The notes beneath the pieces were generated by a model. It saw only the letters and a program-made list of their open reading frames with translations, made no database searches and was not told where the DNA came from. The position numbers and the translations under genes were made by a program. Of a DNA stretch of 64,000 nucleotides, positions 1-64,000 are shown piece by piece; within the stretch, counting starts at the first letter, position 1, and each line of letters starts with the position of its first letter. Source of the DNA: Corynebacterium stationis (GTDB lineage: Bacteria; Actinomycetota; Actinomycetes; Mycobacteriales; Mycobacteriaceae). The DNA is taken from assembly GCF_001941345.1 (NCBI RefSeq), contig NZ_CP009251.1, forward strand, positions 1,116,001 through 1,180,000, in the 5' to 3' direction.

Positions 1-2022
1 CCGCCGAATGCTGCTTTGACTGCCACTGGCTCTTTAGCGCGGCAGGAGATGACATCATATTCCGATCTGGACATGGTGCTCATTCATGCCCCCGGTCAAC
101 AGCTGGAGGAAGAGGAAGTCGCTGCACTGTGGTATCCCATTTGGGATGCGAAGTATCACCTTGATTATGCGGTGCGCACCCCTGATGAGTGTGCCGCCGT
201 TGCGGAAACCGACGTTGCCGCTGCGCTGAGCCAGCTAGATCTGACCTTTTTGGCCGGTGATAAGCAGCTTGTCGATGAATCCCGCGCGAAGCTCTACGCC
301 ACCTGGCGGGTGTCTTTGCAAAAGAACTTCGATAGGTTCATTGATTCCTCGATTGATCGCTGGCGCAGGGCAGGGCCGATTGCCTCGATGACGCGCCCGG
401 AGATCAAAAATGGGCGCGGAGGATTGCGCGACCTGCAGCTCTTGCGCGCGCTTGCCTTGGGAAATCTTTGCGATGTACCTGAGCTGGGCGCGGAACGTGA
501 CCTGTTATTGGATGTGCGCGTCTTATTGCACGAGCATTCTCGTCGGCATCGCGACGTGTTGGAACCAGAATTCGCCGCCGAAATCGCAGAAGATTTAGGT
601 TTTAAAGACCGTTATGAGCTTTCTGCTGCCTTGGCGAAGACATCAACGACGATTAGCAATGCAGTCGAACGTGGCCTTTCCACAGCCCGCGGCTTGGTCT
701 CGCGGCGCAGTGTGCACCGCGTGCGCAAACCGCTCGATGTCGATGTGGTTGATGAAGGCGGCTATATAACCCTTGCTCGCAATGCGAATCTCAATGATCC
801 AGGCTTGATTTTGCGCGTCGCTGCGGCGACTGCACGCACGGGTAACCCCGTAAAAAACGGCGTGTGGCAGCGTCTGCGGGACGTGCCGGACTTGCCTGCG
901 CGGTGGCCACGAACCTCAGCTGATGACTTCTTTACGGTACTAACCAGCCCGCAGGTCATTATCGAGATGGATAAGTTTGGTCTGTGGGAGCGCTACGTGC
1001 CCGAATGGAACCGCATCCGCGGGGTCTTGCCGCGTGAGCGCAATCATTCCCACACTATTGACTTTCACTCGGTTGAAACGGTGGAGCGGTGCGCGCAGGT
1101 ACGCACGACAGTCGGTCGGCCAGATCTATTACTGCTGGGAGCGTTATTTCACGATATCGGCAAAGGCTATGGCCGCCCGCACGAGCAGGTCGGTGCAGAG
1201 ATGGTCACCCGCATGGCACAAAAGCTGGGATTGAATCTTCCGGATCGCATGCGTGTGCAAACTCTCGTCGCAGAGCACACGACTTTGTCGAAGCTGGCTG
1301 CGCGCATGGACCCAGAATCAGATGAAGCCCGCAACGCCGTCCTCGATGCGGTGCACTATGACCCCCTAACGCTTGCGCTGCTCACGGTCTTAACTGAGGC
1401 CGATTCGAAGGCAACGGGCCCGGGGGTATGGAATCATCGAAAAGCTGCTGCTGTGCATGAGCTTTCTCTACGCGGGTTAAGAATGTTGGATACTTTCGTT
1501 CCCGCACGCCCGCGCGTCTATGCCCCGGCCGATATCGGATTGCACACCAACTGGGAAGACAAACAGCTAACGATTTCCTGGCGTGGTTCTTATCAACGCG
1601 AGGTTGTACGTCCCCTGGCTGTGGTTGCCGCGCTGGGGTGGGTAGTAACCCAAGCGGCTATGGTGCGCGAGGAAGACGGCTCCTATGCGGCCGAATTTAC
1701 CGTTCGTGCCCTCCACGAAAGACTCGAGCGAGCCGCTGATGAGGCACGATTTGTACAGGCCTATAAATCTGGGGTCTATTCCACGCTGCCGGAGATTGAG
1801 AAGCATCCATCCACGGCCAACTGGCAAGTCGGTGGGGTATTTGAAGTCCGCACTGTGGATCAACGTGCGGTTTTAGGCCATGTGATTGGCAAATTGCCTA
1901 ATGTAAAATGGTTGACGATGACCTCTCCCGGAGCCACCATGGTGGTGCAAGCAGCGATGTCTGAAACTGTTTCTCGCGCCGCGGTGGTCAGGAATGTGAC
2001 CGAAGCGCTATCAGGCGGCTAA
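1..2022 (+). CDS. glnD: [Protein-PII] uridylyltransferase / uridylyl-removing enzyme GlnD, 5' end outside the window
   Basis: Bifunctional nitrogen-sensing enzyme that modifies and demodifies the PII protein GlnK. The reading frame is open to the left edge, so the N-terminus is missing. The visible part opens with the nucleotidyltransferase signature GSLARQEM...SDLD. A GlnD helical region follows, then an HD phosphohydrolase domain with LGALFHDIGKG at about visible residue 380. C-terminal ACT-type sequence (about 520-670) includes FEVRTVDQRAVLGHVIGKL. A TTG codon at position 16 lies inside the conserved motif and is not the start. In corynebacteria glnD usually ends an amtB-glnK-glnD operon (family knowledge); here ffh follows after 43 bp. 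Confidence 0.95.
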   Translation, partial: PPNAALTATGSLARQEMTSYSDLDMVLIHAPGQQLEEEEVAALWYPIWDAKYHLDYAVRTPDECAAVAETDVAAALSQLDLTFLAGDKQLVDESRAKLYATWRVSLQKNFDRFIDSSIDRWRRAGPIASMTRPEIKNGRGGLRDLQLLRALALGNLCDVPELGAERDLLLDVRVLLHEHSRRHRDVLEPEFAAEIAEDLGFKDRYELSAALAKTSTTISNAVERGLSTARGLVSRRSVHRVRKPLDVDVVDEGGYITLARNANLNDPGLILRVAAATARTGNPVKNGVWQRLRDVPDLPARWPRTSADDFFTVLTSPQVIIEMDKFGLWERYVPEWNRIRGVLPRERNHSHTIDFHSVETVERCAQVRTTVGRPDLLLLGALFHDIGKGYGRPHEQVGAEMVTRMAQKLGLNLPDRMRVQTLVAEHTTLSKLAARMDPESDEARNAVLDAVHYDPLTLALLTVLTEADSKATGPGVWNHRKAAAVHELSLRGLRMLDTFVPARPRVYAPADIGLHTNWEDKQLTISWRGSYQREVVRPLAVVAALGWVVTQAAMVREEDGSYAAEFTVRALHERLERAADEARFVQAYKSGVYSTLPEIEKHPSTANWQVGGVFEVRTVDQRAVLGHVIGKLPNVKWLTMTSPGATMVVQAAMSETVSRAAVVRNVTEALSGG

Positions 2023-2065
2023 GCTAGGGTAGTTAAAAAGTTCCCGAACGAAAAGATGTGCTTAA

Positions 2066-3691
2066 GTGTTCGAGTCACTATCAGATCGCTTACAAACGAC
2101 GCTGAAGAATCTGCGCGGTAAAGGCAAACTGACCGAAGCAGACATCAACGCCACCGCGCGCGAGATTCGTCTCGCGTTGCTGGAAGCCGACGTGTCTTTG
2201 ACGGTCGTGCGCGGGTTCATCAAGCGTATTAAAGAACGTGCTGTTGGCGCAGAAGTTTCTGAGGCGCTGAACCCTGCTCAGCAAGTTATTAAAATTGTCA
2301 ACGAAGAGCTGGTTTCAATCCTCGGTGGCGAAACCCGCCGTCTGCAATTTGCTAAGAACCCGCCGACGGTCATCATGCTTGCCGGCTTGCAGGGTGCGGG
2401 TAAAACCACTCTCGCCGGTAAATTAGCCAAGCACTTGGCAGGCCAGGGCCACACCCCGATGTTGGTGGCCTGTGACTTGCAGCGCCCAGGTGCAGTCCAG
2501 CAGCTTGAAATCGTTGGTGAGCGCGCAGGCGTTCCTACCTTCGCGCCTGATGCTGGCACCTCGGTTGATGCGCACGACCATGAGATGGGCACCTCGACCG
2601 GCGATCCAGTCCAGGTTGCACAAGCAGGTATCGAAGAAGCCAAGCGCGCGCAGCACGACGTGGTCATCATTGACACCGCTGGTCGCTTAGGCATTGATGA
2701 AACCCTGATGACGCAGGCGCGCAATATTCGCGATGCCGTCAATCCTGACGAAGTCCTCTTTGTCATTGACTCCATGATCGGTCAGGACGCGGTTTCTACC
2801 GCTGAGGCGTTCCGCGATGGCGTGGACTTTACCGGCGTGGTTCTAACCAAGCTTGATGGCGATGCCCGCGGTGGTGCCGCACTGTCGATTCGTGAAGTCA
2901 CCGGCAAGCCAATCATGTTTGCCTCCACCGGTGAGAAGCTCGAAAACTTCGATGTTTTCCACCCTGAGCGCATGGCCAGCCGTATTCTCGGCATGGGTGA
3001 CATGCTCAGCCTTATTGAGCAGGCTGAAGCCACCATGGACCACCAAAAGGCCGAGGATGCCGCGCGCAAGCTCGGTTCTGGTGAGCTCACTTTGAATGAC
3101 TTCCTCGACCAGCTGCTGATGGTCCGCAAGATGGGCCCAATTGGCAACCTGCTCAAGATGATGCCAGGCGGCAAGCAGATGAGCGAGATGGCCGAGATGG
3201 TTGATGAGAAGCACATCGACCGCATCCAGGCGATCATCCGCGGTATGACACCAGAAGAGCGCGAAAACCCGAAGGTGCTGAACGCGTCGCGCCGCAAGCG
3301 TATCGCTTTAGGTTCTGGTGTTGAGGTCGCAGACGTTAACCAGCTCATCGAGCGCTTCAACGAAGCCAAGAAGATGATGACCAAGATGGCTGGCCAGTTC
3401 GGCATGGGTGGCGGTGCTCGCTCTGCGACGAAGAAGAAGCCAAAGGGCCGTAAGGGTAAAAACGGCAAGCGTAAAAAGCCTAAGGGCCCTAGCCGCGGCG
3501 GTGGAATGCCGGGCATGCCAGGTATGCCGGGTATGCCCGGTGGTGGCGGTATGCCTTCTATGGAAGAACTGCAGAAGCTGCAAGAGCAGATGGGTGGCGG
3601 CGCTGCTGGCGGCGGTTTCCCAGGAATGGGCAACAAGCTGCCCAAGGGCATGGAAAATATCGACTTGAACAATCTCAAGTTTGATAAGTAG
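2066..3691 (+). CDS. ffh: Signal recognition particle protein Ffh (SRP54)
   Basis: GTPase of the signal recognition particle; it binds signal sequences with 4.5S RNA and delivers ribosomes to FtsY. The GTG start gives MFESLSDRL, the usual Ffh beginning. The N domain covers about residues 1-85. The G domain has P-loop GLQGAGKTT (107-115), DTAGRL and TKLDGDARGG. The methionine-rich M domain follows (about 300-430). The C-terminus is an unusual extension: a lysine/arginine-rich stretch, then Gly-Met-Pro repeats (GMPGMPGMPGMPGGGG), ending KGMENIDLNNLKFDK. At 541 aa it is longer than the roughly 450 aa of E. coli Ffh because of this tail. A strong terminator follows. Confidence 0.97.
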   Translation: MFESLSDRLQTTLKNLRGKGKLTEADINATAREIRLALLEADVSLTVVRGFIKRIKERAVGAEVSEALNPAQQVIKIVNEELVSILGGETRRLQFAKNPPTVIMLAGLQGAGKTTLAGKLAKHLAGQGHTPMLVACDLQRPGAVQQLEIVGERAGVPTFAPDAGTSVDAHDHEMGTSTGDPVQVAQAGIEEAKRAQHDVVIIDTAGRLGIDETLMTQARNIRDAVNPDEVLFVIDSMIGQDAVSTAEAFRDGVDFTGVVLTKLDGDARGGAALSIREVTGKPIMFASTGEKLENFDVFHPERMASRILGMGDMLSLIEQAEATMDHQKAEDAARKLGSGELTLNDFLDQLLMVRKMGPIGNLLKMMPGGKQMSEMAEMVDEKHIDRIQAIIRGMTPEERENPKVLNASRRKRIALGSGVEVADVNQLIERFNEAKKMMTKMAGQFGMGGGARSATKKKPKGRKGKNGKRKKPKGPSRGGGMPGMPGMPGMPGGGGMPSMEELQKLQEQMGGGAAGGGFPGMGNKLPKGMENIDLNNLKFDK

Positions 3692-3713
3692 CCAGGCCAC
3701 TGCTTAAGCACAC

Positions 3714-3760
3714 AGCTCGAGCCCCTGACAGAACATACCTGCCAGGGGCTCGAGCTTTTT
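3714..3760 (+). terminator. Intrinsic terminator after ffh
   Basis: A perfect 14-bp inverted repeat (AGCTCGAGCCCCTG at 3714-3727, partner 3743-3756) encloses a 15-nt loop and runs into TTTTT. It lies 22 bp after the ffh stop. Confidence 0.93.
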
Positions 3761-3854
3761 CGTCTCTATTAAAAGGGGATCGCCAATTTCCCCAACCAGG
3801 CCCGGTTTCTAGTTGGGTTCTCTCATTTGCTGGCGATTGCGTTGCCGTGGCGTC

Positions 3855-4967
3855 TTAGATGAGGTCCATTGCCCCCATGCTGCTCAGGTCGTGCGTGTTG
3901 CCCACCAGTTTGCCGCCTGGGGTGTGCAGGCGGACTTTGCCGCGGTGGCGGCGCATCCTGCCGCGACTTGGGCCTTTTCGCTTCTTGCGCGGGCCGTCAT
4001 CATCATTGACGCCGTTGTGGTGCTTACACAGCATCGTCAGGTTCGAGGGCTTTGTATGACCGCCATTCTTATGCGCATCAATGTGGTGGACCTGGCACCT
4101 ATCGGCAGGCACGTTGCAGTCTGGCCACGGACAGACGAGATTCTCCGCCATGGCTAAAGTCCGCAGCTTGTCTGACGCGAAGCGGGTCTCGTAGAGATTC
4201 ACTGGTCCGGCGGTGGGATGGAAGAGCCCGACATAAAGCTTGTCACCCAAGCTGCCTTCCATTGCGGCGTTGATGAATTCGGCGCCGGTCATGGTCGTTC
4301 CATCAGATAGTCCGATGATGACTTCGTCGCCCTTGCCACAGGAGACTTTAGCGAAATCGTTAAGCCCGATAGCGATGACGGTGCGGTATTCCGGCTTGAT
4401 AAGCCCGGTGCCGCCTCCTTCGACTAAATCCCAGAATGGCTCCAGAAGTGCTTCTGAGCGTGGCTGGTCATCATCCTTGATGGCAGTATCGAGGGTCTTT
4501 TCTAAGTCGGTGATTTTCCGTTGGGTATCGGTGATACTGATAGTCCGTAGGCCATCGGTGACGCGGCCGACGCGTACGCCGCGTTGTTTGGGTTTGTCGC
4601 CGCCTTCTTCGGTGACGCGCTTTTTGGCGTAGGCTTCGACTTCTTCTAAAGAGCCTTCAAGGGCCATGAGTTCTGCGCGTAGTTTCCAGGCCGCGCCGCG
4701 AGCTTTTAACTTTCTGGCGTGTTTGTTGACCATTAGTAAGTGATTGGCGCTGAGCTGTCGCTCTTCGGCGAGGGCGATAGCGTCGTGCTGGACACGCGGG
4801 GAGTCGCAAGGACTAAAAAGTTCGGTGGCGAGGCGGGCGTAATTTTTGGCGAGGGAAACTTCTATGCCTTCGTCGGATAAGTCGTGGGGTGAAAGCTCAT
4901 CGAAAAGCCGCAAAAAGCCTATTCCGTGGCTGGTGAGAAGCTTGAATGCTTGCCATATATCGTTCAT
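3855..4967 (-). CDS. DUF222-type HNH endonuclease domain protein
   Basis: 370-aa protein of the actinobacterial DUF222/HNH class. The N-terminal two thirds is helical and charged. The C-terminal HNH fold is clear: CPWPDC (C279, C284), VHHIDAHKNGG (H294-H295), the Asn of SNLTMLC (N309, C314) and HH 316-317, so the metal and catalytic positions look intact. A basic tail KKRKGPSRGRMRRHRGK follows. Such proteins are common and often multicopy in actinobacteria; cellular role and target are unknown. It sits alone on the minus strand between terminators, an insertion between ffh and rpsP, which suggests an accessory gene. No flanking direct repeats were seen. Confidence 0.85.
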   Translation of the reverse strand: MNDIWQAFKLLTSHGIGFLRLFDELSPHDLSDEGIEVSLAKNYARLATELFSPCDSPRVQHDAIALAEERQLSANHLLMVNKHARKLKARGAAWKLRAELMALEGSLEEVEAYAKKRVTEEGGDKPKQRGVRVGRVTDGLRTISITDTQRKITDLEKTLDTAIKDDDQPRSEALLEPFWDLVEGGGTGLIKPEYRTVIAIGLNDFAKVSCGKGDEVIIGLSDGTTMTGAEFINAAMEGSLGDKLYVGLFHPTAGPVNLYETRFASDKLRTLAMAENLVCPWPDCNVPADRCQVHHIDAHKNGGHTKPSNLTMLCKHHNGVNDDDGPRKKRKGPSRGRMRRHRGKVRLHTPGGKLVGNTHDLSSMGAMDLI

Positions 4968-5007
4968 GACTTCGACACTAAAATGGAAAGCAAGTGTGCG
5001 CTAGTTC

Positions 5008-5070
5008 AAAACAAAAAACCTGTGGATAACTAACATGACGCGTCACACAAACGGTCAAGTTATCCACAGG
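5008..5070 (-). terminator. Intrinsic terminator of the acyltransferase gene, built from two inverted DnaA-box sequences
   Basis: On the minus strand CCTGTGGATAACT (5070-5058) pairs perfectly with AGTTATCCACAGG (5031-5019), and the second arm runs straight into TTTTTTGTTTTG. Stem, U-tract and position 36 bp after the acyltransferase stop fit a terminator, although the 26-nt loop is large. Each arm contains the DnaA-box 9-mer TTATCCACA. The loop also holds the palindrome TGACGCGTCA (5036-5045). Confidence 0.7.
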
Positions 5071-5105
5071 GGTCCGATCTGGGGCTCTTCGTGCCTCAGA
5101 CCGAA

Positions 5106-7508
5106 TTACAGCGCGGCATCAGGAAGTGTTTCACCTAAGCCGGGCTCATAGGGGACAGCACCTTCAGGTAATTCTTCTACAGGGGCTTCTTCTACGGGTG
5201 CTTGTTCGATGGGAGCTTCCACAGGAGGAACCTCTGCAGGCGGTGCGTCTTGGTAGACCGGTGGTTGTTCTTCGCCGGGTAGTTGTTCGACGGGATCCGG
5301 CTGACCGGGGTATTCATTTCCAGGCAAGGTTTCATCTTCGGGTGCTACCGGAGCGCGGGTAAAGCTTGGCTCGCGAGGCTCCGGGATGGGCTGGCCGGCC
5401 ATGATGGCTGAGATGTAGTCCTCAAAGAGAGGCATCGCCGAATCAGCAAATGCATTCGTGATGTGGTGCATGTCGCGATAGACCACGGTGTTACCGATAA
5501 CGGTGGGGCACCATTCAGCATCGCAGAACCAATCCGAGGTATCTACCGCAACCATGTTCTGGAAATTCGCCAAGATAGGCGCTGACGGATCCTCAGGGGT
5601 GTATACGCGCTCGCGCGCCATGCCACAGCCGATTGGGTCTTCGGTGGCCACGTAGCACTCATCAAACTCACGTGCCATCAGGTTTTCATCAAAGCCCCAT
5701 GGGTTATCGCGTAGGCCCAAGAAGGGGATATTCGCTTTCTGCAGCTCTTCCCAAAAGCCCACGTAGCCTGCCGGCACCATATCTGGGCCGTGGCCATGCT
5801 CGCCTTGAGGTCTAGTGGTATTAGATATAACGAGGTCAGGTTGTGCTTCTCGAATCCTCTCCATAGCTAGGGCGCCCCACTCGGCACAGGCTGGAGTAAC
5901 ACCCGAGGTGTCTCCGATTTCGATCGGGCAATCTTGGCGCAGCAGTGGAACTAGCTTGTAGCCCATACGCTTGCCCAGCTTGTCGAGCCCTGACACCCAC
6001 TGCTCAGCGTGGGAGCCACCGACTAAATAAACGGTGAAATCAGCATCCGGGTCACCGAAAATACATGGATCACCGTTGACGTCGACATCGAAGAAGGCAT
6101 CGCCCGGCGCATCCTGACCAATAAAGCAGTGCAAGGTGGAAGTTGGTGGCATAATTCCGCCCACTAGCATCGGATCGGGTTGTACAGAATCAACCTTCGG
6201 CACATCGGCTCCGAAATGCGCCATGACACCAGGGTAGGAGACTGGATCCAAGGTATCGTCTTTGAGATTCGAAACAGTGCGGTTCCACACTGGCTGGACC
6301 ATAAGTAGAGCCACCATGCAGACAGCTACGACGCCACCGCCAAGAACTCGCATTTTGCCAGCGCGGTGCTTCATCGTCGCCAAAGCGCGGTTGACTGGCA
6401 TGTCATCTGCCAAAGGACGCTTTCCGTGCTGGCGCAGTGGGCGCTCAACAAACCGGTGGGTGAGATCAGCCAGCACCAGCGAGAACGCGATGATGCTGAT
6501 GCCCAGCCACCATGGAGGGGTCGCAAGGTTCAGGGCTGCAGTCGACAAAATTAGCAATGGCCAGTGCCACAGGTAGAGCGCATAGGCGATATCGCCAAGC
6601 CAGCGGGAAAACTTCGAGGCCATAAGCCCAGAGATGCGGCCGCCGGAGCCGCCGCCGACGATGATAAGTACCGCGCCACCGAGCGGCAGCAGCGACAGTG
6701 GACCTGGGTACGCAGTGGAATCAGCAATGAGAGCGCCGGTGAAAAACAGGGCAATAAGACCAACGACGGTCATGATATTGCCGAGGAATTCAGAGACCTT
6801 GATCTTGGAGCCATAAATAGCCAAGACCGCGCCCAGGGTCAGCTCCCATGCACGTGACCAGGTGGAGTAGTAGTTTTCACCGGTGCCATAAAGCCCATGG
6901 CGAGAAGCATAGGCAAAAGACACAATCGTGATGATGATAAGGATTGGTCCAGCGATCTGCTGCACGGTGGGAAAGCGCGATTCGCGCAGACCACCTTTAT
7001 TCGGGATACGCGTAATTACTGCTAGAGCTAGGGCGAAGATGATGCCCATGAGGTAGAACTGCCCCTGCACAGCCATTGACCACATGTGTTGCAGTGGGGA
7101 AGTGTCCGCAGAAGCTGCAGCATAATCAGCGTCTTGCGCTGCCAATTCCCAGTTCTGGAAGTAAAGCAGCGTAGCGGTGATCTGCTGTGCAAACTCCGTG
7201 CGCATCAACTGCGGGGTTACAAAGTACACCAAAAGGGCTGTGGCGCCAATGACCAGCACCAAGCTCGGCAGGAGTCGTCGCAAGGTACGCCAAATTGGCC
7301 ACCATGGGTTCAAGGAAGCATTAGGCTTAGCTGCATACCGCAGCTGCGAGCCTAAGAAGAAGTAACCCGATAGAAGCAGGAAGACGTCCACGCCGCCAGA
7401 TACTCGGCCGACGAAGACGTGATAAAAGACCACTAGGGCAATCGCAATTCCGCGAAGTCCGTCTAGGTCATAGCGATAACGGAAGTTTCGAACTGCGTCA
7501 GTGCTCAT
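5106..7508 (-). CDS. Membrane acyltransferase (acyltransferase-3 / OafA type) fused to an extracellular SGNH domain
   Basis: 800-aa envelope protein. The N-terminal part is an acyltransferase family 3 integral membrane domain with about ten hydrophobic segments; it opens DLDGLRGIAIALVVFYH, the family signature with its His. It is followed by a TM anchor and an extracytoplasmic SGNH-like domain with the nucleophile block GGSHAEQW at about 496-503 and the Asp/His block RDMHHITN at about 677-683. The last 90 residues are very rich in Pro and Glu (PVEAPIEQAPVEEAPVEELP). By family the protein O-acylates a surface glycan or lipid; the substrate here is unknown. It ends at its own terminator and has an inverted repeat in its promoter. 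Confidence 0.88.
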   Translation of the reverse strand: MSTDAVRNFRYRYDLDGLRGIAIALVVFYHVFVGRVSGGVDVFLLLSGYFFLGSQLRYAAKPNASLNPWWPIWRTLRRLLPSLVLVIGATALLVYFVTPQLMRTEFAQQITATLLYFQNWELAAQDADYAAASADTSPLQHMWSMAVQGQFYLMGIIFALALAVITRIPNKGGLRESRFPTVQQIAGPILIIITIVSFAYASRHGLYGTGENYYSTWSRAWELTLGAVLAIYGSKIKVSEFLGNIMTVVGLIALFFTGALIADSTAYPGPLSLLPLGGAVLIIVGGGSGGRISGLMASKFSRWLGDIAYALYLWHWPLLILSTAALNLATPPWWLGISIIAFSLVLADLTHRFVERPLRQHGKRPLADDMPVNRALATMKHRAGKMRVLGGGVVAVCMVALLMVQPVWNRTVSNLKDDTLDPVSYPGVMAHFGADVPKVDSVQPDPMLVGGIMPPTSTLHCFIGQDAPGDAFFDVDVNGDPCIFGDPDADFTVYLVGGSHAEQWVSGLDKLGKRMGYKLVPLLRQDCPIEIGDTSGVTPACAEWGALAMERIREAQPDLVISNTTRPQGEHGHGPDMVPAGYVGFWEELQKANIPFLGLRDNPWGFDENLMAREFDECYVATEDPIGCGMARERVYTPEDPSAPILANFQNMVAVDTSDWFCDAEWCPTVIGNTVVYRDMHHITNAFADSAMPLFEDYISAIMAGQPIPEPREPSFTRAPVAPEDETLPGNEYPGQPDPVEQLPGEEQPPVYQDAPPAEVPPVEAPIEQAPVEEAPVEELPEGAVPYEPGLGETLPDAAL

Positions 7509-7528
7509 CTAAAATCTTATGGTCCGAA

Positions 7529-7563
7529 TCTATATACTTGGGCACACTAATAGTTAGGTGTGC
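7529..7563 (-). promoter_or_regulatory. Putative promoter and operator of the acyltransferase gene
   Basis: On the minus strand TATATAGAT (7537-7529) is a plausible -10 about 20 bp before the ATG. Immediately upstream, over the spacer/-35 zone, lies the inverted repeat GCACAC-TAA-tag-TTA-g-GTGTGC (7542-7563), with a one-base bulge. Its position suggests a repressor site; no regulator can be named. Confidence 0.45.
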
Positions 7564-7634
7564 AATAAGTGGCAGGAATTCCGAAACTAGATTACTCGGT
7601 CTTTAGCACCAACTCCTATTCGTCCACGCCAATT

Positions 7635-7663
7635 TTGGGAATTAGCGAAAATCCCTGTAATAT
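7635..7663 (+). promoter_or_regulatory. Putative rpsP promoter
   Basis: TTGGGA (7635-7640) and TAATAT (7658-7663) are separated by 17 bp, close to a housekeeping sigma promoter. The transcript would have a leader of about 150 nt before the AAGGAG site of rpsP. Confidence 0.5.
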
Positions 7664-7818
7664 AACGCGAGTTGTGTGAAACTGCACGACTGCGTAATGC
7701 CGCCACCGACCATGGTCGACCGGCAGTCACACGCAGAAAAATCTCCAAGGGTTGAACCGGCTTGGTAAAAGCCAAGCGCCAGTACTGCCCAGTGACTTAA
7801 ATAAGTAAGGAGCCAATC

Positions 7819-8289
7819 ATGGCTGCAAAGATCAAGCTTCAGCGTATCGGTAAGGTACGCAACGCACAGTACCGCATCATCGTTGCTGACGCTCGTACCC
7901 GTCGTTCCGGCCGCGCAATCGAAAACCTGGGCATCTACCAGCCAAAGGAAGAGCCATCTGTAATCCAGATCGACTCCGAGCGTGCACAGTACTGGATTGG
8001 CGTTGGCGCACAGCCAACCGAGCCAGTTCTCGCGCTGCTGAAGATCACCGGTGACTGGCAGAAGGCCAAGGGCCTGCCAGGTGCTGAAGGCACCCTGAAG
8101 GTTGCAGAAGAGAAGCCATCCAAGCTGGAGCTCTTCAACGCTGCTTTGGCTGAGGCTAACAACGGCCCATCCGTTGAGGCTGTTTCTGCAAAGCGTGCAA
8201 AGGCAAAGGAAGAGAAGGAAGCTAAGGCTGCTGCTGAACTGGCTGCAGAGGAAGCTGCTAAGGCTGCAGAAGAAGAATCTGCAGAGTAA
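7819..8289 (+). CDS. rpsP: 30S ribosomal protein S16
   Basis: Small-subunit ribosomal protein needed for 30S assembly. [38 protein letters not shown] is the conserved S16 N-terminus. At 156 aa it is nearly twice the length of E. coli S16. The extra C-terminal half is Lys/Ala/Glu rich ([27 protein letters not shown]), probably an extended charged helix as seen in other actinobacterial S16. The ribosome site AAGGAG is well placed before the ATG. It heads the rpsP-rimM-trmD group, although a terminator separates it from rimM. Confidence 0.98.
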
Positions 8290-8307
8290 TCTTTCCTAGC
8301 TGACATG

Positions 8308-8340
8308 AGCGCCGTTTCCCAATTGGGAAGCGGCGCTTTT
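8308..8340 (+). terminator. Intrinsic terminator after rpsP
   Basis: AGCGCCGTTTCCC (8308-8320) pairs with GGGAAGCGGCGCT (8325-8337) with one G-U pair and a short AATT loop, then TTT. The distal arm also contains a possible rimM -35. Confidence 0.85.
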
Positions 8341-8350
8341 GCTCTATTAT
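8323..8350 (+). promoter_or_regulatory. Putative rimM promoter overlapping the rpsP terminator
   Basis: TTGGGA (8323-8328), in the loop and distal arm of the rpsP terminator, lies 16 bp before TATTAT (8345-8350). Initiation near 8357 would give a leaderless or nearly leaderless rimM transcript. Confidence 0.4.
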
Positions 8351-8861
8351 GCTAATGAACATGGAATTATTGATTGGCCGCGTCATCAAGTCGCACGGTA
8401 TCAAAGGCGAAGTGTCCGTCGAGGTGACCTCGGACAGCCCAGAGGAGCGCTTCTACCCAGGTGCGGTACTCAACGGCAAGCAAGGCACTAAAGCGCACGA
8501 ACTAACTATTTCTACCGTGCGCGTACATAAAGGACGCCTGCTGATTACTTTTGAAGAAATCGCAGATCGCACAGCTGCGGATTCCCTGCGCGGAGTGAAA
8601 TTCTTCGCGCAGCCTCTAGAAGACGAGGATGACGACGGCTTTTATGACCACGAGCTAGAGGGACTTAAACTTGTCCTCGACAGCGAAGTCATTGGTGAAG
8701 TCACCGGTATTACCCATGGTCCGGTGCAATCGCTTTTGGAAGCGAAGCTGGACAACGGTAAAGAAGCACTCATCCCATTCGTCGAGGAGATCGTTCCAGA
8801 AGTCGATCTGGAAGAAGGCACATGCACGATTACGCCACCGGAAGGGCTTTTAGACCTGTGA
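8349..8861 (+). CDS. rimM: Ribosome maturation factor RimM
   Basis: 16S rRNA processing and 30S maturation factor that binds S19. The sequence MELLIGRVIKSHGIKGEVSVEVTSD is the RimM N-domain start, and the C-terminal PRC-barrel (about 95-170) ends VDLEEGTCTITPPEGLLDL. Three in-frame ATGs occur at 8349, 8355 and 8361. The family start fits 8361, which is also suitably placed for a leaderless message from the TATTAT box at 8345-8350; no ribosome binding site precedes any of them. The stop overlaps the GTG start of trmD (GTGA), so the two are probably co-translated. Confidence 0.95.
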   Translation: MLMNMELLIGRVIKSHGIKGEVSVEVTSDSPEERFYPGAVLNGKQGTKAHELTISTVRVHKGRLLITFEEIADRTAADSLRGVKFFAQPLEDEDDDGFYDHELEGLKLVLDSEVIGEVTGITHGPVQSLLEAKLDNGKEALIPFVEEIVPEVDLEEGTCTITPPEGLLDL

Positions 8862-9709
8862 GGATTGACGTTGTCACGATTTTCCCTGAGTATTTAGATC
8901 CCCTCCGCCATGCGCTTTTAGGAAAAGCTATTGAGCAGGGACGTCTTAGCGTTGGTGTGCATGACCTGCGTTCGTGGGCAACCGGTACACATAAAACTGT
9001 CGATAGTGCACCAGCAGGCGGCGGACCAGGGATGGTCATGAAGCCAGAAGTCTGGGGGCCAGCGCTTGACGATGTCGCCGCGGGGACCACCGGTGGCACC
9101 GAGCTAGATTCGGCGATGCCACACTTGGACCGCCTGCGTCACGATGAGTTAGAGGGAATCGAAGGCCATTCCTATGCGAACTCCGGCGAGGACTCGAGCC
9201 TGCCATTGCTTCTGGTGCCCACGCCGACTGGGAAGCCTTTCACGCAGGACGACGCCCGCGCGTGGTCGCACGAAGAACACATCGTCTTTGCGTGCGGGCG
9301 TTACGAAGGCATCGACCAGCGAGTAATTGATGATGCGCATAACCGCTACCGCGTGCGCGAGGTATCCATCGGTGATTATGTGCTCATTGGTGGGGAAGTA
9401 GCCGTGCTGGTTATCGCCGAGGCCGTCGTGCGCCTCATCCCCGGTGTGCTGGGCAATAAACGCTCCCATGAAGAAGACTCATTTTCTGATGGCCTGTTGG
9501 AAGGTCCGAGCTACACCAAACCACGCGTGTGGCGTGATTTAGAGATTCCTGAAGTCTTAACCTCCGGAAACCACGGGCTTGTAGACAAGTGGCGCCGCGA
9601 ACAATCCCTGAAGCGCACTTTTGAACGCCGGCCGGAGTTGCTTGCTGGCGCGGAACTGGATAAGCACGACATAAAATATCTGGAGGGACTCGGATGGACA
9701 TCAGCGTAG
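8858..9709 (+). CDS. trmD: tRNA (guanine-N1-)-methyltransferase TrmD
   Basis: Methylates G37 next to the anticodon of a subset of tRNAs, preventing frameshifts. It belongs to the SPOUT family; the knot motifs are HIVFACGRYEGIDQRV and VSIGDYVLIGGEVAVLV. The GTG at 8858, overlapping the rimM stop, gives MRIDVVTIFPEYLDPL, the family start; a frame extension to 8822 lies inside rimM. The protein has 283 aa against about 255 in E. coli. The extra residues lie in one insertion at about 75-115 (GTTGGTELDSAMPHLDRL), typical of actinobacterial TrmD. Confidence 0.97.
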   Translation: MRIDVVTIFPEYLDPLRHALLGKAIEQGRLSVGVHDLRSWATGTHKTVDSAPAGGGPGMVMKPEVWGPALDDVAAGTTGGTELDSAMPHLDRLRHDELEGIEGHSYANSGEDSSLPLLLVPTPTGKPFTQDDARAWSHEEHIVFACGRYEGIDQRVIDDAHNRYRVREVSIGDYVLIGGEVAVLVIAEAVVRLIPGVLGNKRSHEEDSFSDGLLEGPSYTKPRVWRDLEIPEVLTSGNHGLVDKWRREQSLKRTFERRPELLAGAELDKHDIKYLEGLGWTSA

Positions 9710-10062
9710 ACCTTTCGGTGCTGCTTTATCCCTCACAGTGGGAGGCAATCTTAAACGAATTGCCTCCTAAGGCTGCGGACGCCGGGGTAGAGATCGACAA
9801 CATTGCCGTTGAGCAACTCTATAGTGCGTGCGAGAAAGAAAATGTGCTTGTCGATGACTACTGGCTGCGCCATGGCCAAGCACCCACCGGCGCCGAGGTT
9901 TACCGCATCATTGTCAACGGCGCATCTACCTTGCCGCTCAATAAATGCGCGGCGGCAGTTGCGGAGGCCTTCCCCGCAGATACCATTTGGTACGGCACCG
10001 CGGAGATCGGTCATACCGAGTTTGGGCTCGGCACGACCTTGGCGTGGACTAAGTCCCCTTAA
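9694..10062 (+). CDS. Hypothetical protein, 122 aa, translationally coupled to trmD
   Basis: Not recognised. The ATG lies 16 bp inside the 3' end of trmD in another frame, an arrangement that favours a real, coupled gene. The product is acidic, soluble-looking and without signal peptide or membrane segment. Notable stretches are LLYPSQWEAILNELPPKA at the start and AEIGHTEFGLGTTLAWTK at the end. Its last 14 bp overlap the 3' end of rtcB on the other strand. Role unknown. Confidence 0.72.
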   Translation: MDISVDLSVLLYPSQWEAILNELPPKAADAGVEIDNIAVEQLYSACEKENVLVDDYWLRHGQAPTGAEVYRIIVNGASTLPLNKCAAAVAEAFPADTIWYGTAEIGHTEFGLGTTLAWTKSP

Positions 10063-11254
10063 CGTTAAGCACCTGCCGCAGCTCGTGCTCTACCTCCACG
10101 AGCTTCGCCGCATCTTCCATGACCTGGTCAATGTCCTTGTAGGCATCGGGAATTTCATCAATCCATTCCTTGCCAGGGCGGTAGACGATGCCTTTCATCC
10201 GCGAATCCAGGTCCTCGGCAGTAAAGCGCTTGCGTGCTTCGGTCCTTGAGTAGCGTCGACCAGCGCCGTGCGGTGCCGAGCGCAGAGCCGGGGCAAAACC
10301 CTTGCCTTCAACCACATAGGAACGCGTGCCCATGGAACCCGGTATCAAGGCTTTCACGCCGACATCGGCAAGCACTGCTCCCTTGCGTGTTAACCACACA
10401 TCTTTGCTAAAGTGCTCTTCCTTGACCGTGTAGTTGTGGTGGCAGTTAATGCGTTCTTCCTCCGCCACCTCGGTGCCGATGAAATCGCCCAAGCACTGCG
10501 CGAACCTATCCATCATCTCTTCGCGGTTGAGGTAGGCAAAGTGCTGTGCCCAGTGCAGTTCGGTGATATAAGAGTCAAACTCCGCCGTGCCTTCGGTCAA
10601 GTAGGCAAGATCCCTATCAGGCAGACGTACCCAGTGCTTATCGCACTGCGTCTGCGCTGCGGCGATGTGCTTCTGCGCAATCTTATTGCCCACGCCACGT
10701 GAACCGGAGTGCAAGAACATCCAGACACGGTCTTTCTCATCCAAGCACAATTCAATGAAGTGGTTGCCGCCACCGAGTGAACCAAGCTGCTGACGCCACT
10801 TCGGCGAGTGCGAAAGGTCAACGCCATCGCGCTCGGCCATCTGCGCAAGCTCGCGTGCGCGGCGATCCGCAGATCCCTCTAGGTGCCACTCGTTGTAGTT
10901 ACCAGGCGATAGCGGAATGGCTGCCTCAATGGCATCGCGCAGCGGAACTAAATCTTCCGGCAGGTCGCTGGCGTGAAACTGTGTGCGCACGCCAATCATG
11001 CCGCAACCGATATCCACACCGACGGCAGCTGGGATCACCGCGCCGATGGTTCCGAAGACCGTGCCGACAGATGAACCCATACCAACGTGCGCATCCGGCA
11101 TTAGCGCCACATGCGGGTGGATAAAAGGCATGCCAGCGAGTTGCTTGGCCTGGGTCATCACAGCTGGTTCAAGTACGGAAGCAAAAGCTTCAACGTGGAC
11201 TTTCTCATTGAACTTGCGTGGTGCGGCCTTCTTCGGGCCGCGAGAACGAGACAT
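10049..11254 (-). CDS. rtcB: RNA-splicing ligase RtcB
   Basis: GTP- and Mn-dependent ligase that joins 2',3'-cyclic phosphate (or 3'-phosphate) and 5'-OH RNA ends, repairing cleaved tRNA or rRNA. Family signatures are present: VDIGCGMIGV with the metal-binding Cys, LGSLGGGNHFIEL, FLHSGSRG and APHGAGRRYSR with the His that becomes guanylylated. At 401 aa it is full length. The start codon is preceded by AAGGAG at good spacing. No archease or RtcA gene is adjacent. The roughly 180-nt leader holds a short peptide gene and an intrinsic terminator, listed separately, suggesting expression controlled by attenuation. Confidence 0.96.
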   Translation of the reverse strand: MSRSRGPKKAAPRKFNEKVHVEAFASVLEPAVMTQAKQLAGMPFIHPHVALMPDAHVGMGSSVGTVFGTIGAVIPAAVGVDIGCGMIGVRTQFHASDLPEDLVPLRDAIEAAIPLSPGNYNEWHLEGSADRRARELAQMAERDGVDLSHSPKWRQQLGSLGGGNHFIELCLDEKDRVWMFLHSGSRGVGNKIAQKHIAAAQTQCDKHWVRLPDRDLAYLTEGTAEFDSYITELHWAQHFAYLNREEMMDRFAQCLGDFIGTEVAEEERINCHHNYTVKEEHFSKDVWLTRKGAVLADVGVKALIPGSMGTRSYVVEGKGFAPALRSAPHGAGRRYSRTEARKRFTAEDLDSRMKGIVYRPGKEWIDEIPDAYKDIDQVMEDAAKLVEVEHELRQVLNVKGT

Positions 11255-11281
11255 GTGTCTTTCTCCTTATGTCGTGGGTAC

Positions 11282-11317
11282 AAAACAAAAAACCGGCGTC
11301 AGCAGATGCTGCGCCGG
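11282..11317 (-). terminator. Intrinsic terminator inside the rtcB leader (putative attenuator)
   Basis: Minus strand: CCGGCG-CAGC (11317-11308), tetraloop ATCT, then GCTG-A-CGCCGG (11303-11293), a 10-bp stem with one bulged A, followed at once by TTTTTTGTTTTG. It lies about 30 nt after the leader-peptide stop and about 28 nt before the start codon of rtcB. Confidence 0.8.
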
Positions 11318-11347
11318 AAAACCGTATTTTTGAAAAACTCAGACCAT

Positions 11348-11410
11348 TTAAGTCTCAGATTTTCTGCGCGCATGCAAAAAGAAGGATAGTTGCAGCTTGT
11401 ACAGATGCAT
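11348..11410 (-). CDS. Putative 20-aa leader peptide upstream of rtcB
   Basis: ATG at 11410 is preceded by AAAGGAG with a 6-nt gap, one of the best ribosome sites in the window. The frame encodes MHLYKLQLSFFLHARRKSET and ends TAA at 11348, just ahead of the terminator. Codons include CTA, AGA and AAA, a possible slow stretch. Distance to rtcB, strand and terminator position match leader peptides that control attenuation. There is no run of a single amino acid pointing to a particular charged tRNA. It is too short for homology; the call rests on layout. Confidence 0.55.
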   Translation of the reverse strand: MHLYKLQLSFFLHARRKSET

Positions 11411-11439
11411 TGCTGTCTCCTTTAGTCATGAACACGCGA

Positions 11440-11451
11440 ACCCTAAACCTA
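11440..11451 (-). promoter_or_regulatory. Putative promoter of the rtcB leader transcript
   Basis: Minus-strand TAGGTTTAGGGT gives two overlapping corynebacterial-type -10 boxes, the better being TAGGGT at 11445-11440. A transcript starting near 11433 would have about 22 nt before the leader peptide ATG. No good -35 is visible. Confidence 0.45.
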
Positions 11452-11478
11452 TCCCGCAGCGAGGGTTTTGGCAATAGC

Positions 11479-11507
11479 TAGGGTGAAAATCGATGGCTGC
11501 TAGACTC
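11479..11507 (+). promoter_or_regulatory. Putative tex promoter(s) for leaderless transcripts
   Basis: TAGGGT (11479-11484) precedes the ATG at 11493 by 8 nt, and TAGACT (11502-11507) precedes the in-frame ATG at 11514 by 6 nt. Either would start transcription at or very near a start codon. Confidence 0.45.
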
Positions 11508-13778
11508 ATTCGAATGATTGCAGCGACTATCGCACAAGAAATTGGGGTTCGCCCCGACCAAGTTGAAACCGCGCTCAAGCTTCTTGCGGAAGGCAATACG
11601 GTGCCGTTTATCGCCCGATACCGTAAGGAAGTCACTGGCGGTTTGGATGATACGCAGTTGCGCACGATTGAAACCCGCGCGACGTATCTTCGAGAACTCG
11701 AAGAGCGCAAGCAAGCAATTCTGGAAGCCATCGAAGAGCAAGGCAAGCTTAACGATGATTTACGCCGCGAAATCCTCGAATGCGACACCAAGGCGAGACT
11801 CGAGGATTTGTACTTGCCGTACAAAAAGCGCCGCAAAACCAAAGCGGATATTGCGCGTGAGGCAGGCTTGGAACCACTGTTGGAAGAACTCATTTCTCAA
11901 CCAGCCGCTGACCCGCAGGAGCTAGCAAGCAAGTATCTGCGTGAAGGCTTCGAGGATGAGAAGAAGGCACTCGATGGTGCCCGCGCGATCATCATTGACC
12001 GCTGCGCACTTGACGCGGATCTGGTGGGACAAGTCCGCGAAGAGATGTTTAGCAGCGGAACGATGGAAGCATCCGTTGTGGCAGGGAAAGAAACCGAAGG
12101 TGCGAAATTCAAAGACTACTTTGAGTTCGCCGAGCCGTTTTCCTCCTTGCCATCGCATCGGATCCTCGCGCTGTTGCGCGGTGAGTCTGAGGGCATCTTG
12201 CAGCTGAATCTCAATGCCGGCGACGATGATATTTACGAGAATATGATTGCCACCCGGTTTGAGCTAGACCGCAGCTCACAGTGGCTGTCACAGGCTGTGC
12301 GTTGGAGCTGGCGCACCAAGCTGTACATCTCAGCTGGGTTGGATGTGCGTATGCGCCTGAAGGAAGTCGCTGAGGAAGGTGCACTGCAGGTTTTTGCTAC
12401 CAATTTGCGCGACGTTTTGCTGGCCGCACCGGCTGGTCAGCGCGCGACTTTGGGCTTAGACCCGGGATACCGCAATGGCGTGAAGTGCGCCGTTGTGGAT
12501 CCAACGGGCAAGGTGCTTGATACCGCTATTGTTTACCCGCACCAGCCGCAGAACCAATGGTCTCAAGCAGTGCAAACGCTGTCTTCGTTGTGCGCGTCGC
12601 ACGGGGTTGACCTTCTGGCGGTGGGCAACGGTACCGCATCGCGTGAATCAGAAAAGCTGGCTGGGGAAGTAGCGGAGCTTATTGCCAAAGCAGGCGGGAA
12701 GCGCCCAACCCCGGTCGTGGTGTCTGAATCCGGCGCTTCGGTGTACTCGGCTTCGCAGATTGCTGCCGATGAATTCCCGAACATGGATGTTTCTTTGCGC
12801 GGTGCCGTATCGATTGCGCGACGCCTACAGGATCCTTTGGCAGAGCTGGTCAAACTTGATCCGAAAGCCATTGGTGTGGGGCAGTATCAACACGATGTCA
12901 ACCAAACGGCTCTCGCGCGCACTCTCGATGGTGTTGTCGAAGACGCCGTTAACGGTGTCGGCGTAGACCTCAATACTGCATCGGCGCCGCTGCTTGAGCG
13001 CGTTGCCGGAGTAAACCCCACCTTGGCGGATAATATCGTTGCCTACCGCAATGAGAACGGAAAATTTACTACGCGTAAGGAACTCAAAAAGGTTCCACGC
13101 CTAGGGCCTAAAGCCTATGAGCAATCCGCGGGCTTTTTGCGCATCACAGGTGGTGCCGATCCTTTGGACAGCTCCGCTGTGCACCCAGAGGCCTACCCGG
13201 TGGTACAAAAGATCGCCAAGTCAACAGGCCTTAGCGTCGATGAACTCATTGGCAACACGCGGGTGCTCAACACGCTGCAACCAGCTGACTTTGCTGATGA
13301 CACCTTCGGTATCCCGACGGTCACCGATATCATCGCCGAATTAGACAAGCCAGGACGCGATCCCCGCCCAGAATTTAAGACGGCAACCTTTAAAGAAGGC
13401 GTGGAGAAAATCTCCGACTTGGTTCCAGGAATGATCCTGGAGGGCACAGTCACCAACGTGGCTGCATTTGGCGCTTTCATCGACGTGGGTGTGCACCAAG
13501 ACGGGATGGTGCATATTTCTGCGATGAGCAACAAGTATGTTTCCGACCCGCACGAAGTGGTCCGCTCGGGCGAAGTAGTCAAGGTGAAAGTTTTGGAGGT
13601 CGATGTCGCACGTAAGCGCATTTCTCTTACGCTGCGCCTCGATGAGGATACCAACGCGCCGAAGAAACAAAGCCCGAAGAACTCTGTGAAGCAGCCGAGG
13701 CAGCCGAAGCAACCTGCGAAGAAAAAGCCCGCACCACGTGGCTCGATGGCGGATGCTTTAAAGAACGCGGGCTTTTAA
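11493..13778 (+). CDS. tex: Tex family transcription accessory / RNA-binding protein
   Basis: Conserved nucleic-acid binding protein related to eukaryotic Spt6. Domains in order: N-terminal Tex helical region ([26 protein letters not shown]), a YqgF-like RNase H fold ([20 protein letters not shown], about 325-445), helix-hairpin-helix repeats ([17 protein letters not shown], about 490-560) and a C-terminal S1 domain ([21 protein letters not shown], about 645-715), then a basic Lys/Pro tail. The start is either ATG 11493 (761 aa) or ATG 11514; the second matches the family N-terminus and a perfectly spaced -10 box. Divergent from the rtcB leader. Confidence 0.93.
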
Positions 13779-13860
13779 AGAGATTTGTAATATACCCGCT
13801 GGATGTGCGAGAATTACAAGCTGTTCTATGTAGATGGATATGAACCGGTTAGTTCTACGC

Positions 13861-13866
13861 TAGGGT
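13861..13866 (+). promoter_or_regulatory. Putative rplS promoter -10
   Basis: TAGGGT lies 28 bp before the rplS ATG, with an AAAAGGA ribosome site between. Upstream, TTGTAAT (13785-13791) and ATTACAA (13813-13819) form a 7-bp inverted repeat of unknown meaning. Confidence 0.45.
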
Positions 13867-13894
13867 CCTCTATCCCAAATTGAAAAGGATTGCC

Positions 13895-14239
13895 ATGAGC
13901 AACATTCTTGATAAGGTCAACGCAGCATCGCTGCGCGACGATATCCCAGCCTTCCGCCCAGGTGACACCTTGGACGTTGAAGTAAAGGTTATCGAAGGTA
14001 ACAACCAGCGTACCCAGCTCTTCAAGGGCGTCTGCATCCGTCGTCAGGGTGCTGGTGTCAGCGAGACTTTCACCGTCCGCAAGGTTTCCTTCGGCATCGG
14101 TGTAGAGCGTACTTTCCCAGTACACTCTCCAAACCTGGAGTCCATCACCATCTCCCGTCGTGGCCGCGTCCGCCGCGCGAAGCTGTACTACCTGCGCGAT
14201 CTGCGCGGTAAGAAGGCTCGCATCAAGGAGCGCCGCTAA
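13895..14239 (+). CDS. rplS: 50S ribosomal protein L19
   Basis: Large-subunit protein at the 30S-50S interface. The ATG at 13895 after AAAAGGA gives [32 protein letters not shown], the L19 start. The conserved core [35 protein letters not shown] and the basic C-terminus [26 protein letters not shown] are intact. The length of 114 aa is normal. A TTG five codons upstream is in frame but unnecessary. It is monocistronic here, with its own promoter box and terminator; in many bacteria it follows trmD directly, but here the small unknown gene, rtcB and tex separate them. Confidence 0.98.
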
Positions 14240-14248
14240 TAAACGGCT

Positions 14249-14281
14249 AAGGTCCCTGCTTTTGAAGCAGGGACCTTTTTT
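14249..14281 (+). terminator. Intrinsic terminator after rplS
   Basis: Perfect 13-bp inverted repeat AAGGTCCCTGCTT (14249-14261) and AAGCAGGGACCTT (14265-14277) with a 3-nt loop and a six-T tract. Confidence 0.95.
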
Positions 14282-14286
14282 AATGC

Positions 14287-14721
14287 TCAATTAAATTTCT
14301 CGAGCACAGCTTTCAGCGTCGCGGGATCGATATCGGCGTCCTGGAGTTCCTGATTGAGCAGTTCTTCGACGCGGCCAAGCTCGCGAGAGATCTTTGTGTA
14401 CAAAGAATCACCAAGCGTTGAGATGTGGACAAAGACCTGACGTCTATCTGCCTGCCCGACTTTGCGAAAGACCAGCGCGCGCTCGACCATGCGGTCCACC
14501 GCGCGGGTGATAGAAGATGCAGCTCCTACGTAGCGCTGCTGCAACTGCGACATAGTCAACCCATCCGATGAAGAAAGCGCATCCAAGATGAGCCACTCGT
14601 CGACGCTGAGATCATGCCTTTCGCCGGCAGCTGCGATTTCTTTGACACAAGATTTCGCAGCGAGCAGCAAAGGAATTAATACGGGGGTCGAATCTATCTT
14701 CGTTGGTTGAGATTTCTGCAT
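14287..14721 (-). CDS. MarR family transcriptional regulator
   Basis: 144-aa winged-helix regulator. LSVDEWLILDALSSSDGLTMSQLQQRY and AASSITRAVDRMVERALVFRKVGQADRRQVFVHIS are the recognition helix and wing of MarR proteins (about 50-110), flanked by dimerisation helices. The ATG at 14721 gives MQKSQPTKIDS; the longer frame to 14808 would run through the oppositely oriented remnant and is unlikely. Its likely targets are itself or the ABC exporter on the same strand upstream. The ATG overlaps the ATG of the plus-strand remnant (shared GCATGT), so its natural promoter region may have been disturbed. Confidence 0.85.
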   Translation of the reverse strand: MQKSQPTKIDSTPVLIPLLLAAKSCVKEIAAAGERHDLSVDEWLILDALSSSDGLTMSQLQQRYVGAASSITRAVDRMVERALVFRKVGQADRRQVFVHISTLGDSLYTKISRELGRVEELLNQELQDADIDPATLKAVLEKFN

Positions 14722-15025
14722 GTCAAGCTCGTTTCCGCTGCGCGGTCCCGGCGGACTCTTTGGTCCGTCATGCATGGCCGTGAGTGAACTAGCCAAAGAA
14801 GAACTCAATGCCAGTGCCGGAATTGGCGGCAGACCCGTGGAATTTGTCTACGTGGATGGGGGAGCACCCGTAGATGAAGTGGTTGCAGAGGTTCTCCAGC
14901 TGGCACAAGCACGAGAAATCGATGCCATTACGGGCTGGCATATTTCCAGCATCAGGAAGAAATTAGAACCGCTGCTTAATGGGAAAATTCCCTTGAAAGT
15001 GACATGTGAAGGTCTCCATTCGTGA
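14720..15025 (+). pseudogene. Remnant of an AmiC/urea-type periplasmic-binding-family protein
   Basis: The 101-codon frame encodes PLRGPGGLFGPSCMAVSELAKEELNASAG...GRPVEFVYVDGGAP...DAITGWHISSIRKKL. This resembles the N-terminal lobe of ABC-type ligand-binding proteins of the AmiC/urea receptor group (Peripla_BP_6), usually about 350-400 aa. A stop codon lies 4 codons upstream and the frame ends at ...VTCEGLHS, so only about a quarter of such a protein is left. It has no signal peptide and no ribosome site. It is read as a decayed gene, though a short standalone protein cannot be excluded. Confidence 0.65.
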
Positions 15026-15055
15026 ATGAATTTCCATATGGAAAAGCTCCATTTG
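15014..15055. repeat. Cluster of palindromes and repeated CTCCATT elements
   Basis: TTTCCATATGGAAA (15031-15044) is a perfect 14-bp palindrome. It overlaps the inverted repeat ATGGA-aaagc-TCCAT (15038-15052), and CTCCATT occurs twice (15014-15020 and 15048-15054). It lies downstream of the ABC exporter and upstream of marR; it may be an operator. Confidence 0.5.
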
Positions 15056-15118
15056 GATGCAATTCCCAAACTATGTGTACCTCAACACGTTAGCAACCGT
15101 TTTAGAGGTAAAGCACGT

Positions 15119-16825
15119 TTAGGCGAGTAATTGTCGCGACGCTAGCTCCTGATAAAGCTTGGATGATTCCAACAGTTCTTCGTGGGTGCCACGGTCTTGG
15201 ATCTGGTGCTCGTCGATGACCAAGATCTGATCGGCATCAGTAACCGTTGAAAGTCGGTGGGCAACGATGATTACAGTTTTATCCTCTCCGGCGGCGGCAA
15301 TGGCGTCGAGGATGAGTTGCTCATTTTGGGAGTCCACGGCGGATGTCGGTTCATCGAGAACCAAGATGGGAGAGTCCATCAGTAGCATGCGTGCAAGCGC
15401 AAGCCTCTGGCGTTGACCGCCGGATAGCGATACGCCCCGATCTCCGAGTGTCGTATCTAGTCCCTCGGCATCGGCGAAGCGGTCGCGAAGGTTGACCTGG
15501 TCTAAGGCTTCCCAGCATTGCTCATCGGTGGCGGAAGAATTTGCCAACTGCAAGTTTTCGCGCACCGTCCCAGCGAGGATTGCCGCTTCTTGTTCGACGT
15601 ATCCGACCATGGAGCGTACCGATTCGCGAGACAGCGTCGACATATCTTGATTGCCTAGGTAAATTGTGCCGGAGGTTGGGTCATAAAAGCGTTCCATCAA
15701 TGCAAGTGCTGTAGATTTACCGCCTCCTGATGGTCCCACGAGCGCGGTTTTGGTGCCGGGCGCGACGGTGAAGGAGACATCGTTCAGCACTGGCTTTTTC
15801 TCGTCATAAGAAAATGACACTGAGTCGAAAGTAATGGCAGAAGACTTGACTGCGTCTGTGCCCGTGGCATCTTCGAGGGGCTCGTCCATGACAGCATTGA
15901 TGCGATCAATCGCGCCCATGGCCTGGCGCACGGTAGTAATGGCGCTAAAGATGGTGCCTAGCGGCATGGACGCCATGAACATATACAGCACGAAGGAAAC
16001 AAGATCAGCGACGGAGATATCCCCGGTGGCAACTCGCGCGCCGCCGATACCTAAGACGATGAGGAAGGAACCTTGCAGCGCGAGCCCGGATACGGGGTTG
16101 AGCAAAGCTCCAATCTTGGCCATTTTTACGCCTTCGCGATAAGCCCTATCGGCTGATGCGTGGAGTTCTTTCTCAACGCGACCTTCTGCCCGTGAAGCAC
16201 GCACGGTACGCACGGCGACCAAGGACTTATCCATGCCGGCACCGAGCTCACCCACGGCCTCTTGGGCACGCTTGGTGTATTTCTGCATCAAGCGGGAGGC
16301 AAAAATCACTGCGATGAGTGTGAGCGCAATAACGGCGAGAACAACGAGCAACATCATCACGTCGATGATTGCCATCAGTGCGATGGAGCCAACGATTGTC
16401 AGCACAGAAGAGACAGCTTGCACCAAACCGCCAGTAAAGGCGGTGCGCACCAACGTTGTATCGGAGCCGACCCGGGTGACGAGGTCGCCGGTGCGGTGTT
16501 TGTCATAGGACATAATCGGCAAGCGGAGTAAATGCGAAACCAGCTCACGCCGGGTGGCAAAGACCGCTGCTTCTGCAGTGCGGGTAAGTAAGAACCACTC
16601 CAGGCCGCTGGCAACCGATGACAACACCAAAAGCCCAATGAGCAAGGTGAGCAATGCGCCCATGGGTTGGCCGATGCTTTCAATGATTTGGTTAATCAAC
16701 ATCGGCTGAGCAAGGCCCATCAGTGAGCCTAAAATGGAAAAGACTATCGCGCCGGTAAGTGCTGCTTTGTGATGTCCGAGCATCGACAGCAGCGTGCGAA
16801 ATGAGTGCGAAGGTTTATCTGACAC
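15119..16825 (-). CDS. ABC exporter half-transporter (fused membrane and ATPase domains)
   Basis: 568-aa type IV (MsbA/LmrA-like) exporter that should work as a dimer in the cytoplasmic membrane. The transmembrane domain with six segments spans about 20-310. The nucleotide-binding domain (about 330-568) has Walker A GPSGGGKST, signature LSGGQRQRLALARML, Walker B ILVLDEPTSAVDSQ and the H-loop IIVAHRLSTV, all intact. Substrate is unknown; multidrug or lipid export is typical for the family. The downstream MarR gene on the same strand is a plausible regulator. Its start is 51 bp from the divergent signal peptidase gene. Confidence 0.9.
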   Translation of the reverse strand: MSDKPSHSFRTLLSMLGHHKAALTGAIVFSILGSLMGLAQPMLINQIIESIGQPMGALLTLLIGLLVLSSVASGLEWFLLTRTAEAAVFATRRELVSHLLRLPIMSYDKHRTGDLVTRVGSDTTLVRTAFTGGLVQAVSSVLTIVGSIALMAIIDVMMLLVVLAVIALTLIAVIFASRLMQKYTKRAQEAVGELGAGMDKSLVAVRTVRASRAEGRVEKELHASADRAYREGVKMAKIGALLNPVSGLALQGSFLIVLGIGGARVATGDISVADLVSFVLYMFMASMPLGTIFSAITTVRQAMGAIDRINAVMDEPLEDATGTDAVKSSAITFDSVSFSYDEKKPVLNDVSFTVAPGTKTALVGPSGGGKSTALALMERFYDPTSGTIYLGNQDMSTLSRESVRSMVGYVEQEAAILAGTVRENLQLANSSATDEQCWEALDQVNLRDRFADAEGLDTTLGDRGVSLSGGQRQRLALARMLLMDSPILVLDEPTSAVDSQNEQLILDAIAAAGEDKTVIIVAHRLSTVTDADQILVIDEHQIQDRGTHEELLESSKLYQELASRQLLA

Positions 16826-16876
16826 AGTTTCGAAGTCTAATCGGTGGCCAATTCAATTGCTGCTACGATCAGCGGG

Positions 16877-17605
16877 GTGAAAGACAATAACGCTGATAGC
16901 GACAAGAAGCAGTTGCCATGGATAGTTGAAACCCTTCTCATCGTGGTGGTGGTTTTGGCCGTGGTGGGCCTTCTCCAGGCGTTTGTTGGCCGGCAATACG
17001 TCATTCCATCCTCGTCGATGGAACCTACCCTGCACGGATGCGATGGGTGCACCAATGACCGGATCTTGACGGAGAAGATTAGCTACTACGGCTCAGATCC
17101 TGAACCCGGTGATGTGATCGTCTTCGAAGGAACTGAATCCTGGAACGCCGGCTGGCAATCCCCGCGTTCTGACAATAGTTTCCTCGCCGCAATTCAAGAG
17201 GGGCTTAGCTATGTTTCACTGGCTCCGCCAAATGAAAATAACCTGGTCAAGCGCGTTGTTGCCACCGGTGGTCAAACCGTGCAGTGCCAAGAAGGCGACC
17301 CAGCTGTCATGGTTGATGGACAGGCAATCGATCAGTCTTATGTCTTAGATCCACCGACATACCCGGTTGATTCCGAAACCGGCTCTGATGCCTGCGGTGG
17401 CACCTACTTTGGCCCGATTACCGTGCCTGAGGATAATGTCTTTGTTATGGGCGATAACCGCACTAACTCAGCGGATTCCCGCGCGCATTCCTTTGATGAA
17501 TACCAAGGCACTATTCCTTTAGAAAATGTTCGCGGCAAGGTAGCGCTTGTCTTCTACCCATTTAGCCGCATCGGTGGAGTCGATGACCCAGAAATCCAAG
17601 GATAA
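16877..17605 (+). CDS. lepB: Signal peptidase I (first of two tandem copies)
   Basis: Membrane-anchored type I signal peptidase that removes signal peptides from exported proteins. One N-terminal TM segment (about 13-35) is followed by IPSSSMEPTL with the nucleophile Ser, LVKRVVATGGQTVQC with the general-base Lys, and VPEDNVFVMGDNRTNSADSR. Cysteine pairs HGCDGC and later C residues could form disulfides. The GTG at 16877 sits 7 nt after TACGAT (16864-16869), fitting a leaderless message; an in-frame GTG at 16844 would add 11 residues. The 3' end overlaps the second lepB by 23 bp. Confidence 0.92.
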   Translation: MKDNNADSDKKQLPWIVETLLIVVVVLAVVGLLQAFVGRQYVIPSSSMEPTLHGCDGCTNDRILTEKISYYGSDPEPGDVIVFEGTESWNAGWQSPRSDNSFLAAIQEGLSYVSLAPPNENNLVKRVVATGGQTVQCQEGDPAVMVDGQAIDQSYVLDPPTYPVDSETGSDACGGTYFGPITVPEDNVFVMGDNRTNSADSRAHSFDEYQGTIPLENVRGKVALVFYPFSRIGGVDDPEIQG

Positions 17606-18302
17606 TACCTCCCGGAGTGTGTGGTCACTGGTGTGGGAAGCTGTACTGATTATCGGTTTAGCTTTCGCACTGTTGGTCGGCACGCAAGCTTTCATCGGCA
17701 GGCCCTATGTCATTCCTTCGGCCTCGATGGAACCTACCTTGCACGGTTGTGAGGGCTGTACCAATGACCGCATCATCGTCGAAAAGCTCAGCTACTACTT
17801 TTCACACCCAAATCCGGGCGATGTTGTGGTCTTTGAAGGTCCCGACGCCTGGAATGTTGGGTTTACCGTTGACCGCTCCAATAACGTCATGGTGCGAGGC
17901 GTACAAAATCTTGTTGCTGCAGCGGGACTGCGCCCGAACACTAAAAATATTCTGGTCAAGCGCGTTATCGCGACCGAAGGCGATACCGTGCAATGCCGCG
18001 AAGGCGATCCCGGTGTTATGGTCAACGGCACCAAAACCAATAATTCTTTCATTAAAAGCCCACCTGATATGGAAATCCCTTCCACGGTTGGCTCGGATGA
18101 ATGCGGCGGAAAGTACTTTGGCCCGCTGACCGTGCCAGAAGGAAACCTTTTTGTCATGGGCGATAATCGCACCAATTCCTTGGATTCGCGTTATCACTTA
18201 GGCGACCAGTTACAAGGCACCATTCCCGTCTCACATGTGAAAGGGCGTGTTCGCGCTGTGTTTTACCCAAGCTTTCACTCGGTAGGCTCCGAGACGGTTT
18301 AA
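17583..18302 (+). CDS. lepB: Signal peptidase I (second tandem copy)
   Basis: 239-aa paralogue of the preceding gene, with the same architecture: N-terminal TM segment, IPSASMEPTLHGCEGC with nucleophile Ser, NILVKRVIATEGDTVQC with catalytic Lys, and VPEGNLFVMGDNRTNSLDSR. All catalytic elements are retained, so both copies should be active. The sequences differ most between the Ser and Lys blocks and in the TM helix, which may give different substrate preference. The ATG at 17583 lies inside lepB1, so translation is probably coupled; the stop is 1 bp before rnhB. Confidence 0.92.
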   Translation: MTQKSKDNTSRSVWSLVWEAVLIIGLAFALLVGTQAFIGRPYVIPSASMEPTLHGCEGCTNDRIIVEKLSYYFSHPNPGDVVVFEGPDAWNVGFTVDRSNNVMVRGVQNLVAAAGLRPNTKNILVKRVIATEGDTVQCREGDPGVMVNGTKTNNSFIKSPPDMEIPSTVGSDECGGKYFGPLTVPEGNLFVMGDNRTNSLDSRYHLGDQLQGTIPVSHVKGRVRAVFYPSFHSVGSETV

Positions 18303-18303
18303 T

Positions 18304-18975
18304 ATGCGCAAGTTGGTTCAAAAACGCACCTATGAGGTAGCACTTGCGAAAGCGGGCTTGGGGCCTGTCGCGGGAGTAGATGAAGCCGGCCGTGGAGCAT
18401 GTGCTGGGCCAATCACTATTGCCGCATGCATTTTGCCGGAGAAGATCATTCCCAGCCTTAGCACCTTGACCGATAGTAAGAAGCTCACCGAAAAGCAACG
18501 GGAGCAGCTCTTTCCAGCTATTCAAAAGCACGCGCTGGCCTATTCTATCGTGCATGTTGACCCAGCGGATATTGATTATCACGGCATCCAGCACGCTAAT
18601 GTCTCTGGGATGCGCCGTGCGGTTGCGCGGTTGGATATTCGCCCGCGGTATATCCTGACTGATGCGCTGAAAGTCTCTGGGTTTACAGCGCCATACCTTC
18701 CGGTAATCGGGGGCGATTTCGCTATTCGATGCATCGCTGCCGCCTCGGTATTAGCGAAAGTCTCGCGCGACCACATCATGGAAGAGCTGGAAGAACAGTA
18801 TCCCGGCTATGCCCTGGGCAAACACAAAGGTTATGGCACTGCCATCCATACTGAGGCGATTGAAAGACTGGGGGCCACCCAGATACATCGGATGAGTTAT
18901 TCCAACGTGGCGAAAGCACATTCACGCTTTGAAGTGACTAAAGTAAACCCAAGCACCGTCGAAGGAGAAAAATAG
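18304..18975 (+). CDS. rnhB: Ribonuclease HII
   Basis: Removes RNA from RNA-DNA hybrids and misincorporated ribonucleotides. Active-site segments are VAGVDEAGRGACAGP (Asp-Glu), ILTDALKV (Asp) and AAASVLAKVSRDHIM with a further Asp. The GKHKGYGTAIHTEAIERLGAT C-terminus is typical. Length 223 aa. The ATG starts one base after the lepB stop, so it belongs to a lepB-lepB-rnhB-DUF2469 operon, an order seen in actinobacteria with a single lepB. Confidence 0.96.
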   Translation: MRKLVQKRTYEVALAKAGLGPVAGVDEAGRGACAGPITIAACILPEKIIPSLSTLTDSKKLTEKQREQLFPAIQKHALAYSIVHVDPADIDYHGIQHANVSGMRRAVARLDIRPRYILTDALKVSGFTAPYLPVIGGDFAIRCIAAASVLAKVSRDHIMEELEEQYPGYALGKHKGYGTAIHTEAIERLGATQIHRMSYSNVAKAHSRFEVTKVNPSTVEGEK

Positions 18976-19280
18976 TGAGCGCTGAAGAACTGGAAAACTA
19001 CGAGGCAGAAGTAGAGCTTTCTCTCTACCGCGAGTATCGCGATGTGGTTAGTCAGTTTTCTTATGTGGTGGAAACCGAGCGCCGTTTTTACCTCGCTAAT
19101 GCCGTGAAACTGATTCCGCACACCAATGGCCCAGATGTCTACTACGAAGTACGCATGTCGGATGCTTGGGTGTGGGATATGTACCGCTCCGCGCGCTTTG
19201 TGCGCTATGTTCGTGTGATTACCTATAAGGACGTCAACATCGAAGAGCTGGATAAACCGGAGTATATCCTTCCTGAATAG
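18975..19280 (+). CDS. DUF2469 family protein
   Basis: 101-aa protein of a family nearly confined to actinobacteria: MSAEELENYEAEVELSLYREYRDVVSQFSYVVETERRFYLANAV...VRVITYKDVNIEEL. Rich in Tyr, Glu and Val, without membrane segment or signal peptide. Its function is not established. The GTG start shares one base with the rnhB TAG stop, indicating coupled translation, and homologues sit after rnhB in mycobacteria and corynebacteria. Confidence 0.9.
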   Translation: MSAEELENYEAEVELSLYREYRDVVSQFSYVVETERRFYLANAVKLIPHTNGPDVYYEVRMSDAWVWDMYRSARFVRYVRVITYKDVNIEELDKPEYILPE

Positions 19281-19286
19281 CAGCAC

Positions 19287-19324
19287 CTGTGGATAACTAA
19301 GCTTGTAAAACTAGTTATCCACAG
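19287..19324. repeat. Perfect inverted repeat carrying two DnaA boxes
   Basis: CTGTGGATAACTA (19287-19299) and TAGTTATCCACAG (19312-19324) form a 13-bp inverted repeat with a 12-nt spacer. Each arm contains TTATCCACA. Neither strand has a U-tract directly after it, so it does not look like a normal terminator. A further hairpin ACTGGT-ttatg-ACCAGT follows just before yraN. Confidence 0.7.
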
Positions 19325-19420
19325 TTATGCGTTTTGTAGACGCATCAATCATTGAGTTTCTTCTACCTGTGCCATGAAACTGGTTTATGACCAGTAGAAA
19401 TGGCAAACAGAAAGAATTCA

Positions 19421-19777
19421 ATGATTAATAAAACCACCAGAAAATCTGCCTTGGGCAAACGCGGTGAAAGATTCGCTGCGGATTTCTACCGCTCCCGCGG
19501 CGCGGAAGTTATTGCAGCGAATGTTAATTACGCAGTAGGCGAGATTGACCTTATTGTCCGCGAGAATAATGTCTTCGTCTTCGTGGAAGTTAAGACCAGA
19601 ACCACGGCGAATTATGGTCTGGCGGAAGCGGTCACCCGACGCAAAATCGCTCGCATGCGTAAAGCTGCAGTGCAGTGGCTCAACGGCCGGCCGATATCTG
19701 AGGTGCGCTTTGACGTTGTAGCTTTGCTCGTCAACGGCTCATCATTTGAACTTCAGCATTTCGAGGCGGTGAGCTAG
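19421..19777 (+). CDS. YraN/UPF0102 family nuclease-fold protein
   Basis: Small protein with a restriction-endonuclease-like fold: KRGERFAADFYRSRGAEVIAANVNYAVGEIDLIVRENNVFVFVEVKTR carries the GEIDLI...VFVEVK metal-site pattern of the family. Role unproven; a link to DNA processing or recombination is often inferred from its position before comM and dprA, as here. ATG 19421, with AGAAAGAA ahead of it, fits the family N-terminus better than the in-frame ATG at 19400. Its stop is directly followed by the comM ATG. Confidence 0.9.
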   Translation: MINKTTRKSALGKRGERFAADFYRSRGAEVIAANVNYAVGEIDLIVRENNVFVFVEVKTRTTANYGLAEAVTRRKIARMRKAAVQWLNGRPISEVRFDVVALLVNGSSFELQHFEAVS

Positions 19778-21328
19778 ATGGCGCTGGAGTCATGCAAGAC
19801 CATTGCTTTAGAAGGCGTTATCGGACACATCGTTGATATTGAGGCGAATATCGGCGCAGGGCTTCCCGGTATTCACGTGGTGGGGCGAACAGATACGGCA
19901 ATCAACGAGTCCCGTCAGCGGATCAAAACCGCCATCATCAACTCACAATTAGCGTGGCCAAAGACCAAAATCGTGGTGTCTTTATCGCCTGCCTCGCTGC
20001 CAAAATCCGGCGCGCACTTTGACCTGCCCCTGGCTGTCGCAATTCTGTTAGCGGGGATGAAGGCGCAAGATGAGCAATTAGCTGCCGATGGCTACGCTAC
20101 CTGGGGTACGGAATCTTTTGCAGAAAAGACTGCGAACACCCTGTTCCTTGGCGAGCTCGGTCTAGATGGCAGCCTGAAGCCAGTACCGGGAATACTCTCT
20201 GCGATGGTCGCTGCGCCAAAGCACGGCTATCACACGATCGTGATTCCGCCCGGAAACGCCGGTGAAGCCCAACTCGTTGAAGACACCCGGGTGCTGGTGG
20301 CACATAACCTGCGGGAAGTCTTCGAGTGGCTGCGCGGAAACCGGCACTTGAAAACCCCCGAGCACATACCCGCCCCGCAGCGAAATCAAACTCTAGACTT
20401 TGCCGATATCGCAGGGCAGCACGAGGCAAAGTTTGCCATCGAGGTAGCTGCTGCCGGTGGGCATCACCTCATGATGATTGGGCCTCCGGGTTCTGGAAAA
20501 TCGATGCTTGCCGCCCGTATTCCGTCTATCTTGCCGAAGTTAAGCACTGCGCAAGCTGTGGAATCAACCGCCATTCATTCGATTGCCGGATCCATGGGAG
20601 AGATCATCGCGCATGCTCCTTTCATTTCTCCGCATGCCTCGCTATCCCGCCCGGCCCTTTTGGGAGGAGGCAGCGGCAACCCACGTCCCGGCGCTGTTAG
20701 TCTTGCGCATAATGGAGTTCTCTTCCTTGATGAAGCCAGTGAGATCTCCGCGGCCGTACTTGATAGCCTGCGTGCGCCTTTAGAAGATGGGGAAGTCCGC
20801 CTTGCTCGTGCGCAACGCGAAATTACCTATCCGGCGCGCTTCCAGTTGGTCATGGCTGCGAACCCGTGTCGCTGTGCCGCTGAAGACCCATCGAAATGCG
20901 TGTGCCGGCCACAGGTGCGACAAACGTACTTGCGCAATATCTCCGGCCCCTTGCGCGACCGTCTTGATATCGCGCTGGAACTAACCAGCCAAGCAGCGGT
21001 ATTGCATACCGAAGATGAAGAAGCATCGAGCACCATTGCGCAGCGGGTGGCCTTAGCTCGCGATAGAGCAGCTTTACGATGGCAATCCCACGGTCTTGAT
21101 ATCACCCACAACGCCGCTATGCCCTCAACCTATCTGCGGCGACACTGCGCAGCGGATGAATCCGCGATGGCTTTGATGGGGGCTTATCTAGCAGAAGGAC
21201 AGCTCTCGCAGCGCGGGGTAGACCGGTGCTTGAAACTGGCGTGGACCTTATGCGATCTAGAAGGCGAAGACATCCCCAACCTCGACCACATCGCGCGAGC
21301 CCTCAATCTGCGTGGGGAGGGATTTTAA
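19778..21328 (+). CDS. comM: YifB/ComM family Mg-chelatase-like AAA+ ATPase
   Basis: 516-aa hexameric helicase-type ATPase that in naturally competent bacteria promotes branch migration during recombination. The N-terminal Lon-like domain begins CKTIALEGVIGHIVDIEANIGAGLPGIHVVG. The AAA+ core has Walker A GPPGSGKSM, Walker B GVLFLDEASEI and AANPCRCA with a Cys cluster (CRCAAEDPSKCVC). The C-terminal Mg_chelatase domain includes SQRGVDRCLKLAWTLCDLEG. It starts on the base after the yraN stop and precedes dprA by 2 bp. Whether this species is competent cannot be told. Confidence 0.93.
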   Translation: MALESCKTIALEGVIGHIVDIEANIGAGLPGIHVVGRTDTAINESRQRIKTAIINSQLAWPKTKIVVSLSPASLPKSGAHFDLPLAVAILLAGMKAQDEQLAADGYATWGTESFAEKTANTLFLGELGLDGSLKPVPGILSAMVAAPKHGYHTIVIPPGNAGEAQLVEDTRVLVAHNLREVFEWLRGNRHLKTPEHIPAPQRNQTLDFADIAGQHEAKFAIEVAAAGGHHLMMIGPPGSGKSMLAARIPSILPKLSTAQAVESTAIHSIAGSMGEIIAHAPFISPHASLSRPALLGGGSGNPRPGAVSLAHNGVLFLDEASEISAAVLDSLRAPLEDGEVRLARAQREITYPARFQLVMAANPCRCAAEDPSKCVCRPQVRQTYLRNISGPLRDRLDIALELTSQAAVLHTEDEEASSTIAQRVALARDRAALRWQSHGLDITHNAAMPSTYLRRHCAADESAMALMGAYLAEGQLSQRGVDRCLKLAWTLCDLEGEDIPNLDHIARALNLRGEGF

Positions 21329-21330
21329 AA

Positions 21331-22494
21331 ATGTTTCTTTGCGATACTCCTGAGCAAGCATGGGTCTATATCAACCGGGTCGTGGAACCACCATCTCGAA
21401 ATCTTGCGACATTGCTTAGCCAGCACCCAGTTGAGAAAGTCGCCTACGGTATCTACCACCAAGAATCTTGGATTGGGCCAGTTCTTGGGGAATCCGCTGC
21501 GCGCCGAGACTGGCTGCGGCAACAGGAAGACCTGGATACCCTGGCACGCATCGGAGCCCGGCTCATCACACCGGAAAGTACTGAGTGGCCAGATTTCGAC
21601 CGGGCTTTTCGCTTCTTCGGAAATAGTGATGCACCCACAACTTTTGACCGCGAAGCAATCCCGCCTGTGTGCTTGTGGGTGCGCGGCAGACCCTTGAAAG
21701 AAACCGCAGCGCAATCAGTAGCGGTGATAGGAACGCGCGCGATTTCGCCCTATGGCACACAAGCAACCAGAAAGGTGGTTGCTGACTTAGCCAAACACCA
21801 ATGGACGATTGTCTCCGGCGGGGCATTAGGTGTTGATACTGTCGCGCACTCGGCAGCATTAGAGATGCACACCCCGACCATTGCGGTAGCCGCTTGCGGC
21901 ATTGACTATGACTATCCCGCGCGCAATGCTCCGCTGTTTCATCGCATCGCGCAGACCGGCACCGTGGTCAGCGAATTCGCGCCGGGCACCACGCCGCAGC
22001 GCCACCGGTTCTTATCGCGCAACCGCCTAGTCGCCGCGATGACCGCAGGTACCGTTGTCGTGGAAGCAGCTTTTCGCTCCGGTGCGCTAAACACCCTCAA
22101 CTGGGCGGAAGCACTCGGCAAAGTCGCCATGGCCGTTCCCGGGCCGATTACCACCGCGGGCTCGTTGGGCTGTCACCAGCGCATCCAAGAAAATCGCGCG
22201 CAACTGGTCACCAGTGGGGAAGAGATACGTGAGCTCATCGGAAAGATTGGCGAAGCCGATTCCGGCGCGCAGTATGAATTAGACTTCGCCGCCAACCCAG
22301 TTCAGTCACTATCGCGCAATGAGCTGAAAGTCTATGACGCGGTTCCGGTCGATAGCGGACACACAGCCGAGGACATCGCACGCGATGCCGGCATGCGCGT
22401 TCCTTTGGTCGTCCACCTGTTGGTGATCTTGGAAAAGCAAGCACTTATTCGAAGGGAGGGCAAAAATTGGATTAAACTTCTAAACCATGAGTAA
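21331..22494 (+). CDS. dprA: DNA-processing protein DprA (Smf)
   Basis: Binds incoming single-stranded DNA and loads RecA in transforming bacteria, but is widespread beyond them. The Rossmann core is intact: VAVIGTRAISPYGTQATRKVVADLAKHQWTIVSGGALGVDTVAHSAAL, then RFLSRNRLVAAMTAGTVVVEAAFRSGALNTLNWAEALGK. A C-terminal winged-helix (about 325-387) ends IRREGKNWIKLL. The ATG at 21331 is preceded by GGGGAGGG inside the comM end. An upstream open extension to 21226 overlaps comM and is rejected. The 3' end overlaps xerC by 8 bp. Confidence 0.93.
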   Translation: MFLCDTPEQAWVYINRVVEPPSRNLATLLSQHPVEKVAYGIYHQESWIGPVLGESAARRDWLRQQEDLDTLARIGARLITPESTEWPDFDRAFRFFGNSDAPTTFDREAIPPVCLWVRGRPLKETAAQSVAVIGTRAISPYGTQATRKVVADLAKHQWTIVSGGALGVDTVAHSAALEMHTPTIAVAACGIDYDYPARNAPLFHRIAQTGTVVSEFAPGTTPQRHRFLSRNRLVAAMTAGTVVVEAAFRSGALNTLNWAEALGKVAMAVPGPITTAGSLGCHQRIQENRAQLVTSGEEIRELIGKIGEADSGAQYELDFAANPVQSLSRNELKVYDAVPVDSGHTAEDIARDAGMRVPLVVHLLVILEKQALIRREGKNWIKLLNHE

Positions 22495-23347
22495 TACCCA
22501 ATTGGTTGAAGCTATTTATGACTTTGCCGAGCACCAGCGCCTGGTACTCGGCAGGTCTGAAGCGACCATTAAGGGATACACCTCAGATTTGCTGGACTTG
22601 GCAAAGACCATCGACAGCTTTTCTAGCTTTACTCTTCCTCGTCTGCGCAACTGGCTTGCCGCTGCAGTTGCTGAAGGCAAAGCGCGCTCGACTCTTGCGC
22701 GGCGCACTGCTTCGGTCAAAGCCTTTTCCACTTGGGCGGTTAAACAGGGCTATCTGCGCACCGATGAAGCCGCGAAGCTCTCAAGCCCGAAAGTTCCTAA
22801 ACACCTGCCGAAGGTTTTAGACCCTAAAGAAGCCAGCGCGGCGATGGACAATGCGAAATCTGCAGACGAGCTACACTTGGTGCGCGATACAGCCATGCTC
22901 GAACTGTTATACGCCACCGGCATGCGCGTATCCGAACTAACTGGGATCGACCTGCATGAAATCGACTCTTCCCGGCAGACCATTCGCGTGCTTGGCAAAG
23001 GTAACAAAGAAAGAATCGTTCCTTTCGGCGATGCTGCCAACACTGCTTTAAATGCGTGGCTTGCGCGCCGGGAGGAACTCGCCAAGGACCCCGATGCGCT
23101 ATTTGTGGGCACACGCGGAAAGCGCATCGATCAGCGGCAAGTGCGCAGGGTTGTGGAAGCTGCTGGCGAAGTTTCCCCGCACGCATTGCGCCACTCGACA
23201 GCAACACACCTTCTCGAAGGCGGCGCAGATTTACGCGTGGTACAAGAACTGCTGGGTCACTCCTCCTTGCAAACCACGCAGGTCTATACTCATGTCACGT
23301 CAGAGCGGCTGAAGAAAGTCTTTAACCAGGCACATCCACGGGCTTAA
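22487..23347 (+). CDS. xerC: Tyrosine recombinase XerC
   Basis: Site-specific recombinase that with XerD resolves chromosome dimers at dif. The N-terminal SAM-like domain (about 1-90) is followed by the catalytic domain with Arg in LLYATGMRVSEL, Lys in LGKGNKERIVPF, HALRHSTATHLLEGGADLRVVQELLGHSS (His-x-x-Arg...His) and the nucleophile Tyr in TTQVYTHV. At 286 aa it is a little shorter than the usual 295-300 aa. The order comM-dprA-xerC is typical of actinobacteria. Its 3' end overlaps the convergent M23 gene by 26 bp. Confidence 0.93.
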   Translation: MSNTQLVEAIYDFAEHQRLVLGRSEATIKGYTSDLLDLAKTIDSFSSFTLPRLRNWLAAAVAEGKARSTLARRTASVKAFSTWAVKQGYLRTDEAAKLSSPKVPKHLPKVLDPKEASAAMDNAKSADELHLVRDTAMLELLYATGMRVSELTGIDLHEIDSSRQTIRVLGKGNKERIVPFGDAANTALNAWLARREELAKDPDALFVGTRGKRIDQRQVRRVVEAAGEVSPHALRHSTATHLLEGGADLRVVQELLGHSSLQTTQVYTHVTSERLKKVFNQAHPRA

Positions 23348-23774
23348 GACGGATAGTCGGAGCAAGCAGCGATAGGGGATTGATGTAATTGTCCTCGCCC
23401 GTGCGCGCACCCCAATGCAGGCCTGGGTAGCCATCAAAAGAATGCCCCAGCTTGCCGATGACTTCTCCTTCGCCCACCTGCTCGCCCTGCTTTACCCATG
23501 CGTGCACGGGTTGATAGGTGGTGCGAATCCCGCCATGTTGAATAGATACCGTAGGCGTTCCTGCCACCACGCCGGCAAACGCGACGGTGCCATCGCCCGC
23601 CGCAAGCACCTCATCGCCAACGCTCAAACGAAGATCCACGCCGCGGTGTCCAGGAAGCCAATTATGTTCCGGTGGGTCATAGGGACGTAAAACGGAAGTT
23701 GCATAAGACGCACCGGTAGTGGGGTCCACCCACGCGAGGAGAAAAGGGATAAACAAAAGCCATATTTTTCGCAT
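23322..23774 (-). CDS. Secreted M23 (LytM-type) peptidase domain protein
   Basis: 150-aa exported protein. A short hydrophobic signal MRKIWLLFIPFLLAW precedes a compact M23 domain: HRGVDLRL (zinc His and Asp), VLAAGDGTVAFAGVV, and LHWGAR with the downstream His. A segment between these looks shortened, but the metal-binding residues are present, so it may be an active cell-wall endopeptidase or a minimal factor that activates one. Homologues lie beside rpsB in related actinobacteria. No lipobox is seen. Confidence 0.88.
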   Translation of the reverse strand: MRKIWLLFIPFLLAWVDPTTGASYATSVLRPYDPPEHNWLPGHRGVDLRLSVGDEVLAAGDGTVAFAGVVAGTPTVSIQHGGIRTTYQPVHAWVKQGEQVGEGEVIGKLGHSFDGYPGLHWGARTGEDNYINPLSLLAPTIRLKPVDVPG

Positions 23775-24086
23775 GGTTTAAGCCTGATTTAGCAGTGGGC
23801 AAATGGACAGGGGAACATCGACAAGCACTGCGAAAATGTGGATAACTTGGCCAACTATATGACGGGGCAACAAAATATTGTGGACAACTTTCGCGCCGGT
23901 TTGATAAGTGAGAAGGTTCTGTCTAAACTCGTGCGTGCAGTGTGTCAAGAGCATGCTGACTTCGCGCGGCGAAGACAACTCATCGACAAGGTCCCTTCGC
24001 GGGTGTTGATTGAGATAGCTTCGCAGCCAGGGTGCGGCAAAACCGCACAATTATTGTACAAAACCGAAACTGAAAGCGAGCGAAAC
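23775..24086 (+). other. Gene-free 312-bp region before rpsB, with two DnaA-box-like sites
   Basis: TGTGGATAA (23837-23845, exact complement of TTATCCACA) and TGTGGACAA (23879-23887, one change) face the same way 42 bp apart, about four helical turns. The frame upstream of the rpsB ATG is open back to 23838 but does not encode S2-like sequence, so this is treated as leader/promoter DNA. No clear ribosomal-protein autoregulatory fold was identified. Confidence 0.5.
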
Positions 24087-24884
24087 ATGGCAGTTGTAAC
24101 CATGCGCGAGCTCCTCGACGCTGGTGTGCACTTTGGTCACCAGACCCGTCGTTGGAACCCAAAAATGCGTCGTCACATCTTCACCGATCGTAACGGCATC
24201 TACATCATTGACTTGCAGCAAACCCTGACCTACATCGATGAAGCATTCGAGTTCGTCAAGGAAACCGTTGCTCACGGCGGTACCGTCTTGTTCGTTGGTA
24301 CCAAGAAGCAGGCTCAGGAAGCAGTTGCTGAAGAGGCAACCCGCGTTGACATGCCTTACGTCAACCACCGTTGGTTGGGTGGCATGCTCACCAACTTCCA
24401 GACTGTCTCCAAGCGTCTGAAGCGCATGAAGGAACTTCAGGCAATGGACCAGGCTGAGGACGGCTACAAGGGCCGCACCAAGAAGGAAGTTCTCATGCTG
24501 ACCCGCGAGCGCACCAAGCTGGAGCGCGTTCTCGGCGGCATCGCAGAGATGACCAAGGCTCCATCCGCACTGTGGATTGTTGACACCAACAAGGAGCACA
24601 TCGCGGTTGCTGAGGCTCACAAGCTGAACATCCCTGTTGTTGCAATCTTGGATACCAACTGTGACCCAGATGACGTGAACTTCCCAATTCCAGGCAACGA
24701 TGACGCAATCCGTGCAACCAAGTTGCTGACCGGCATCATCGCTACCGCTGTTGAAGAGGGCAAGAAGTCCCGCGAAGAGCGTCAGTTGGCAGCAGCTAAG
24801 GAAGCTGCTGGTGACACCACTGAGAAGGACGAGCGCGACGCAGCTGAGGCTGCGGCAGAGTCCGACCCAGCATCGGCTGAATAA
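24087..24884 (+). CDS. rpsB: 30S ribosomal protein S2
   Basis: Small-subunit protein, the last to join the 30S particle. The ATG at 24087 gives [46 protein letters not shown], the canonical S2 start. Conserved [16 protein letters not shown] and [37 protein letters not shown] are present. At 265 aa it carries an Ala/Glu-rich acidic tail ([24 protein letters not shown]). It precedes tsf as in most bacteria, but a terminator and a tsf promoter lie between. Confidence 0.98.
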
Positions 24885-24897
24885 GCTTATGTGACTT

Positions 24898-24932
24898 GCC
24901 CCCGTGCCGAGTACGGTGACGGGGGCTTGTTG
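24898..24932 (+). terminator. Intrinsic terminator between rpsB and tsf
   Basis: GCCCCCGT (24898-24905) and ACGGGGGC (24919-24926) form the outer stem, with an inner CCG/CGG pair, followed by the T-rich TTGTTGTT. The tract is imperfect, so partial read-through into tsf is possible. Confidence 0.75.
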
Positions 24933-24971
24933 TTGACATAGCCGACGGATGCAATGAAAATCGGCTACGCT
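24933..24971 (+). promoter_or_regulatory. tsf: Putative tsf promoter with an embedded inverted repeat
   Basis: TTGACA (24933-24938) directly follows the rpsB terminator. A TAGCCGA...TCGGCTA inverted repeat (24939-24945 and 24961-24967) spans the spacer. TACGCT (24966-24971) is the likeliest -10, but its distance from TTGACA is long, so the -35 pairing is uncertain. Confidence 0.4.
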
Positions 24972-25017
24972 ATTTTTGTGAACATTGCTTGATTAAACAA
25001 GGAGGATCGCCCCGACT

Positions 25018-25830
25018 ATGGCGAACTACACTGCTGCTGATGTAAAGGCACTGCGCGAAGCTACCGGCTCCGGCATGCTTGACTGCAAGAAGGCCCTGGA
25101 AGAAGCTGGCGGCGACTACGACAAGGCCGTCGAAATTTTGCGCATCAAGGGCGCAAAGTCCGTTTCCAAGCGTGCTGACCGTGAAGCTACCGAAGGCCTC
25201 GTTGCTGTTTCCGGTAACACCATGGTTGAAATCAACTGTGAGACCGACTTCGTTGCAAAGAACGCTGACTTCCGTGCTTTCGCTGACAAGATCGTTGAAG
25301 CAGCTGCTGCTGCTAAGGCTAACTCCACTGAGGAGCTCAACGCAGTTCAGGTTGAGGGCAAGGACGTAGCTACCGTCATCGACGAAGAGTCCGCAAAGAT
25401 CGGCGAGAAGCTGCAGGCACGTCGTGCAGTTACCGTTGAAGGCGACAACGTTGCTGTTTACCTGCACCAGCGTTCCGCTGACCTGCCACCAGCAGTTGGC
25501 GTTCTGGTTTCCTACGAAGGCGACGCAGATGCAGCTCGTGCAGTTGCAATGCAGGTTGCTGCGATGAAGGCAGAGTACCTGACCCGCGAAGACGTTCCAG
25601 CTGAGATTGTGGAGAAAGAGCGCGAAATCGCTGAAGCTACCACTCGCGAAGAGGGCAAGCCTGAAGCTGCACTGCCTAAGATCGTTGAAGGCCGCCTGAA
25701 TGGCTTCTACAAGTCCATCGTTCTTCTGGAGCAGGCTGCACTGTCTGACTCCAAGAAGACCGTGAAGCAGGTTGCTGAAGAAGCTGGCACCACCATCACC
25801 GGCTTTGTCCGCTACGAGGTTGGCGCTTAA
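25018..25830 (+). CDS. tsf: Elongation factor Ts
   Basis: Guanine-nucleotide exchange factor for EF-Tu. [62 protein letters not shown] is the UBA-like N-terminus and start of the core; [16 protein letters not shown] is the exchange motif. Length 270 aa, as usual for actinobacteria. AAGGAGG lies at good distance before the ATG. Codon choice is strongly biased, as expected of a highly expressed gene. Confidence 0.98.
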
Positions 25831-25847
25831 GTTTTAAGCTGATGTGA

Positions 25848-25877
25848 AAACCCGGCCAGATGCCTGGCCGGGTTTTT
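25848..25877 (+). terminator. Intrinsic terminator after tsf
   Basis: Perfect 12-bp stem AAACCCGGCCAG (25848-25859) and CTGGCCGGGTTT (25864-25875) with a 4-nt loop and continuing T-tract. Confidence 0.95.
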
Positions 25878-25933
25878 GTGTGCCTAATGTAAGATAGAAC
25901 AGACTCGAAATCACCATCAAGGAGACGTATCCC

Positions 25934-26659
25934 GTGACCACTGAAAGCCGTCGTACAGCCTATAAGCGCGTGATGTTAAAACTAGGCGGTGAAATGTTCG
26001 GCGGTGGGCAAGTCGGCATTGATCCGGATGTAGTAGAAAATGTAGCTCGTCAGATCGCAGAAATTGCTCGTTCCGGCACCGAGGTGGCAGTGGTCATCGG
26101 CGGCGGTAACTTCTTCCGTGGAGCAGAACTTTCCCAGCGTGGTATGGATCGTGCCCGTTCTGACTACATGGGCATGCTCGGCACGGTCATGAACTGCTTG
26201 GCTTTGCAGGACTTCCTGGGCCAGCTGGACGTTGACTGCCGCGTGCAGACCTCCATCAACATGGCGCAGGTTGCTGAGCCATATCTACCGCTGCGCGCTG
26301 TGCGCCACCTGGAAAAGGGACGCGTTGTTATCTTCGGCGCTGGCATGGGTATGCCATACTTCTCCACCGACACCACAGCTGCTCAGCGTGCATTGGAAAT
26401 TGGTTGTGAGGTTCTATTCCTTGCCAAGGGCGTCGATGGCGTTTATTCCGACGATCCACGCTCTAACCCAGATGCAGAGCTCTATGATGAAATTACTCCA
26501 CGTGAGGTCATCGAACGCGGCCTGAAAGTTGCAGATGCTACCGCATTTAGCCTGTGCATGGATAACTATATGCCGATTCTCGTATTCAACCTATTGACCG
26601 AGGGCAATATCGCCCGTGCCGTCAACGGTGAGCGTATCGGTACCTTGGTTCAGTCTTAG
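25934..26659 (+). CDS. pyrH: UMP kinase
   Basis: Phosphorylates UMP to UDP in pyrimidine nucleotide synthesis. Amino-acid-kinase fold: [71 protein letters not shown], and [28 protein letters not shown] start after CAAGGAG. Length 241 aa is standard. It leads the pyrH-frr group, with frr 39 bp downstream. Confidence 0.97.
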
Positions 26660-26698
26660 TCTGCTAAATTGAATTCGAATTAATAAGGAGATCACATC

Positions 26699-27256
26699 AT
26701 GATTGATGAAATTCAGCTGGAATCAGAAGAGCGCATGGCTAACTCGGTGGAGCACACCCGTGAAGAACTGGTGACTATCCGCACCGGACGCGCTAACCCG
26801 TCTATGTTCAACGGTGTCGTTGCCGAATACTACGGTGTTCCAACTCCGATCACGCAGATGTCTTCCATCAGCGTTCCAGAGCCACGCATGCTGCTCATCA
26901 AGCCTTATGAGCAGTCCATGATGGGCGAGATCGAAAACGCCATCCGTAACTCCGACCTAGGTGTTAACCCAACCAATGATGGTCAGGTTCTGCGCGTTAC
27001 CATTCCACAGTTGACTGAAGAGCGTCGTCGTGACCTAGTCAAGGTTGCGAAGTCCAAGGGCGAAGACGGCAAGATTGCTATCCGCAATATTCGTCGTAAG
27101 GCCATGGAACAGCTTAAGAAGCTGCAAAAAGATGGCGACGCTGGCGAAGACGAAATCGCTGCAGCTGAAAAGGAAATGGAAAAGATTACCCATAACTACA
27201 TCGAGCAGGTCGATAAGCTCGTTGCCAATAAGGAAGCTGAGTTGATGGAAGTTTAA
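26699..27256 (+). CDS. frr: Ribosome recycling factor
   Basis: Splits post-termination ribosomes with [49 protein letters not shown]...[16 protein letters not shown] is the typical N-terminal part, and the C-terminal helix carries [32 protein letters not shown]. Length 185 aa as usual. AAGGAG precedes the ATG. A terminator follows, before cdsA. Confidence 0.98.
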
Positions 27257-27280
27257 TCTTCCTTAAGATTCTGTTCCCAG

Positions 27281-27309
27281 GTGCTGCCGTTGAAGCGGCA
27301 GCACTTTTC
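27281..27309 (+). terminator. Intrinsic terminator after frr
   Basis: GTGCTGCCG (27281-27289) pairs with CGGCAGCAC (27296-27304) around a 6-nt loop and is followed by TTTT. The short T-tract may let some transcripts reach cdsA, which starts 20 bp further on. Confidence 0.8.
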
Positions 27310-27328
27310 ATATTGACGAAGGGCGACG

Positions 27329-28171
27329 ATGAAAACTGTGCCAAAACCGAAAAATAGTGCCGGGCGTAATCTTCCGGTGGCTATTGGCGTTGGTATTGGG
27401 TTAGGTGCACTCGTAATCTTTGCGATGTGGGCTGGCCAGCTAGCGTGGTACATCGTCGTGGCGGCAGCAGTAGCAGTTGCCATGTGGGAAGTGCTGACAC
27501 GCCTGCGTGAGCACTCTTATCACCTTCCACGCACCTTGATGATCCTCGGCGGTCAGGCAATGGTGTGGAGCTCCTGGCCTTTGGAAACTAAAGGTCTCAT
27601 GGCGGTCTACGTCATTTCAGTCTTAGCGCTGATGTTTGGCAGGCTCTTTCACAACGGTAGGCATCGCCCGCCGATCAACTACCAGCGGGATATGTCAGTC
27701 GGCGTCTTTGTCCTGACCTGGATTCCGATGTTTGGCTCTTTTGCGGCGATGCTATCTGCCACGTCGCAGGGTGCTGCGACCATCTTGGTGTTTATGCTCT
27801 GCGTCGTCGCATCTGATACTGGTGGCTATATCACCGGTGTTATGTTTGGTTCGCACCCGATGGCACCAGCGGTTAGTCCGAAGAAATCCTGGGAAGGTTT
27901 CGCCGGCTCTATTGTATTTGGCATGGTCACCGGTGCGCTCAGCATTCACTTCTTACTCGAACGCGAAGCCTGGGTTGGCGCGATCATGGGCCTTGGCCTG
28001 GTGGTATGCGCGAGCCTCGGAGACTTGGTGGAGTCTCAATTCAAACGCGAACTGGGCATTAAAGATATGTCGAATATCTTGCCTGGCCACGGCGGTCTGA
28101 TGGACCGCCTCGATGGTATGTTGCCAGCCGCGATGGTTACCTGGGTGGCTATTTCTTTCCTAGGCGTTTGA
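27329..28171 (+). CDS. cdsA: Phosphatidate cytidylyltransferase
   Basis: Membrane enzyme making CDP-diacylglycerol from phosphatidate and CTP, the precursor of phosphatidylinositol, phosphatidylglycerol and cardiolipin. About eight hydrophobic segments; the family signature is near the C-terminus: GDLVESQFKRELGIKDMSNILPGHGGLMDRLDGML, with SDTGGYITG earlier. Length 280 aa. Its 3' end overlaps the convergent lapA-like gene by 23 bp. Confidence 0.95.
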   Translation: MKTVPKPKNSAGRNLPVAIGVGIGLGALVIFAMWAGQLAWYIVVAAAVAVAMWEVLTRLREHSYHLPRTLMILGGQAMVWSSWPLETKGLMAVYVISVLALMFGRLFHNGRHRPPINYQRDMSVGVFVLTWIPMFGSFAAMLSATSQGAATILVFMLCVVASDTGGYITGVMFGSHPMAPAVSPKKSWEGFAGSIVFGMVTGALSIHFLLEREAWVGAIMGLGLVVCASLGDLVESQFKRELGIKDMSNILPGHGGLMDRLDGMLPAAMVTWVAISFLGV

Positions 28172-28520
28172 TTTGGCGGCGCAACTCCAGCATGCGCCAG
28201 ACGCCAATAAGAGCCATAAATAGTGCTCCGCCAATAGCAAAGAGTAAGAATGCGATTCCGGCGGGGAATGCTCCGGACCATGCGAAGATGTTTAGCTCTA
28301 CCGACTGCTGATTTTGCAGAATGAACACAATCAACAAGATCAGAAGCAGGAAACCGATAATAAGCGCAATCCATGTAGACGCCGCAATAGAACCTTTGAC
28401 CTTTGTAGGCTGCGCGGGGGTTGGCTCTACCGAGGTAGGTTGTACGGGGGCCGTTTCCCCAGTTGCAGATTCAATTTCGGTGTATTCGAATTCTTCATTA
28501 GGCGTAGTCATACTCCTCAT
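28149..28520 (-). CDS. LapA (DUF1049) domain membrane protein
   Basis: 123-aa protein with a cytoplasmic Pro/Thr/Glu-rich N-terminus (about 1-45) and two TM segments: STWIALIIGFLLLILLIVFILQN and GIAFLLFAIGGALFMALIGVW. QNQQSVELNIFAWSGAFPAGIAF between them is the LapA-domain pattern, followed by a basic helix RRQIKRLGKK. In proteobacteria LapA helps LPS assembly; corynebacteria lack LPS, so the role here is unknown. Start could be ATG 28520 or ATG 28511; GAGGAG lies between them. Confidence 0.83.
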   Translation of the reverse strand: MRSMTTPNEEFEYTEIESATGETAPVQPTSVEPTPAQPTKVKGSIAASTWIALIIGFLLLILLIVFILQNQQSVELNIFAWSGAFPAGIAFLLFAIGGALFMALIGVWRMLELRRQIKRLGKK

Positions 28521-28592
28521 TAAATCGCCTGAAATCGGTTTTGCCCACTCAACCCGCCCAAAATTGGGAGAAATAGGCTAAATCATGCGAAG

Positions 28593-29696
28593 ATGTCGGA
28601 TATGGCGCAACCAATTGAATTAAATTTTACAAAACCCCGTCGCGGGCTTCCTCCGAAGCACTTCGCTGACTACACCCAGGCAGAGCGCATTGAAATCCTA
28701 GCTGAGCTGGGTCTGCCAAAATTCCGTGCTAAGCAGTTGGCTAAGCACTACTACGTCCACCACACCGTGGATGTGGAAGAGATGACCGATATCCCAGAGT
28801 CCGCGCGCAAGGACATCCAGGAGAAATTCTTCCCACCGCTGATGACCCAGATCCGCGGCTTTTCCACCGACGACGGAGAGACCACCAAGTCCCTGTGGCG
28901 TCTGCACGATGGCACCCTGCTGGAATCCGTACTCATGCGTTACCCTGGTCGCGCAACGCTGTGTATCTCTTCCCAGGCTGGCTGCGGCATGGCATGTCCT
29001 TTCTGCGCAACGGGTCAGGGCGGCCTGGACCGCAACCTTTCTACCGCAGAGATCGTCGAGCAGCTCCGCAACGCGTCGAAGACCATGGAGGCTGAAGGCA
29101 GCCGTTTGAGCAACGTCGTGTTCATGGGCATGGGCGAGCCGCTGGCTAACTACAAGCGCGTTGTGCATGCTGTGAAGCAATTTACTGACCCTGATGGATT
29201 TGGGATGTCAATGCGCAACATCACCATCTCCACGGTTGGCCTGGCACCAGCAGTTCGCAAGCTTGCCGATGAAGGCCTGTCATGCACCCTCGCGATTTCC
29301 CTGCACACGCCTGACGATGAGTTCCGTAACGAGCTCGTTCCGGTAAACCAACGCTGGGATGTTGAAGAGATTCTGGATGCAGCCCGCTACTACGTAGACA
29401 AGACTTCGCGTCGTGTCTCCATCGAGTATGCGCTCATCCGCGACAAAAACGATCAGGATTTCCGCGCAGATATGCTTGGCGAAAAGTTGCACAAGGCACT
29501 AGGCTCGAAAGTCCACGTCAACTTGATTCCGCTGAACCCAACTCCTGGGTCCGAGTGGGACGCTTCACCAAAAGATCGTCAGGAAGAGTTTGTTCGCAGG
29601 GTAATTGCTCAAGGTGTGCCATGCACCGTCCGCGACACTAAGGGACAGGAGATTGCCGCAGCGTGTGGACAGCTCGCCGCTGAAGAAAGGCAATAA
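28593..29696 (+). CDS. rlmN: Dual-specificity 23S rRNA/tRNA (adenine-C2) methyltransferase RlmN
   Basis: Radical SAM enzyme that methylates C2 of A2503 in 23S rRNA and A37 of some tRNAs. The iron-sulfur motif [11 protein letters not shown] is present, as are [30 protein letters not shown], and the second catalytic Cys in [19 protein letters not shown]. 367 aa. ATGs at 28593 and 28602 are both possible starts. Its stop overlaps the ATG of the following ABC ATPase (TAATGG). Confidence 0.95.
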
Positions 29697-30445
29697 TGGA
29701 CGCACTTCGGATCGAAGGCCTCACCAAGAAATACGGCGACAAGATCGCTGTAGACAATCTCAATTTGAGCATTCCTTATGGCTCAATTTATGGCATCGTC
29801 GGTCCGAATGGAGCAGGTAAAACCACGACCTTGACCATGGTCTGTGGAATTACCAAGCCCGATGCAGGTACCGCGTGGATCGCGGGGCATGAAACCGGAA
29901 CCTTAGAGTCCAAGAAGGCTATGGGCCTTTTAATGGATGGGGCACCGGTCTTTGAAAAGCTCTCTGGTGCTGAATACCTGCAATACCTTGGCGCACTGCG
30001 CAGCATGGCCGAGGAAGAAGTCCAAGAACGCAGCAGGGAATTACTTTCAGCGCTTGGGCTTGCCGATGCTGCGACGAAATACATCGGGGACTATTCCGCC
30101 GGTATGACTAAGAAGATTCTGCTTGCCGGCGCAATTTTGCATGATCCGGAAGTCCTCATCCTCGACGAACCTCTTGAGGCAGTCGACCCAGTTTCTTCTC
30201 GCATGGTGCAGCAGCTTTTGCGCAGCTATGCAGCACGCGGCGGAACCGTCATTCTTTCCTCTCACGTCATGGAGCTGGTCGAGGGACTGTGTGACCACGT
30301 AGCTCTCATCAACAATGGGCAAGTCGCAGTAGATGGCCCGCTTGATGAAGTACGCCAGGGCAAATCGCTTACCGATGTCTTCGTCGAGTACGCCGGCGGT
30401 GCCAAATTCGACGACTCAACCTTTACTTGGCTGCGGGGGAACTAA
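29696..30445 (+). CDS. ABC transporter ATP-binding protein
   Basis: 249-aa ATPase of the ABC-2 exporter class. Walker A GPNGAGKTT, Walker B VLILDEPLEAVDP and H-loop ILSSHVMEL are intact; the signature is a variant YSAGMTKK instead of LSGGQ, as found in some two-component exporters. Translation is coupled at both ends: the ATG overlaps the rlmN stop and its TAA overlaps the permease ATG. Substrate unknown. Confidence 0.92.
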   Translation: MDALRIEGLTKKYGDKIAVDNLNLSIPYGSIYGIVGPNGAGKTTTLTMVCGITKPDAGTAWIAGHETGTLESKKAMGLLMDGAPVFEKLSGAEYLQYLGALRSMAEEEVQERSRELLSALGLADAATKYIGDYSAGMTKKILLAGAILHDPEVLILDEPLEAVDPVSSRMVQQLLRSYAARGGTVILSSHVMELVEGLCDHVALINNGQVAVDGPLDEVRQGKSLTDVFVEYAGGAKFDDSTFTWLRGN

Positions 30446-31908
30446 TGACCTCCACGCTATTTAAACTCCACCGCACGCTGTGGTGGCGCACCATCAAATC
30501 CAACCCGACGGTGCTCGTCGCAGGCGGCATGATTTTGGTCTACGGACTTCTTAGCGTCTTGTCTATGGCTTTCGAAGTCAACTCTCCTGAGGCGCTACAT
30601 GCACCCGTTGCCTTCGGCATGGCCGCGATGTTGATTTTGGCGATGGCGATGCCTGCCAATGAGCAACAAATTACGCAGGAAACTTTCCGTACGCTTCCGA
30701 TAGACAACTTAAAGCCTGCGATGGCGCTTTCTTCTTTGTGGACCTCGCGCGCGATGCTGACGATATTTTTCACCATTATTTGGGCGGGCTTCGCCTTTAC
30801 TCAGCTTCCTCTTGTCCAAGGCATTATGTTTATCATTGGCTCTGTTATCGCAGCAGCCACCACGATTGTGTACATGGATGTCATCGCGAAGATCGGCAAA
30901 TCACGTAAGGAAGTTCTTGGCCTTATCGGCGGTATCGGAGTTATCGCCGTAATATTTTTCGCCGTCAACATCACCAACTCCGCAGCGATGGACCTCCCAC
31001 TCGATGAGGTCGGCGAGATCTCAGCATGGACCCCGTTTGCGGCGGCAACTGGGTGGGCGACAGGGAGCATCGTCAAGCTGCTCATTGCTGTTGCAACCCT
31101 GGCCCTGGGGGTGTGGCTGTGGTGGCGCGATATCGAGGAAGCACCTGCGCGCGTCAAAGACCACGACAAGTCAGATTTAACTTTGCCGTTTGTGCCACAT
31201 ACGCCAACTGGTATCGAATTTGCGCGCAGTCTGCGCTACGTATTCCGTGATAACCGACTTCTGCTGTCAGTGTTGGTCCTTCCGATTGTGGTTATTGTTT
31301 TGATGGTGCAATCAACCGCGCAGGGAATTGCGGAGATTTCCTACATCGCAGTGGTCATGAGTGCGCTTCTTGCGGGCTCCATTGCTGTTAATGACTTCGG
31401 CTACGACGGGCCGGCAATGTGGGTAAAGATGGTTGCGCCGGTGCCAACTTCGCGGCTTCTACTCGCGCGGCACTGGGCACACATGTGCCTTTCTGCCTTG
31501 GTCACCGTAGTTTTTGCAATCATCATTTTGGTGATTCACGGAATCACGAGCGTCACCATGATGGTCTGTTTCGTCAGTATCGGCGTGTTGATGGTCTCAG
31601 CCGCACTTTCGTTACTCCTTACTGCATTTAACCCTTATCCGGTTGCACCTCCCGGAACTAGTCCATGGGCAGACAAATCCGGCTATTCGGGTGCCGCCTT
31701 TATCGCCGTCTTTGCGCTTATGTTCTTAGGCTGGATTCCTGTTGCACCTGGTGTGGTACTGTTCTTCCTTGGATATCAAGTTTTGGGCATAGCTATCGCG
31801 CTGATCGTTCCAGCTGCAATTTACGGTGGCGTTATTGCTCTGGTGACCAAGAATGCGGCCTCGCGTATGCCGAAGGTCTACGCGAAAGCAGGCTCCTGGG
31901 TTAATTAA
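30445..31908 (+). CDS. ABC-2 type transporter permease
   Basis: 487-aa integral membrane protein with roughly twelve hydrophobic segments, for example MILVYGLLSVLSMAFEV, LVLPIVVIVLMVQS and SALVTVVFAIIILVIHGIT. The ATG at 30445 overlaps the stop of the ATPase gene (TAATGA); a frame extension to 30427 is not needed. It forms an exporter with the preceding ATPase. The substrate cannot be inferred; no accessory or resistance gene is adjacent. A hairpin follows within a few bases of the stop. Confidence 0.88.
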   Translation: MTSTLFKLHRTLWWRTIKSNPTVLVAGGMILVYGLLSVLSMAFEVNSPEALHAPVAFGMAAMLILAMAMPANEQQITQETFRTLPIDNLKPAMALSSLWTSRAMLTIFFTIIWAGFAFTQLPLVQGIMFIIGSVIAAATTIVYMDVIAKIGKSRKEVLGLIGGIGVIAVIFFAVNITNSAAMDLPLDEVGEISAWTPFAAATGWATGSIVKLLIAVATLALGVWLWWRDIEEAPARVKDHDKSDLTLPFVPHTPTGIEFARSLRYVFRDNRLLLSVLVLPIVVIVLMVQSTAQGIAEISYIAVVMSALLAGSIAVNDFGYDGPAMWVKMVAPVPTSRLLLARHWAHMCLSALVTVVFAIIILVIHGITSVTMMVCFVSIGVLMVSAALSLLLTAFNPYPVAPPGTSPWADKSGYSGAAFIAVFALMFLGWIPVAPGVVLFFLGYQVLGIAIALIVPAAIYGGVIALVTKNAASRMPKVYAKAGSWVN

Positions 31909-31911
31909 AAG

Positions 31912-31947
31912 GGAGGTTCTTCATCGTCGAACCCCTGAAGAACCTCC
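31912..31947. terminator. Hairpin after the ABC permease, possibly bidirectional
   Basis: GGAGGTTCTTCA (31912-31923) and TGAAGAACCTCC (31936-31947) form a perfect 12-bp stem. On the plus strand the T-tract is delayed (TCGGTAACTTTTT); on the minus strand the stem is followed by CTTTT. Confidence 0.7.
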
Positions 31948-31954
31948 TCGGTAA

Positions 31955-32378
31955 CTTTTTCGCAACCTAGTCAACATCAGTCAATATCTGCGCGAAAGCA
32001 CGTGCATTGCGTCGACGAGAGTTTTTGGCTTGAGCCACCGTCTGTGCCCACCGCGTCTTGGCATCGCACGTGGGGCCGTTTGGCGTCGTGGCCTCCCATG
32101 AACTGGCACTAGGTAGCCAAAAGATCTCGCGGGTAAGGGATCCATGATGTAGAAAGCACGACGGTCCGTCTTCACATTGTGTTGGTGTTGGCACAAGCTG
32201 GCGATATTTCGTGCTGACGTTGGGCCCCCGTCGCTGTGGTTACGGCGATGGTCTGTCTGGCTGTGGTGTGCTGAGATATAACGGCAAGCCAGCGGCACGT
32301 GCCGTCTAGTCCGACTACTGCTGCATGCTAAGACAATAAGGCGGATGATACTTTCCCGAATCTTTGTTCGATCGAGTG
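31955..32378. other. Sparse accessory region between the ABC permease and DUF2631 genes
   Basis: Apart from the possible broken gene, no convincing coding sequence, tRNA or IS end is seen. The segment contains the 12-bp palindrome CGGCACGTGCCG (32293-32304), overlapping ACGGCA...TGCCGT (32281-32305). Confidence 0.5.
31967..32298 (-). pseudogene. Unrecognised minus-strand gene, possibly broken by a frameshift
   Basis: The frame 32194-31967 encodes a 75-aa Trp/Cys/His-containing sequence (CEDGPSCFLHHGSLTREIFWLPSASSWEATTPNG in two parts: CEDGPSCFLHHGS and TREIFWLPSASSWEA). Its GTG has no ribosome site, but the same frame is open upstream to 32243. A second frame from GTG 32298 overlaps it, and a GGGGG run at 32229-32225 is where a one-base slip would join them into about 110 aa. 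No family recognised. It may be a decayed accessory gene or chance coding. Confidence 0.3.
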
Positions 32379-32413
32379 GGCAAAGAAAACCGCTTCCGAT
32401 TGAACGGAAGCGG
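32379..32413 (-). terminator. Intrinsic terminator of the DUF2631 gene
   Basis: Minus strand CCGCTTCCG (32413-32405) pairs with CGGAAGCGG (32398-32390) with a 6-nt loop, followed by TTTTCTTT. It lies 15 bp after the DUF2631 stop. Confidence 0.88.
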
Positions 32414-32427
32414 CAGGGGATTACTAA

Positions 32428-32868
32428 TTACCTCTCCAGAGCTTGCTTCGAAGCAGGCTTTTCGCGCAGGTGCTCAACGAGGGCAGGGTCAATGTTGATA
32501 GCGCGTAGCTCGGCGTCGGATAGTGATGAGTAGTCGCCGCTCAAAGTCTTCTGGTTGTAGTTCCAGTCTGGTTCTACGTGGCCTTCAGGCTTGTTGTGGC
32601 CGGTCAGGGTGCGTACCTGGGAGAGCTTCGGCTGGAATGCGTGAATGAGCAAGCCAATAGCGACAAGGGCAGCCAGAGTGAAGAGCCAGATGGTTTCAAC
32701 GTGACCGGTGTGGTTACCGAAGTTAAAGCCCAGCAGGATAAGTACTGTTACCCAACCAGCGATCTGGGTACCCGTGCGTGGGGTGCGGGACCAGCCGAAG
32801 CCAGCAGAAGGGACGTCAATGGTAGACACGCCGTCGTATACCTCTGGCGCCTTGTTGTGAGAAGACAC
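32428..32868 (-). CDS. DUF2631 domain membrane protein
   Basis: 146-aa protein with two TM segments (about 36-54 and 60-78: AGWVTVLILLGFNFGNHTGHVETIWLFTLAALVAIGLLIHAF, broken by NHTGHVE) and a cytoplasmic tail. PSAGFGWSRTPRTGTQIAGW is typical of the DUF2631 family, found in mycolate-producing actinobacteria next to dxr. Function unknown. GTG start with AAGGAG upstream; divergent from dxr. Confidence 0.85.
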   Translation of the reverse strand: MSSHNKAPEVYDGVSTIDVPSAGFGWSRTPRTGTQIAGWVTVLILLGFNFGNHTGHVETIWLFTLAALVAIGLLIHAFQPKLSQVRTLTGHNKPEGHVEPDWNYNQKTLSGDYSSLSDAELRAINIDPALVEHLREKPASKQALER

Positions 32869-32970
32869 GTGCTCTCCTTAGTTCTGTCAAAGCCACAATT
32901 CTCATCCTAACCTTAGTCCATCAACCATGTAGTTGTGATAATCCACCCCCGAATAATTCTTAAGATTGAC

Positions 32971-32976
32971 TAAGGT
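32971..32976 (+). promoter_or_regulatory. dxr: Putative dxr -10 (leaderless)
   Basis: TAAGGT ends 7 nt before the dxr GTG, so transcription would start on the start codon. No Shine-Dalgarno sequence is present. Confidence 0.5.
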
Positions 32977-32983
32977 GGGGTGA

Positions 32984-34132
32984 GTGAAACGTATTTTGAT
33001 TCTTGGCTCAACTGGCTCCATTGGAACGCAAGCGCTTGAAGTAATTAGCGCCAATCCCGATAAATTCGAGGTCGTAGGCATTGCAGCGGGCGGTTCTGAC
33101 CCTGCTTTGGTGGTGGAGCAGGCGCGAGCATTTAAGCTTTCTGCGCACCAGGTCGCGGTGGCTAACCCTCAAGCCGCGGAGAAGGTTGCGCAGGAACTCG
33201 GCGGGGCAGTCGTTGATTCGGCAGCGAAGTTGGTTCGCGAGATTGAGGCGGATACCGTGCTCAATGCGCTAGTGGGCTCCATGGGCTTGGAATCGACGCT
33301 GGCAACAATTGAGGCTGGGGAGATTCTTGCGCTGGCCAATAAGGAGTCGCTGGTAGCGGGCGGGGCTATCGTGATGGATAAGGTCAGGCCGGGGCAGTTG
33401 ATTCCGGTTGACTCGGAGCATTCGGCGATGGCGCAGTGTTTGCGCTCCGGTGAGCGCGGGGAGTTGGCGCGATTGGTGCTGACTGCCTCTGGTGGGCCAT
33501 TTCGGGGTTGGACACGTGAGCAGATGTGGGAGGTTACTCCGCAGCAGGCCGCCGCGCACCCGACGTGGTCAATGGGGCAGATGAACACGTTGAACTCGGC
33601 AACTTTGGTAAATAAGGGCCTTGAGCTCATAGAAGCCACTTTGCTTTTCGATGTTGATGCTTCGCTTATCGATGTCACCGTGCACCCACAGTCCATCATC
33701 CACTCGATGGCAACGTTCGTGGATGGCTCGACGATTGCGCAGGCCTCACCACCTTCGATGAAGCTGCCAATTTCGCTGGCGTTGGATTGGCCACATCGTG
33801 TCGCTGATGCGCAGCCGGCCCTGGACTTTACGCAGTCCTTCCAATGGCAGTTTGAGCCGGTCGGTGAAGCATTTTCTGCGGTTGACCTTGCAGCCGAGGT
33901 TGCAGGGAAGGGGTCTTTGCCCGCGGTTTATAACGCCGTGAATGAAGAAGCCGCGGCTGCGTTTTTGGCTGGGAAGATTAAGTTCCCGCAGATCGTTGAT
34001 TGCGTTACCGAAGTTGTGGATTCTGCCTCCGCGTTTGCTGGTGTACCCTCAAGCGTCGAGGATGTGCTTGAGGTCGAAGCTGAAGCACGAAAGCGTGCGC
34101 ACGACGTGCTGTCCGCTTGGTCATCTCGCTAA
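32984..34132 (+). CDS. dxr: 1-deoxy-D-xylulose 5-phosphate reductoisomerase
   Basis: Second enzyme of the MEP isoprenoid pathway, converting DXP to MEP with NADPH. N-terminal Rossmann [26 protein letters not shown]; the metal/substrate segment [50 protein letters not shown], all conserved. 382 aa. GTG start, probably leaderless. The order dxr-rip1-ispG is conserved in actinobacteria and places two MEP-pathway genes around a membrane protease. Confidence 0.97.
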
Positions 34133-34154
34133 ACAATTTAAGTAGAAGGTTTTC

Positions 34155-35360
34155 ATGACGAATCTCTTGGGCATTGTGCTCTTTGCCCTCGGTATCTGTC
34201 TCACGGTTGCATTGCACGAGGCAGGCCACATGCTTACAGCGCGAGCATTTGGCATGCGTGTGCGCCGATTCTTCATCGGCTTCGGGCCGACGCTGTGGAG
34301 TTTCAAAAAGAATAAGACCGAGTACGGTGTTGCGGCATTACCGCTTGGCGGATTTTGCGATATCGCGGGCATGACTGCGCACGATGACTTCATCACTGAA
34401 GAAGAACGTCCTTATGTCATGTATAAAAAGCCGTGGTGGCAGCGCATTATCGTGCTCTCAGGCGGTGTGGCGGTCAACCTGATTCTGGGCTTCTTGATTT
34501 TGTTTGTGGTTGCGCAAACTGCCGGTTTAGCCAATCCCAATGCGGATGTGCGTCCCGTAGTTGATGAGGTGACGTGTTCAGCGGATCAATTGGACAACGG
34601 CGAGCTTGGTGAGTGCTCCGGTCTCGGCGCAGGGGAAGCAGCCGGCATTGAAGTCGGCGATAGAATCTTGACCCTTAATGGTCAAGAAGTTGCCACTTTT
34701 GAGCAGCTGCGCGAAGAAGTTCTGGTACGCCCAGGCGAAACAGTCACAATCGGGGTGGAGCGAGGTGCGCAAGTCCTTGAGCTTCCAGTAACTTTGGACT
34801 CTGTACAGCGCATTGTTGGCGGAGAAATGGTGGAAGCTGGCGCCATTGGTTTGGCGCAGAAACCCCTGGATATCATCGAAAAGCATGGCTTTATCAGCGC
34901 GTTTCCTGCGACCTGGAGCTATTCCATGTACATGCTCGATGCCACGGTGCACGGGATTGCGGAGTTCCCATCGAAGATTCCTGGCGTGGTCGCATCGATT
35001 TTCGGTGCAGAACGCGATGTGGAAGGCCCCATGTCGGTGGTTGGTGCATCGCGCGTCGGCGGCGAATTAGTTGAAGCGAATCTGTGGGCGGCGTTCTTTA
35101 TGATGCTGGCATCGCTGAATTACTTCCTCGCTCTGTTTAATCTCATACCGCTGCCGCCATTTGATGGAGGTCATATCGCGGTAGTTATTTATGAAAAAAT
35201 CCGGGATTTCTTCCGGAAAATTCAAAGCAAGGCTCCAGCTGGCCCCGCGGACTATACAAAATTAATGCCAGTAACCTACGTAATTGCTGCAGCTTTGATG
35301 TCAGTCGCTGCGGTAATCATCGTGGCTGACTTTGTCAATCCCATTAAATTGCTCGGCTAG
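34155..35360 (+). CDS. rip1: Site-2 protease (M50 family, RseP/Rip1 type)
   Basis: Intramembrane zinc protease that cleaves anti-sigma factors and other TM substrates; in mycobacteria Rip1 governs envelope lipid composition. The HEAGH zinc motif lies in the first TM helix (about residues 22-26), followed by GFGPTLWSFKK and LPLGGFCDIAGM. One PDZ domain sits at about 150-225 (AAGIEVGDRILTLNGQEVATFEQL). The third metal ligand is in NLIPLPPFDGGHIAVVIYE. Four TM segments. 401 aa. Confidence 0.94.
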   Translation: MTNLLGIVLFALGICLTVALHEAGHMLTARAFGMRVRRFFIGFGPTLWSFKKNKTEYGVAALPLGGFCDIAGMTAHDDFITEEERPYVMYKKPWWQRIIVLSGGVAVNLILGFLILFVVAQTAGLANPNADVRPVVDEVTCSADQLDNGELGECSGLGAGEAAGIEVGDRILTLNGQEVATFEQLREEVLVRPGETVTIGVERGAQVLELPVTLDSVQRIVGGEMVEAGAIGLAQKPLDIIEKHGFISAFPATWSYSMYMLDATVHGIAEFPSKIPGVVASIFGAERDVEGPMSVVGASRVGGELVEANLWAAFFMMLASLNYFLALFNLIPLPPFDGGHIAVVIYEKIRDFFRKIQSKAPAGPADYTKLMPVTYVIAAALMSVAAVIIVADFVNPIKLLG

Positions 35361-35370
35361 AAACCGGTGC

Positions 35371-35376
35371 TAAAGT
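35371..35376 (+). promoter_or_regulatory. ispG: Putative ispG -10
   Basis: TAAAGT just after the rip1 stop would give a leader of about 30 nt containing GGGG-aatcaaa-CCCC and the CAAGGAG ribosome site of ispG. Confidence 0.4.
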
Positions 35377-35411
35377 AGGGGAATCAAACCCCATGAAAAC
35401 AAGGAGCGTAA

Positions 35412-36569
35412 ATGACTATTGGTCTAGGTATCCCAGAGGGGCCTCCACCGACTTTGGCTGAGCGTCGGAAGACTCGTCAGCTTTTCGTTGGGGATGTCGG
35501 TGTGGGGTCTGACCATCCAATCTCCGTTCAGTCAATGACTACTACGAAGACACACGATGTTAACTCCACCCTGCAGCAGATTGCTCAGTTAGCAACTGCA
35601 GGTTGCGACATGGTGCGGGTAGCTTGCCCGAAGACTGTTGATGCAGAAGCACTGCCGGCGATTGCTAAGAAGTCCCCAATTCCTGTTATTGCAGATATTC
35701 ACTTCCAGCCGAAGTACATCTTCTCTGCGATTGATGCTGGCTGCGCCGCGGTTCGCGTGAATCCCGGCAACATCAAGGAATTTGATGGCCGCGTGAAGGA
35801 AGTTGCTAAGGCTGCTGGCGATGCGGGAATTCCAATCCGTATCGGTGTTAACGGTGGCTCTTTGGATAAGCGCCTTTTGGAAAAGTATGGCAAGGCAACC
35901 CCAGAGGCCCTGGTTGAGTCGGCAATCTGGGAAGCAGGCCTGTTCGAAGAATACGGTTACGGCGATATTGCTATTTCCGTGAAGCACTCGGATCCTGTGT
36001 TGATGGTGGAAGCGTACCGTCAGCTCGCAGAACAGACTGATTATCCACTGCACTTGGGTGTGACCGAGGCGGGCCCGAAGTTTATGGGCACCATCAAGTC
36101 CTCTGTTGCTTTCGGCGCGCTGCTTTCTCAGGGCATTGGCGACACCATTCGTGTGTCACTGTCTGCTGACCCGGTTGAGGAAATCAAGGTTGGAGACCAG
36201 ATTCTCCAGTCGCTGAACCTGCGTCCACGCAAGCTGGAAATTGTGTCTTGCCCATCCTGTGGTCGTGCACAGGTGGACGTTTATAAGTTGGCTGAGGAAG
36301 TCACCGCTGGTCTCGACGGCATGGAATTCCCACTGCGCGTTGCCGTGATGGGCTGTGTTGTTAACGGTCCAGGTGAAGCTCGTGATGCTGACTTGGGTGT
36401 TGCTTCAGGCAATGGCAAGGGACAAATCTTCGTCAAGGGCGAAGTTATCAAGACTGTTCCTGAGGCGAAGATCGTGGAAACCCTTATCGAAGAAGCGATG
36501 CGCATCGCTGAAGAGCAAGGCCTCGAAGCTGTCGAAGGCACGAAAGCGCAAGTTCGCGTAACGCGCTAG
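35412..36569 (+). CDS. ispG: 4-hydroxy-3-methylbut-2-enyl-diphosphate synthase IspG (GcpE)
   Basis: Iron-sulfur enzyme of the MEP pathway converting MEcPP to HMBPP. The TIM-barrel opens with [36 protein letters not shown], followed by [25 protein letters not shown]. The 4Fe-4S domain has CPSCGR (two Cys) and CVVNGPGEA (third Cys and the Glu ligand). 385 aa. CAAGGAG precedes the ATG. Confidence 0.97.
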
Positions 36570-36610
36570 AAAATAGTTGTGTTGGTCAGCAAAAATTGCG
36601 ACCTCGCTGC

Positions 36611-36616
36611 TAGGAT
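36611..36616 (+). promoter_or_regulatory. Putative -10 of the penicillin-binding lipoprotein gene
   Basis: TAGGAT ends 8 nt before the ATG, giving a leaderless or nearly leaderless transcript; no ribosome site is visible. Confidence 0.45.
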
Positions 36617-36624
36617 TCTGACTC

Positions 36625-38436
36625 ATGAAACGGTCGGTATCGCTGCTGTGCGCAGTAACATTTGCTGCGGGCACAGCCGTAGCGTGTACCCCTAAACCGG
36701 TTACTGCTGACCCCACCGTTGACTCCATCATTGAAGCGATGGAGTCCGGTGAACCTTTAGGCGAATACTTTGATAAATCCGCCGAAGTAGATGATGTTTT
36801 CTCGTCGACCTACGAAGGTCTGCAAGCAGAAAGCGTCGAGGTCGAACTCCATGGGATTGACCAAGATGAATCCCGGGCGACAGCGAATTACACCATCACC
36901 TGGGATCTGCCCCGTGATCGTGAATTGTCCTATGACACCTCCATGGTGTTAACAAAGGCCAATGAAGAATGGACGGGGCGTTGGCAACCTAGTTTGGTGC
37001 ACCCGCAATTGGGTGCCAATCAGCACTTGGAACTACGTTCTATTCCTGCTGAGCGTGCGAGCGTAATTAGCTCCGATGGCGTGGAATTAATGCGCCCAGG
37101 GCTGCAGTACCGTGTTGTGGCGGATATGAGCCAAGTGGAAAGCGTGCGCGCGTTTGCAGGCAAGATAGCCGGTGCGATTGCGGAAGCAGGCGGGAAAGCT
37201 CCCGATGCCGATGACCTTGCTAGCCAGATGCGCGAAGTCGACGGCAACTTCTCTGTCGGACTTTATGATGAAAACGTTGGTAAGAAGCTTCAAGCGCGTT
37301 TTACCGATGACCGGCAGGTGCGTATCAATGAAGAACCAGCGCTGGTTCTACGTGATGAAGGTTTTGCGCGAGATTTAATGTCACGAGTATCCAACTTGGT
37401 CTCTGATGACGTCAATGGCACGAATGGCTGGTCCGTGGATGTCGTCAATGATGAAGGCGCGTCCTTTACCCAAGTCCTAGAGCATGCGCCTGATCCCTCG
37501 CCGGCTGTGCGCGTGAGCATTGACTACGACGTACAACGGGCGGCCGAAGAGGCTGTGAATTTGCGCGCGGATTCGCAAACAATGATGGTGGCCATTAGGC
37601 CATCGTCAGGCGAAATCCTGGCTGTCGCCCAGACTGAAGCAGCAGATCGCGATGGCGACGTTGCGTTGAGCGGGCAGTATCCGCCAGGATCGGTGTTTAA
37701 GATTATTACGGCAGCAGCGGGCGTCGATAAGCAAGGGCTAAACAGCGGTTCGATTGTTCCGTGCCCGGGAACGATGGATATCTACGGGCGCATCGTGACG
37801 AACTACAATGCTTTTTCTAAGGGCGATGTGCCGCTTATCGATGCTTTTGCGAGTTCTTGCAACACCACTTTTGCCGATATGTCTACGAAATTAGAGCCTG
37901 GCGAGTTGGCTAATGAAGGTAAGCAATTTGGGCTGGGTATCGATTATGAGATTCCAGGGCTGACCACGATGACAGGAAGCGTGCCAGAAGGGGAGACTCC
38001 ACTGGAGCGCACCGAGGCTGGCTATGGACAGGGCTACGATCTCGCATCGCCCTTTGGCATGGCTTTGGTATCTGCGACGGTGGCTAATGGCCGAACCCCT
38101 GTTCCGACGTTGGTGTCGACTGAGGAGACTAAAGTTTCGGAAACTGTTGAGCCACCCTCAGAGCACGTGATTAATGAGCTGCGCGCGATGATGCGGCAAA
38201 CGGTGACTTCCGGTACGGCTGCGGGCATGCAGGCATCGGGGGAAATTTTCGGCAAGACAGGTGAGGCCGAAATCAATAATGGCTCACACGCGTGGTTTAC
38301 CGGTTATCGCTCTGATGATGATATTGCTTTTGCCACCTTGGTGGTCTTGGGCGGCGGCTCCGAGACTTCCGTGGCGATTACGGATTCTTTCTTCCAAAAC
38401 CTGGATAAGAACCGAGCTGAACCCCAACGCGAATAG
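36625..38436 (+). CDS. Penicillin-binding lipoprotein (PBP-lipo, class B type transpeptidase)
   Basis: 603-aa exported peptidoglycan transpeptidase. The signal peptide ends in a lipobox, TAVAC, with the lipidated Cys at 21. An NTF2-like MecA N-terminal domain (about 30-140) and a dimerisation region precede the transpeptidase domain. Catalytic motifs are S356-V-F-K359, S411-C-N413 and K544-T-G546. This matches the mycobacterial PBP-lipo (Rv2864c) type, which cross-links peptidoglycan during growth and division. It lies between ispG and map, as in related genomes. Confidence 0.93.
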   Translation: MKRSVSLLCAVTFAAGTAVACTPKPVTADPTVDSIIEAMESGEPLGEYFDKSAEVDDVFSSTYEGLQAESVEVELHGIDQDESRATANYTITWDLPRDRELSYDTSMVLTKANEEWTGRWQPSLVHPQLGANQHLELRSIPAERASVISSDGVELMRPGLQYRVVADMSQVESVRAFAGKIAGAIAEAGGKAPDADDLASQMREVDGNFSVGLYDENVGKKLQARFTDDRQVRINEEPALVLRDEGFARDLMSRVSNLVSDDVNGTNGWSVDVVNDEGASFTQVLEHAPDPSPAVRVSIDYDVQRAAEEAVNLRADSQTMMVAIRPSSGEILAVAQTEAADRDGDVALSGQYPPGSVFKIITAAAGVDKQGLNSGSIVPCPGTMDIYGRIVTNYNAFSKGDVPLIDAFASSCNTTFADMSTKLEPGELANEGKQFGLGIDYEIPGLTTMTGSVPEGETPLERTEAGYGQGYDLASPFGMALVSATVANGRTPVPTLVSTEETKVSETVEPPSEHVINELRAMMRQTVTSGTAAGMQASGEIFGKTGEAEINNGSHAWFTGYRSDDDIAFATLVVLGGGSETSVAITDSFFQNLDKNRAEPQRE

Positions 38437-38452
38437 TTTCTTCTAGCGGTAC

Positions 38453-38458
38453 TACGAT
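38453..38458 (+). promoter_or_regulatory. map: Putative map -10 (leaderless)
   Basis: TACGAT ends 7 nt before the map ATG. The AGGG next to the ATG is too close to act as a ribosome site. Confidence 0.45.
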
Positions 38459-38465
38459 GTAGGGC

Positions 38466-39329
38466 ATGAGTACTCGTGAAAAACTAAAGCCTGGAAAGCC
38501 AACCCCTGTCCGCAAGGTTCCTGACCACATTGAACGTCCAGAATATGTCTGGAAAGACACTGTGCAAGAAGCGATGGGTGAGCCTTTTGTGCAAACCCCT
38601 GAAACTATTGAAGCAATGCGCGAGGCTTCCAAGATTGCAGCGAATGCTCTGAAGGAGGCAGGTGCAGTGGTAGCACCTGGTGTTACTACCGACGAAGTAG
38701 ACCGCGTGGCACACGAGTACATGTGTGATCATGGCGCATATCCGTCAACGCTGGGATACCTGGGCTTTACCAAGTCCACCTGCGTGTCTTTGAATGAGAT
38801 TATTTGCCACGGCATTCCCGATAGCACCGTTATTCAAGAAGGCGATATCGTTAACATTGACGTCACGGCGTATAAAAATGGCGTGCACGGCGATACCAAC
38901 GCAACCTTCTTGGCGGGCGACGTTTCAGAAGAGCACCGCCTGCTGGTGGAGCGTACTAAGGAAGCGATGATGCGTGGCATTAAGGTGGCAAAGCCGGGGC
39001 GCGAAATTAACGTCATCGGCCGGGTTATTGAGTCTTATGCCAACCGCTTTGGCTACAACGTGGTCCGTGACTTTACCGGCCACGGCGTCGGCCCTACTTT
39101 CCACAACGGGCTTGTCGTCTTGCATTATGACTCCACGGCTTACCGCAACGTGTTGGAGCCAGGTATGACCTTGACTATTGAGCCCATGTTGAATCTCGGC
39201 TCTTTGGAATACGATATTTGGCCAGATGACTGGACCGTGCAAAACCGCGACGGCAAATTTACCGCGCAGTTTGAGCACACCATCGTCATTACCGAAGACG
39301 GTAATGAGATCTTGACCCTGCCTGATTAA
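38466..39329 (+). CDS. map: Type I methionine aminopeptidase
   Basis: Removes the initiator Met from new proteins. Metal ligands: [19 protein letters not shown] (two Asp), [10 protein letters not shown] (His), TIEPML (Glu) and QFEHT (Glu). At 287 aa it carries an N-terminal extension of about 40 residues ([21 protein letters not shown]), as in the longer actinobacterial MAP with an SH3-binding-like proline stretch. No Cys-cluster zinc finger. A bidirectional terminator follows. Confidence 0.96.
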
Positions 39330-39346
39330 TTCCGCGCTTGAAATGC

Positions 39347-39386
39347 AAAAGTCGCAGCCAGCACCTGGTGTGACTGCGACTTTTTT
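39347..39386. terminator. Bidirectional intrinsic terminator between map and the secreted-protein genes
   Basis: AAAAGTCGCAG (39347-39357) and CTGCGACTTTT (39374-39384) form a stem with T-tracts on both strands, serving map (+) and the minus-strand pair of secreted-protein genes. Confidence 0.88.
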
Positions 39387-39396
39387 ATTCTAACTT

Positions 39397-39828
39397 CTAG
39401 AACTGAATGAAGTGTGGGAAGTAGCCGTTGTATACACCGTAGTTGTATGCAGCGATTACGCCACCTAGGGCAGTTCCGATAGCGGCAACAACGGTGCCAT
39501 CACGCCAGATTCGCGACCAACCTGGGTTGGTGATGTCGCCGTTATCCTCCTGGTTGCCCTTTGCACTGCCAAGGAACTCGGTGCCAGATACGTCTTCACC
39601 GGCGTTCATCAATTCACCAAACTTCGAGGAGAGGGTGGGGAATTGTTCAGAGTTATCAGAGGATAGAACCTCTTGGGCGCGATCGGAGGATAGAACGGAA
39701 GAGCCCTCAACGAAGGAAGAGTTGGAGTTCTGGTGGTCGGGTTCCTCCGCGGAAGCAGCGGTGAGACCTGTGAAAGAGAGCGCAACTGTGGTAACTGCAG
39801 TAACGGCAGCGGTGCGGAATTTACGCAT
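39397..39828 (-). CDS. Small secreted protein with hydrophobic C-terminus (paralogue 1)
   Basis: 143 aa, no recognised family. Signal peptide MRKFRTAAVTAVTTVALSFT..ASA, with likely cleavage after A27. The mature part is Ser/Glu/Asn rich (SSFVEGSSVLSSDRAQEV) and carries PTLSSKFGE and EFLGSAKG. A 23-residue hydrophobic, Gly/Ala-rich segment (about 111-133, GTVVAAIGTALGGVIAAYNYG) follows, and the chain ends HFIQF. The next gene encodes a relative with the same plan. It may be an envelope-anchored peptide or outer-membrane component; function unknown. The start is preceded by AAGGCTCC, a weak ribosome site. Confidence 0.82.
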   Translation of the reverse strand: MRKFRTAAVTAVTTVALSFTGLTAASAEEPDHQNSNSSFVEGSSVLSSDRAQEVLSSDNSEQFPTLSSKFGELMNAGEDVSGTEFLGSAKGNQEDNGDITNPGWSRIWRDGTVVAAIGTALGGVIAAYNYGVYNGYFPHFIQF

Positions 39829-39870
39829 TAGAATGGAGCCTTTCGACGTGATTTTGTTTGAAGCTGCGGT

Positions 39871-40230
39871 TTACTGAATGAACTTGATGTAGTTAGCCAA
39901 TGGGCCAACAATGAGTCCAATAATAGAACCGATGGATGCAAGGACAGTCAAAGCGTAAAAGCCCTGGGCCCAATCTGGGACGTTATCGAAATTCTTTGAA
40001 GAGCCGAAAATGTCTTGGCCGGTGAACTGGGTGTTCTTATCGTTGCCCTCGCCGCGGTCTACCACAGGTGAATCGGCGATCTTCGAAGATAGGGTAGGAG
40101 CAGAATCGGCGGTTCCGGACTCGGACGACAACGAGGAGGTGTCCCCTTCTTCGGCGGAAGCGATGGTGGTTCCACCGAAAGCAACAGCGATTGCAGTTGC
40201 GCCGGCGATAGCAGCGTTGCGGATACGCAT
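39871..40230 (-). CDS. Small secreted protein with hydrophobic C-terminus (paralogue 2)
   Basis: 119 aa. The signal peptide MRIRNAAIAGATAIAVAFGG..ASA has likely cleavage after A26. The mature part, acidic and Ser-rich, carries PTLSSKIAD and DIFGSSKN, matching paralogue 1 in order and spacing. The C-terminal 29 residues are one hydrophobic helix (FYALTVLASIGSIIGLIVGP) ending YIKFIQ. Upstream AAGGATAA serves as ribosome site. It is separated from paralogue 1 by 42 bp, and the two are probably co-transcribed. Function unknown. Confidence 0.82.
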   Translation of the reverse strand: MRIRNAAIAGATAIAVAFGGTTIASAEEGDTSSLSSESGTADSAPTLSSKIADSPVVDRGEGNDKNTQFTGQDIFGSSKNFDNVPDWAQGFYALTVLASIGSIIGLIVGPLANYIKFIQ

Positions 40231-40577
40231 GTGAATTTATCCTTAGGATTCGTACTGGCAGAGTCTCCAGGTGAAGACGATTGTGTTATTGGAAATCCAG
40301 AGGTTTTCCAGATACACGCGGACGCCGGGGAAGCGGCAGTATCCGGTGTCACAAACGAACTCTAACGAATAACCTTGTTGTTCGCAGAGGTATAACGGAA
40401 ATTCGAGTTTATATTCAAGAATTGTGGGGGATGTAGATTATTCTCCGCCGCAAAATATCAGTAAAAGTTCAGGTTATTGCCACGTTGAAATAATTGAGTA
40501 CTCAGAAAGACGAGCAATGTGATTATTCCCACAAGGGAGTCGACGGTTGTGAAAATACTACCGGGAGAGGTGCGTAT
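40231..40577 (-). other. Gene-free 347-bp region upstream of the secreted pair
   Basis: Holds the likely promoter of the secreted pair. On the minus strand TAGAGT lies within CGTTAGAGTTCG about 140 bp upstream of the ATG, so a leader of over 100 nt is possible. TGTGATTATTCCCACA (40518-40533) matches the GlxR/CRP-type consensus TGTGA-N6-TCACA with one change. No terminator for the SGNH gene and no coding sequence were found. Confidence 0.45.
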
Positions 40578-41453
40578 CTACATTGCAGAGTTATTGAGCA
40601 TCCGTGCGATCTCCCGGTTGCCCTTGTGGGTGATGTGGGTGCTGAGGTTGTGAGGAACCCCAGTTTCTACTAGTCCAGCCACATAGCGCTGGGAGTTATT
40701 CGCACACATGTTGTTGTACTTCGTCGCAGCGTTGAGGTTGTAGAAGTTTACGTTATTAGCGCGTGCAGCACGGTACATGTTGCTGTTGATGAATTTCTCG
40801 GTGTTATGTGCAACCGAGAGGAAATCTAGGTTAAAGCCAGAGCCAAAGCCTTGGGTACGAACTGGGCACAGCGCGCCGTTGGGGGCGGACACCGCGGGGT
40901 AGGAAACTACCGTGATTTTTGCGTTAGGTGCAGCGCGCTTAATGCGGCTGATGTTTTCGCGCATGCCCTTGAAGTAATCCTCGCCGAGGATAGCGTCAGA
41001 GCTGGCCCCAGTGACAGGATTGTCAGTGATGAGGCTCGGGGCGTCGTTAGCGCCGAACTGGATGAGCACGCTGTCAGTGTTGGCGTTGAGCGTGTTGCGG
41101 TTTAGCGCGTGGCTAACCTGCGACTGCATGTTGCTGCGCTTGGAGGTGCCACCGGCTTTTGCCGAAGAGCACGCCATATTGACGACGTCGTGGCCGAACT
41201 TCTTGAGCTCATTGCCAATATTGGATTGCCCCTGTGGGCAGCCTTGTGGGGAAGGGGAACCCGGCTGGCCCTGGTAGAAAATGTCACTCGAACCTGGCGC
41301 GGCCTGGATGCCGCCTACCTGTGCGTAGGTGGGGTTGGCGAAGAAGGAATCACCGAACATTACCACGTTGCCTGCAGGAGCCGCGTTGGCAGCAGTTGTA
41401 GATAAGGCCAAAGCAGCAACGGTTGTGGCAACTACGCCGAGGAACTTTTTCAT
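40578..41453 (-). CDS. Secreted SGNH/GDSL-type hydrolase
   Basis: 291-aa exported esterase/lipase-like enzyme. Signal peptide MKKFLGVVATTVAALALSTT..ANA, cleavage near residue 25. Block I VVMFGDSFFANP has the nucleophile Ser, block III IQFGANDAP the Gly/Asn oxyanion residues, and the C-terminal STHITHKGN the catalytic His. Several Cys in the mature part could form disulfides. Corynebacterial enzymes of this class act on envelope lipids or mycolate esters in some cases (inference). It lies 347 bp upstream of the two small secreted proteins on the same strand. Confidence 0.9.
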   Translation of the reverse strand: MKKFLGVVATTVAALALSTTAANAAPAGNVVMFGDSFFANPTYAQVGGIQAAPGSSDIFYQGQPGSPSPQGCPQGQSNIGNELKKFGHDVVNMACSSAKAGGTSKRSNMQSQVSHALNRNTLNANTDSVLIQFGANDAPSLITDNPVTGASSDAILGEDYFKGMRENISRIKRAAPNAKITVVSYPAVSAPNGALCPVRTQGFGSGFNLDFLSVAHNTEKFINSNMYRAARANNVNFYNLNAATKYNNMCANNSQRYVAGLVETGVPHNLSTHITHKGNREIARMLNNSAM

Positions 41454-41518
41454 TATTGACAGGGCTTTCGTAGCGAATGATTACTGAACCCTGTCAAATT
41501 ACCACATGGTGTGAGCCT

Positions 41519-42886
41519 CTAGCTGAAGTCGAGGCCCAAGAGAGCGTTTTCGGTGACCTCAGGCAAAGCTGGGTGAATCCAGTACTGCTTTTGAGCGAAG
41601 TCACGCACGTCAATATCAAAAGCCATGACAGTAATCATCTGCTGGATAAGTGTGGATGCCTGCGGGCCGTAGTAGTGAGCACCGAGGAGTTTTCCGGTCT
41701 TTTTATCAGCGATGAGTTTGCAAATACCGTCGGTATCTTCCATAGCCCAGCCATAAGCAACATCGCCGTAATTTTGAACCTTGACGGTGATGTCGAAATT
41801 TTGCTCGCGGGCTTCTTCTTCGGTAAGGCCAACGGTCGCAATTTGTGGGTGCGTAAAGACAGCCGCAGGGACATTCTCATGCGGCATCGGCACCATATCA
41901 TCAGGATTTAGCATGTTGTGACGAACTGCCTTGGTCTCTGCATTGGCGACGTGCTTGAGCATGTGCGGTGAGGAAACATCGCCAAGCGCCCAAATGCCTT
42001 GCGCGGTGGTGCGGCCATAGTCATCGACCTTGACACGGCCATCCTCGTGCATTTCAACTCCTGCGGCATCCAAATTCATCTGGTCGCCATTGGGAATGCG
42101 ACCGGTTGCAACGAGGATCGCGTCTGCTTCTAATTCGACACCGTTGTCCAACGTCGCTTTAACGCCGGTGGCGGTATCTTCCAAGTCGCGGACATTGACG
42201 TGGGTAATAACGTTGAAGCGCTCGCGCGCTTGCTTATTAAAGCGTGCAGACAGATCCGTATCGAGGAAGCGCAGTAAGGTTTCGGAGCGGTTGACCACGG
42301 TGACTTCGGTACCCAGGCCATCAAAAACATGCGCGAATTCCATCGCGATGAACCCACCGCCGACGATAATCAGGCTGCGTGGCTGCTTCGGCAGGCGCAT
42401 GATGGTTTCATTGGTGTGATAGGTGGCGCCGGAATTAGTAATCGCAGAAGGAACGTGTGGGCGAGAGCCAGTCGCAATGATGATTTCATCGCCAGTAATA
42501 ACATCATCACCAGTTTTGATGGTTTTCGGCCCAATGAATTCTGCATGCTGGTCGTAGACAGTAATATTCGGAGTTTCATCACCGCGGCGATAAGCTTCGC
42601 CACCTTCTGCGATTTTATCGATGCGGTTGGTAAAGACTCGATCGACGATAGAATCCCAGTCGACGTTGGTTATCTCACCAGTGAGCCCTAATTTTTGCGA
42701 ATGCGTGGTTTGATAAGCCACATCAGCGGCATAAACATACATCTTGGTAGGGATGCAGCCGACATTCATGCACGTGCCGCCGAATTTGCCTTTTTCGATA
42801 ATGGCGATGGAGATATCGTCATGCTCTGGGGTGGGGATAGAGTTGCCCGAACCGGCTCCGACGATGATCAAGTCATAGTGCGTCAT
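41519..42886 (-). CDS. mtr: Mycothione reductase
   Basis: NADPH-dependent flavoprotein disulfide reductase that keeps mycothiol, the actinobacterial thiol, reduced. FAD motif IIVGAGSGN; redox disulfide GGTCMNVGCIPTK (C39, C44); NAD(P) motif IIVGGGFIAMEFAHVF; second FAD segment GIWALGDVS; and the C-terminal His-Glu in WIHPALPEVTEN. 455 aa. The sequence fits the mycothione rather than the glutathione branch, in keeping with the host. The alpha/beta hydrolase gene lies 15 bp upstream and is probably co-transcribed. Confidence 0.93.
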   Translation of the reverse strand: MTHYDLIIVGAGSGNSIPTPEHDDISIAIIEKGKFGGTCMNVGCIPTKMYVYAADVAYQTTHSQKLGLTGEITNVDWDSIVDRVFTNRIDKIAEGGEAYRRGDETPNITVYDQHAEFIGPKTIKTGDDVITGDEIIIATGSRPHVPSAITNSGATYHTNETIMRLPKQPRSLIIVGGGFIAMEFAHVFDGLGTEVTVVNRSETLLRFLDTDLSARFNKQARERFNVITHVNVRDLEDTATGVKATLDNGVELEADAILVATGRIPNGDQMNLDAAGVEMHEDGRVKVDDYGRTTAQGIWALGDVSSPHMLKHVANAETKAVRHNMLNPDDMVPMPHENVPAAVFTHPQIATVGLTEEEAREQNFDITVKVQNYGDVAYGWAMEDTDGICKLIADKKTGKLLGAHYYGPQASTLIQQMITVMAFDIDVRDFAQKQYWIHPALPEVTENALLGLDFS

Positions 42887-42901
42887 TGTTGTCCTTAATT
42901 C

Positions 42902-43855
42902 TTAAATGTGTTCTTGTAGAAATTTTGCGGTTATGTCGAATGCTTCCTCACGCGCGTGAGGAAGGGATAAGAATACGTCGTGCCGCGCTCCCAAAATAGT
43001 GTACACGTCAACATCTTTGCCGAGGTGTGGTGCCCAGTGTTGAATCTGCTGTACATCCAGCACCGCGTCGGCCGTATCCGTTTCCGCGGTATAAGGCTGG
43101 TTCAGATGCGAGCGTGATGATGTCATCACCAATGTGGGCACTCCGACATCGATGCGGTCAGTGTGGACGAGGTGTTGTCCGTTTAGTACAGCGCGCAGCC
43201 ATCCTAAATATTTCAAGTGCCCACCTAAGGGTTTGAAAGTCATGTCATAGTTCCAGTCGGCATGGATGGATTGACCATAGGATTTTAGTCCACCGCCGGG
43301 CACCGCGAGGCGGGGGAAAATTTTGCCGACAACATTGACTACCCGGCGCAGGATGCCCACTTGCCAGTGGTTGAAGTACATCAAATCTAACCAAGGACTA
43401 TTGAGAACTAGGGCGGGGATTTTCTTACTGGGTGATTGGTTAAGCCACATCGATACGATGAGCCCAGCAGTGGAGTGGGCGAGGGGTACCACGCTTGGGT
43501 GCTGCTTTTCGATGACGCCCAAGGCGGCGTCAAGGTCTTCAAAGTAATACTCGAAGTTTGAGGCATAGTGCCATAGCTCGCCGTCCTGGTGAGCGCGGCC
43601 GCTTTTACGCAGATCGACAGCGTAAAAGGCATAACCTTGCTCGTGGAAATGCTGCGCAACGTGCGCCTGGAAGAAATAATCGGTCATTCCATGAACCCAC
43701 AATAGCGCCGGACGGCCGGCTATCGGTTCTGGCTGATAGCGAACCAGTACAGCCTGGACGTCCCCGGAACCGTCTGGATCTTTGCCCAAGGGAAGTGTAA
43801 GAGCTTCAAAGTCTTCTCCCAAGGTATCGGGCCGCCAATTGTGTAGTTGTTCCAT
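42902..43855 (-). CDS. Alpha/beta hydrolase (serine hydrolase)
   Basis: 317-aa cytoplasmic hydrolase of the lysophospholipase/monoglyceride lipase-like group. LLWVHGMTDYFFQ supplies the oxyanion HG, VPLAHSTAGLIVSMWL the nucleophile elbow (AHSTAG in place of GHSxG), TLVMTSSRS the region of the acid residue, and GARHDVF the catalytic His. Start taken at ATG 43855, 7 nt after TATATT (leaderless); an in-frame GTG lies two codons upstream. It forms a unit with mtr and diverges from mqo. Confidence 0.88.
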   Translation of the reverse strand: MEQLHNWRPDTLGEDFEALTLPLGKDPDGSGDVQAVLVRYQPEPIAGRPALLWVHGMTDYFFQAHVAQHFHEQGYAFYAVDLRKSGRAHQDGELWHYASNFEYYFEDLDAALGVIEKQHPSVVPLAHSTAGLIVSMWLNQSPSKKIPALVLNSPWLDLMYFNHWQVGILRRVVNVVGKIFPRLAVPGGGLKSYGQSIHADWNYDMTFKPLGGHLKYLGWLRAVLNGQHLVHTDRIDVGVPTLVMTSSRSHLNQPYTAETDTADAVLDVQQIQHWAPHLGKDVDVYTILGARHDVFLSLPHAREEAFDITAKFLQEHI

Positions 43856-44002
43856 AAACACAAATATAACGAATCTGAATTCATCGTGTTGCCTAGGCTG
43901 AATCTACTTTTAGGCACCCTTAGGCGTATGATTATAAGAGATGCGTGCTGTGTGCGCCTTTAAATTTATAACTTTTATTCGATGACGAAGAGGTAATGTC
44001 TG

Positions 44003-45511
44003 GTGTCCCCCGCAAAGAATGCAGGCCAAGCAGTTGATACCGTCGACGTCGCACTTATTGGTGCTGGCGTCATGAGCGCGACCCTGGGTGCGATGCTCAG
44101 GGAGCTGGAACCAAGTTGGACGCAGATGATTTTTGAGCGTCTGGATGGCCCAGCTCTGGAATCATCTTCCCCGTGGAATAATGCTGGTACCGGCCATTCC
44201 GCATTGTGCGAGTTGAACTACACGCCTGAAAAGGGCGGCAAGATTGATGTCTCCAAGGCAATGGCCATCAATGAGCAGTTCCAGGTGGCACGTCAGTTCT
44301 GGACCCACCAGGTCAACAACGGCATCCTGGTAGACCCACGCGAATTCATTAACCCAGTCCCACACGTGTCCTTCGCACAGGGCGAAATCCAGGTGGATTA
44401 CCTGAAGCGTCGCTATGACATGCTCAAAGACAACCACCTTTTCCCAGGCATGGAGTTTTCCGATGACCGGGAGGTCTTCAACGAGCACCTGCCATTGATG
44501 GGCCGTGGCCGTTCGGCAGACAGCAAGGTCGCTATCTCCTGGACCAATATCGGTACTGACGTTAACTTCGGTGCTTTGACCAAGCAGTTCTTGACCGCTG
44601 CACGCGCTGCAGGCACTGAAATTCGCTATGGCAACGAAGTAACCACCATCAAGCGTGACGGCGCTGGATGGAAGGTCTACACCAAGAACGTTCACACCGG
44701 TGACACCCAGATCGTCAACGCGAAGTTCGTCTTCGTTGGCGCTGGTGGCTACGCGCTTGACTTGCTGCGCAAGGCTGGCGTGCGTGAGGTTGCTGGCTAC
44801 GCTGGCTTCCCAGTCTCTGGTCTGTGGCTGCGCTCTACCAATAAGGACTTGGTAGAAGAGCACAACGCCAAGGTATACGGCAAGGCAGCTGTTGGCGCGC
44901 CACCAATGTCTGTTCCACACTTGGATACTCGCGTCATCGACGGTGAGAAGAGCTTGCTCTTTGGCCCCTACGGCGGCTGGAGCCCGAAGTTCTTGAAGCA
45001 GGGTTCTTACATCGACCTGTTCAAGTCCATTCGCCCTTCCAATATACCTTCCTACCTGGGCGTTGCCGCGCAGGAGTTCGGTCTGACCAAGTATCTTGTG
45101 CAGGAAGTGCTGAAGGACTTCGATGACCGCGTGGAAGCACTGCGCGAATACGTGCCTAGCGCAGATGGCGCGGATTGGGAGACCGTTATTGCGGGTCAGC
45201 GCGTACAGGTTATTAAGCCTGCAGCTGCTCCTCGTTTCGGTTCCTTAGAGTTCGGCACCACCTTGATCAACAACCCAGAGGGCAATATCGCTGGTCTGCT
45301 CGGTGCATCACCGGGTGCATCGATTGCTCCAGCAGTCATGCTGGAGCTTCTGGAGCGCTGCTTCGGCGAACACATGATCGGCTGGGCCGACAAGCTGTAC
45401 GAAATGATTCCTTCCTACGGCGAGAAGCTGGGCAAGAACCCGAAGCTCTTCGAAGAAATCTGGGAGATCACCCAGAAGACTCTGCAGCTGGAAAACGCTC
45501 CAGAGTTCTAA
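44003..45511 (+). CDS. mqo: Malate:quinone oxidoreductase
   Basis: Peripheral membrane FAD enzyme that oxidises malate and passes electrons to menaquinone, a main TCA step in corynebacteria. FAD motif DVALIGAGVMSATLGAMLRELEPSW; SSSPWNNAGTGHSALCELNYTPE; FVFVGAGGYALDLLRKAG; GLLGASPGASIAPAVMLELLERCF. 502 aa, very close to the known Corynebacterium enzyme. The GTG is served by AAGAGG at 9 nt spacing; an out-of-frame ATG lies 7 nt upstream. The last bases overlap the convergent selO gene. Confidence 0.97.
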   Translation: MSPAKNAGQAVDTVDVALIGAGVMSATLGAMLRELEPSWTQMIFERLDGPALESSSPWNNAGTGHSALCELNYTPEKGGKIDVSKAMAINEQFQVARQFWTHQVNNGILVDPREFINPVPHVSFAQGEIQVDYLKRRYDMLKDNHLFPGMEFSDDREVFNEHLPLMGRGRSADSKVAISWTNIGTDVNFGALTKQFLTAARAAGTEIRYGNEVTTIKRDGAGWKVYTKNVHTGDTQIVNAKFVFVGAGGYALDLLRKAGVREVAGYAGFPVSGLWLRSTNKDLVEEHNAKVYGKAAVGAPPMSVPHLDTRVIDGEKSLLFGPYGGWSPKFLKQGSYIDLFKSIRPSNIPSYLGVAAQEFGLTKYLVQEVLKDFDDRVEALREYVPSADGADWETVIAGQRVQVIKPAAAPRFGSLEFGTTLINNPEGNIAGLLGASPGASIAPAVMLELLERCFGEHMIGWADKLYEMIPSYGEKLGKNPKLFEEIWEITQKTLQLENAPEF

Positions 45512-46695
45512 GTCCCGCAGAAGGTTAAAAACCCCTCGAGGTCGCCCGGGTTGGATAAATCCGGGTGATACTCCTGGGGCTTTTTTACTGCTTCCAGCAG
45601 CTCCAAGTAGTAGGAGAGATCCCCATCAGTTGCCTGTTTGAGTGCCTTATCCAGTGGCTGATTGCGTGGGATGGTGATGGGGGAGTCGGGATTTTGCTTA
45701 TGGTTTTCCACGGTGATATCGCCCTCGATCTCTTGGACATCTTCTGCTTCTAAAGCAGCGTTCATGATGTCGGTGAATTCGGCCATGGTGGAGTTGGCGA
45801 TATCGATGGCGTGGTTCGGATCTTCATCGAAAAGCGGCAAAAGTGTTTCCGCTAACCGAGCCAAGTTCCAGCCTAAAATGCTCGGCTGATTGCCGTAGCG
45901 ATAGCGTCCTTGCGTATCGATGGAAGAAAAATAGGTGTTGATATCAAACTGCTCCATAAAAGCACACGGGCCATAATCGATGGTCTCACCCGATAAAGTG
46001 GTGTTATCGGTATTCATGACGCCGTGGATAAACCCTAACCGCTGCCATTTTGCGACTGTGTTCGCTTGCGCGTGCATGACCTTGCGGAAAAGCCCTTGAT
46101 AGTCTTCACCCGGATAGTGTCGGGCGATGGCATAATCAGCCACTGGTTTAATCTGATCCGTCATCGCCGCGTATTGCATGGTGCCCACACGCAGGTGGCT
46201 TGCGGCAGTACGCACGACAATCGCACCGGGAACAACCCTGTCACGCTGGATTTTGCGGCCCGTGCTGATAACCGCCAACCCGCGCGTGGTTGGAACCCCT
46301 AGCGCGTGCATGGCCTCGGAAACAAGGTATTCGCGCAGCATCGGCCCGAGTGCACCGCGGCCATCGGAACCAGGGCGGGAAAAGGGAGTGCGTCCAATTC
46401 CTTTGGCGTGGATATCTTGCCCGCCAATTTCGCCGAGTAAAAGCGCTCGGCCATCACCTAAGACAGGGGAGAGCTGGCCGAATTGATGCCCAGAATAGGC
46501 TTGCGCATAAGCAGTGCCGGAGCGGCCAAGCAGGAATTTTAAGCCCTTGTCAGACTTGAGAAAGTCGACGTCAAGACCGAGGCTTTCTGCTAATGGTTCA
46601 TTGAGCAGGACCAGTTGCGGATCCGGTTGTTCTTCACCGTGGGCCGCGCGGACCATATCTGGCAACGCTTCGGCATAGCTGTGTTCTAATTTCAT
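45508..46695 (-). CDS. selO: SelO (YdiU) family protein adenylyltransferase
   Basis: Pseudokinase-fold enzyme that AMPylates proteins, linked to oxidative stress. Signatures: YAQAYSGHQFGQLSPVLGDGRALLLGE, DIHAKGIGRTPFSRPGSDGRGALGPMLREYLVSEAMHALGVPTTR, GFIHGVMNTDNTTLSGETIDYGP with the active-site Asn/Asp, and the terminal TFCGT. The Cys there is the position of the redox Cys or Sec in relatives. At 395 aa it is much shorter than the 478-aa E. coli protein, mostly in the C-terminal third. The ATG overlaps the phzF stop (ATGA). Confidence 0.92.
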   Translation of the reverse strand: MKLEHSYAEALPDMVRAAHGEEQPDPQLVLLNEPLAESLGLDVDFLKSDKGLKFLLGRSGTAYAQAYSGHQFGQLSPVLGDGRALLLGEIGGQDIHAKGIGRTPFSRPGSDGRGALGPMLREYLVSEAMHALGVPTTRGLAVISTGRKIQRDRVVPGAIVVRTAASHLRVGTMQYAAMTDQIKPVADYAIARHYPGEDYQGLFRKVMHAQANTVAKWQRLGFIHGVMNTDNTTLSGETIDYGPCAFMEQFDINTYFSSIDTQGRYRYGNQPSILGWNLARLAETLLPLFDEDPNHAIDIANSTMAEFTDIMNAALEAEDVQEIEGDITVENHKQNPDSPITIPRNQPLDKALKQATDGDLSYYLELLEAVKKPQEYHPDLSNPGDLEGFLTFCGT

Positions 46696-47534
46696 GAGGT
46701 TAACTTCCCGGCGACGCGGATGTGTACGCTGCCGCCGATCCAAATTTCTTTTCCGTCATCGAAGACGTGGATGATGCCATCTCGGCCGAGTTGGCTACCT
46801 TGGCTGGCCGTATAAGTGTCTGGAACGTGTCCGCGTTCGCGCATAAACTGCGCCACTGAGCCATTCAAAGAACCGGTTACGGGGTCTTCGAGGCCGAACA
46901 TGAAGGCGCGGACTTCATAAGCAGGGCCCTGCCCGTCATAGGTGCCCACCACGCCCACTTTTTGTTGGTGCTGGCTTTTTGGCTTTAGCTGCTTCACGGC
47001 TGTGGCATCGCGCAGCTGCAGGATTTTCCAGCCGGGGCCGTTATCGCCCCAGCCGTGGTCGATAACCTCATCTGAAGAAATATTGAGCGCATCGCAGGCG
47101 CTGGCGAGCTCGTCGGCGGAAAGGGGGCCAGACTTGAGCAGCTCAGGTGTCGCGAAAGAGAAGATCTTCTGCTTTTCCCCTTCGTTATTGCGGATGGCTT
47201 CTTCTTGAATAGTAACCAGTCCCAGCGCGCACTCTTGGACAATGCGACCATGTTTGTGCGGTTCAATGCCCAAAGAACGCCAGGCACGCGCGCTGCCGAG
47301 GGTGGGGTGGCCGGCAAAGGGGAGTTCTTCAAAGGGCGTGAAAATGCGGACGCGATAGTCGGCAGAAGACTCTGTAGGCGGAAGCAGGAAGGAAGTCTCG
47401 GAGAAGTTAATCCACGCGGCGATGGATTGCATTTGTTCGGTGTCTAATTCACCGGCATTCGCGACAACCGCCAAAGGATTGCCGGAAAAGGGCGTGGTGG
47501 CAAAAACATCAACTTCAAAATACTCATGCTCCAT
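46692..47534 (-). CDS. PhzF family isomerase-like protein
   Basis: 280-aa protein with the diaminopimelate-epimerase fold. N-terminal FEVDVFATTPFSGNPLAVVANAGEL, NFSETSFLLPP with the conserved Glu, RIFTPFEELPFAGHPTLGSA and the second-domain GLEDPVTGSLNGSVAQFM are typical. Substrate unknown; no phenazine genes are near. TAGACT at 47547-47542 ends 7 nt before the ATG, so the mRNA is probably leaderless. It leads a two-gene unit with selO and diverges from the DUF4921 gene. Confidence 0.9.
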   Translation of the reverse strand: MEHEYFEVDVFATTPFSGNPLAVVANAGELDTEQMQSIAAWINFSETSFLLPPTESSADYRVRIFTPFEELPFAGHPTLGSARAWRSLGIEPHKHGRIVQECALGLVTIQEEAIRNNEGEKQKIFSFATPELLKSGPLSADELASACDALNISSDEVIDHGWGDNGPGWKILQLRDATAVKQLKPKSQHQQKVGVVGTYDGQGPAYEVRAFMFGLEDPVTGSLNGSVAQFMRERGHVPDTYTASQGSQLGRDGIIHVFDDGKEIWIGGSVHIRVAGKLTS

Positions 47535-47592
47535 GCCTCATAGTCTAGGTCACTGCCACCAGGGGACTGCAAGGGATTTAGTATTTAACTTC

Positions 47593-48732
47593 ATGACCTC
47601 AAAATTTTCCCCATTTACGCAAATGGCTGACGGTACTGTGAAACAAATCAACCCCTTTTCAGGCACTGAGGTCTGGACCGTGCCGGGGCGGGCACATCGC
47701 CCTTTCGACGAAGTAACACCAGAATCCAAGGCGTCCTCGTGTGCTTTTTGCTGGGATCGGAAACTAGAAACTCCGCCGGAGAAAGCACGCATGCTTTCCG
47801 ATGCCACCATCTTGCGTAACGTGCCTGTACCCCAGCTGGATGCCACGGACCCGGATTTTCGGCGCATCCCGAATCTATTTGACATAGTCAGCTTTGATTA
47901 CTGGCACGCCAACTACGGGCTGGACGCAAATTATGCGCTTATCGATGCCTACTTAAACGATGACAGTGGCTATCAGCATGTCCAACAAGTGGTGGTGGCA
48001 AAGACTAAACAGCGGCTCGAAGGAAAGGAGCTCGCATTCGCAGCCCGCGGTTTTTTCTCCGGCGGCCATGATGTGATTGTGGCGCGCAGTCACACCAAAT
48101 CTTCCGGAGAGATGTCCAAAGAAGAGCACGCGCGCTTTATCTCCTTTACCGCTGATTCGATGCGAGACCTGTATGAGCGCCACCCGCATGCGAATTATGT
48201 GGTGGCCTTTCAGAATTGGCTCAAACCTGCCGGGACATCTTTTGACCACCTGCACAAGCAACTAGTCGCCATTGATGACCGCGGCCGGGCGCTGCGTAAT
48301 CTTGAACCCCTGGTGCTAGAAAACCCGAATATCTTCCAGGACAAGGGACTTGATGTCGCGCGGCGCCATAACCTGATTATCGAAGAAAATGAGCATGCGG
48401 TGCTTTTTGCAGGCTTCGGACACAGGTATCCGACCCTGGAGGTCTATTCGAAGCATCCAGGGCGCCCGTGGGAGCACAGCGAAGAGCAAATTCGTGGACT
48501 CAGTGATGTTTTGCATACCGCGCACGTAGCGATTGGCAGCAATGTTGCCTGCAACGAAGAATGGCACCACCAGCCGGCAGATGTCAGCTGTGCGATGCCA
48601 TGGCGAATCAACCTGAAATTACGCGTGTCCACGCTCGCGGGGTTTGAAGGTGGCACGCATATCTACATCAACACCATTTCCCCATGGGATCTGCGCGATA
48701 AGATCTTGGCAGCGCTAGACAACCATCGTTAG
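47593..48732 (+). CDS. DUF4921 family protein (GalT/HIT-like fold)
   Basis: 379-aa actinobacterial protein. CAFCWDRKLETPP near residue 50 resembles a zinc-binding Cys pair, and TSFDHLHKQLVAID carries an H-x-H pair as in the HIT/GalT superfamily; RVSTLAGFEGGTHIYINTISP lies near the end. It may be a nucleotidyl-transfer or hydrolysis enzyme; the substrate is unknown. The ATG at 47593, 8 nt after TAGTAT, is preferred over an open extension to 47422 that lies antisense in phzF. The 3' end overlaps convergent yaaA by 18 bp. Confidence 0.85.
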   Translation: MTSKFSPFTQMADGTVKQINPFSGTEVWTVPGRAHRPFDEVTPESKASSCAFCWDRKLETPPEKARMLSDATILRNVPVPQLDATDPDFRRIPNLFDIVSFDYWHANYGLDANYALIDAYLNDDSGYQHVQQVVVAKTKQRLEGKELAFAARGFFSGGHDVIVARSHTKSSGEMSKEEHARFISFTADSMRDLYERHPHANYVVAFQNWLKPAGTSFDHLHKQLVAIDDRGRALRNLEPLVLENPNIFQDKGLDVARRHNLIIEENEHAVLFAGFGHRYPTLEVYSKHPGRPWEHSEEQIRGLSDVLHTAHVAIGSNVACNEEWHHQPADVSCAMPWRINLKLRVSTLAGFEGGTHIYINTISPWDLRDKILAALDNHR

Positions 48733-49404
48733 CTGCTTGCCGTTGACTTCGGTGAACTTAAAGCCCGGAGTGTCCATGATGTCATCAATGCTGGTGATGA
48801 CTTTGTCGGCGATTGCGCGCGCGAGTTGGCCTTTGTAAAACTTGTTGAAGTGTGAGATCACTTTTCCTTCGGAATTTTCCACGCGCACCGTTACCGCGTC
48901 TTTGACCTTGCCGAGTGTTTGATAAGTACCTGAGCGCAGGTCGATGATGAAGTCATTTTCGGCCTCAAGTGCTTGCGTGATCGATTTTCCCCAGCGTGAC
49001 TTCATGGTGGCATCGTCAAGCTTTGTGCCGCCGGATAGCCGATAAAACGGAATCATGTCCCGCGCGCGAACAACCCCGAACAGCGCTGAGCCGATTGCCA
49101 GCTGATCCCATGCTTTTCCGGAGAGGGTTTTGGCATCTAATGCGTCGTATAAAACGCCCGTGTAGCGATACAATGCCGGCATGGTGGGGCCGGTGAGAAG
49201 CTTTGTGTTTTCTTCTGCCTCCGGGCGCAGGGTTTCCGATATCTTTAACGCCTTCATTGCTTCGTCAACATCATAATTGCGCAGTACATCGACTATATTT
49301 TCTCGATTTTCTTGCAAACTGGGAAAGGACAGCGAGGCCAAATTTAAAGCTGGCCCGTCGCCGCCAAAAGCTTTTGTTTCACTAGGAGGGAGGATAATGA
49401 GCAT
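48715..49404 (-). CDS. yaaA: Peroxide stress protein YaaA
   Basis: 229-aa DUF328/UPF0246 protein. [20 protein letters not shown] is the family start, with [15 protein letters not shown] and IIDLRSGTY...[15 protein letters not shown] further on. In E. coli it limits free iron under peroxide stress; it has DNA-binding features. TAATGT lies 6 nt before the ATG on the minus strand, so the mRNA is likely leaderless. Divergent from proS with only 30 bp between start codons. Confidence 0.93.
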
Positions 49405-49434
49405 GCTTTTACATTAGCCGTGTATTTTAGGATC

Positions 49435-51183
49435 ATGATTACTCGCCTTTCTGAGCTGTTTTTGCGTACCTTGCGGGAAGATCCCGCAGAAGCTGAAGTT
49501 CCAAGCCACAAGCTACTTGTTCGCGCAGGTTACCTGCGCCGTGCCGCACCCGGTGTTTATTCCTGGTTGCCACTGGGGCTTCGCACCCTGCGCAAGATTG
49601 AAGATGTTGTGCGTGAAGAAATGAATGCTATCGGCGGCCAAGAGCTACTATTCCCAGCGCTTCTGCCACGTGAACCATATGAGCTTACGGATCGCTGGAC
49701 CGAATATGGCGATAACTTGTTCCGCCTGAAAGACCGCAAGGGCGCGGACATGCTGCTGGGGCCAACCCATGAGGAGATGTTTGCCCAAACGGTTAAAGAC
49801 TTGTACTCCTCATATAAGGATTTCCCGGTTACGCTGTACCAAATCCAGACCAAGTACCGCGACGAAGAGCGTCCACGCGCGGGTATCTTGCGCGGCCGTG
49901 AATTCATCATGAAGGACTCATACTCCTTCGATATGTCTGATGAAGGCCTCGAAGAGTCCTATGCGCGCCACCGCAAGGCGTATCAAAATATCTTTGACCG
50001 CTTAGGTATCGAGTACGCGATTTGCCGCGCGACTTCGGGTGCTATGGGCGGTTCAGCCTCAGAAGAGTTCCTCGCGGTCTCGGAGGTTGGCGAGGACACC
50101 TTCGTGCATGCCACCGATGGTGATTACGCAGCGAATGTTGAAGCCGTGGTTACTCCTGTTCCTGCGGAAATTGACTTCACCAACTTGCCTGAGGCAAAGG
50201 TCTACGAAACCCCAGATTCAGAGACCATCGACACCTTGGTCGAGTGGGCGCGTGCAGAAGGCATTACTATCGATGGCCGCGAGGTCACCGCTGATGACAC
50301 CTTAAAGTGCATGATGGTCAAGATCACCCAGCCAGGCGAGGAGCCAGAGCTGGCTGGCGTTTTGATTCCAGGCAGCCGCGCCTTGGCACCAAAACGTCTG
50401 GAAGCAGCGTTGGAGCCAGCGACCTTTGAGCTAGCTACCGATGCTGACTTCAAGGAGAATTCCTTCTTGGTCAAGGGCTATGTTGGCCCGCGTGGCCTCA
50501 ACTCCAATGGCGTTAAGGTCTACGCTGACCCACGCGTGGTCTCCGGTACTTCTTGGATCACCGGTGCTGATAATAGGAACCACCACGTGGTTGGTTTGGT
50601 TGCAGGCCGTGATTTCCAGATTGATGAGGTTGTTGAAGCGTCTGAGATTCATGAGGGCGACCCAGCTCCAGAAGGACAAGGCACTCTGACTCTGAAGCGC
50701 GGCATTGAGCTTGGCCACATCTTCCAACTGGGCCGTAAGTACACCGAAGCTTTCGATGTGCAGATTCTGGATGAAAACGGCAAGCGCGCTGTACCTACCA
50801 TGGGTTCCTACGGCATTGGTGTCTCGCGCATGATGGCGGTCCTTGCTGAGCAGCGCCATGATGAAAAGGGCCTGAATTGGCCGCTCGATGTTGCTCCTTA
50901 CCAGGTGCATGTGGCGGTTGCGAACAAGGACCAGGATGCGATTGAAGCCGGCAATAAGCTGGTGGAAGCACTGGACAAGGCCGGCGTCGAGGTGCTTTTC
51001 GATGACCGCCCGAAAGTTTCTCCTGGCGTCAAATTTAAGGATGCCGAATTGCTCGGCATGCCATTCTGCGCAATCTTGGGCCGTTCTTTCAAAGACGGCA
51101 TCATCGAATTGCGCATTCGTGGCGGCGAAACCTTGGAAGTACCAGCAGATTCCATCGTGGAAGAGCTGCTCGCGCGACTATAG
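49435..51183 (+). CDS. proS: Prolyl-tRNA synthetase (bacterial type)
   Basis: Charges tRNA-Pro. Class II catalytic core: [93 protein letters not shown] and [18 protein letters not shown] YbaK-like editing domain is inserted at about 225-385, then the anticodon-binding domain. 582 aa. ATG 49435 is 6 nt after TATTTT (49423-49428), pointing to a leaderless mRNA; an upstream in-frame codon at 49420 lies inside that promoter. Confidence 0.97.
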
Positions 51184-51906
51184 TTTTGCGGCTGCGTGAA
51201 TGAGCCAGTTGCGCCACTGCGAATCTTTTGCGGTGGCTGCGGCGGCTTCGAAGTGATTTCGGCTAGAATGCACTAGTTCCTCAGCGAATTGTTCCGCGGA
51301 AGAATCATCTGGCCAGTCAGCGGAATACGCGGGGGAAGATGCGGGGGCATCTTCCCCGAGTAGGTTTTGCAGTTCTAAAATCAGCTCCGCATGCGCTTGC
51401 GCGTCAACTCCTGCGCCATGAGCCTCGGCAACATCGAGTCCATACACCGTGGCATATTCAAACTCTAAAAGTTCTGTCGCTTGGGTGAGTGTATCTTCAC
51501 TGGGGGCATCGGGAAGCGGTGCGTCACCGCTAGCTAACTGGACGGCTTGGCGGGCAAGCAGCGGGCGGGATTCCTGCGGAGCCTTATCCATCAGCTCGAC
51601 TAACTGTGCCACTGCGGCTTGGGCTGACGTACTTGGGCCGGCTGGGTCTTCTTCATCGATGTGGCAGGTTTGCGGAACCTCACCATTTTCTTCCACACCG
51701 CAGATCCGGTTCACCTCTGCGAAGAGCTCTTCTGATTGCTTCAGGCGCAATTTCCCGTAGTTGGAGTCATCGGCATCAGCGCGCGCGGTTTGCGCAAGCT
51801 CCACTAAGGCGGAATCTGGCCGTGGGCCAAAGAAATCCACAACGGCACAGGAAGACAGCACTGGGACGCACGCAAGAAGCGCTACAAGAGAAAGTCGGCG
51901 ATTCAC
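51178..51906 (-). CDS. Lipoprotein with a DUF4439 (ferritin-like) domain
   Basis: 242-aa probable lipoprotein. The signal [20 protein letters not shown] has a lipobox ending at C20. An acidic middle with two Cys ([14 protein letters not shown]) is followed by a C-terminal helical domain (about 145-242): [19 protein letters not shown]...[12 protein letters not shown] fits the DUF4439 pattern. Genes of this kind sit between proS and rimP in mycobacteria and corynebacteria. Function unknown. The stop overlaps the proS stop region by 6 bp. Confidence 0.83.
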
Positions 51907-51944
51907 GTGGAAGACCTTACCCGCTCACCGTTAAGCTAGAAGTT

Positions 51945-52484
51945 ATGGCTTTCCCAAGTGAACAAAAATTAGAAGAATTCCTCGCCCCGATTTTAGCTGA
52001 CCACCAACTTGATGTGGAACAGATCAAAACCACCAAGGCGGGCAAGAAATCCCAGGTAGTCATCCGAATCGATGGGGAGAATCGTCCATCCTCGGATGTG
52101 CTTGAACAGATGTCGCGCATCATCGGCGAAGCCTTCGACGCCGCGGAAGAATCCGGTGAACTCAACTTCGGTGCCGGTTACACCCTCGAAATCTCTACTC
52201 CAGGGGTAGACCTACCGCTGACTGCTGCGCGACACTTTCGACGCAACCGTGGCCGAAAGATTAAATCCTCACTCGGTGAGCTGCGCATCGGCGCTTTAAG
52301 CGAAGATGAACTAAACGTGGTTGTTGTAACAAGCACCAAAGATATAGCCAAGGTACAGGTACAGCGATTGGAAAACCTTGTGGGTTCAGTGGTAGAAATT
52401 GAATTCGCACCTGCTCCCACCGTAGAGCAGGATATCGTCGAGCTCAGCTTCGAAGCTGCCAAGGAATTGGCGGCGGAAGACTAA
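51945..52484 (+). CDS. rimP: Ribosome maturation factor RimP
   Basis: Needed for late 30S assembly. 179 aa: FPSEQKLEEFLAPILADHQLDVEQIKTTKAGKKSQVVIRIDGENRPSSDVLEQMSRIIGEAFD is the N-terminal domain, with YTLEISTPGVDLPLTAARHFRRNRGR the conserved signature, then a C-terminal SH3-like domain. ATG 51945 is chosen: TAAGCT ends 7 nt upstream (leaderless). The open frame back to 51606 is antisense to the lipoprotein gene. Start of the rimP-nusA-ylxR-infB-rbfA group. Confidence 0.95.
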   Translation: MAFPSEQKLEEFLAPILADHQLDVEQIKTTKAGKKSQVVIRIDGENRPSSDVLEQMSRIIGEAFDAAEESGELNFGAGYTLEISTPGVDLPLTAARHFRRNRGRKIKSSLGELRIGALSEDELNVVVVTSTKDIAKVQVQRLENLVGSVVEIEFAPAPTVEQDIVELSFEAAKELAAED

Positions 52485-52552
52485 GCTGGCCAAATAGGCT
52501 GACTGCTTGCTTACAAAGCAGTAATTGTTGGAATCGTTTAAAGGATGAATAA

Positions 52553-53575
52553 GTGAATATTGATATCGACGCGTTACGTGCAATCGAAACCGAGCGCGGT
52601 GTTCCAGTAAATGATTTGCTGACTTCAGTGGCCGGTGGCTTGCTGTATGCCTACACCGAATACCGCGACGGCAACATCGAGGAAGACCATAAGGCCCGCG
52701 TAGATATTGATGCTGATACCGGCGAAGTTTCTGTCGTCGTTACCGAAATCGATGAAAGCGGCGAAGTCATCACCGAATTTGATGACACTCCCACCAACTT
52801 TGGGCGAGTTGCGGCACCTGCTGTCCGCGACGCCATCTACAAGCGCCTGCGTGAAGTAGAAGCAGACCGCGCATATGATTCCTATGCAGAACTGCAAGGC
52901 ACCGTTGTCTCTGGCGTGGTTCATCAGGACGCACATGCCAATTCCCGTGGCATCGTAGTTGTGCAGTTGGGCACCGAAATTGACATCAAAGAAGGCAAAA
53001 CCCAAGACGGAATCTTGCTCCCTGCTGAGCAAATCCCAGGCGAGCGTCTTCGTCACGGCACCCGCGTGCGTGCTTATGTCGTAGGAGTGCAAAAAGAAGG
53101 CGCGCGTGTCCAAGTTCTTCTGTCACGCACACACCCTGAATTGGTCCGCGGCCTGTTCGAGCTGGAAGTACCAGAAGTTCTTGATGGGGCAGTAGAAATT
53201 GTTGCCATCGCGCGTGAAGCTGGACACCGTTCGAAGGTTGCCGTGACCGGCCAGGTCAAAGGTCTCAACGCTAAGGGTGCCTGCATTGGCCCACGCGGTC
53301 AGCGCGTAACCAACGTGATGCAGGCGCTCGGCGGAGAAAAGATCGACATCATTGATTTCAATGAAGATCCGAGCGTGTATGTCGGCAATGCTTTGGCACC
53401 GTCAAAGGTCGTGCGAGTAGAAGTGCTCGACGAGGAAGCTCAGCTGGCACGCGTTACCGTTCCTGATTACCAACTGTCTTTGGCCATTGGTAAAGAGGGA
53501 CAAAATGCTCGCCTTGCCGCGCGTCTGACTGGATGGAAGATCGACATCCACTCGGATGCTGACAAGGTGGAATAA
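52553..53575 (+). CDS. nusA: Transcription termination/antitermination protein NusA
   Basis: Binds RNA polymerase and nascent RNA; controls pausing, termination and rRNA antitermination. Short actinobacterial form of 340 aa: N-terminal domain (about 1-105), S1 domain (about 110-180), two KH domains (about 185-335, with KGLNAKGACIGPRGQRVTNVMQAL and LSLAIGKEGQNARLAARLTGWKIDI), and no C-terminal acidic repeats. GTG start with AAAGGA upstream. Confidence 0.97.
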   Translation: MNIDIDALRAIETERGVPVNDLLTSVAGGLLYAYTEYRDGNIEEDHKARVDIDADTGEVSVVVTEIDESGEVITEFDDTPTNFGRVAAPAVRDAIYKRLREVEADRAYDSYAELQGTVVSGVVHQDAHANSRGIVVVQLGTEIDIKEGKTQDGILLPAEQIPGERLRHGTRVRAYVVGVQKEGARVQVLLSRTHPELVRGLFELEVPEVLDGAVEIVAIAREAGHRSKVAVTGQVKGLNAKGACIGPRGQRVTNVMQALGGEKIDIIDFNEDPSVYVGNALAPSKVVRVEVLDEEAQLARVTVPDYQLSLAIGKEGQNARLAARLTGWKIDIHSDADKVE

Positions 53576-53672
53576 ATCCCCGGGTCACATCGTTGTAGTG
53601 TCGTGAGTTCAATTTTGGCGATGTTTCAAGTAGGATTGACAATGGCCCAAGTGCAGCAGGAAGGAGTTGGTT

Positions 53673-53951
53673 TTGAGCCGACTTCGAATGTGCATAGCAA
53701 CACGACAACGTCTACCGGATACGCAGCTATTGCGTGTGGTGGCTGATACGCAAGGTTGTATCATCCCCGATCCTGGCAGGCGGCTTCCCGGCAGGGGAGC
53801 CTGGATTACTCCAGATTTAGCTGCATATGAGCTTGCGGAGAAGCGTCGGGCTTTTGCTCGCGCACTCCGGCTGTCCGCACCCGTGGATACAGGTCAAGTA
53901 CGAGAGTACATATCCAAGACCTTCGAGATTGTAAGGAAGACCGAACACTGA
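53673..53951 (+). CDS. YlxR (DUF448) family RNA-binding protein
   Basis: Small protein between nusA and infB: RMCIATRQRLPDTQLLRVVAD and GRRLPGRGAWITPDLAAYELAEKRRAFARAL match YlxR/RnpM, which modulates RNase P in Firmicutes. No standard start exists. AAGGAG at 53661-53666 is followed 6 nt later by TTG 53673, giving MSRLRMCIATRQ; TTG 53667 is in frame but adjoins the ribosome site. 92 aa. Confidence 0.9.
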   Translation: MSRLRMCIATRQRLPDTQLLRVVADTQGCIIPDPGRRLPGRGAWITPDLAAYELAEKRRAFARALRLSAPVDTGQVREYISKTFEIVRKTEH

Positions 53952-53997
53952 TGAGCACACAACGATGAAGCATCAGCGATGAAAGTCAGTAACTGAT

Positions 53998-54023
53998 CCT
54001 AGGGGCGCCTTGTCGCCTCTAGG
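53998..54023 (+). promoter_or_regulatory. infB: Hairpin in the infB leader
   Basis: CCTAGGGGCG (53998-54007) and CGCCTCTAGG (54014-54023) form a 10-bp stem with one G-U pair and a 6-nt loop, ending 8 nt before the AGAGGAG ribosome site of infB. There is no T-tract, so it is more likely a translational or RNA-processing element than a terminator. Confidence 0.5.
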
Positions 54024-54041
54024 GAAACTAAGAGGAGACAA

Positions 54042-56798
54042 GTGGCAGGTAAGCTACGCGTTCATGAGCTGGCGAAACAGCTCGGAATTACCAGTAAAGA
54101 ACTACTCGGCACGCTCAAAGAGCAAGGCGAGTTTGTAAAGACCGCATCATCGACCATCGAACCACCGGTGGTTAAGAAGATGCGTGCACACTATGAAGCA
54201 CAGGGGATCGGCAAAGATAACACCGAGGCCCCGACTAATGCTGCTCCAGCAAAGCCAGGCGCTCCTAAACCAGGCGCGCCAAAGCCAGCAGCACCTAAGC
54301 CTGCAGCTGCTAAGCCAGCAGCTGCAAAGCCAACCCCGGCTAAGCCAGCAGCTGCAAAGCCTGCAGCTCCGAAACCGGCTTCACCTAAGCCGGCGACGCC
54401 GAAGCCAGAGGCAGCAAAGCCAGCAGCTCCTAAGCCGGCAGCACCAAAGCCTGGTGCTCCGAAACCAGGTGCTGAGGGCGGCCCAACTCCACGCTCTATG
54501 CCAAAGCCTGGCGGTTCACGCCGCGTGGCTAATAACCCATTTTCTTCCGGTGGCGGTTCAGGCGATCGTCCTGCACCTCGCCCAGGTGGAGCAAAGGGTC
54601 CACGCCAAAAGCCACAGGGTGGCAAGCGTGATGGACAGCGTCCAGACAACCGTGAAAACAAGCCACAGTCTGGTGGCCAGTCAGGTGGTCGCCGTCCGTC
54701 GCCAGCGATGATGCCTTCGCACCCGAACCCAGCAGCAATGCCTCAAAAGGCAGCAGCTGCGGGTGGCCGCGGTCGTGGCGGTCGTCCAGGCAAGGGTGGA
54801 CCAGGTGCCGGTACCGGCGCTGGTGCACCAGGCGGATTCCGCAGCGGTCCAGGTGGACGCGGCGGACGTCGCGGTGGCACCGCTGGTGCATTCGGCCGTC
54901 CAGGTGGCGCACCACGTCGTGGTAAGAAGTCGAAGCGTCAGAAGAGGAATGAATACGAAGAGCTACGTGCACCAAACGTAGTTGGTGGCGTACGCCTTCC
55001 AGACGGCAAGGGCGAATCAATTCGCCTGCGTCGTGGCGCATCCTTGGCTGACTTCGCCGAGAAGATCGGTGCAGATCCAGCAGCATTGGTACAGGCACTG
55101 TTTAACCTCGGTGAAATGGTGACCGCAACTGCTTCCGTTTCGGAAGAGACCTTGCAGCTGCTGGGTGCTGAAATCAACTACGATGTTCAGGTTGTTTCCC
55201 CAGAAGACGAAGACCGTGAACTGCTGGAGTCCTTTGACCTGCAGTTCGGTGATGACGAAGGCACTGAGGAAGACCTTGCTAAGCGTCCTCCAGTTGTTAC
55301 CGTCATGGGTCACGTTGACCACGGTAAGACGCGTCTTCTGGATACAGTTCGTCGTACCAACGAAGGCGCGGGCGAGGCCGGCGGTATTACCCAGGGCATT
55401 GGTGCATACCAGACCCAGGTTGATATCGACGGTGGCGAGCGCACCATTACTTTCCTGGATACCCCAGGTCACGAGGCGTTTACCGCCATGCGTGCCCGCG
55501 GTGCAAAGTCCACTGACTTGGCAATTTTGGTTGTTGCTGCAGACGACGGCGTTATGCCACAGACCGTCGAAGCAATCAACCACGCCAAGGCAGCAAATAT
55601 CCCAGTCGTGGTTGCCGTGAACAAGATTGATAAGCCAGAAGCTGCTCCGGACAAGATCCGTGGTCAGCTGACGGAATACGGTCTGGTTCCGGAAGAATAT
55701 GGTGGTGACACCATGTTCGTCGACATCTCGGCGAAGGCTGGCACCAACATCGATGCATTGTTGGAAGCTGTAGTCCTAACCGCTGATGCGGCTCTGGAAC
55801 TAACTGCAAACCCAGACATGGATGCACAGGGTGTTTCCATCGAAGCTCACCTCGATCGTGGTCGTGGTCCAGTCGCAACCGTTATCGTTCAGCGCGGTAC
55901 TTTGCGCGTGGGCGACTCCATCGTCGTGGGCGACTCCTTCGGTCGCGTACGTCGCATGCTCGACGAGTTCGGTCAGGACGTCGAAGAAGCTGGTCCATCC
56001 CGTCCAGTTCAGGTTCAGGGTCTTAACGGTGTTCCTGGTGCTGGTGACAATCTCTTGGTTGTTGAAGACGACCGCGTGGCGCGTCAGATTGCAGCTCAGC
56101 GTGACGCACGTAAGCGTTCTGCACTGCAGGCTAAGTCCCGCAAGCGTGTTTCCCTTGAGGATCTGGATTCAGTACTTAAGGAAACTTCGACGCTCAACCT
56201 CATCCTCAAGGGTGACAACGCCGGTTCTGTTGAAGCACTGGAAGACGCACTGCTTGATATTGAGATTGATGACGAGGTACAGCTCAACATCATCGACCGT
56301 GGTGTTGGTGCAGTTACTCAGACCAACGTCTCCTTGGCTGCCGCCTCTGATGCTGTCATCATTGCCTTCAACGTTCGCGCAGAAGGCAAGGCAACTGAAG
56401 AAGCTAACGCTGAAGGCGTCGACGTTCGCTACTACACCGTTATCTACCGTGCTATCGAAGAAGTTGAGCAGGCACTCAAGGGCATGCTCAAGCCAATCTA
56501 CGAAGAGCGCGACACCGGTGCGGCAGAGATCCGTGCCCTGTTCAAGTCCTCCGCTATCGGTACCATCGCTGGTTGTATGGTCACCGAGGGCAAGGTCAAG
56601 CGCAACGGCAAGGTACGTATTGTCCGCGATGGCAATGTCATTACTTCCGATGCCAAGATTGAGTCCTTGCGTCACGAGAAGGACGACGCAAACGAAATCA
56701 ACGCTGGTTACGAGTGCGGTATGGTTCTGTCCTACCCAGATATCCAGGTTGGCGACTTCATCCAGGCATACGAAGAGGTTGAAGTGCCACGTACCTGA
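54042..56798 (+). CDS. infB: Translation initiation factor IF-2
   Basis: GTPase that places initiator tRNA on the 30S subunit. The N-terminal IF2_N motif [19 protein letters not shown] is followed by a low-complexity Pro-Lys-Ala repeat (about 65-145), then a Gly/Arg-rich linker (about 150-305). The G domain has [25 protein letters not shown] and [12 protein letters not shown]; domains II to IV follow, including [19 protein letters not shown]. At 918 aa it is a long IF-2. GTG start after AGAGGAG. Confidence 0.97.
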
Positions 56799-56845
56799 TA
56801 AAGGTACGAGCTACATCGTGTAGCAATTCGTATTAGATTGCTATT

Positions 56846-56873
56846 GAAGCCGGGCCCTGTGCCCGGCTTCTTT
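56846..56873 (+). terminator. Intrinsic terminator after infB
   Basis: Perfect 10-bp stem GAAGCCGGGC (56846-56855) and GCCCGGCTTC (56861-56870) with a 5-nt loop, then TTT. The short T-tract suggests incomplete termination before rbfA. Confidence 0.8.
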
Positions 56874-56956
56874 AGCCCTTAAGCAAGTGTTTTCGAATTC
56901 TAAAAAGTACACTAGGATTGTCCAAAGCTAGTTAAGAAAAAGTAGAGGCGGATATC

Positions 56957-57391
56957 ATGGCTGATCATGCACGCGCGGCCCGGATGGCAAAGCGCATTCA
57001 AACTATTGTGGCAACCGCCATCGAGCGTGAAATTAAAGATCGCAGGCTTGAACTTGTCACCATTACTGATACCCGTGTTACCGGTGACCTACATGACGCA
57101 ACCGTGTTTTACACCGTGCGCGGCGTTGACATTGACTCAGAACCAGATCTGGATCAGGCTGCTGAAGCTCTAAACCGTGCCAAGGGGCAGCTGCGCAAGA
57201 TCGTTGGCGATCAGTTGCAGGTGCGCTTTACCCCGACCTTGGCTTTCGAGTTCGATGCTGTTCCAGAAGCATCAGCTCACATGGAAGCATTGCTTGCACG
57301 TGCCCGCGCACGTGATGAAGAGCTGGCGAAGCTCAAGGAAAATGCTAAGCCAGCTGGCGAAGCTAATCCATATAAGACGGATGGGGAATAA
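56957..57391 (+). CDS. rbfA: Ribosome-binding factor A
   Basis: KH-fold 30S assembly factor. [47 protein letters not shown] is the family pattern, with [22 protein letters not shown] in the second half. 144 aa with a charged tail. AGTAGAGGCGG lies before the ATG. The DHH phosphoesterase gene starts 8 bp after the stop. Confidence 0.97.
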
Positions 57392-57399
57392 ATCTGTCC

Positions 57400-58362
57400 A
57401 TGTCCTCTATTTCAGAAGTGGTGGGAGCACTCCAGGAAGCTGACTCGGTGTGTATCGTGGCCCATCTCCGTCCAGATGCAGATGCTTTAGGTTCGATGGC
57501 TACGTTGCACCTGGGGCTAGAGCAACTTGGTAAAAAGACTCGTTGCGTAGTTGGCCAAGATTGGCCCATTTCAGAGAATCTTTTTACGATTCCAGGCACT
57601 GACACCGTGGAAGTAACAACGAGTTTGCCCACCGGCTATGACTTGTATGTCACGGTGGATTGCGGCTCGTTGGATCGCACCGGATTGCTTGCACGCGATT
57701 TAGCCAAGGCCATCCGACGCGGCAACGTGGTCTGCATTGACCACCATGCCTCTAACCACGGTTTTGGCAATATCAACTTGGTTGATGTCTCGTGTGAGTC
57801 GACGACGACGGTTTTAGCACCGGTACTGGAAGAACTTGGTGTGACTCTCAACTCTGAGATAGCGCATGCAATGTATGCAGGTTTGGTCACTGACACCGGA
57901 AGTTTCCGGTGGGGCCGGCCCCAGATGCACAGCTTTGCTGGAAAGCTGATGGAGTACGGGCTAGATACCAAGCAGATCGCCGTAGATCTGATGGACTCCA
58001 ACACAGCAGAAGATTTGCAGATGCTTGGTCGAGTGCTGGCTAATGTGCAGATTGTTCCGGCCGGCAAGCACACCATGGCGGTGCTGGTTGGTCGCTATGA
58101 TGTCATCTCCGGGCATTCGGATTCTGCAGTAGAGACTATGGTTGATTTCGTGCGTGCTTTAGATGGCACGGATTTAGGCGTGGTGTTTAAGGAACAGGTG
58201 CCAGGATTTTGGGCTGTTTCACTACGCTCTAATGACGTCAACTGCTCGCAGGTTGCTCGCCGCCTTGGTGGCGGGGGACATGTTCCTGCCGCAGGGTATT
58301 CGACCTCAGGAGAGCCAGAAGACATTATTGCGGAACTAGTGGATATCGTTGGTCAGTTCTAA
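57400..58362 (+). CDS. DHH/DHHA1 phosphoesterase (NrnA-like oligoribonuclease / pAp phosphatase)
   Basis: Degrades short RNA oligonucleotides and/or 3'-phosphoadenosine 5'-phosphate in related species. DHH domain: VAHLRPDADALGSM, VDCGSLDRTG, CIDHHASNHGFG and DTGSFRWGRP supply the metal-binding Asp and His residues. The C-terminal DHHA1 domain ends RLGGGGHVPAAGYST. 320 aa. This position, between rbfA and a MATE gene, is conserved in actinobacteria. Its last 14 bp overlap the next gene. Confidence 0.93.
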   Translation: MSSISEVVGALQEADSVCIVAHLRPDADALGSMATLHLGLEQLGKKTRCVVGQDWPISENLFTIPGTDTVEVTTSLPTGYDLYVTVDCGSLDRTGLLARDLAKAIRRGNVVCIDHHASNHGFGNINLVDVSCESTTTVLAPVLEELGVTLNSEIAHAMYAGLVTDTGSFRWGRPQMHSFAGKLMEYGLDTKQIAVDLMDSNTAEDLQMLGRVLANVQIVPAGKHTMAVLVGRYDVISGHSDSAVETMVDFVRALDGTDLGVVFKEQVPGFWAVSLRSNDVNCSQVARRLGGGGHVPAAGYSTSGEPEDIIAELVDIVGQF

Positions 58363-59650
58363 GGATTCCCAAGTATCTGCGCGGAGGGTCTTCGGGCTTG
58401 CGCTACCGGCGCTCGGGGTATTAGCGGCGATGCCGCTGTATCTTTTGCTGGATACAGCGGTGGTCGGGCGCCTAGGTGCATCGCAGTTGGCGGCTTTGGG
58501 CGCGGCTGCGGCGGTGCAGTCGGTCGTGACTACACAGCTGACTTTCTTGTCCTATGGCACCACCGCGCGGTCCTCTCGGCTGTTTGGGTCAGGGGATAGG
58601 CAAGGGGCAATCGCCGAAGGCGTGCAGGCGACTTATGTTGCGCTGATCGTCGGCTTCGGGCTGGCGTGCATCATGTGGCTGTTTGGCGGCCAGATTGCTT
58701 TGTGGATGACGGGTAATCCCGAAACCGCTAGTCTGGCTGCCTCGTGGCTGCACGTCGCTGCCTTATCGATTCCCATCACACTCGTGGAAATGGCCGGAAA
58801 TGGCTGGTTGCGTGGAGTCCAAGATACTAAACGGCCATTGTATTTTACGCTCGCAGGCTTGATCCCAGGCGCGATTGCTGTGCCGATATTTGTGCACTGG
58901 TGGGGGCTTGTGGGCTCCGCCTGGGCCAATGTTTTGGGCATGGGCATTATTGCTCTGCTATTTTTGCTCGAGTTGAAAAAGCAGCACACCGGCTCGTGGC
59001 GGTTGCGACCCCGCGTTATTAAACGTCAGTTGGTCTTGGGGCGAGACTTGATTATCCGTTCCGCGAGCTTGCAGGTGGCATTCTTATCGGCCGCGGCGGT
59101 AGCAGCACGCTTTGGTACTGCTCCATTGGCAGCCCACCAAGTCATGCTGCAGATATGGAATTTCCTCACGCTGATTCTAGACTCGTTGGCTATCGCCGCC
59201 CAGACGCTCATCGGCGCTGCCTTGGGCGCGAAGTCAGTGGATACAGCACGCAATGCTGGACAGAAGATCATTGTCTACTCGACGATATTCTCCGCTGCTT
59301 TGGCGTTGGTCTTTGCACTCGGCGCAGGATTTATCCCGCGGATTTTCACCTCGGATGCGGACGTCTTAAATGCAATGGCAATTCCGTGGTGGATTATGAT
59401 TGCCATGATTATTGCTGGTGGCGTGCTTTTTGCCATCGATGGCGTGCTGCTGGGCGCAGGCGATGCTGCCTTCTTGCGCACGATTACCGTTGGCTCTGTG
59501 ATCATCGGCTTTTTGCCGGGTATCTGGATTGCTTATGCACTAGATTTCGGACTCGCAGGTATTTGGGCAGGCCTTGCTGCGTTTATCCTTCTGCGTACAG
59601 TCGCTGTTGTTTTCCGCTTTTATTCGATGCGTTGGGCAGTAGTGAGCTAA
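58349..59650 (+). CDS. MATE family efflux transporter (DinF type)
   Basis: 433-aa multidrug/toxin antiporter with twelve TM segments. FGLALPALGVLAAMPLYLLLDTAVVGRLGASQLAALGAAAAV and GNGWLRGVQDTKRPLYFTLAG fit the DinF branch, and the repeat in the second half starts at AAHQVMLQIWNFLTLILDSLAIAAQTLIGAALG. The TTG start at 58349 lies within the end of the preceding gene, so translation is likely coupled. Substrate unknown. Confidence 0.92.
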   Translation: MVSSKDSQVSARRVFGLALPALGVLAAMPLYLLLDTAVVGRLGASQLAALGAAAAVQSVVTTQLTFLSYGTTARSSRLFGSGDRQGAIAEGVQATYVALIVGFGLACIMWLFGGQIALWMTGNPETASLAASWLHVAALSIPITLVEMAGNGWLRGVQDTKRPLYFTLAGLIPGAIAVPIFVHWWGLVGSAWANVLGMGIIALLFLLELKKQHTGSWRLRPRVIKRQLVLGRDLIIRSASLQVAFLSAAAVAARFGTAPLAAHQVMLQIWNFLTLILDSLAIAAQTLIGAALGAKSVDTARNAGQKIIVYSTIFSAALALVFALGAGFIPRIFTSDADVLNAMAIPWWIMIAMIIAGGVLFAIDGVLLGAGDAAFLRTITVGSVIIGFLPGIWIAYALDFGLAGIWAGLAAFILLRTVAVVFRFYSMRWAVVS

Positions 59651-59738
59651 CGACTTGCGGGAGAGAAACGATAAACCTGAAAGAGTACCTGCTGCTAAAG
59701 TTTCAGGGGTCAATATTTTCTTAAGCGAGGGGTAAACC

Positions 59739-60563
59739 ATGGCTGGAAAGTTATCGCACACGACGTTGTGGGCGGTTTCTGACCTGCATGCAGCCGTTAA
59801 GGCAAATAACGGCCGCATCGATGAAATACAGCCTACGAATTCTTCAGACTGGTTAATCGTGGCCGGAGATGTCGCTGAACGCACGGACTTAGTGCTCCGC
59901 GTGCTCCACAAACTGCGTACACGTTTCGCCAAGGTTATTTGGGTACCAGGAAACCACGAGCTCTTTTCACGATCGACAGATCGGTATCGCGGGCGTGAGA
60001 AGTATGACGAGCTGGTAGAAGGCTGTCGTGATATCGATGTGCTAACTCCGGAGGACCCTTTTGCGGTGTTCAACGGGGTTACTATCGCGCCGCTTTTTAC
60101 TTTGTACGACTATTCTTTCCGTGCACCGGGCTCCACTGTTGAAGACGCAATTGCGGCCGCCGTGGACCGCCAAATCATGATGACAGATGAAATTGCGATT
60201 GCTCCATTCGTGGATGTGCGCGCATGGTGCTGGGACCGGCTGGCGTATTCGATTAAGCGTTTGTCACGCATAACTGGTCCGACGGTGCTGATTAATCACT
60301 GGCCACTAGTGCAAGAACCAACGCTGAAAATGCGGTGGCCAGAAATTGGTCTGTGGTGCGGATCTCGGCATACTCGGCATTGGCCAACCCGTTATAACGC
60401 TGAAGCAGTAATTTATGGTCACCTTCATATGCCATCTGTCGATAAGATTGATGGGGTAGACCACATTGAAGTTTCTTTAGGATACCCACGCGAGTGGATG
60501 GCTCATCAAGGTCATCAACTGTGGCCCTATCCCGTGTTGACAATGGAGGAGGGTGCGCAATGA
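59739..60563 (+). CDS. Metallophosphoesterase (PptH-like, phosphopantetheinyl hydrolase family)
   Basis: Calcineurin-like phosphoesterase of 274 aa. Metal-binding motifs are SDLHAAVKAN, VAGDVAERTD, VPGNHELFSR, LINHWPLV and YGHLHMPS. It overlaps the 4'-phosphopantetheinyl transferase gene (ATGA). In Mycobacterium tuberculosis the neighbouring Rv2795c product (PptH) removes phosphopantetheine from carrier proteins, opposing PptT. The same pairing here suggests the same role by inference. Confidence 0.88.
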   Translation: MAGKLSHTTLWAVSDLHAAVKANNGRIDEIQPTNSSDWLIVAGDVAERTDLVLRVLHKLRTRFAKVIWVPGNHELFSRSTDRYRGREKYDELVEGCRDIDVLTPEDPFAVFNGVTIAPLFTLYDYSFRAPGSTVEDAIAAAVDRQIMMTDEIAIAPFVDVRAWCWDRLAYSIKRLSRITGPTVLINHWPLVQEPTLKMRWPEIGLWCGSRHTRHWPTRYNAEAVIYGHLHMPSVDKIDGVDHIEVSLGYPREWMAHQGHQLWPYPVLTMEEGAQ

Positions 60564-61249
60564 TGATTCAGCAATCTCTTTTCCCTGACGTCGCGCGATT
60601 TTGCTACGTCAAGACGGACCCGCAAGCGGCGGACCTTGTTAATTTCAATAACCTGCACCCGCTGGAACAATCTGTGGCTGCGCATTCGGTGGCTACCCGC
60701 AAGGCCGAATTCGGGGATGCTCGTTGGTGCGCTCACGAAGCCTTGAAGGAATTGGGCTACCGCGGAGAAGAACCGATCCTGCGTGGTGAGCGCGGAATGC
60801 CACTGTGGCCGACGGGCTACGTTGGCTCACTGACACACACCCCGGGGTTTCGTGCAGCGGTTGTTGCACCAACCTCGCAAGTGATGTCCCTAGGACTCGA
60901 TGTTGAAGTAGCAGAGCCCCTGCCAGAAGGCGTGCTAGAGATGATTGCGCGCTCAGGTGAAATCCCGCAGATTAACCGGCTGCGCAAGGCAGGAATTTCT
61001 TTTGCCGACCGCCTGTTATTTTGCGCCAAAGAAGCAACCTATAAGGCATGGTTTCCCATGACTCATCGTTGGTTGGGCTTTGAGCAAGCTGAAGTAGACA
61101 TCCGCGAAGATGGAACGTTAATTTCCTACTTGCTGGTTCGCCCGACACCTGTGCCATTTATTTGTGGGCGCTGGATGGTCCGCGATGGCTACATCATTGT
61201 CTCCACCACGGTAGAAGCAGGCGTCGGACACGAGCGCTTGGCGTATTAA
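60560..61249 (+). CDS. pptT: 4'-phosphopantetheinyl transferase (PptT type)
   Basis: Transfers 4'-phosphopantetheine from CoA to carrier proteins; in mycolate bacteria it activates Pks13 and type I FAS partners. Sfp-type motifs: GERGMPLWPTGYVGSLTHTPGF, LGLDVEVAEPLPEGVLEMI with the Mg-binding Asp/Glu, and FCAKEATYKAWFPMTHRWLGF. 229 aa. The ATG at 60560 overlaps the preceding stop; the frame extension to 60494 lies in that gene. The stop overlaps convergent truB by 4 bp. Confidence 0.93.
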   Translation: MMIQQSLFPDVARFCYVKTDPQAADLVNFNNLHPLEQSVAAHSVATRKAEFGDARWCAHEALKELGYRGEEPILRGERGMPLWPTGYVGSLTHTPGFRAAVVAPTSQVMSLGLDVEVAEPLPEGVLEMIARSGEIPQINRLRKAGISFADRLLFCAKEATYKAWFPMTHRWLGFEQAEVDIREDGTLISYLLVRPTPVPFICGRWMVRDGYIIVSTTVEAGVGHERLAY

Positions 61250-62109
61250 AGCGTTGAAGGGTGCGCAACAAAGACGGTGGAGAGGCGTTTGCCCTTTTCT
61301 TTGACTAACGCGATAGACCGTCCATCAGGACCTACCGCAGCATAAGTTCCTTTCACACCGCGCGGCTCTAACCACTGACCCATGGCGAGCTTATGCGATT
61401 CCTCAGCGGTGACATCAAGGCGGGGATAGCACCGCACGAGAGCCTCATCTAGATTCAGGGAGAGCTCCATGCTGTCCAACGGGGAGGCATCGTCAAGCGA
61501 AAATGGCCCAACCTCAGTACGCCGAAGAGCAGTAAGGTGTCCACCCACGCCAAGCGCCTCGCCTAAATCGCGCGCGAGAGACCGGATATAGGTTCCTGAC
61601 GAACATTCCACCACGACATCGACTTCGCGCGGGCTGTTACGGCTTTCTAGCACCTCAAAACGGCTGACGGTGACGGGACGTGCGGGGATATCAACGTCTT
61701 CACCATCGCGAACTCGCTGATAAGCACGCTTGCCATCGATCTTGATCGCGCTGACCTTCGCAGGCTTTTGCATAATATCGCCGGTTAAATTCGCAATCGC
61801 AGAAAGAATTTCCGCATCGGTGATGTGCGCAGCGGAAGTTTGAGAGATAATCTCGCCTTCAAAGTCATCGGTGGTGGTTGAAGCACCTAAAGAAATCGTG
61901 GCGTTATAGGCCTTTGTCGCAGTCACCATGTGCGCAAGGAACTTGGTTCCGCGTTCAATACCCAGGATTAAAACGCCGGTGGCCATGGGATCTAAAGTGC
62001 CCGCATGTCCCACCTTGCGAGTACCAAACTCCCTCCGTACGCGGGAGACCACATCATGAGAGGTCATCCCGGCCGGTTTATCCACAACAACAAGTCCTGA
62101 GTCAGTCAT
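61246..62109 (-). CDS. truB: tRNA pseudouridine(55) synthase TruB
   Basis: Makes pseudouridine 55 in the T-loop of tRNAs. SGLVVVDKPAGMTSHDVVSRVRREFGTRKVGHAGTLDPMATGVLIL includes the catalytic Asp in GTLDPMATG; RAYQRVRDGEDVDIPARPV and CSSGTYIRSLARDLGEALG are conserved. 287 aa with a C-terminal PUA-like part. TAGACT at 62123-62118 lies 8 nt before the ATG, suggesting a leaderless mRNA. Divergent from ribF. Confidence 0.96.
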   Translation of the reverse strand: MTDSGLVVVDKPAGMTSHDVVSRVRREFGTRKVGHAGTLDPMATGVLILGIERGTKFLAHMVTATKAYNATISLGASTTTDDFEGEIISQTSAAHITDAEILSAIANLTGDIMQKPAKVSAIKIDGKRAYQRVRDGEDVDIPARPVTVSRFEVLESRNSPREVDVVVECSSGTYIRSLARDLGEALGVGGHLTALRRTEVGPFSLDDASPLDSMELSLNLDEALVRCYPRLDVTAEESHKLAMGQWLEPRGVKGTYAAVGPDGRSIALVKEKGKRLSTVFVAHPSTL

Positions 62110-62141
62110 GAGGCCATAGTCTAATCGGCAAGCAAATGATC

Positions 62142-62147
62142 TAGCAT
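62142..62147 (+). promoter_or_regulatory. ribF: Putative ribF -10 (leaderless)
   Basis: TAGCAT ends 7 nt before the ribF GTG. There is no room for an FMN riboswitch between this box and the gene. Confidence 0.45.
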
Positions 62148-62151
62148 GTAA

Positions 62152-63171
<1,020 letters not shown>

Positions 63172-63177
63172 AAGCCA

Positions 63178-64000
63178 ATGAAAATGATTTTAGATCTAGA
63201 CACCGGTATCGATGATGCCTTTGCGTTGGCCTATGCCATCGCACACCCGGGTATCGATTTGATTGGTGTCACCGGAACTTATGGCAATGTCACCATTGAA
63301 CAAGGCATGGCCAATACCCAGGCACTGTTGACGCTACTGGGCGCAGCCGATGTGCCCGTATATGCCGGACGCGCTATCGATGGCTTTGAGGTATCTGAAG
63401 CCTCTGCTCGTATTCACGGGCGCAATGGCGTGGGTGAGGTAGATATCGCTGCAGATGATGCGCAATCTGCTGGCGATGCACTTGAATTTTTAAGCGAAGC
63501 AGCGGCGAAATACGGCGATGATTTGGTGATCGTTCCCACCGGCGCGCAAACGACGCTTGCGCGGGCTTTAGAAAAAGATCCTGCATTGCGAGGCATTCGC
63601 ATGGTCAGCATGGGCGGCGCCTTAACCGTCCCGGGAAATGTGTCACCAGCGGCTGAGGCAAATATCTCCCAGGACCCAGTCTCTTCCAACACTGTGTACC
63701 AGTTGGCTGAGGATATGACCATGGTGGGCTTGGATGTCACTATGCAAACACAGCTCACACGTGCTGAGGCGGATTCGTGGCGGGGAACGCCAGCTGGAGA
63801 TGTCTTTGCTGATATGGCCGGCTATTACATCGACGCTTATCAGGAAAATAATCCGCACATGGATGGCTGCGCCTTGCATGACCCGTTGGCCGTGGCGGTT
63901 GCAGCTGATCCTGACTTGGTGGATTGTTTGATTCTTCCCCTGCAGGTCGATACCGAAGGCCCCACCATTGGTCGCACAATTGGACGGTGGGATGGCTCTG
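63178..64000 (+). CDS. Inosine-uridine preferring nucleoside hydrolase, 3' end outside the window
   Basis: Cleaves the N-glycosidic bond of ribonucleosides for salvage. The ATG at 63178 opens a frame still open at the right edge (274 codons visible). MKMILDLDTGIDDAFALAYA holds the DxDxGxDD calcium-binding cluster that defines the family; PTGAQTTLARAL, MGGALTVPGNVSPAAEANI with the substrate-binding Asn, and the late HDPLAVAVA with its His/Asp follow in order. Families usually run about 310-320 aa, so some 40 residues are missing. It starts 6 bp after ribF and is probably co-transcribed. Confidence 0.93.
   Translation, partial: MKMILDLDTGIDDAFALAYAIAHPGIDLIGVTGTYGNVTIEQGMANTQALLTLLGAADVPVYAGRAIDGFEVSEASARIHGRNGVGEVDIAADDAQSAGDALEFLSEAAAKYGDDLVIVPTGAQTTLARALEKDPALRGIRMVSMGGALTVPGNVSPAAEANISQDPVSSNTVYQLAEDMTMVGLDVTMQTQLTRAEADSWRGTPAGDVFADMAGYYIDAYQENNPHMDGCALHDPLAVAVAADPDLVDCLILPLQVDTEGPTIGRTIGRWDGS

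Follow-up and report, generated by a model that had tools for sequence, protein, structure and literature searches.

How the gene of the RNA ligase RtcB is controlled in Corynebacterium is the question raised by this locus. We know of no account of how RNA damage is sensed, and RtcB induced, in bacteria that lack RtcR. In Salmonella, the rtcBA operon has been reported to respond to tRNA halves through RtcR, a protein activator; in this RtcR-sigma54 control the target gene is the same as here and the signal is damaged tRNA, in the form of 5′ halves with a cyclic phosphate (PMC7790460). A search for RtcR matched none of 242 Corynebacterium genomes, and it did match E. coli, one of the 14 genomes used as controls. 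Control of Corynebacterium rtcB by RtcR was therefore rejected, and some other control of the gene is needed.

The sequence analysed here is a stretch of 64,000 nucleotides of the Corynebacterium stationis genome (the window). An earlier note had read, on its minus strand, a −10-like box, an AAAGGAG site, a 20-codon frame, a terminator, a second ribosome site and rtcB, and all of these can be read directly (Table 1). Judged from sequence comparison and folding, the rtcB 5′ leader is, with a probability of about 0.82, a ribosome-mediated transcription attenuator that uses Gln as its control codon, unlike the protein activator RtcR.

The product of the window rtcB matched the RtcB-family profiles of NCBIfam with scores below the curated cut-offs. 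It was aligned to solved RtcB chains with an E value of 1e-27, and DIGCG, GNHF, HSGSRG and HGAGR, which we take to be the active-site motifs of RtcB, were kept or nearly so. Its homologues are named RtcB family protein, and it is 99% identical to the RtcB of Corynebacterium sp. J010B-136, the nearest named genome. The divergent neighbour of rtcB is a gene of 761 aa (11493-13778, plus strand) with S1-domain and helix-hairpin-helix matches, presumably tex. The start codon of this gene at 11493 has the promoter-like elements of rtcB at most about 50 bases upstream of it (region 11446-11493 of the window), and the two promoters probably overlap.

Table 1. Elements of the rtcB leader region in the window, in minus-strand order, with the gene itself.
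Element	Position	Strand	Evidence and remarks
−35-like hexamer TTGCCA	11469..11474	−	Sequence; G165 and G027 have the identical hexamer, with 17 nt between it and a −10 that starts with TAG; TTGATT in G004
−10-like hexamer TAGGTT	11446..11451	−	Sequence; TAGCGT in G027 and G004; 17-nt spacer after the −35-like TTGCCA
Shine-Dalgarno (SD) AAAGGAG of leader frame	11417..11423	−	Sequence; 6 nt before ATG
Leader frame MHLYKLQLSFFLHARRKSET	11348..11410	−	20 codons, ATG at 11410, stop TAA at 11350-11348; orthologues in G165, G027 and G004
Gln codon 7 (CAA), proposed control codon	11390..11392	−	Gln is the most enriched leader residue
Putative antiterminator 5′ strand TGC-A-TGCGC, leader codons 12-15	11368..11376	−	Stalled-ribosome folds; pairing core also in G027 and G004
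Hairpin P1 across the leader stop codon, nested in the putative antiterminator	11332..11364	−	More stable than shuffles
Putative antiterminator 3′ strand GCGCAGCA, inside the terminator 5′ arm	11307..11314	−	Duplex and stalled-ribosome folds
Intrinsic terminator hairpin CCGGCGCAGC-ATCT-GCTGaCGCCGG	11293..11317	−	−17.9 kcal/mol, 7 T among the 8 bases that follow; conserved in G165, G027 and G004
Terminator T tract TTTTTTGTTTT	11282..11292	−	Sequence
rtcB SD AAGGAG	11263..11268	−	Sequence
rtcB	10049..11254	−	401 aa, ATG at 11254, RNA ligase family RtcB

The transcription start of the rtcB leader is predicted at about 11440-11437. Only three of the six positions of the −10-like hexamer match TATAAT. 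A simple consensus scan of the window flagged neither the rtcB promoter nor the terminator, because of this weak match and of a bulge in the terminator stem; the promoter call therefore rests on conservation in three relatives, among which the spacing of the promoter was found by eye to be preserved. Rfam covariance models (T-box and other families) gave no match at the gathering threshold over the window and none at E ≤ 10 in 11240-11500, and a known Rfam cis-element as the rtcB leader was rejected for lack of such a match.

These three close relatives (G165, G027 and G004) keep the layout of frame, SD and terminator before rtcB. This persistence, together with its recurrence across the genus, places the layout beyond chance. 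The orthologous leaders are MHLYKLQLSFFSHARRKSET (G165), MYLHQLQKLSFSHARRKSKS (G027) and MHLYQLQLGSFWRARMWI (G004, with a GTG start). The changes among these leaders, read by eye, were partly synonymous (CTG/CTA, TAC/TAT) and the indels were whole codons. Hairpin P1 was more stable than shuffled sequence in the window (p 0.007), G027 (p 0.005) and G004 (p 0.001), and it persists in the latter two though built of quite different sequence. An alignment of the four close leaders was made for pair counting. Since the register of P1 differs from one species to another, the pairs were left uncounted and each leader was folded separately.

Our survey found rtcB (E ≤ 1e-60) in 78 of the 242 Corynebacterium genomes. 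The main clade was taken as the 59 best rtcB rows, down to G074 (at least 68% identity; 58 genomes), and the upstream region was read for 58 of them, the exception being G204, whose rtcB begins at the third base of the contig. At 52 of the 59 main-clade loci, a short frame that has an SD and one or more Gln codons was identified upstream of rtcB. Among the 58 regions read, no leader was found at G143, G109, G130 or the two G036 loci, and G190 was ambiguous. Fifty of the 52 leaders entered the statistics; those of G030 and G234, found after correction of the rtcB start, stayed outside. The 50 were reduced to a non-redundant set of 32 with peptide identity below 60%; no tree was used, so these 32 are not fully independent. 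Where a locus had several candidate frames the leader was picked by eye, and a check on the 41 loci with a single candidate, which include some divergent-clade loci, guards against this choice. The frame of rtcB itself has one internal stop codon in G030 (L120), and also in G209 (L180).

The other rtcB rows are divergent copies (63-71%) and paralogues (40-44%). A candidate frame was seen at 4 of the 21 such loci viewed, a count that leaves out G169, G084, G205 and the fragments of G191 and includes some uncertain rtcB starts. The four are G122, G131, G076 and G105, and the candidates of G131 and G105 contain Gln. No SD-led frame was found upstream of the 40-44% identical RtcB paralogue in five genomes (G191, G109, G041, G118 and G055; L186-L190), some of whose starts are uncertain or unassigned. 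A tRNA-like sequence was seen by eye about 300-220 bases upstream of the divergent-clade rtcB in L172 (G122).

Gln is the most enriched residue of the main-clade leaders. Gln accounts for 110 of the 847 residues (13.0%) in the 32 leaders, against 28.6 (sd 5.1) in base shuffles of each frame (z 16), and it occurs in all 32, against a mean of 18.5 and a maximum of 29 in the shuffles. Enrichment was next highest for Leu (z 5.5), followed by Phe (3.9), His (3.1) and Lys (3.1). When a similar rule was applied to other parts of 12 Corynebacterium loci, it gave 119 SD-led short frames with 2.7% Gln, and a Gln content of at least 10% was reached by 1.7% of them versus 78% of the leaders. The 17 background frames with little overlap with long frames had 4.3% Gln, and 11.8% of these reached 10%. 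The loci with a single candidate frame gave 11.3% Gln. Codons 2-17 of the leaders hold 95 Gln in 511 positions, and the later codons 15 in 336. Both Gln codons are used, with CAA:CAG of 38:72 in the leaders versus 31:57 in seven genes of the window. From this usage the constraint seems to act on the amino acid Gln or its tRNAs, and not on a single codon or on base pairing. The leaders are widely diverged, and beyond close relatives they have little besides Gln in common; the window leader has a single Gln.

A strong terminator, defined by a hairpin energy below −12 kcal/mol and at least 5 T in 8 bases, was found between the leader stop and rtcB at 21 of the 32 loci, while six shuffled sets gave 5, 5, 1, 5, 6 and 3. 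No terminator passed this cut-off in the other 11 leaders. Pairing of the leader with the terminator 5′ arm and loop was compared with dinucleotide shuffles of the leader at 23 loci, namely these 21, G041, whose terminator was placed by hand, and G232, which falls below the T cut-off. As a set, the loci paired better than the shuffles (Fisher p 1.2e-6); taken singly, 6 of the 23 had p < 0.05 and 17 had p ≥ 0.05. Runs of 8-12 leader:arm pairs occur in five loci. The longest pairings are those of G111 (18 pairs with one bulge), G147 (12), G051 (10), G057 (10 contiguous) and G065 (8), the last with the leader VRFYQQLHLLQKPAPPCLLNVLNF. The duplex was unsupportive at G055 (p 0.90), G231 (0.78) and G004 (0.52), and L006, which has a weak hairpin, gave p 1.0. 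In the group of leaders with MRAYQLLQQ, one antiterminator pair, read by eye, is A-U in G057, G-U in G046 and G-C in G206, with other pairs lost there.

One near-invariant leader, MMT[Y/H]NNQPLGR[F/L]FKQLF, is common to G150, G211, G129, G073, G039, G151, G075 and G016 (L157, L158, L161-L165 and L167), and the single member of this group in the non-redundant set has no T-tract terminator. Two relatives, L013 and L014, instead have folds in which the sequence that follows the leader stop forms a long stem with a strand closer to rtcB.

Folding with a stalled ribosome was carried out at 22 loci, G041 being left out. The mean occupancy of the terminator arm by the leader was 0.68 with the ribosome at the best Gln codon versus 0.14 with the ribosome at the stop codon, a contrast that is partly built in, as masking by a ribosome reduces pairing whatever the sequence. 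At the first Gln codon the occupancy was 0.64, versus 0.52 in free-leader shuffles (sd 0.03, maximum 0.579, 40 sets). In the window it was 0.97 with the ribosome at Gln7 and 0.30 at the stop, with a free-leader shuffle p of 0.02, which is the floor of the test; the window leader:arm duplex alone was not significant (p 0.21-0.34). The folds of the window, G027 and G004 have a common antiterminator core, TGC(A)TGCGC:GCGCAGCA, with P1 nested within it. G217 runs opposite to the model, with an occupancy of 0.85 when the ribosome is at the stop. Of eight complete leaders modelled with a ribosome stalled on them, seven kept the terminator as the most stable fold; the switch would therefore have to be kinetic. 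Kinetic switching is the usual assumption for attenuators.

The recurrence of the frame, the Gln codons, the terminators and the complementarity across the genus favours the ribosome-controlled attenuation that the earlier note had proposed, with a different antiterminator and with Gln as the control codon, which the note had not named. The pairing it had named, GCTGCG (11460-11455) with CGCAGC, was rejected, as the GCTGCG half sits in the promoter spacer between the −35 and the −10 and is probably not transcribed; the one inside the leader frame fits. In the attenuator that we propose, a ribosome reaching the leader stop codon would cover the antiterminator strand and P1, the terminator would form, and transcription would end before rtcB. 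When Gln decoding is slow, the ribosome would wait upstream of the antiterminator strand, the downstream leader codons (HAR in the window) would pair with the terminator 5′ arm around P1, the terminator could not form in time, and rtcB would be transcribed. We infer that the leader is translated, that ribosomes stall on it, that the effect has this direction, and that the natural trigger is either a tRNA-Gln that has been damaged or left uncharged, or general translation stress.

Two other readings of the region have to be weighed against attenuation. Translational control, by which the leader would alter access to the rtcB ribosome site and not transcription, could account for the 11 leaders without a terminator above the cut-off, but it is improbable, since the rtcB SD of the window lies beyond the strong terminator and its T tract and outside the proposed antiterminator. 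There is similarly little chance that this is an ordinary 5′ UTR, with a constitutive terminator that lowers rtcB expression and a short frame that is fortuitous or a small protein gene. Short frames behind SD-like purine runs are indeed not rare, as both strands of the 12 loci, about 7 kb each, gave the 119 background frames. However, the Gln enrichment, the recurrence of the terminator and the complementarity over diverged leaders argue against such a UTR, and so does the preservation of the peptide in close relatives by partly synonymous changes and codon-sized indels. The distant leaders, moreover, share little but Gln, unlike a working small protein.

The closest precedent for the rtcB leader as an attenuator, and its functional parallel, is PA5471.1-armZ (PA5471) of Pseudomonas aeruginosa. 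As in Corynebacterium, a leader peptide, a terminator and a proposed antitermination are reported before an RtcB-like gene; drugs that target the ribosome are reported to act on the armZ leader, in which Gln3 and Phe4 are implicated in cells that lack the CCA-adding enzyme (PMC12057347, PMC13041342). The earlier note had known of no leader-peptide control of rtcB, and our literature search, which had most subscription journals outside its range, found none for rtcB itself, but that of the RtcB-like armZ had already been reported. In contrast to RtcB, ArmZ has been described as an anti-repressor of MexZ, the repressor of an efflux pump, and its leader has 13 aa (PMC3516279). The Gln signature of the rtcB leaders recurs across the genus Corynebacterium, and the ten neighbours of rtcB that were scanned show no comparable partner. 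By analogy, the two leaders may work alike; we do not claim that the rtcB leader belongs to the armZ system.

The trp, leu and ilv attenuators of Corynebacterium and Streptomyces are also reported to have a leader frame, control codons, an antiterminator and a terminator (PMC1262725, PMC4046766, PMC10272879), and leader-peptide attenuation in C. glutamicum has been reported for trp, leuA, ilvB and aroF (PMC4046766; see PMC1262725). These attenuators control the synthesis or charging of the amino acid that they sense, whereas the rtcB leader has Gln codons before a repair ligase. It is thus unlike a trp-type attenuator of amino-acid biosynthesis, its target being an RtcB-family RNA ligase. In the main text of the 2005 attenuator survey, the words glutamine, RtcB and RNA ligase do not occur (PMC1262725).

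A wider scan covered 78 of 80 rtcB loci, L018 and L071 starting too near contig ends. No comparable Gln-rich leader was seen in its Rhodococcus and Mycobacterium rows. Two Aeromicrobium loci (L056 and L079) have an SD-led frame ending in a common VDAPHPE stretch and a strong terminator before rtcB, with no Gln bias; this frame is possibly an independent leader. In Curtobacterium (L077), one candidate frame led by an SD lies about 210 bases upstream of rtcB and is Gln-rich, with several such codons.

If the rtcB leader is an attenuator, the next question is what slows Gln decoding. One possible trigger, held tentatively, is glutamine supply, which would act through the charging of tRNA-Gln and would place rtcB in a starvation response. 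Classical attenuators respond to charging, and CAA and CAG are both used in ordinary proportion, so no single tRNA-Gln stands out; against this, we know of no part that RtcB plays in glutamine metabolism. In C. glutamicum, cg3329 was reported to be altered at the transition phase only with sigB present (m 1.09; PMC1779776), and we take cg3329 as rtcB because an RtcB homologue is listed as cgp_3329. However, this can be a promoter effect, and the reported regulation of Salmonella rtcB by damaged tRNAs (PMC7790460) also counts against glutamine supply.

General translation stress, as in PA5471.1-armZ, is a conjecture of equal standing, in which any agent that slows ribosomes would stall translation of the leader and the Gln codons would only set the site where the ribosome waits. 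It agrees with the reported answer of the armZ leader to ribosome-targeting drugs and with the part of Gln3 and Phe4 in the cca mutant (PMC12057347, PMC13041342), as well as with the richness of the Corynebacterium leaders in Leu, Phe, His and Lys. But the z score of Gln is far above those of these four residues, and a codon-blind sensor would need no such bias.

Nearly as probable is a dedicated sensor of tRNA-Gln damage, which would close a repair loop without a regulatory protein. Toxin or phage-defence ribonucleases would cut tRNA-Gln, ribosomes would stall at the Gln codons, and the terminator would be bypassed. The RtcB so made would reseal the same tRNAs, which would restore leader translation and turn the gene off again. 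The neighbours of rtcB were searched with Pfam for a clue to an RNA-cutting agent, and the ten genes (nine from six loci and one from the window) gave unrelated families or none. A Fic/DOC-domain gene adjoins rtcB in Corynebacterium striatum (L013, 4284-5561, minus strand).

A genus-wide Gln-codon attenuator, if true, would be a direct and protein-free link from the state of tRNA to the expression of an enzyme capable of tRNA repair, and Gln decoding would be the step to examine for the natural substrate of RtcB in Corynebacterium. If the leader is in fact a sensor of tRNA-Gln damage, it would solve by way of the ribosome a problem for which enterobacteria rely on RtcR. Together with PA5471.1-armZ, such a sensor would suggest that the coupling of the RtcB family to the translation of a leader arose more than once.
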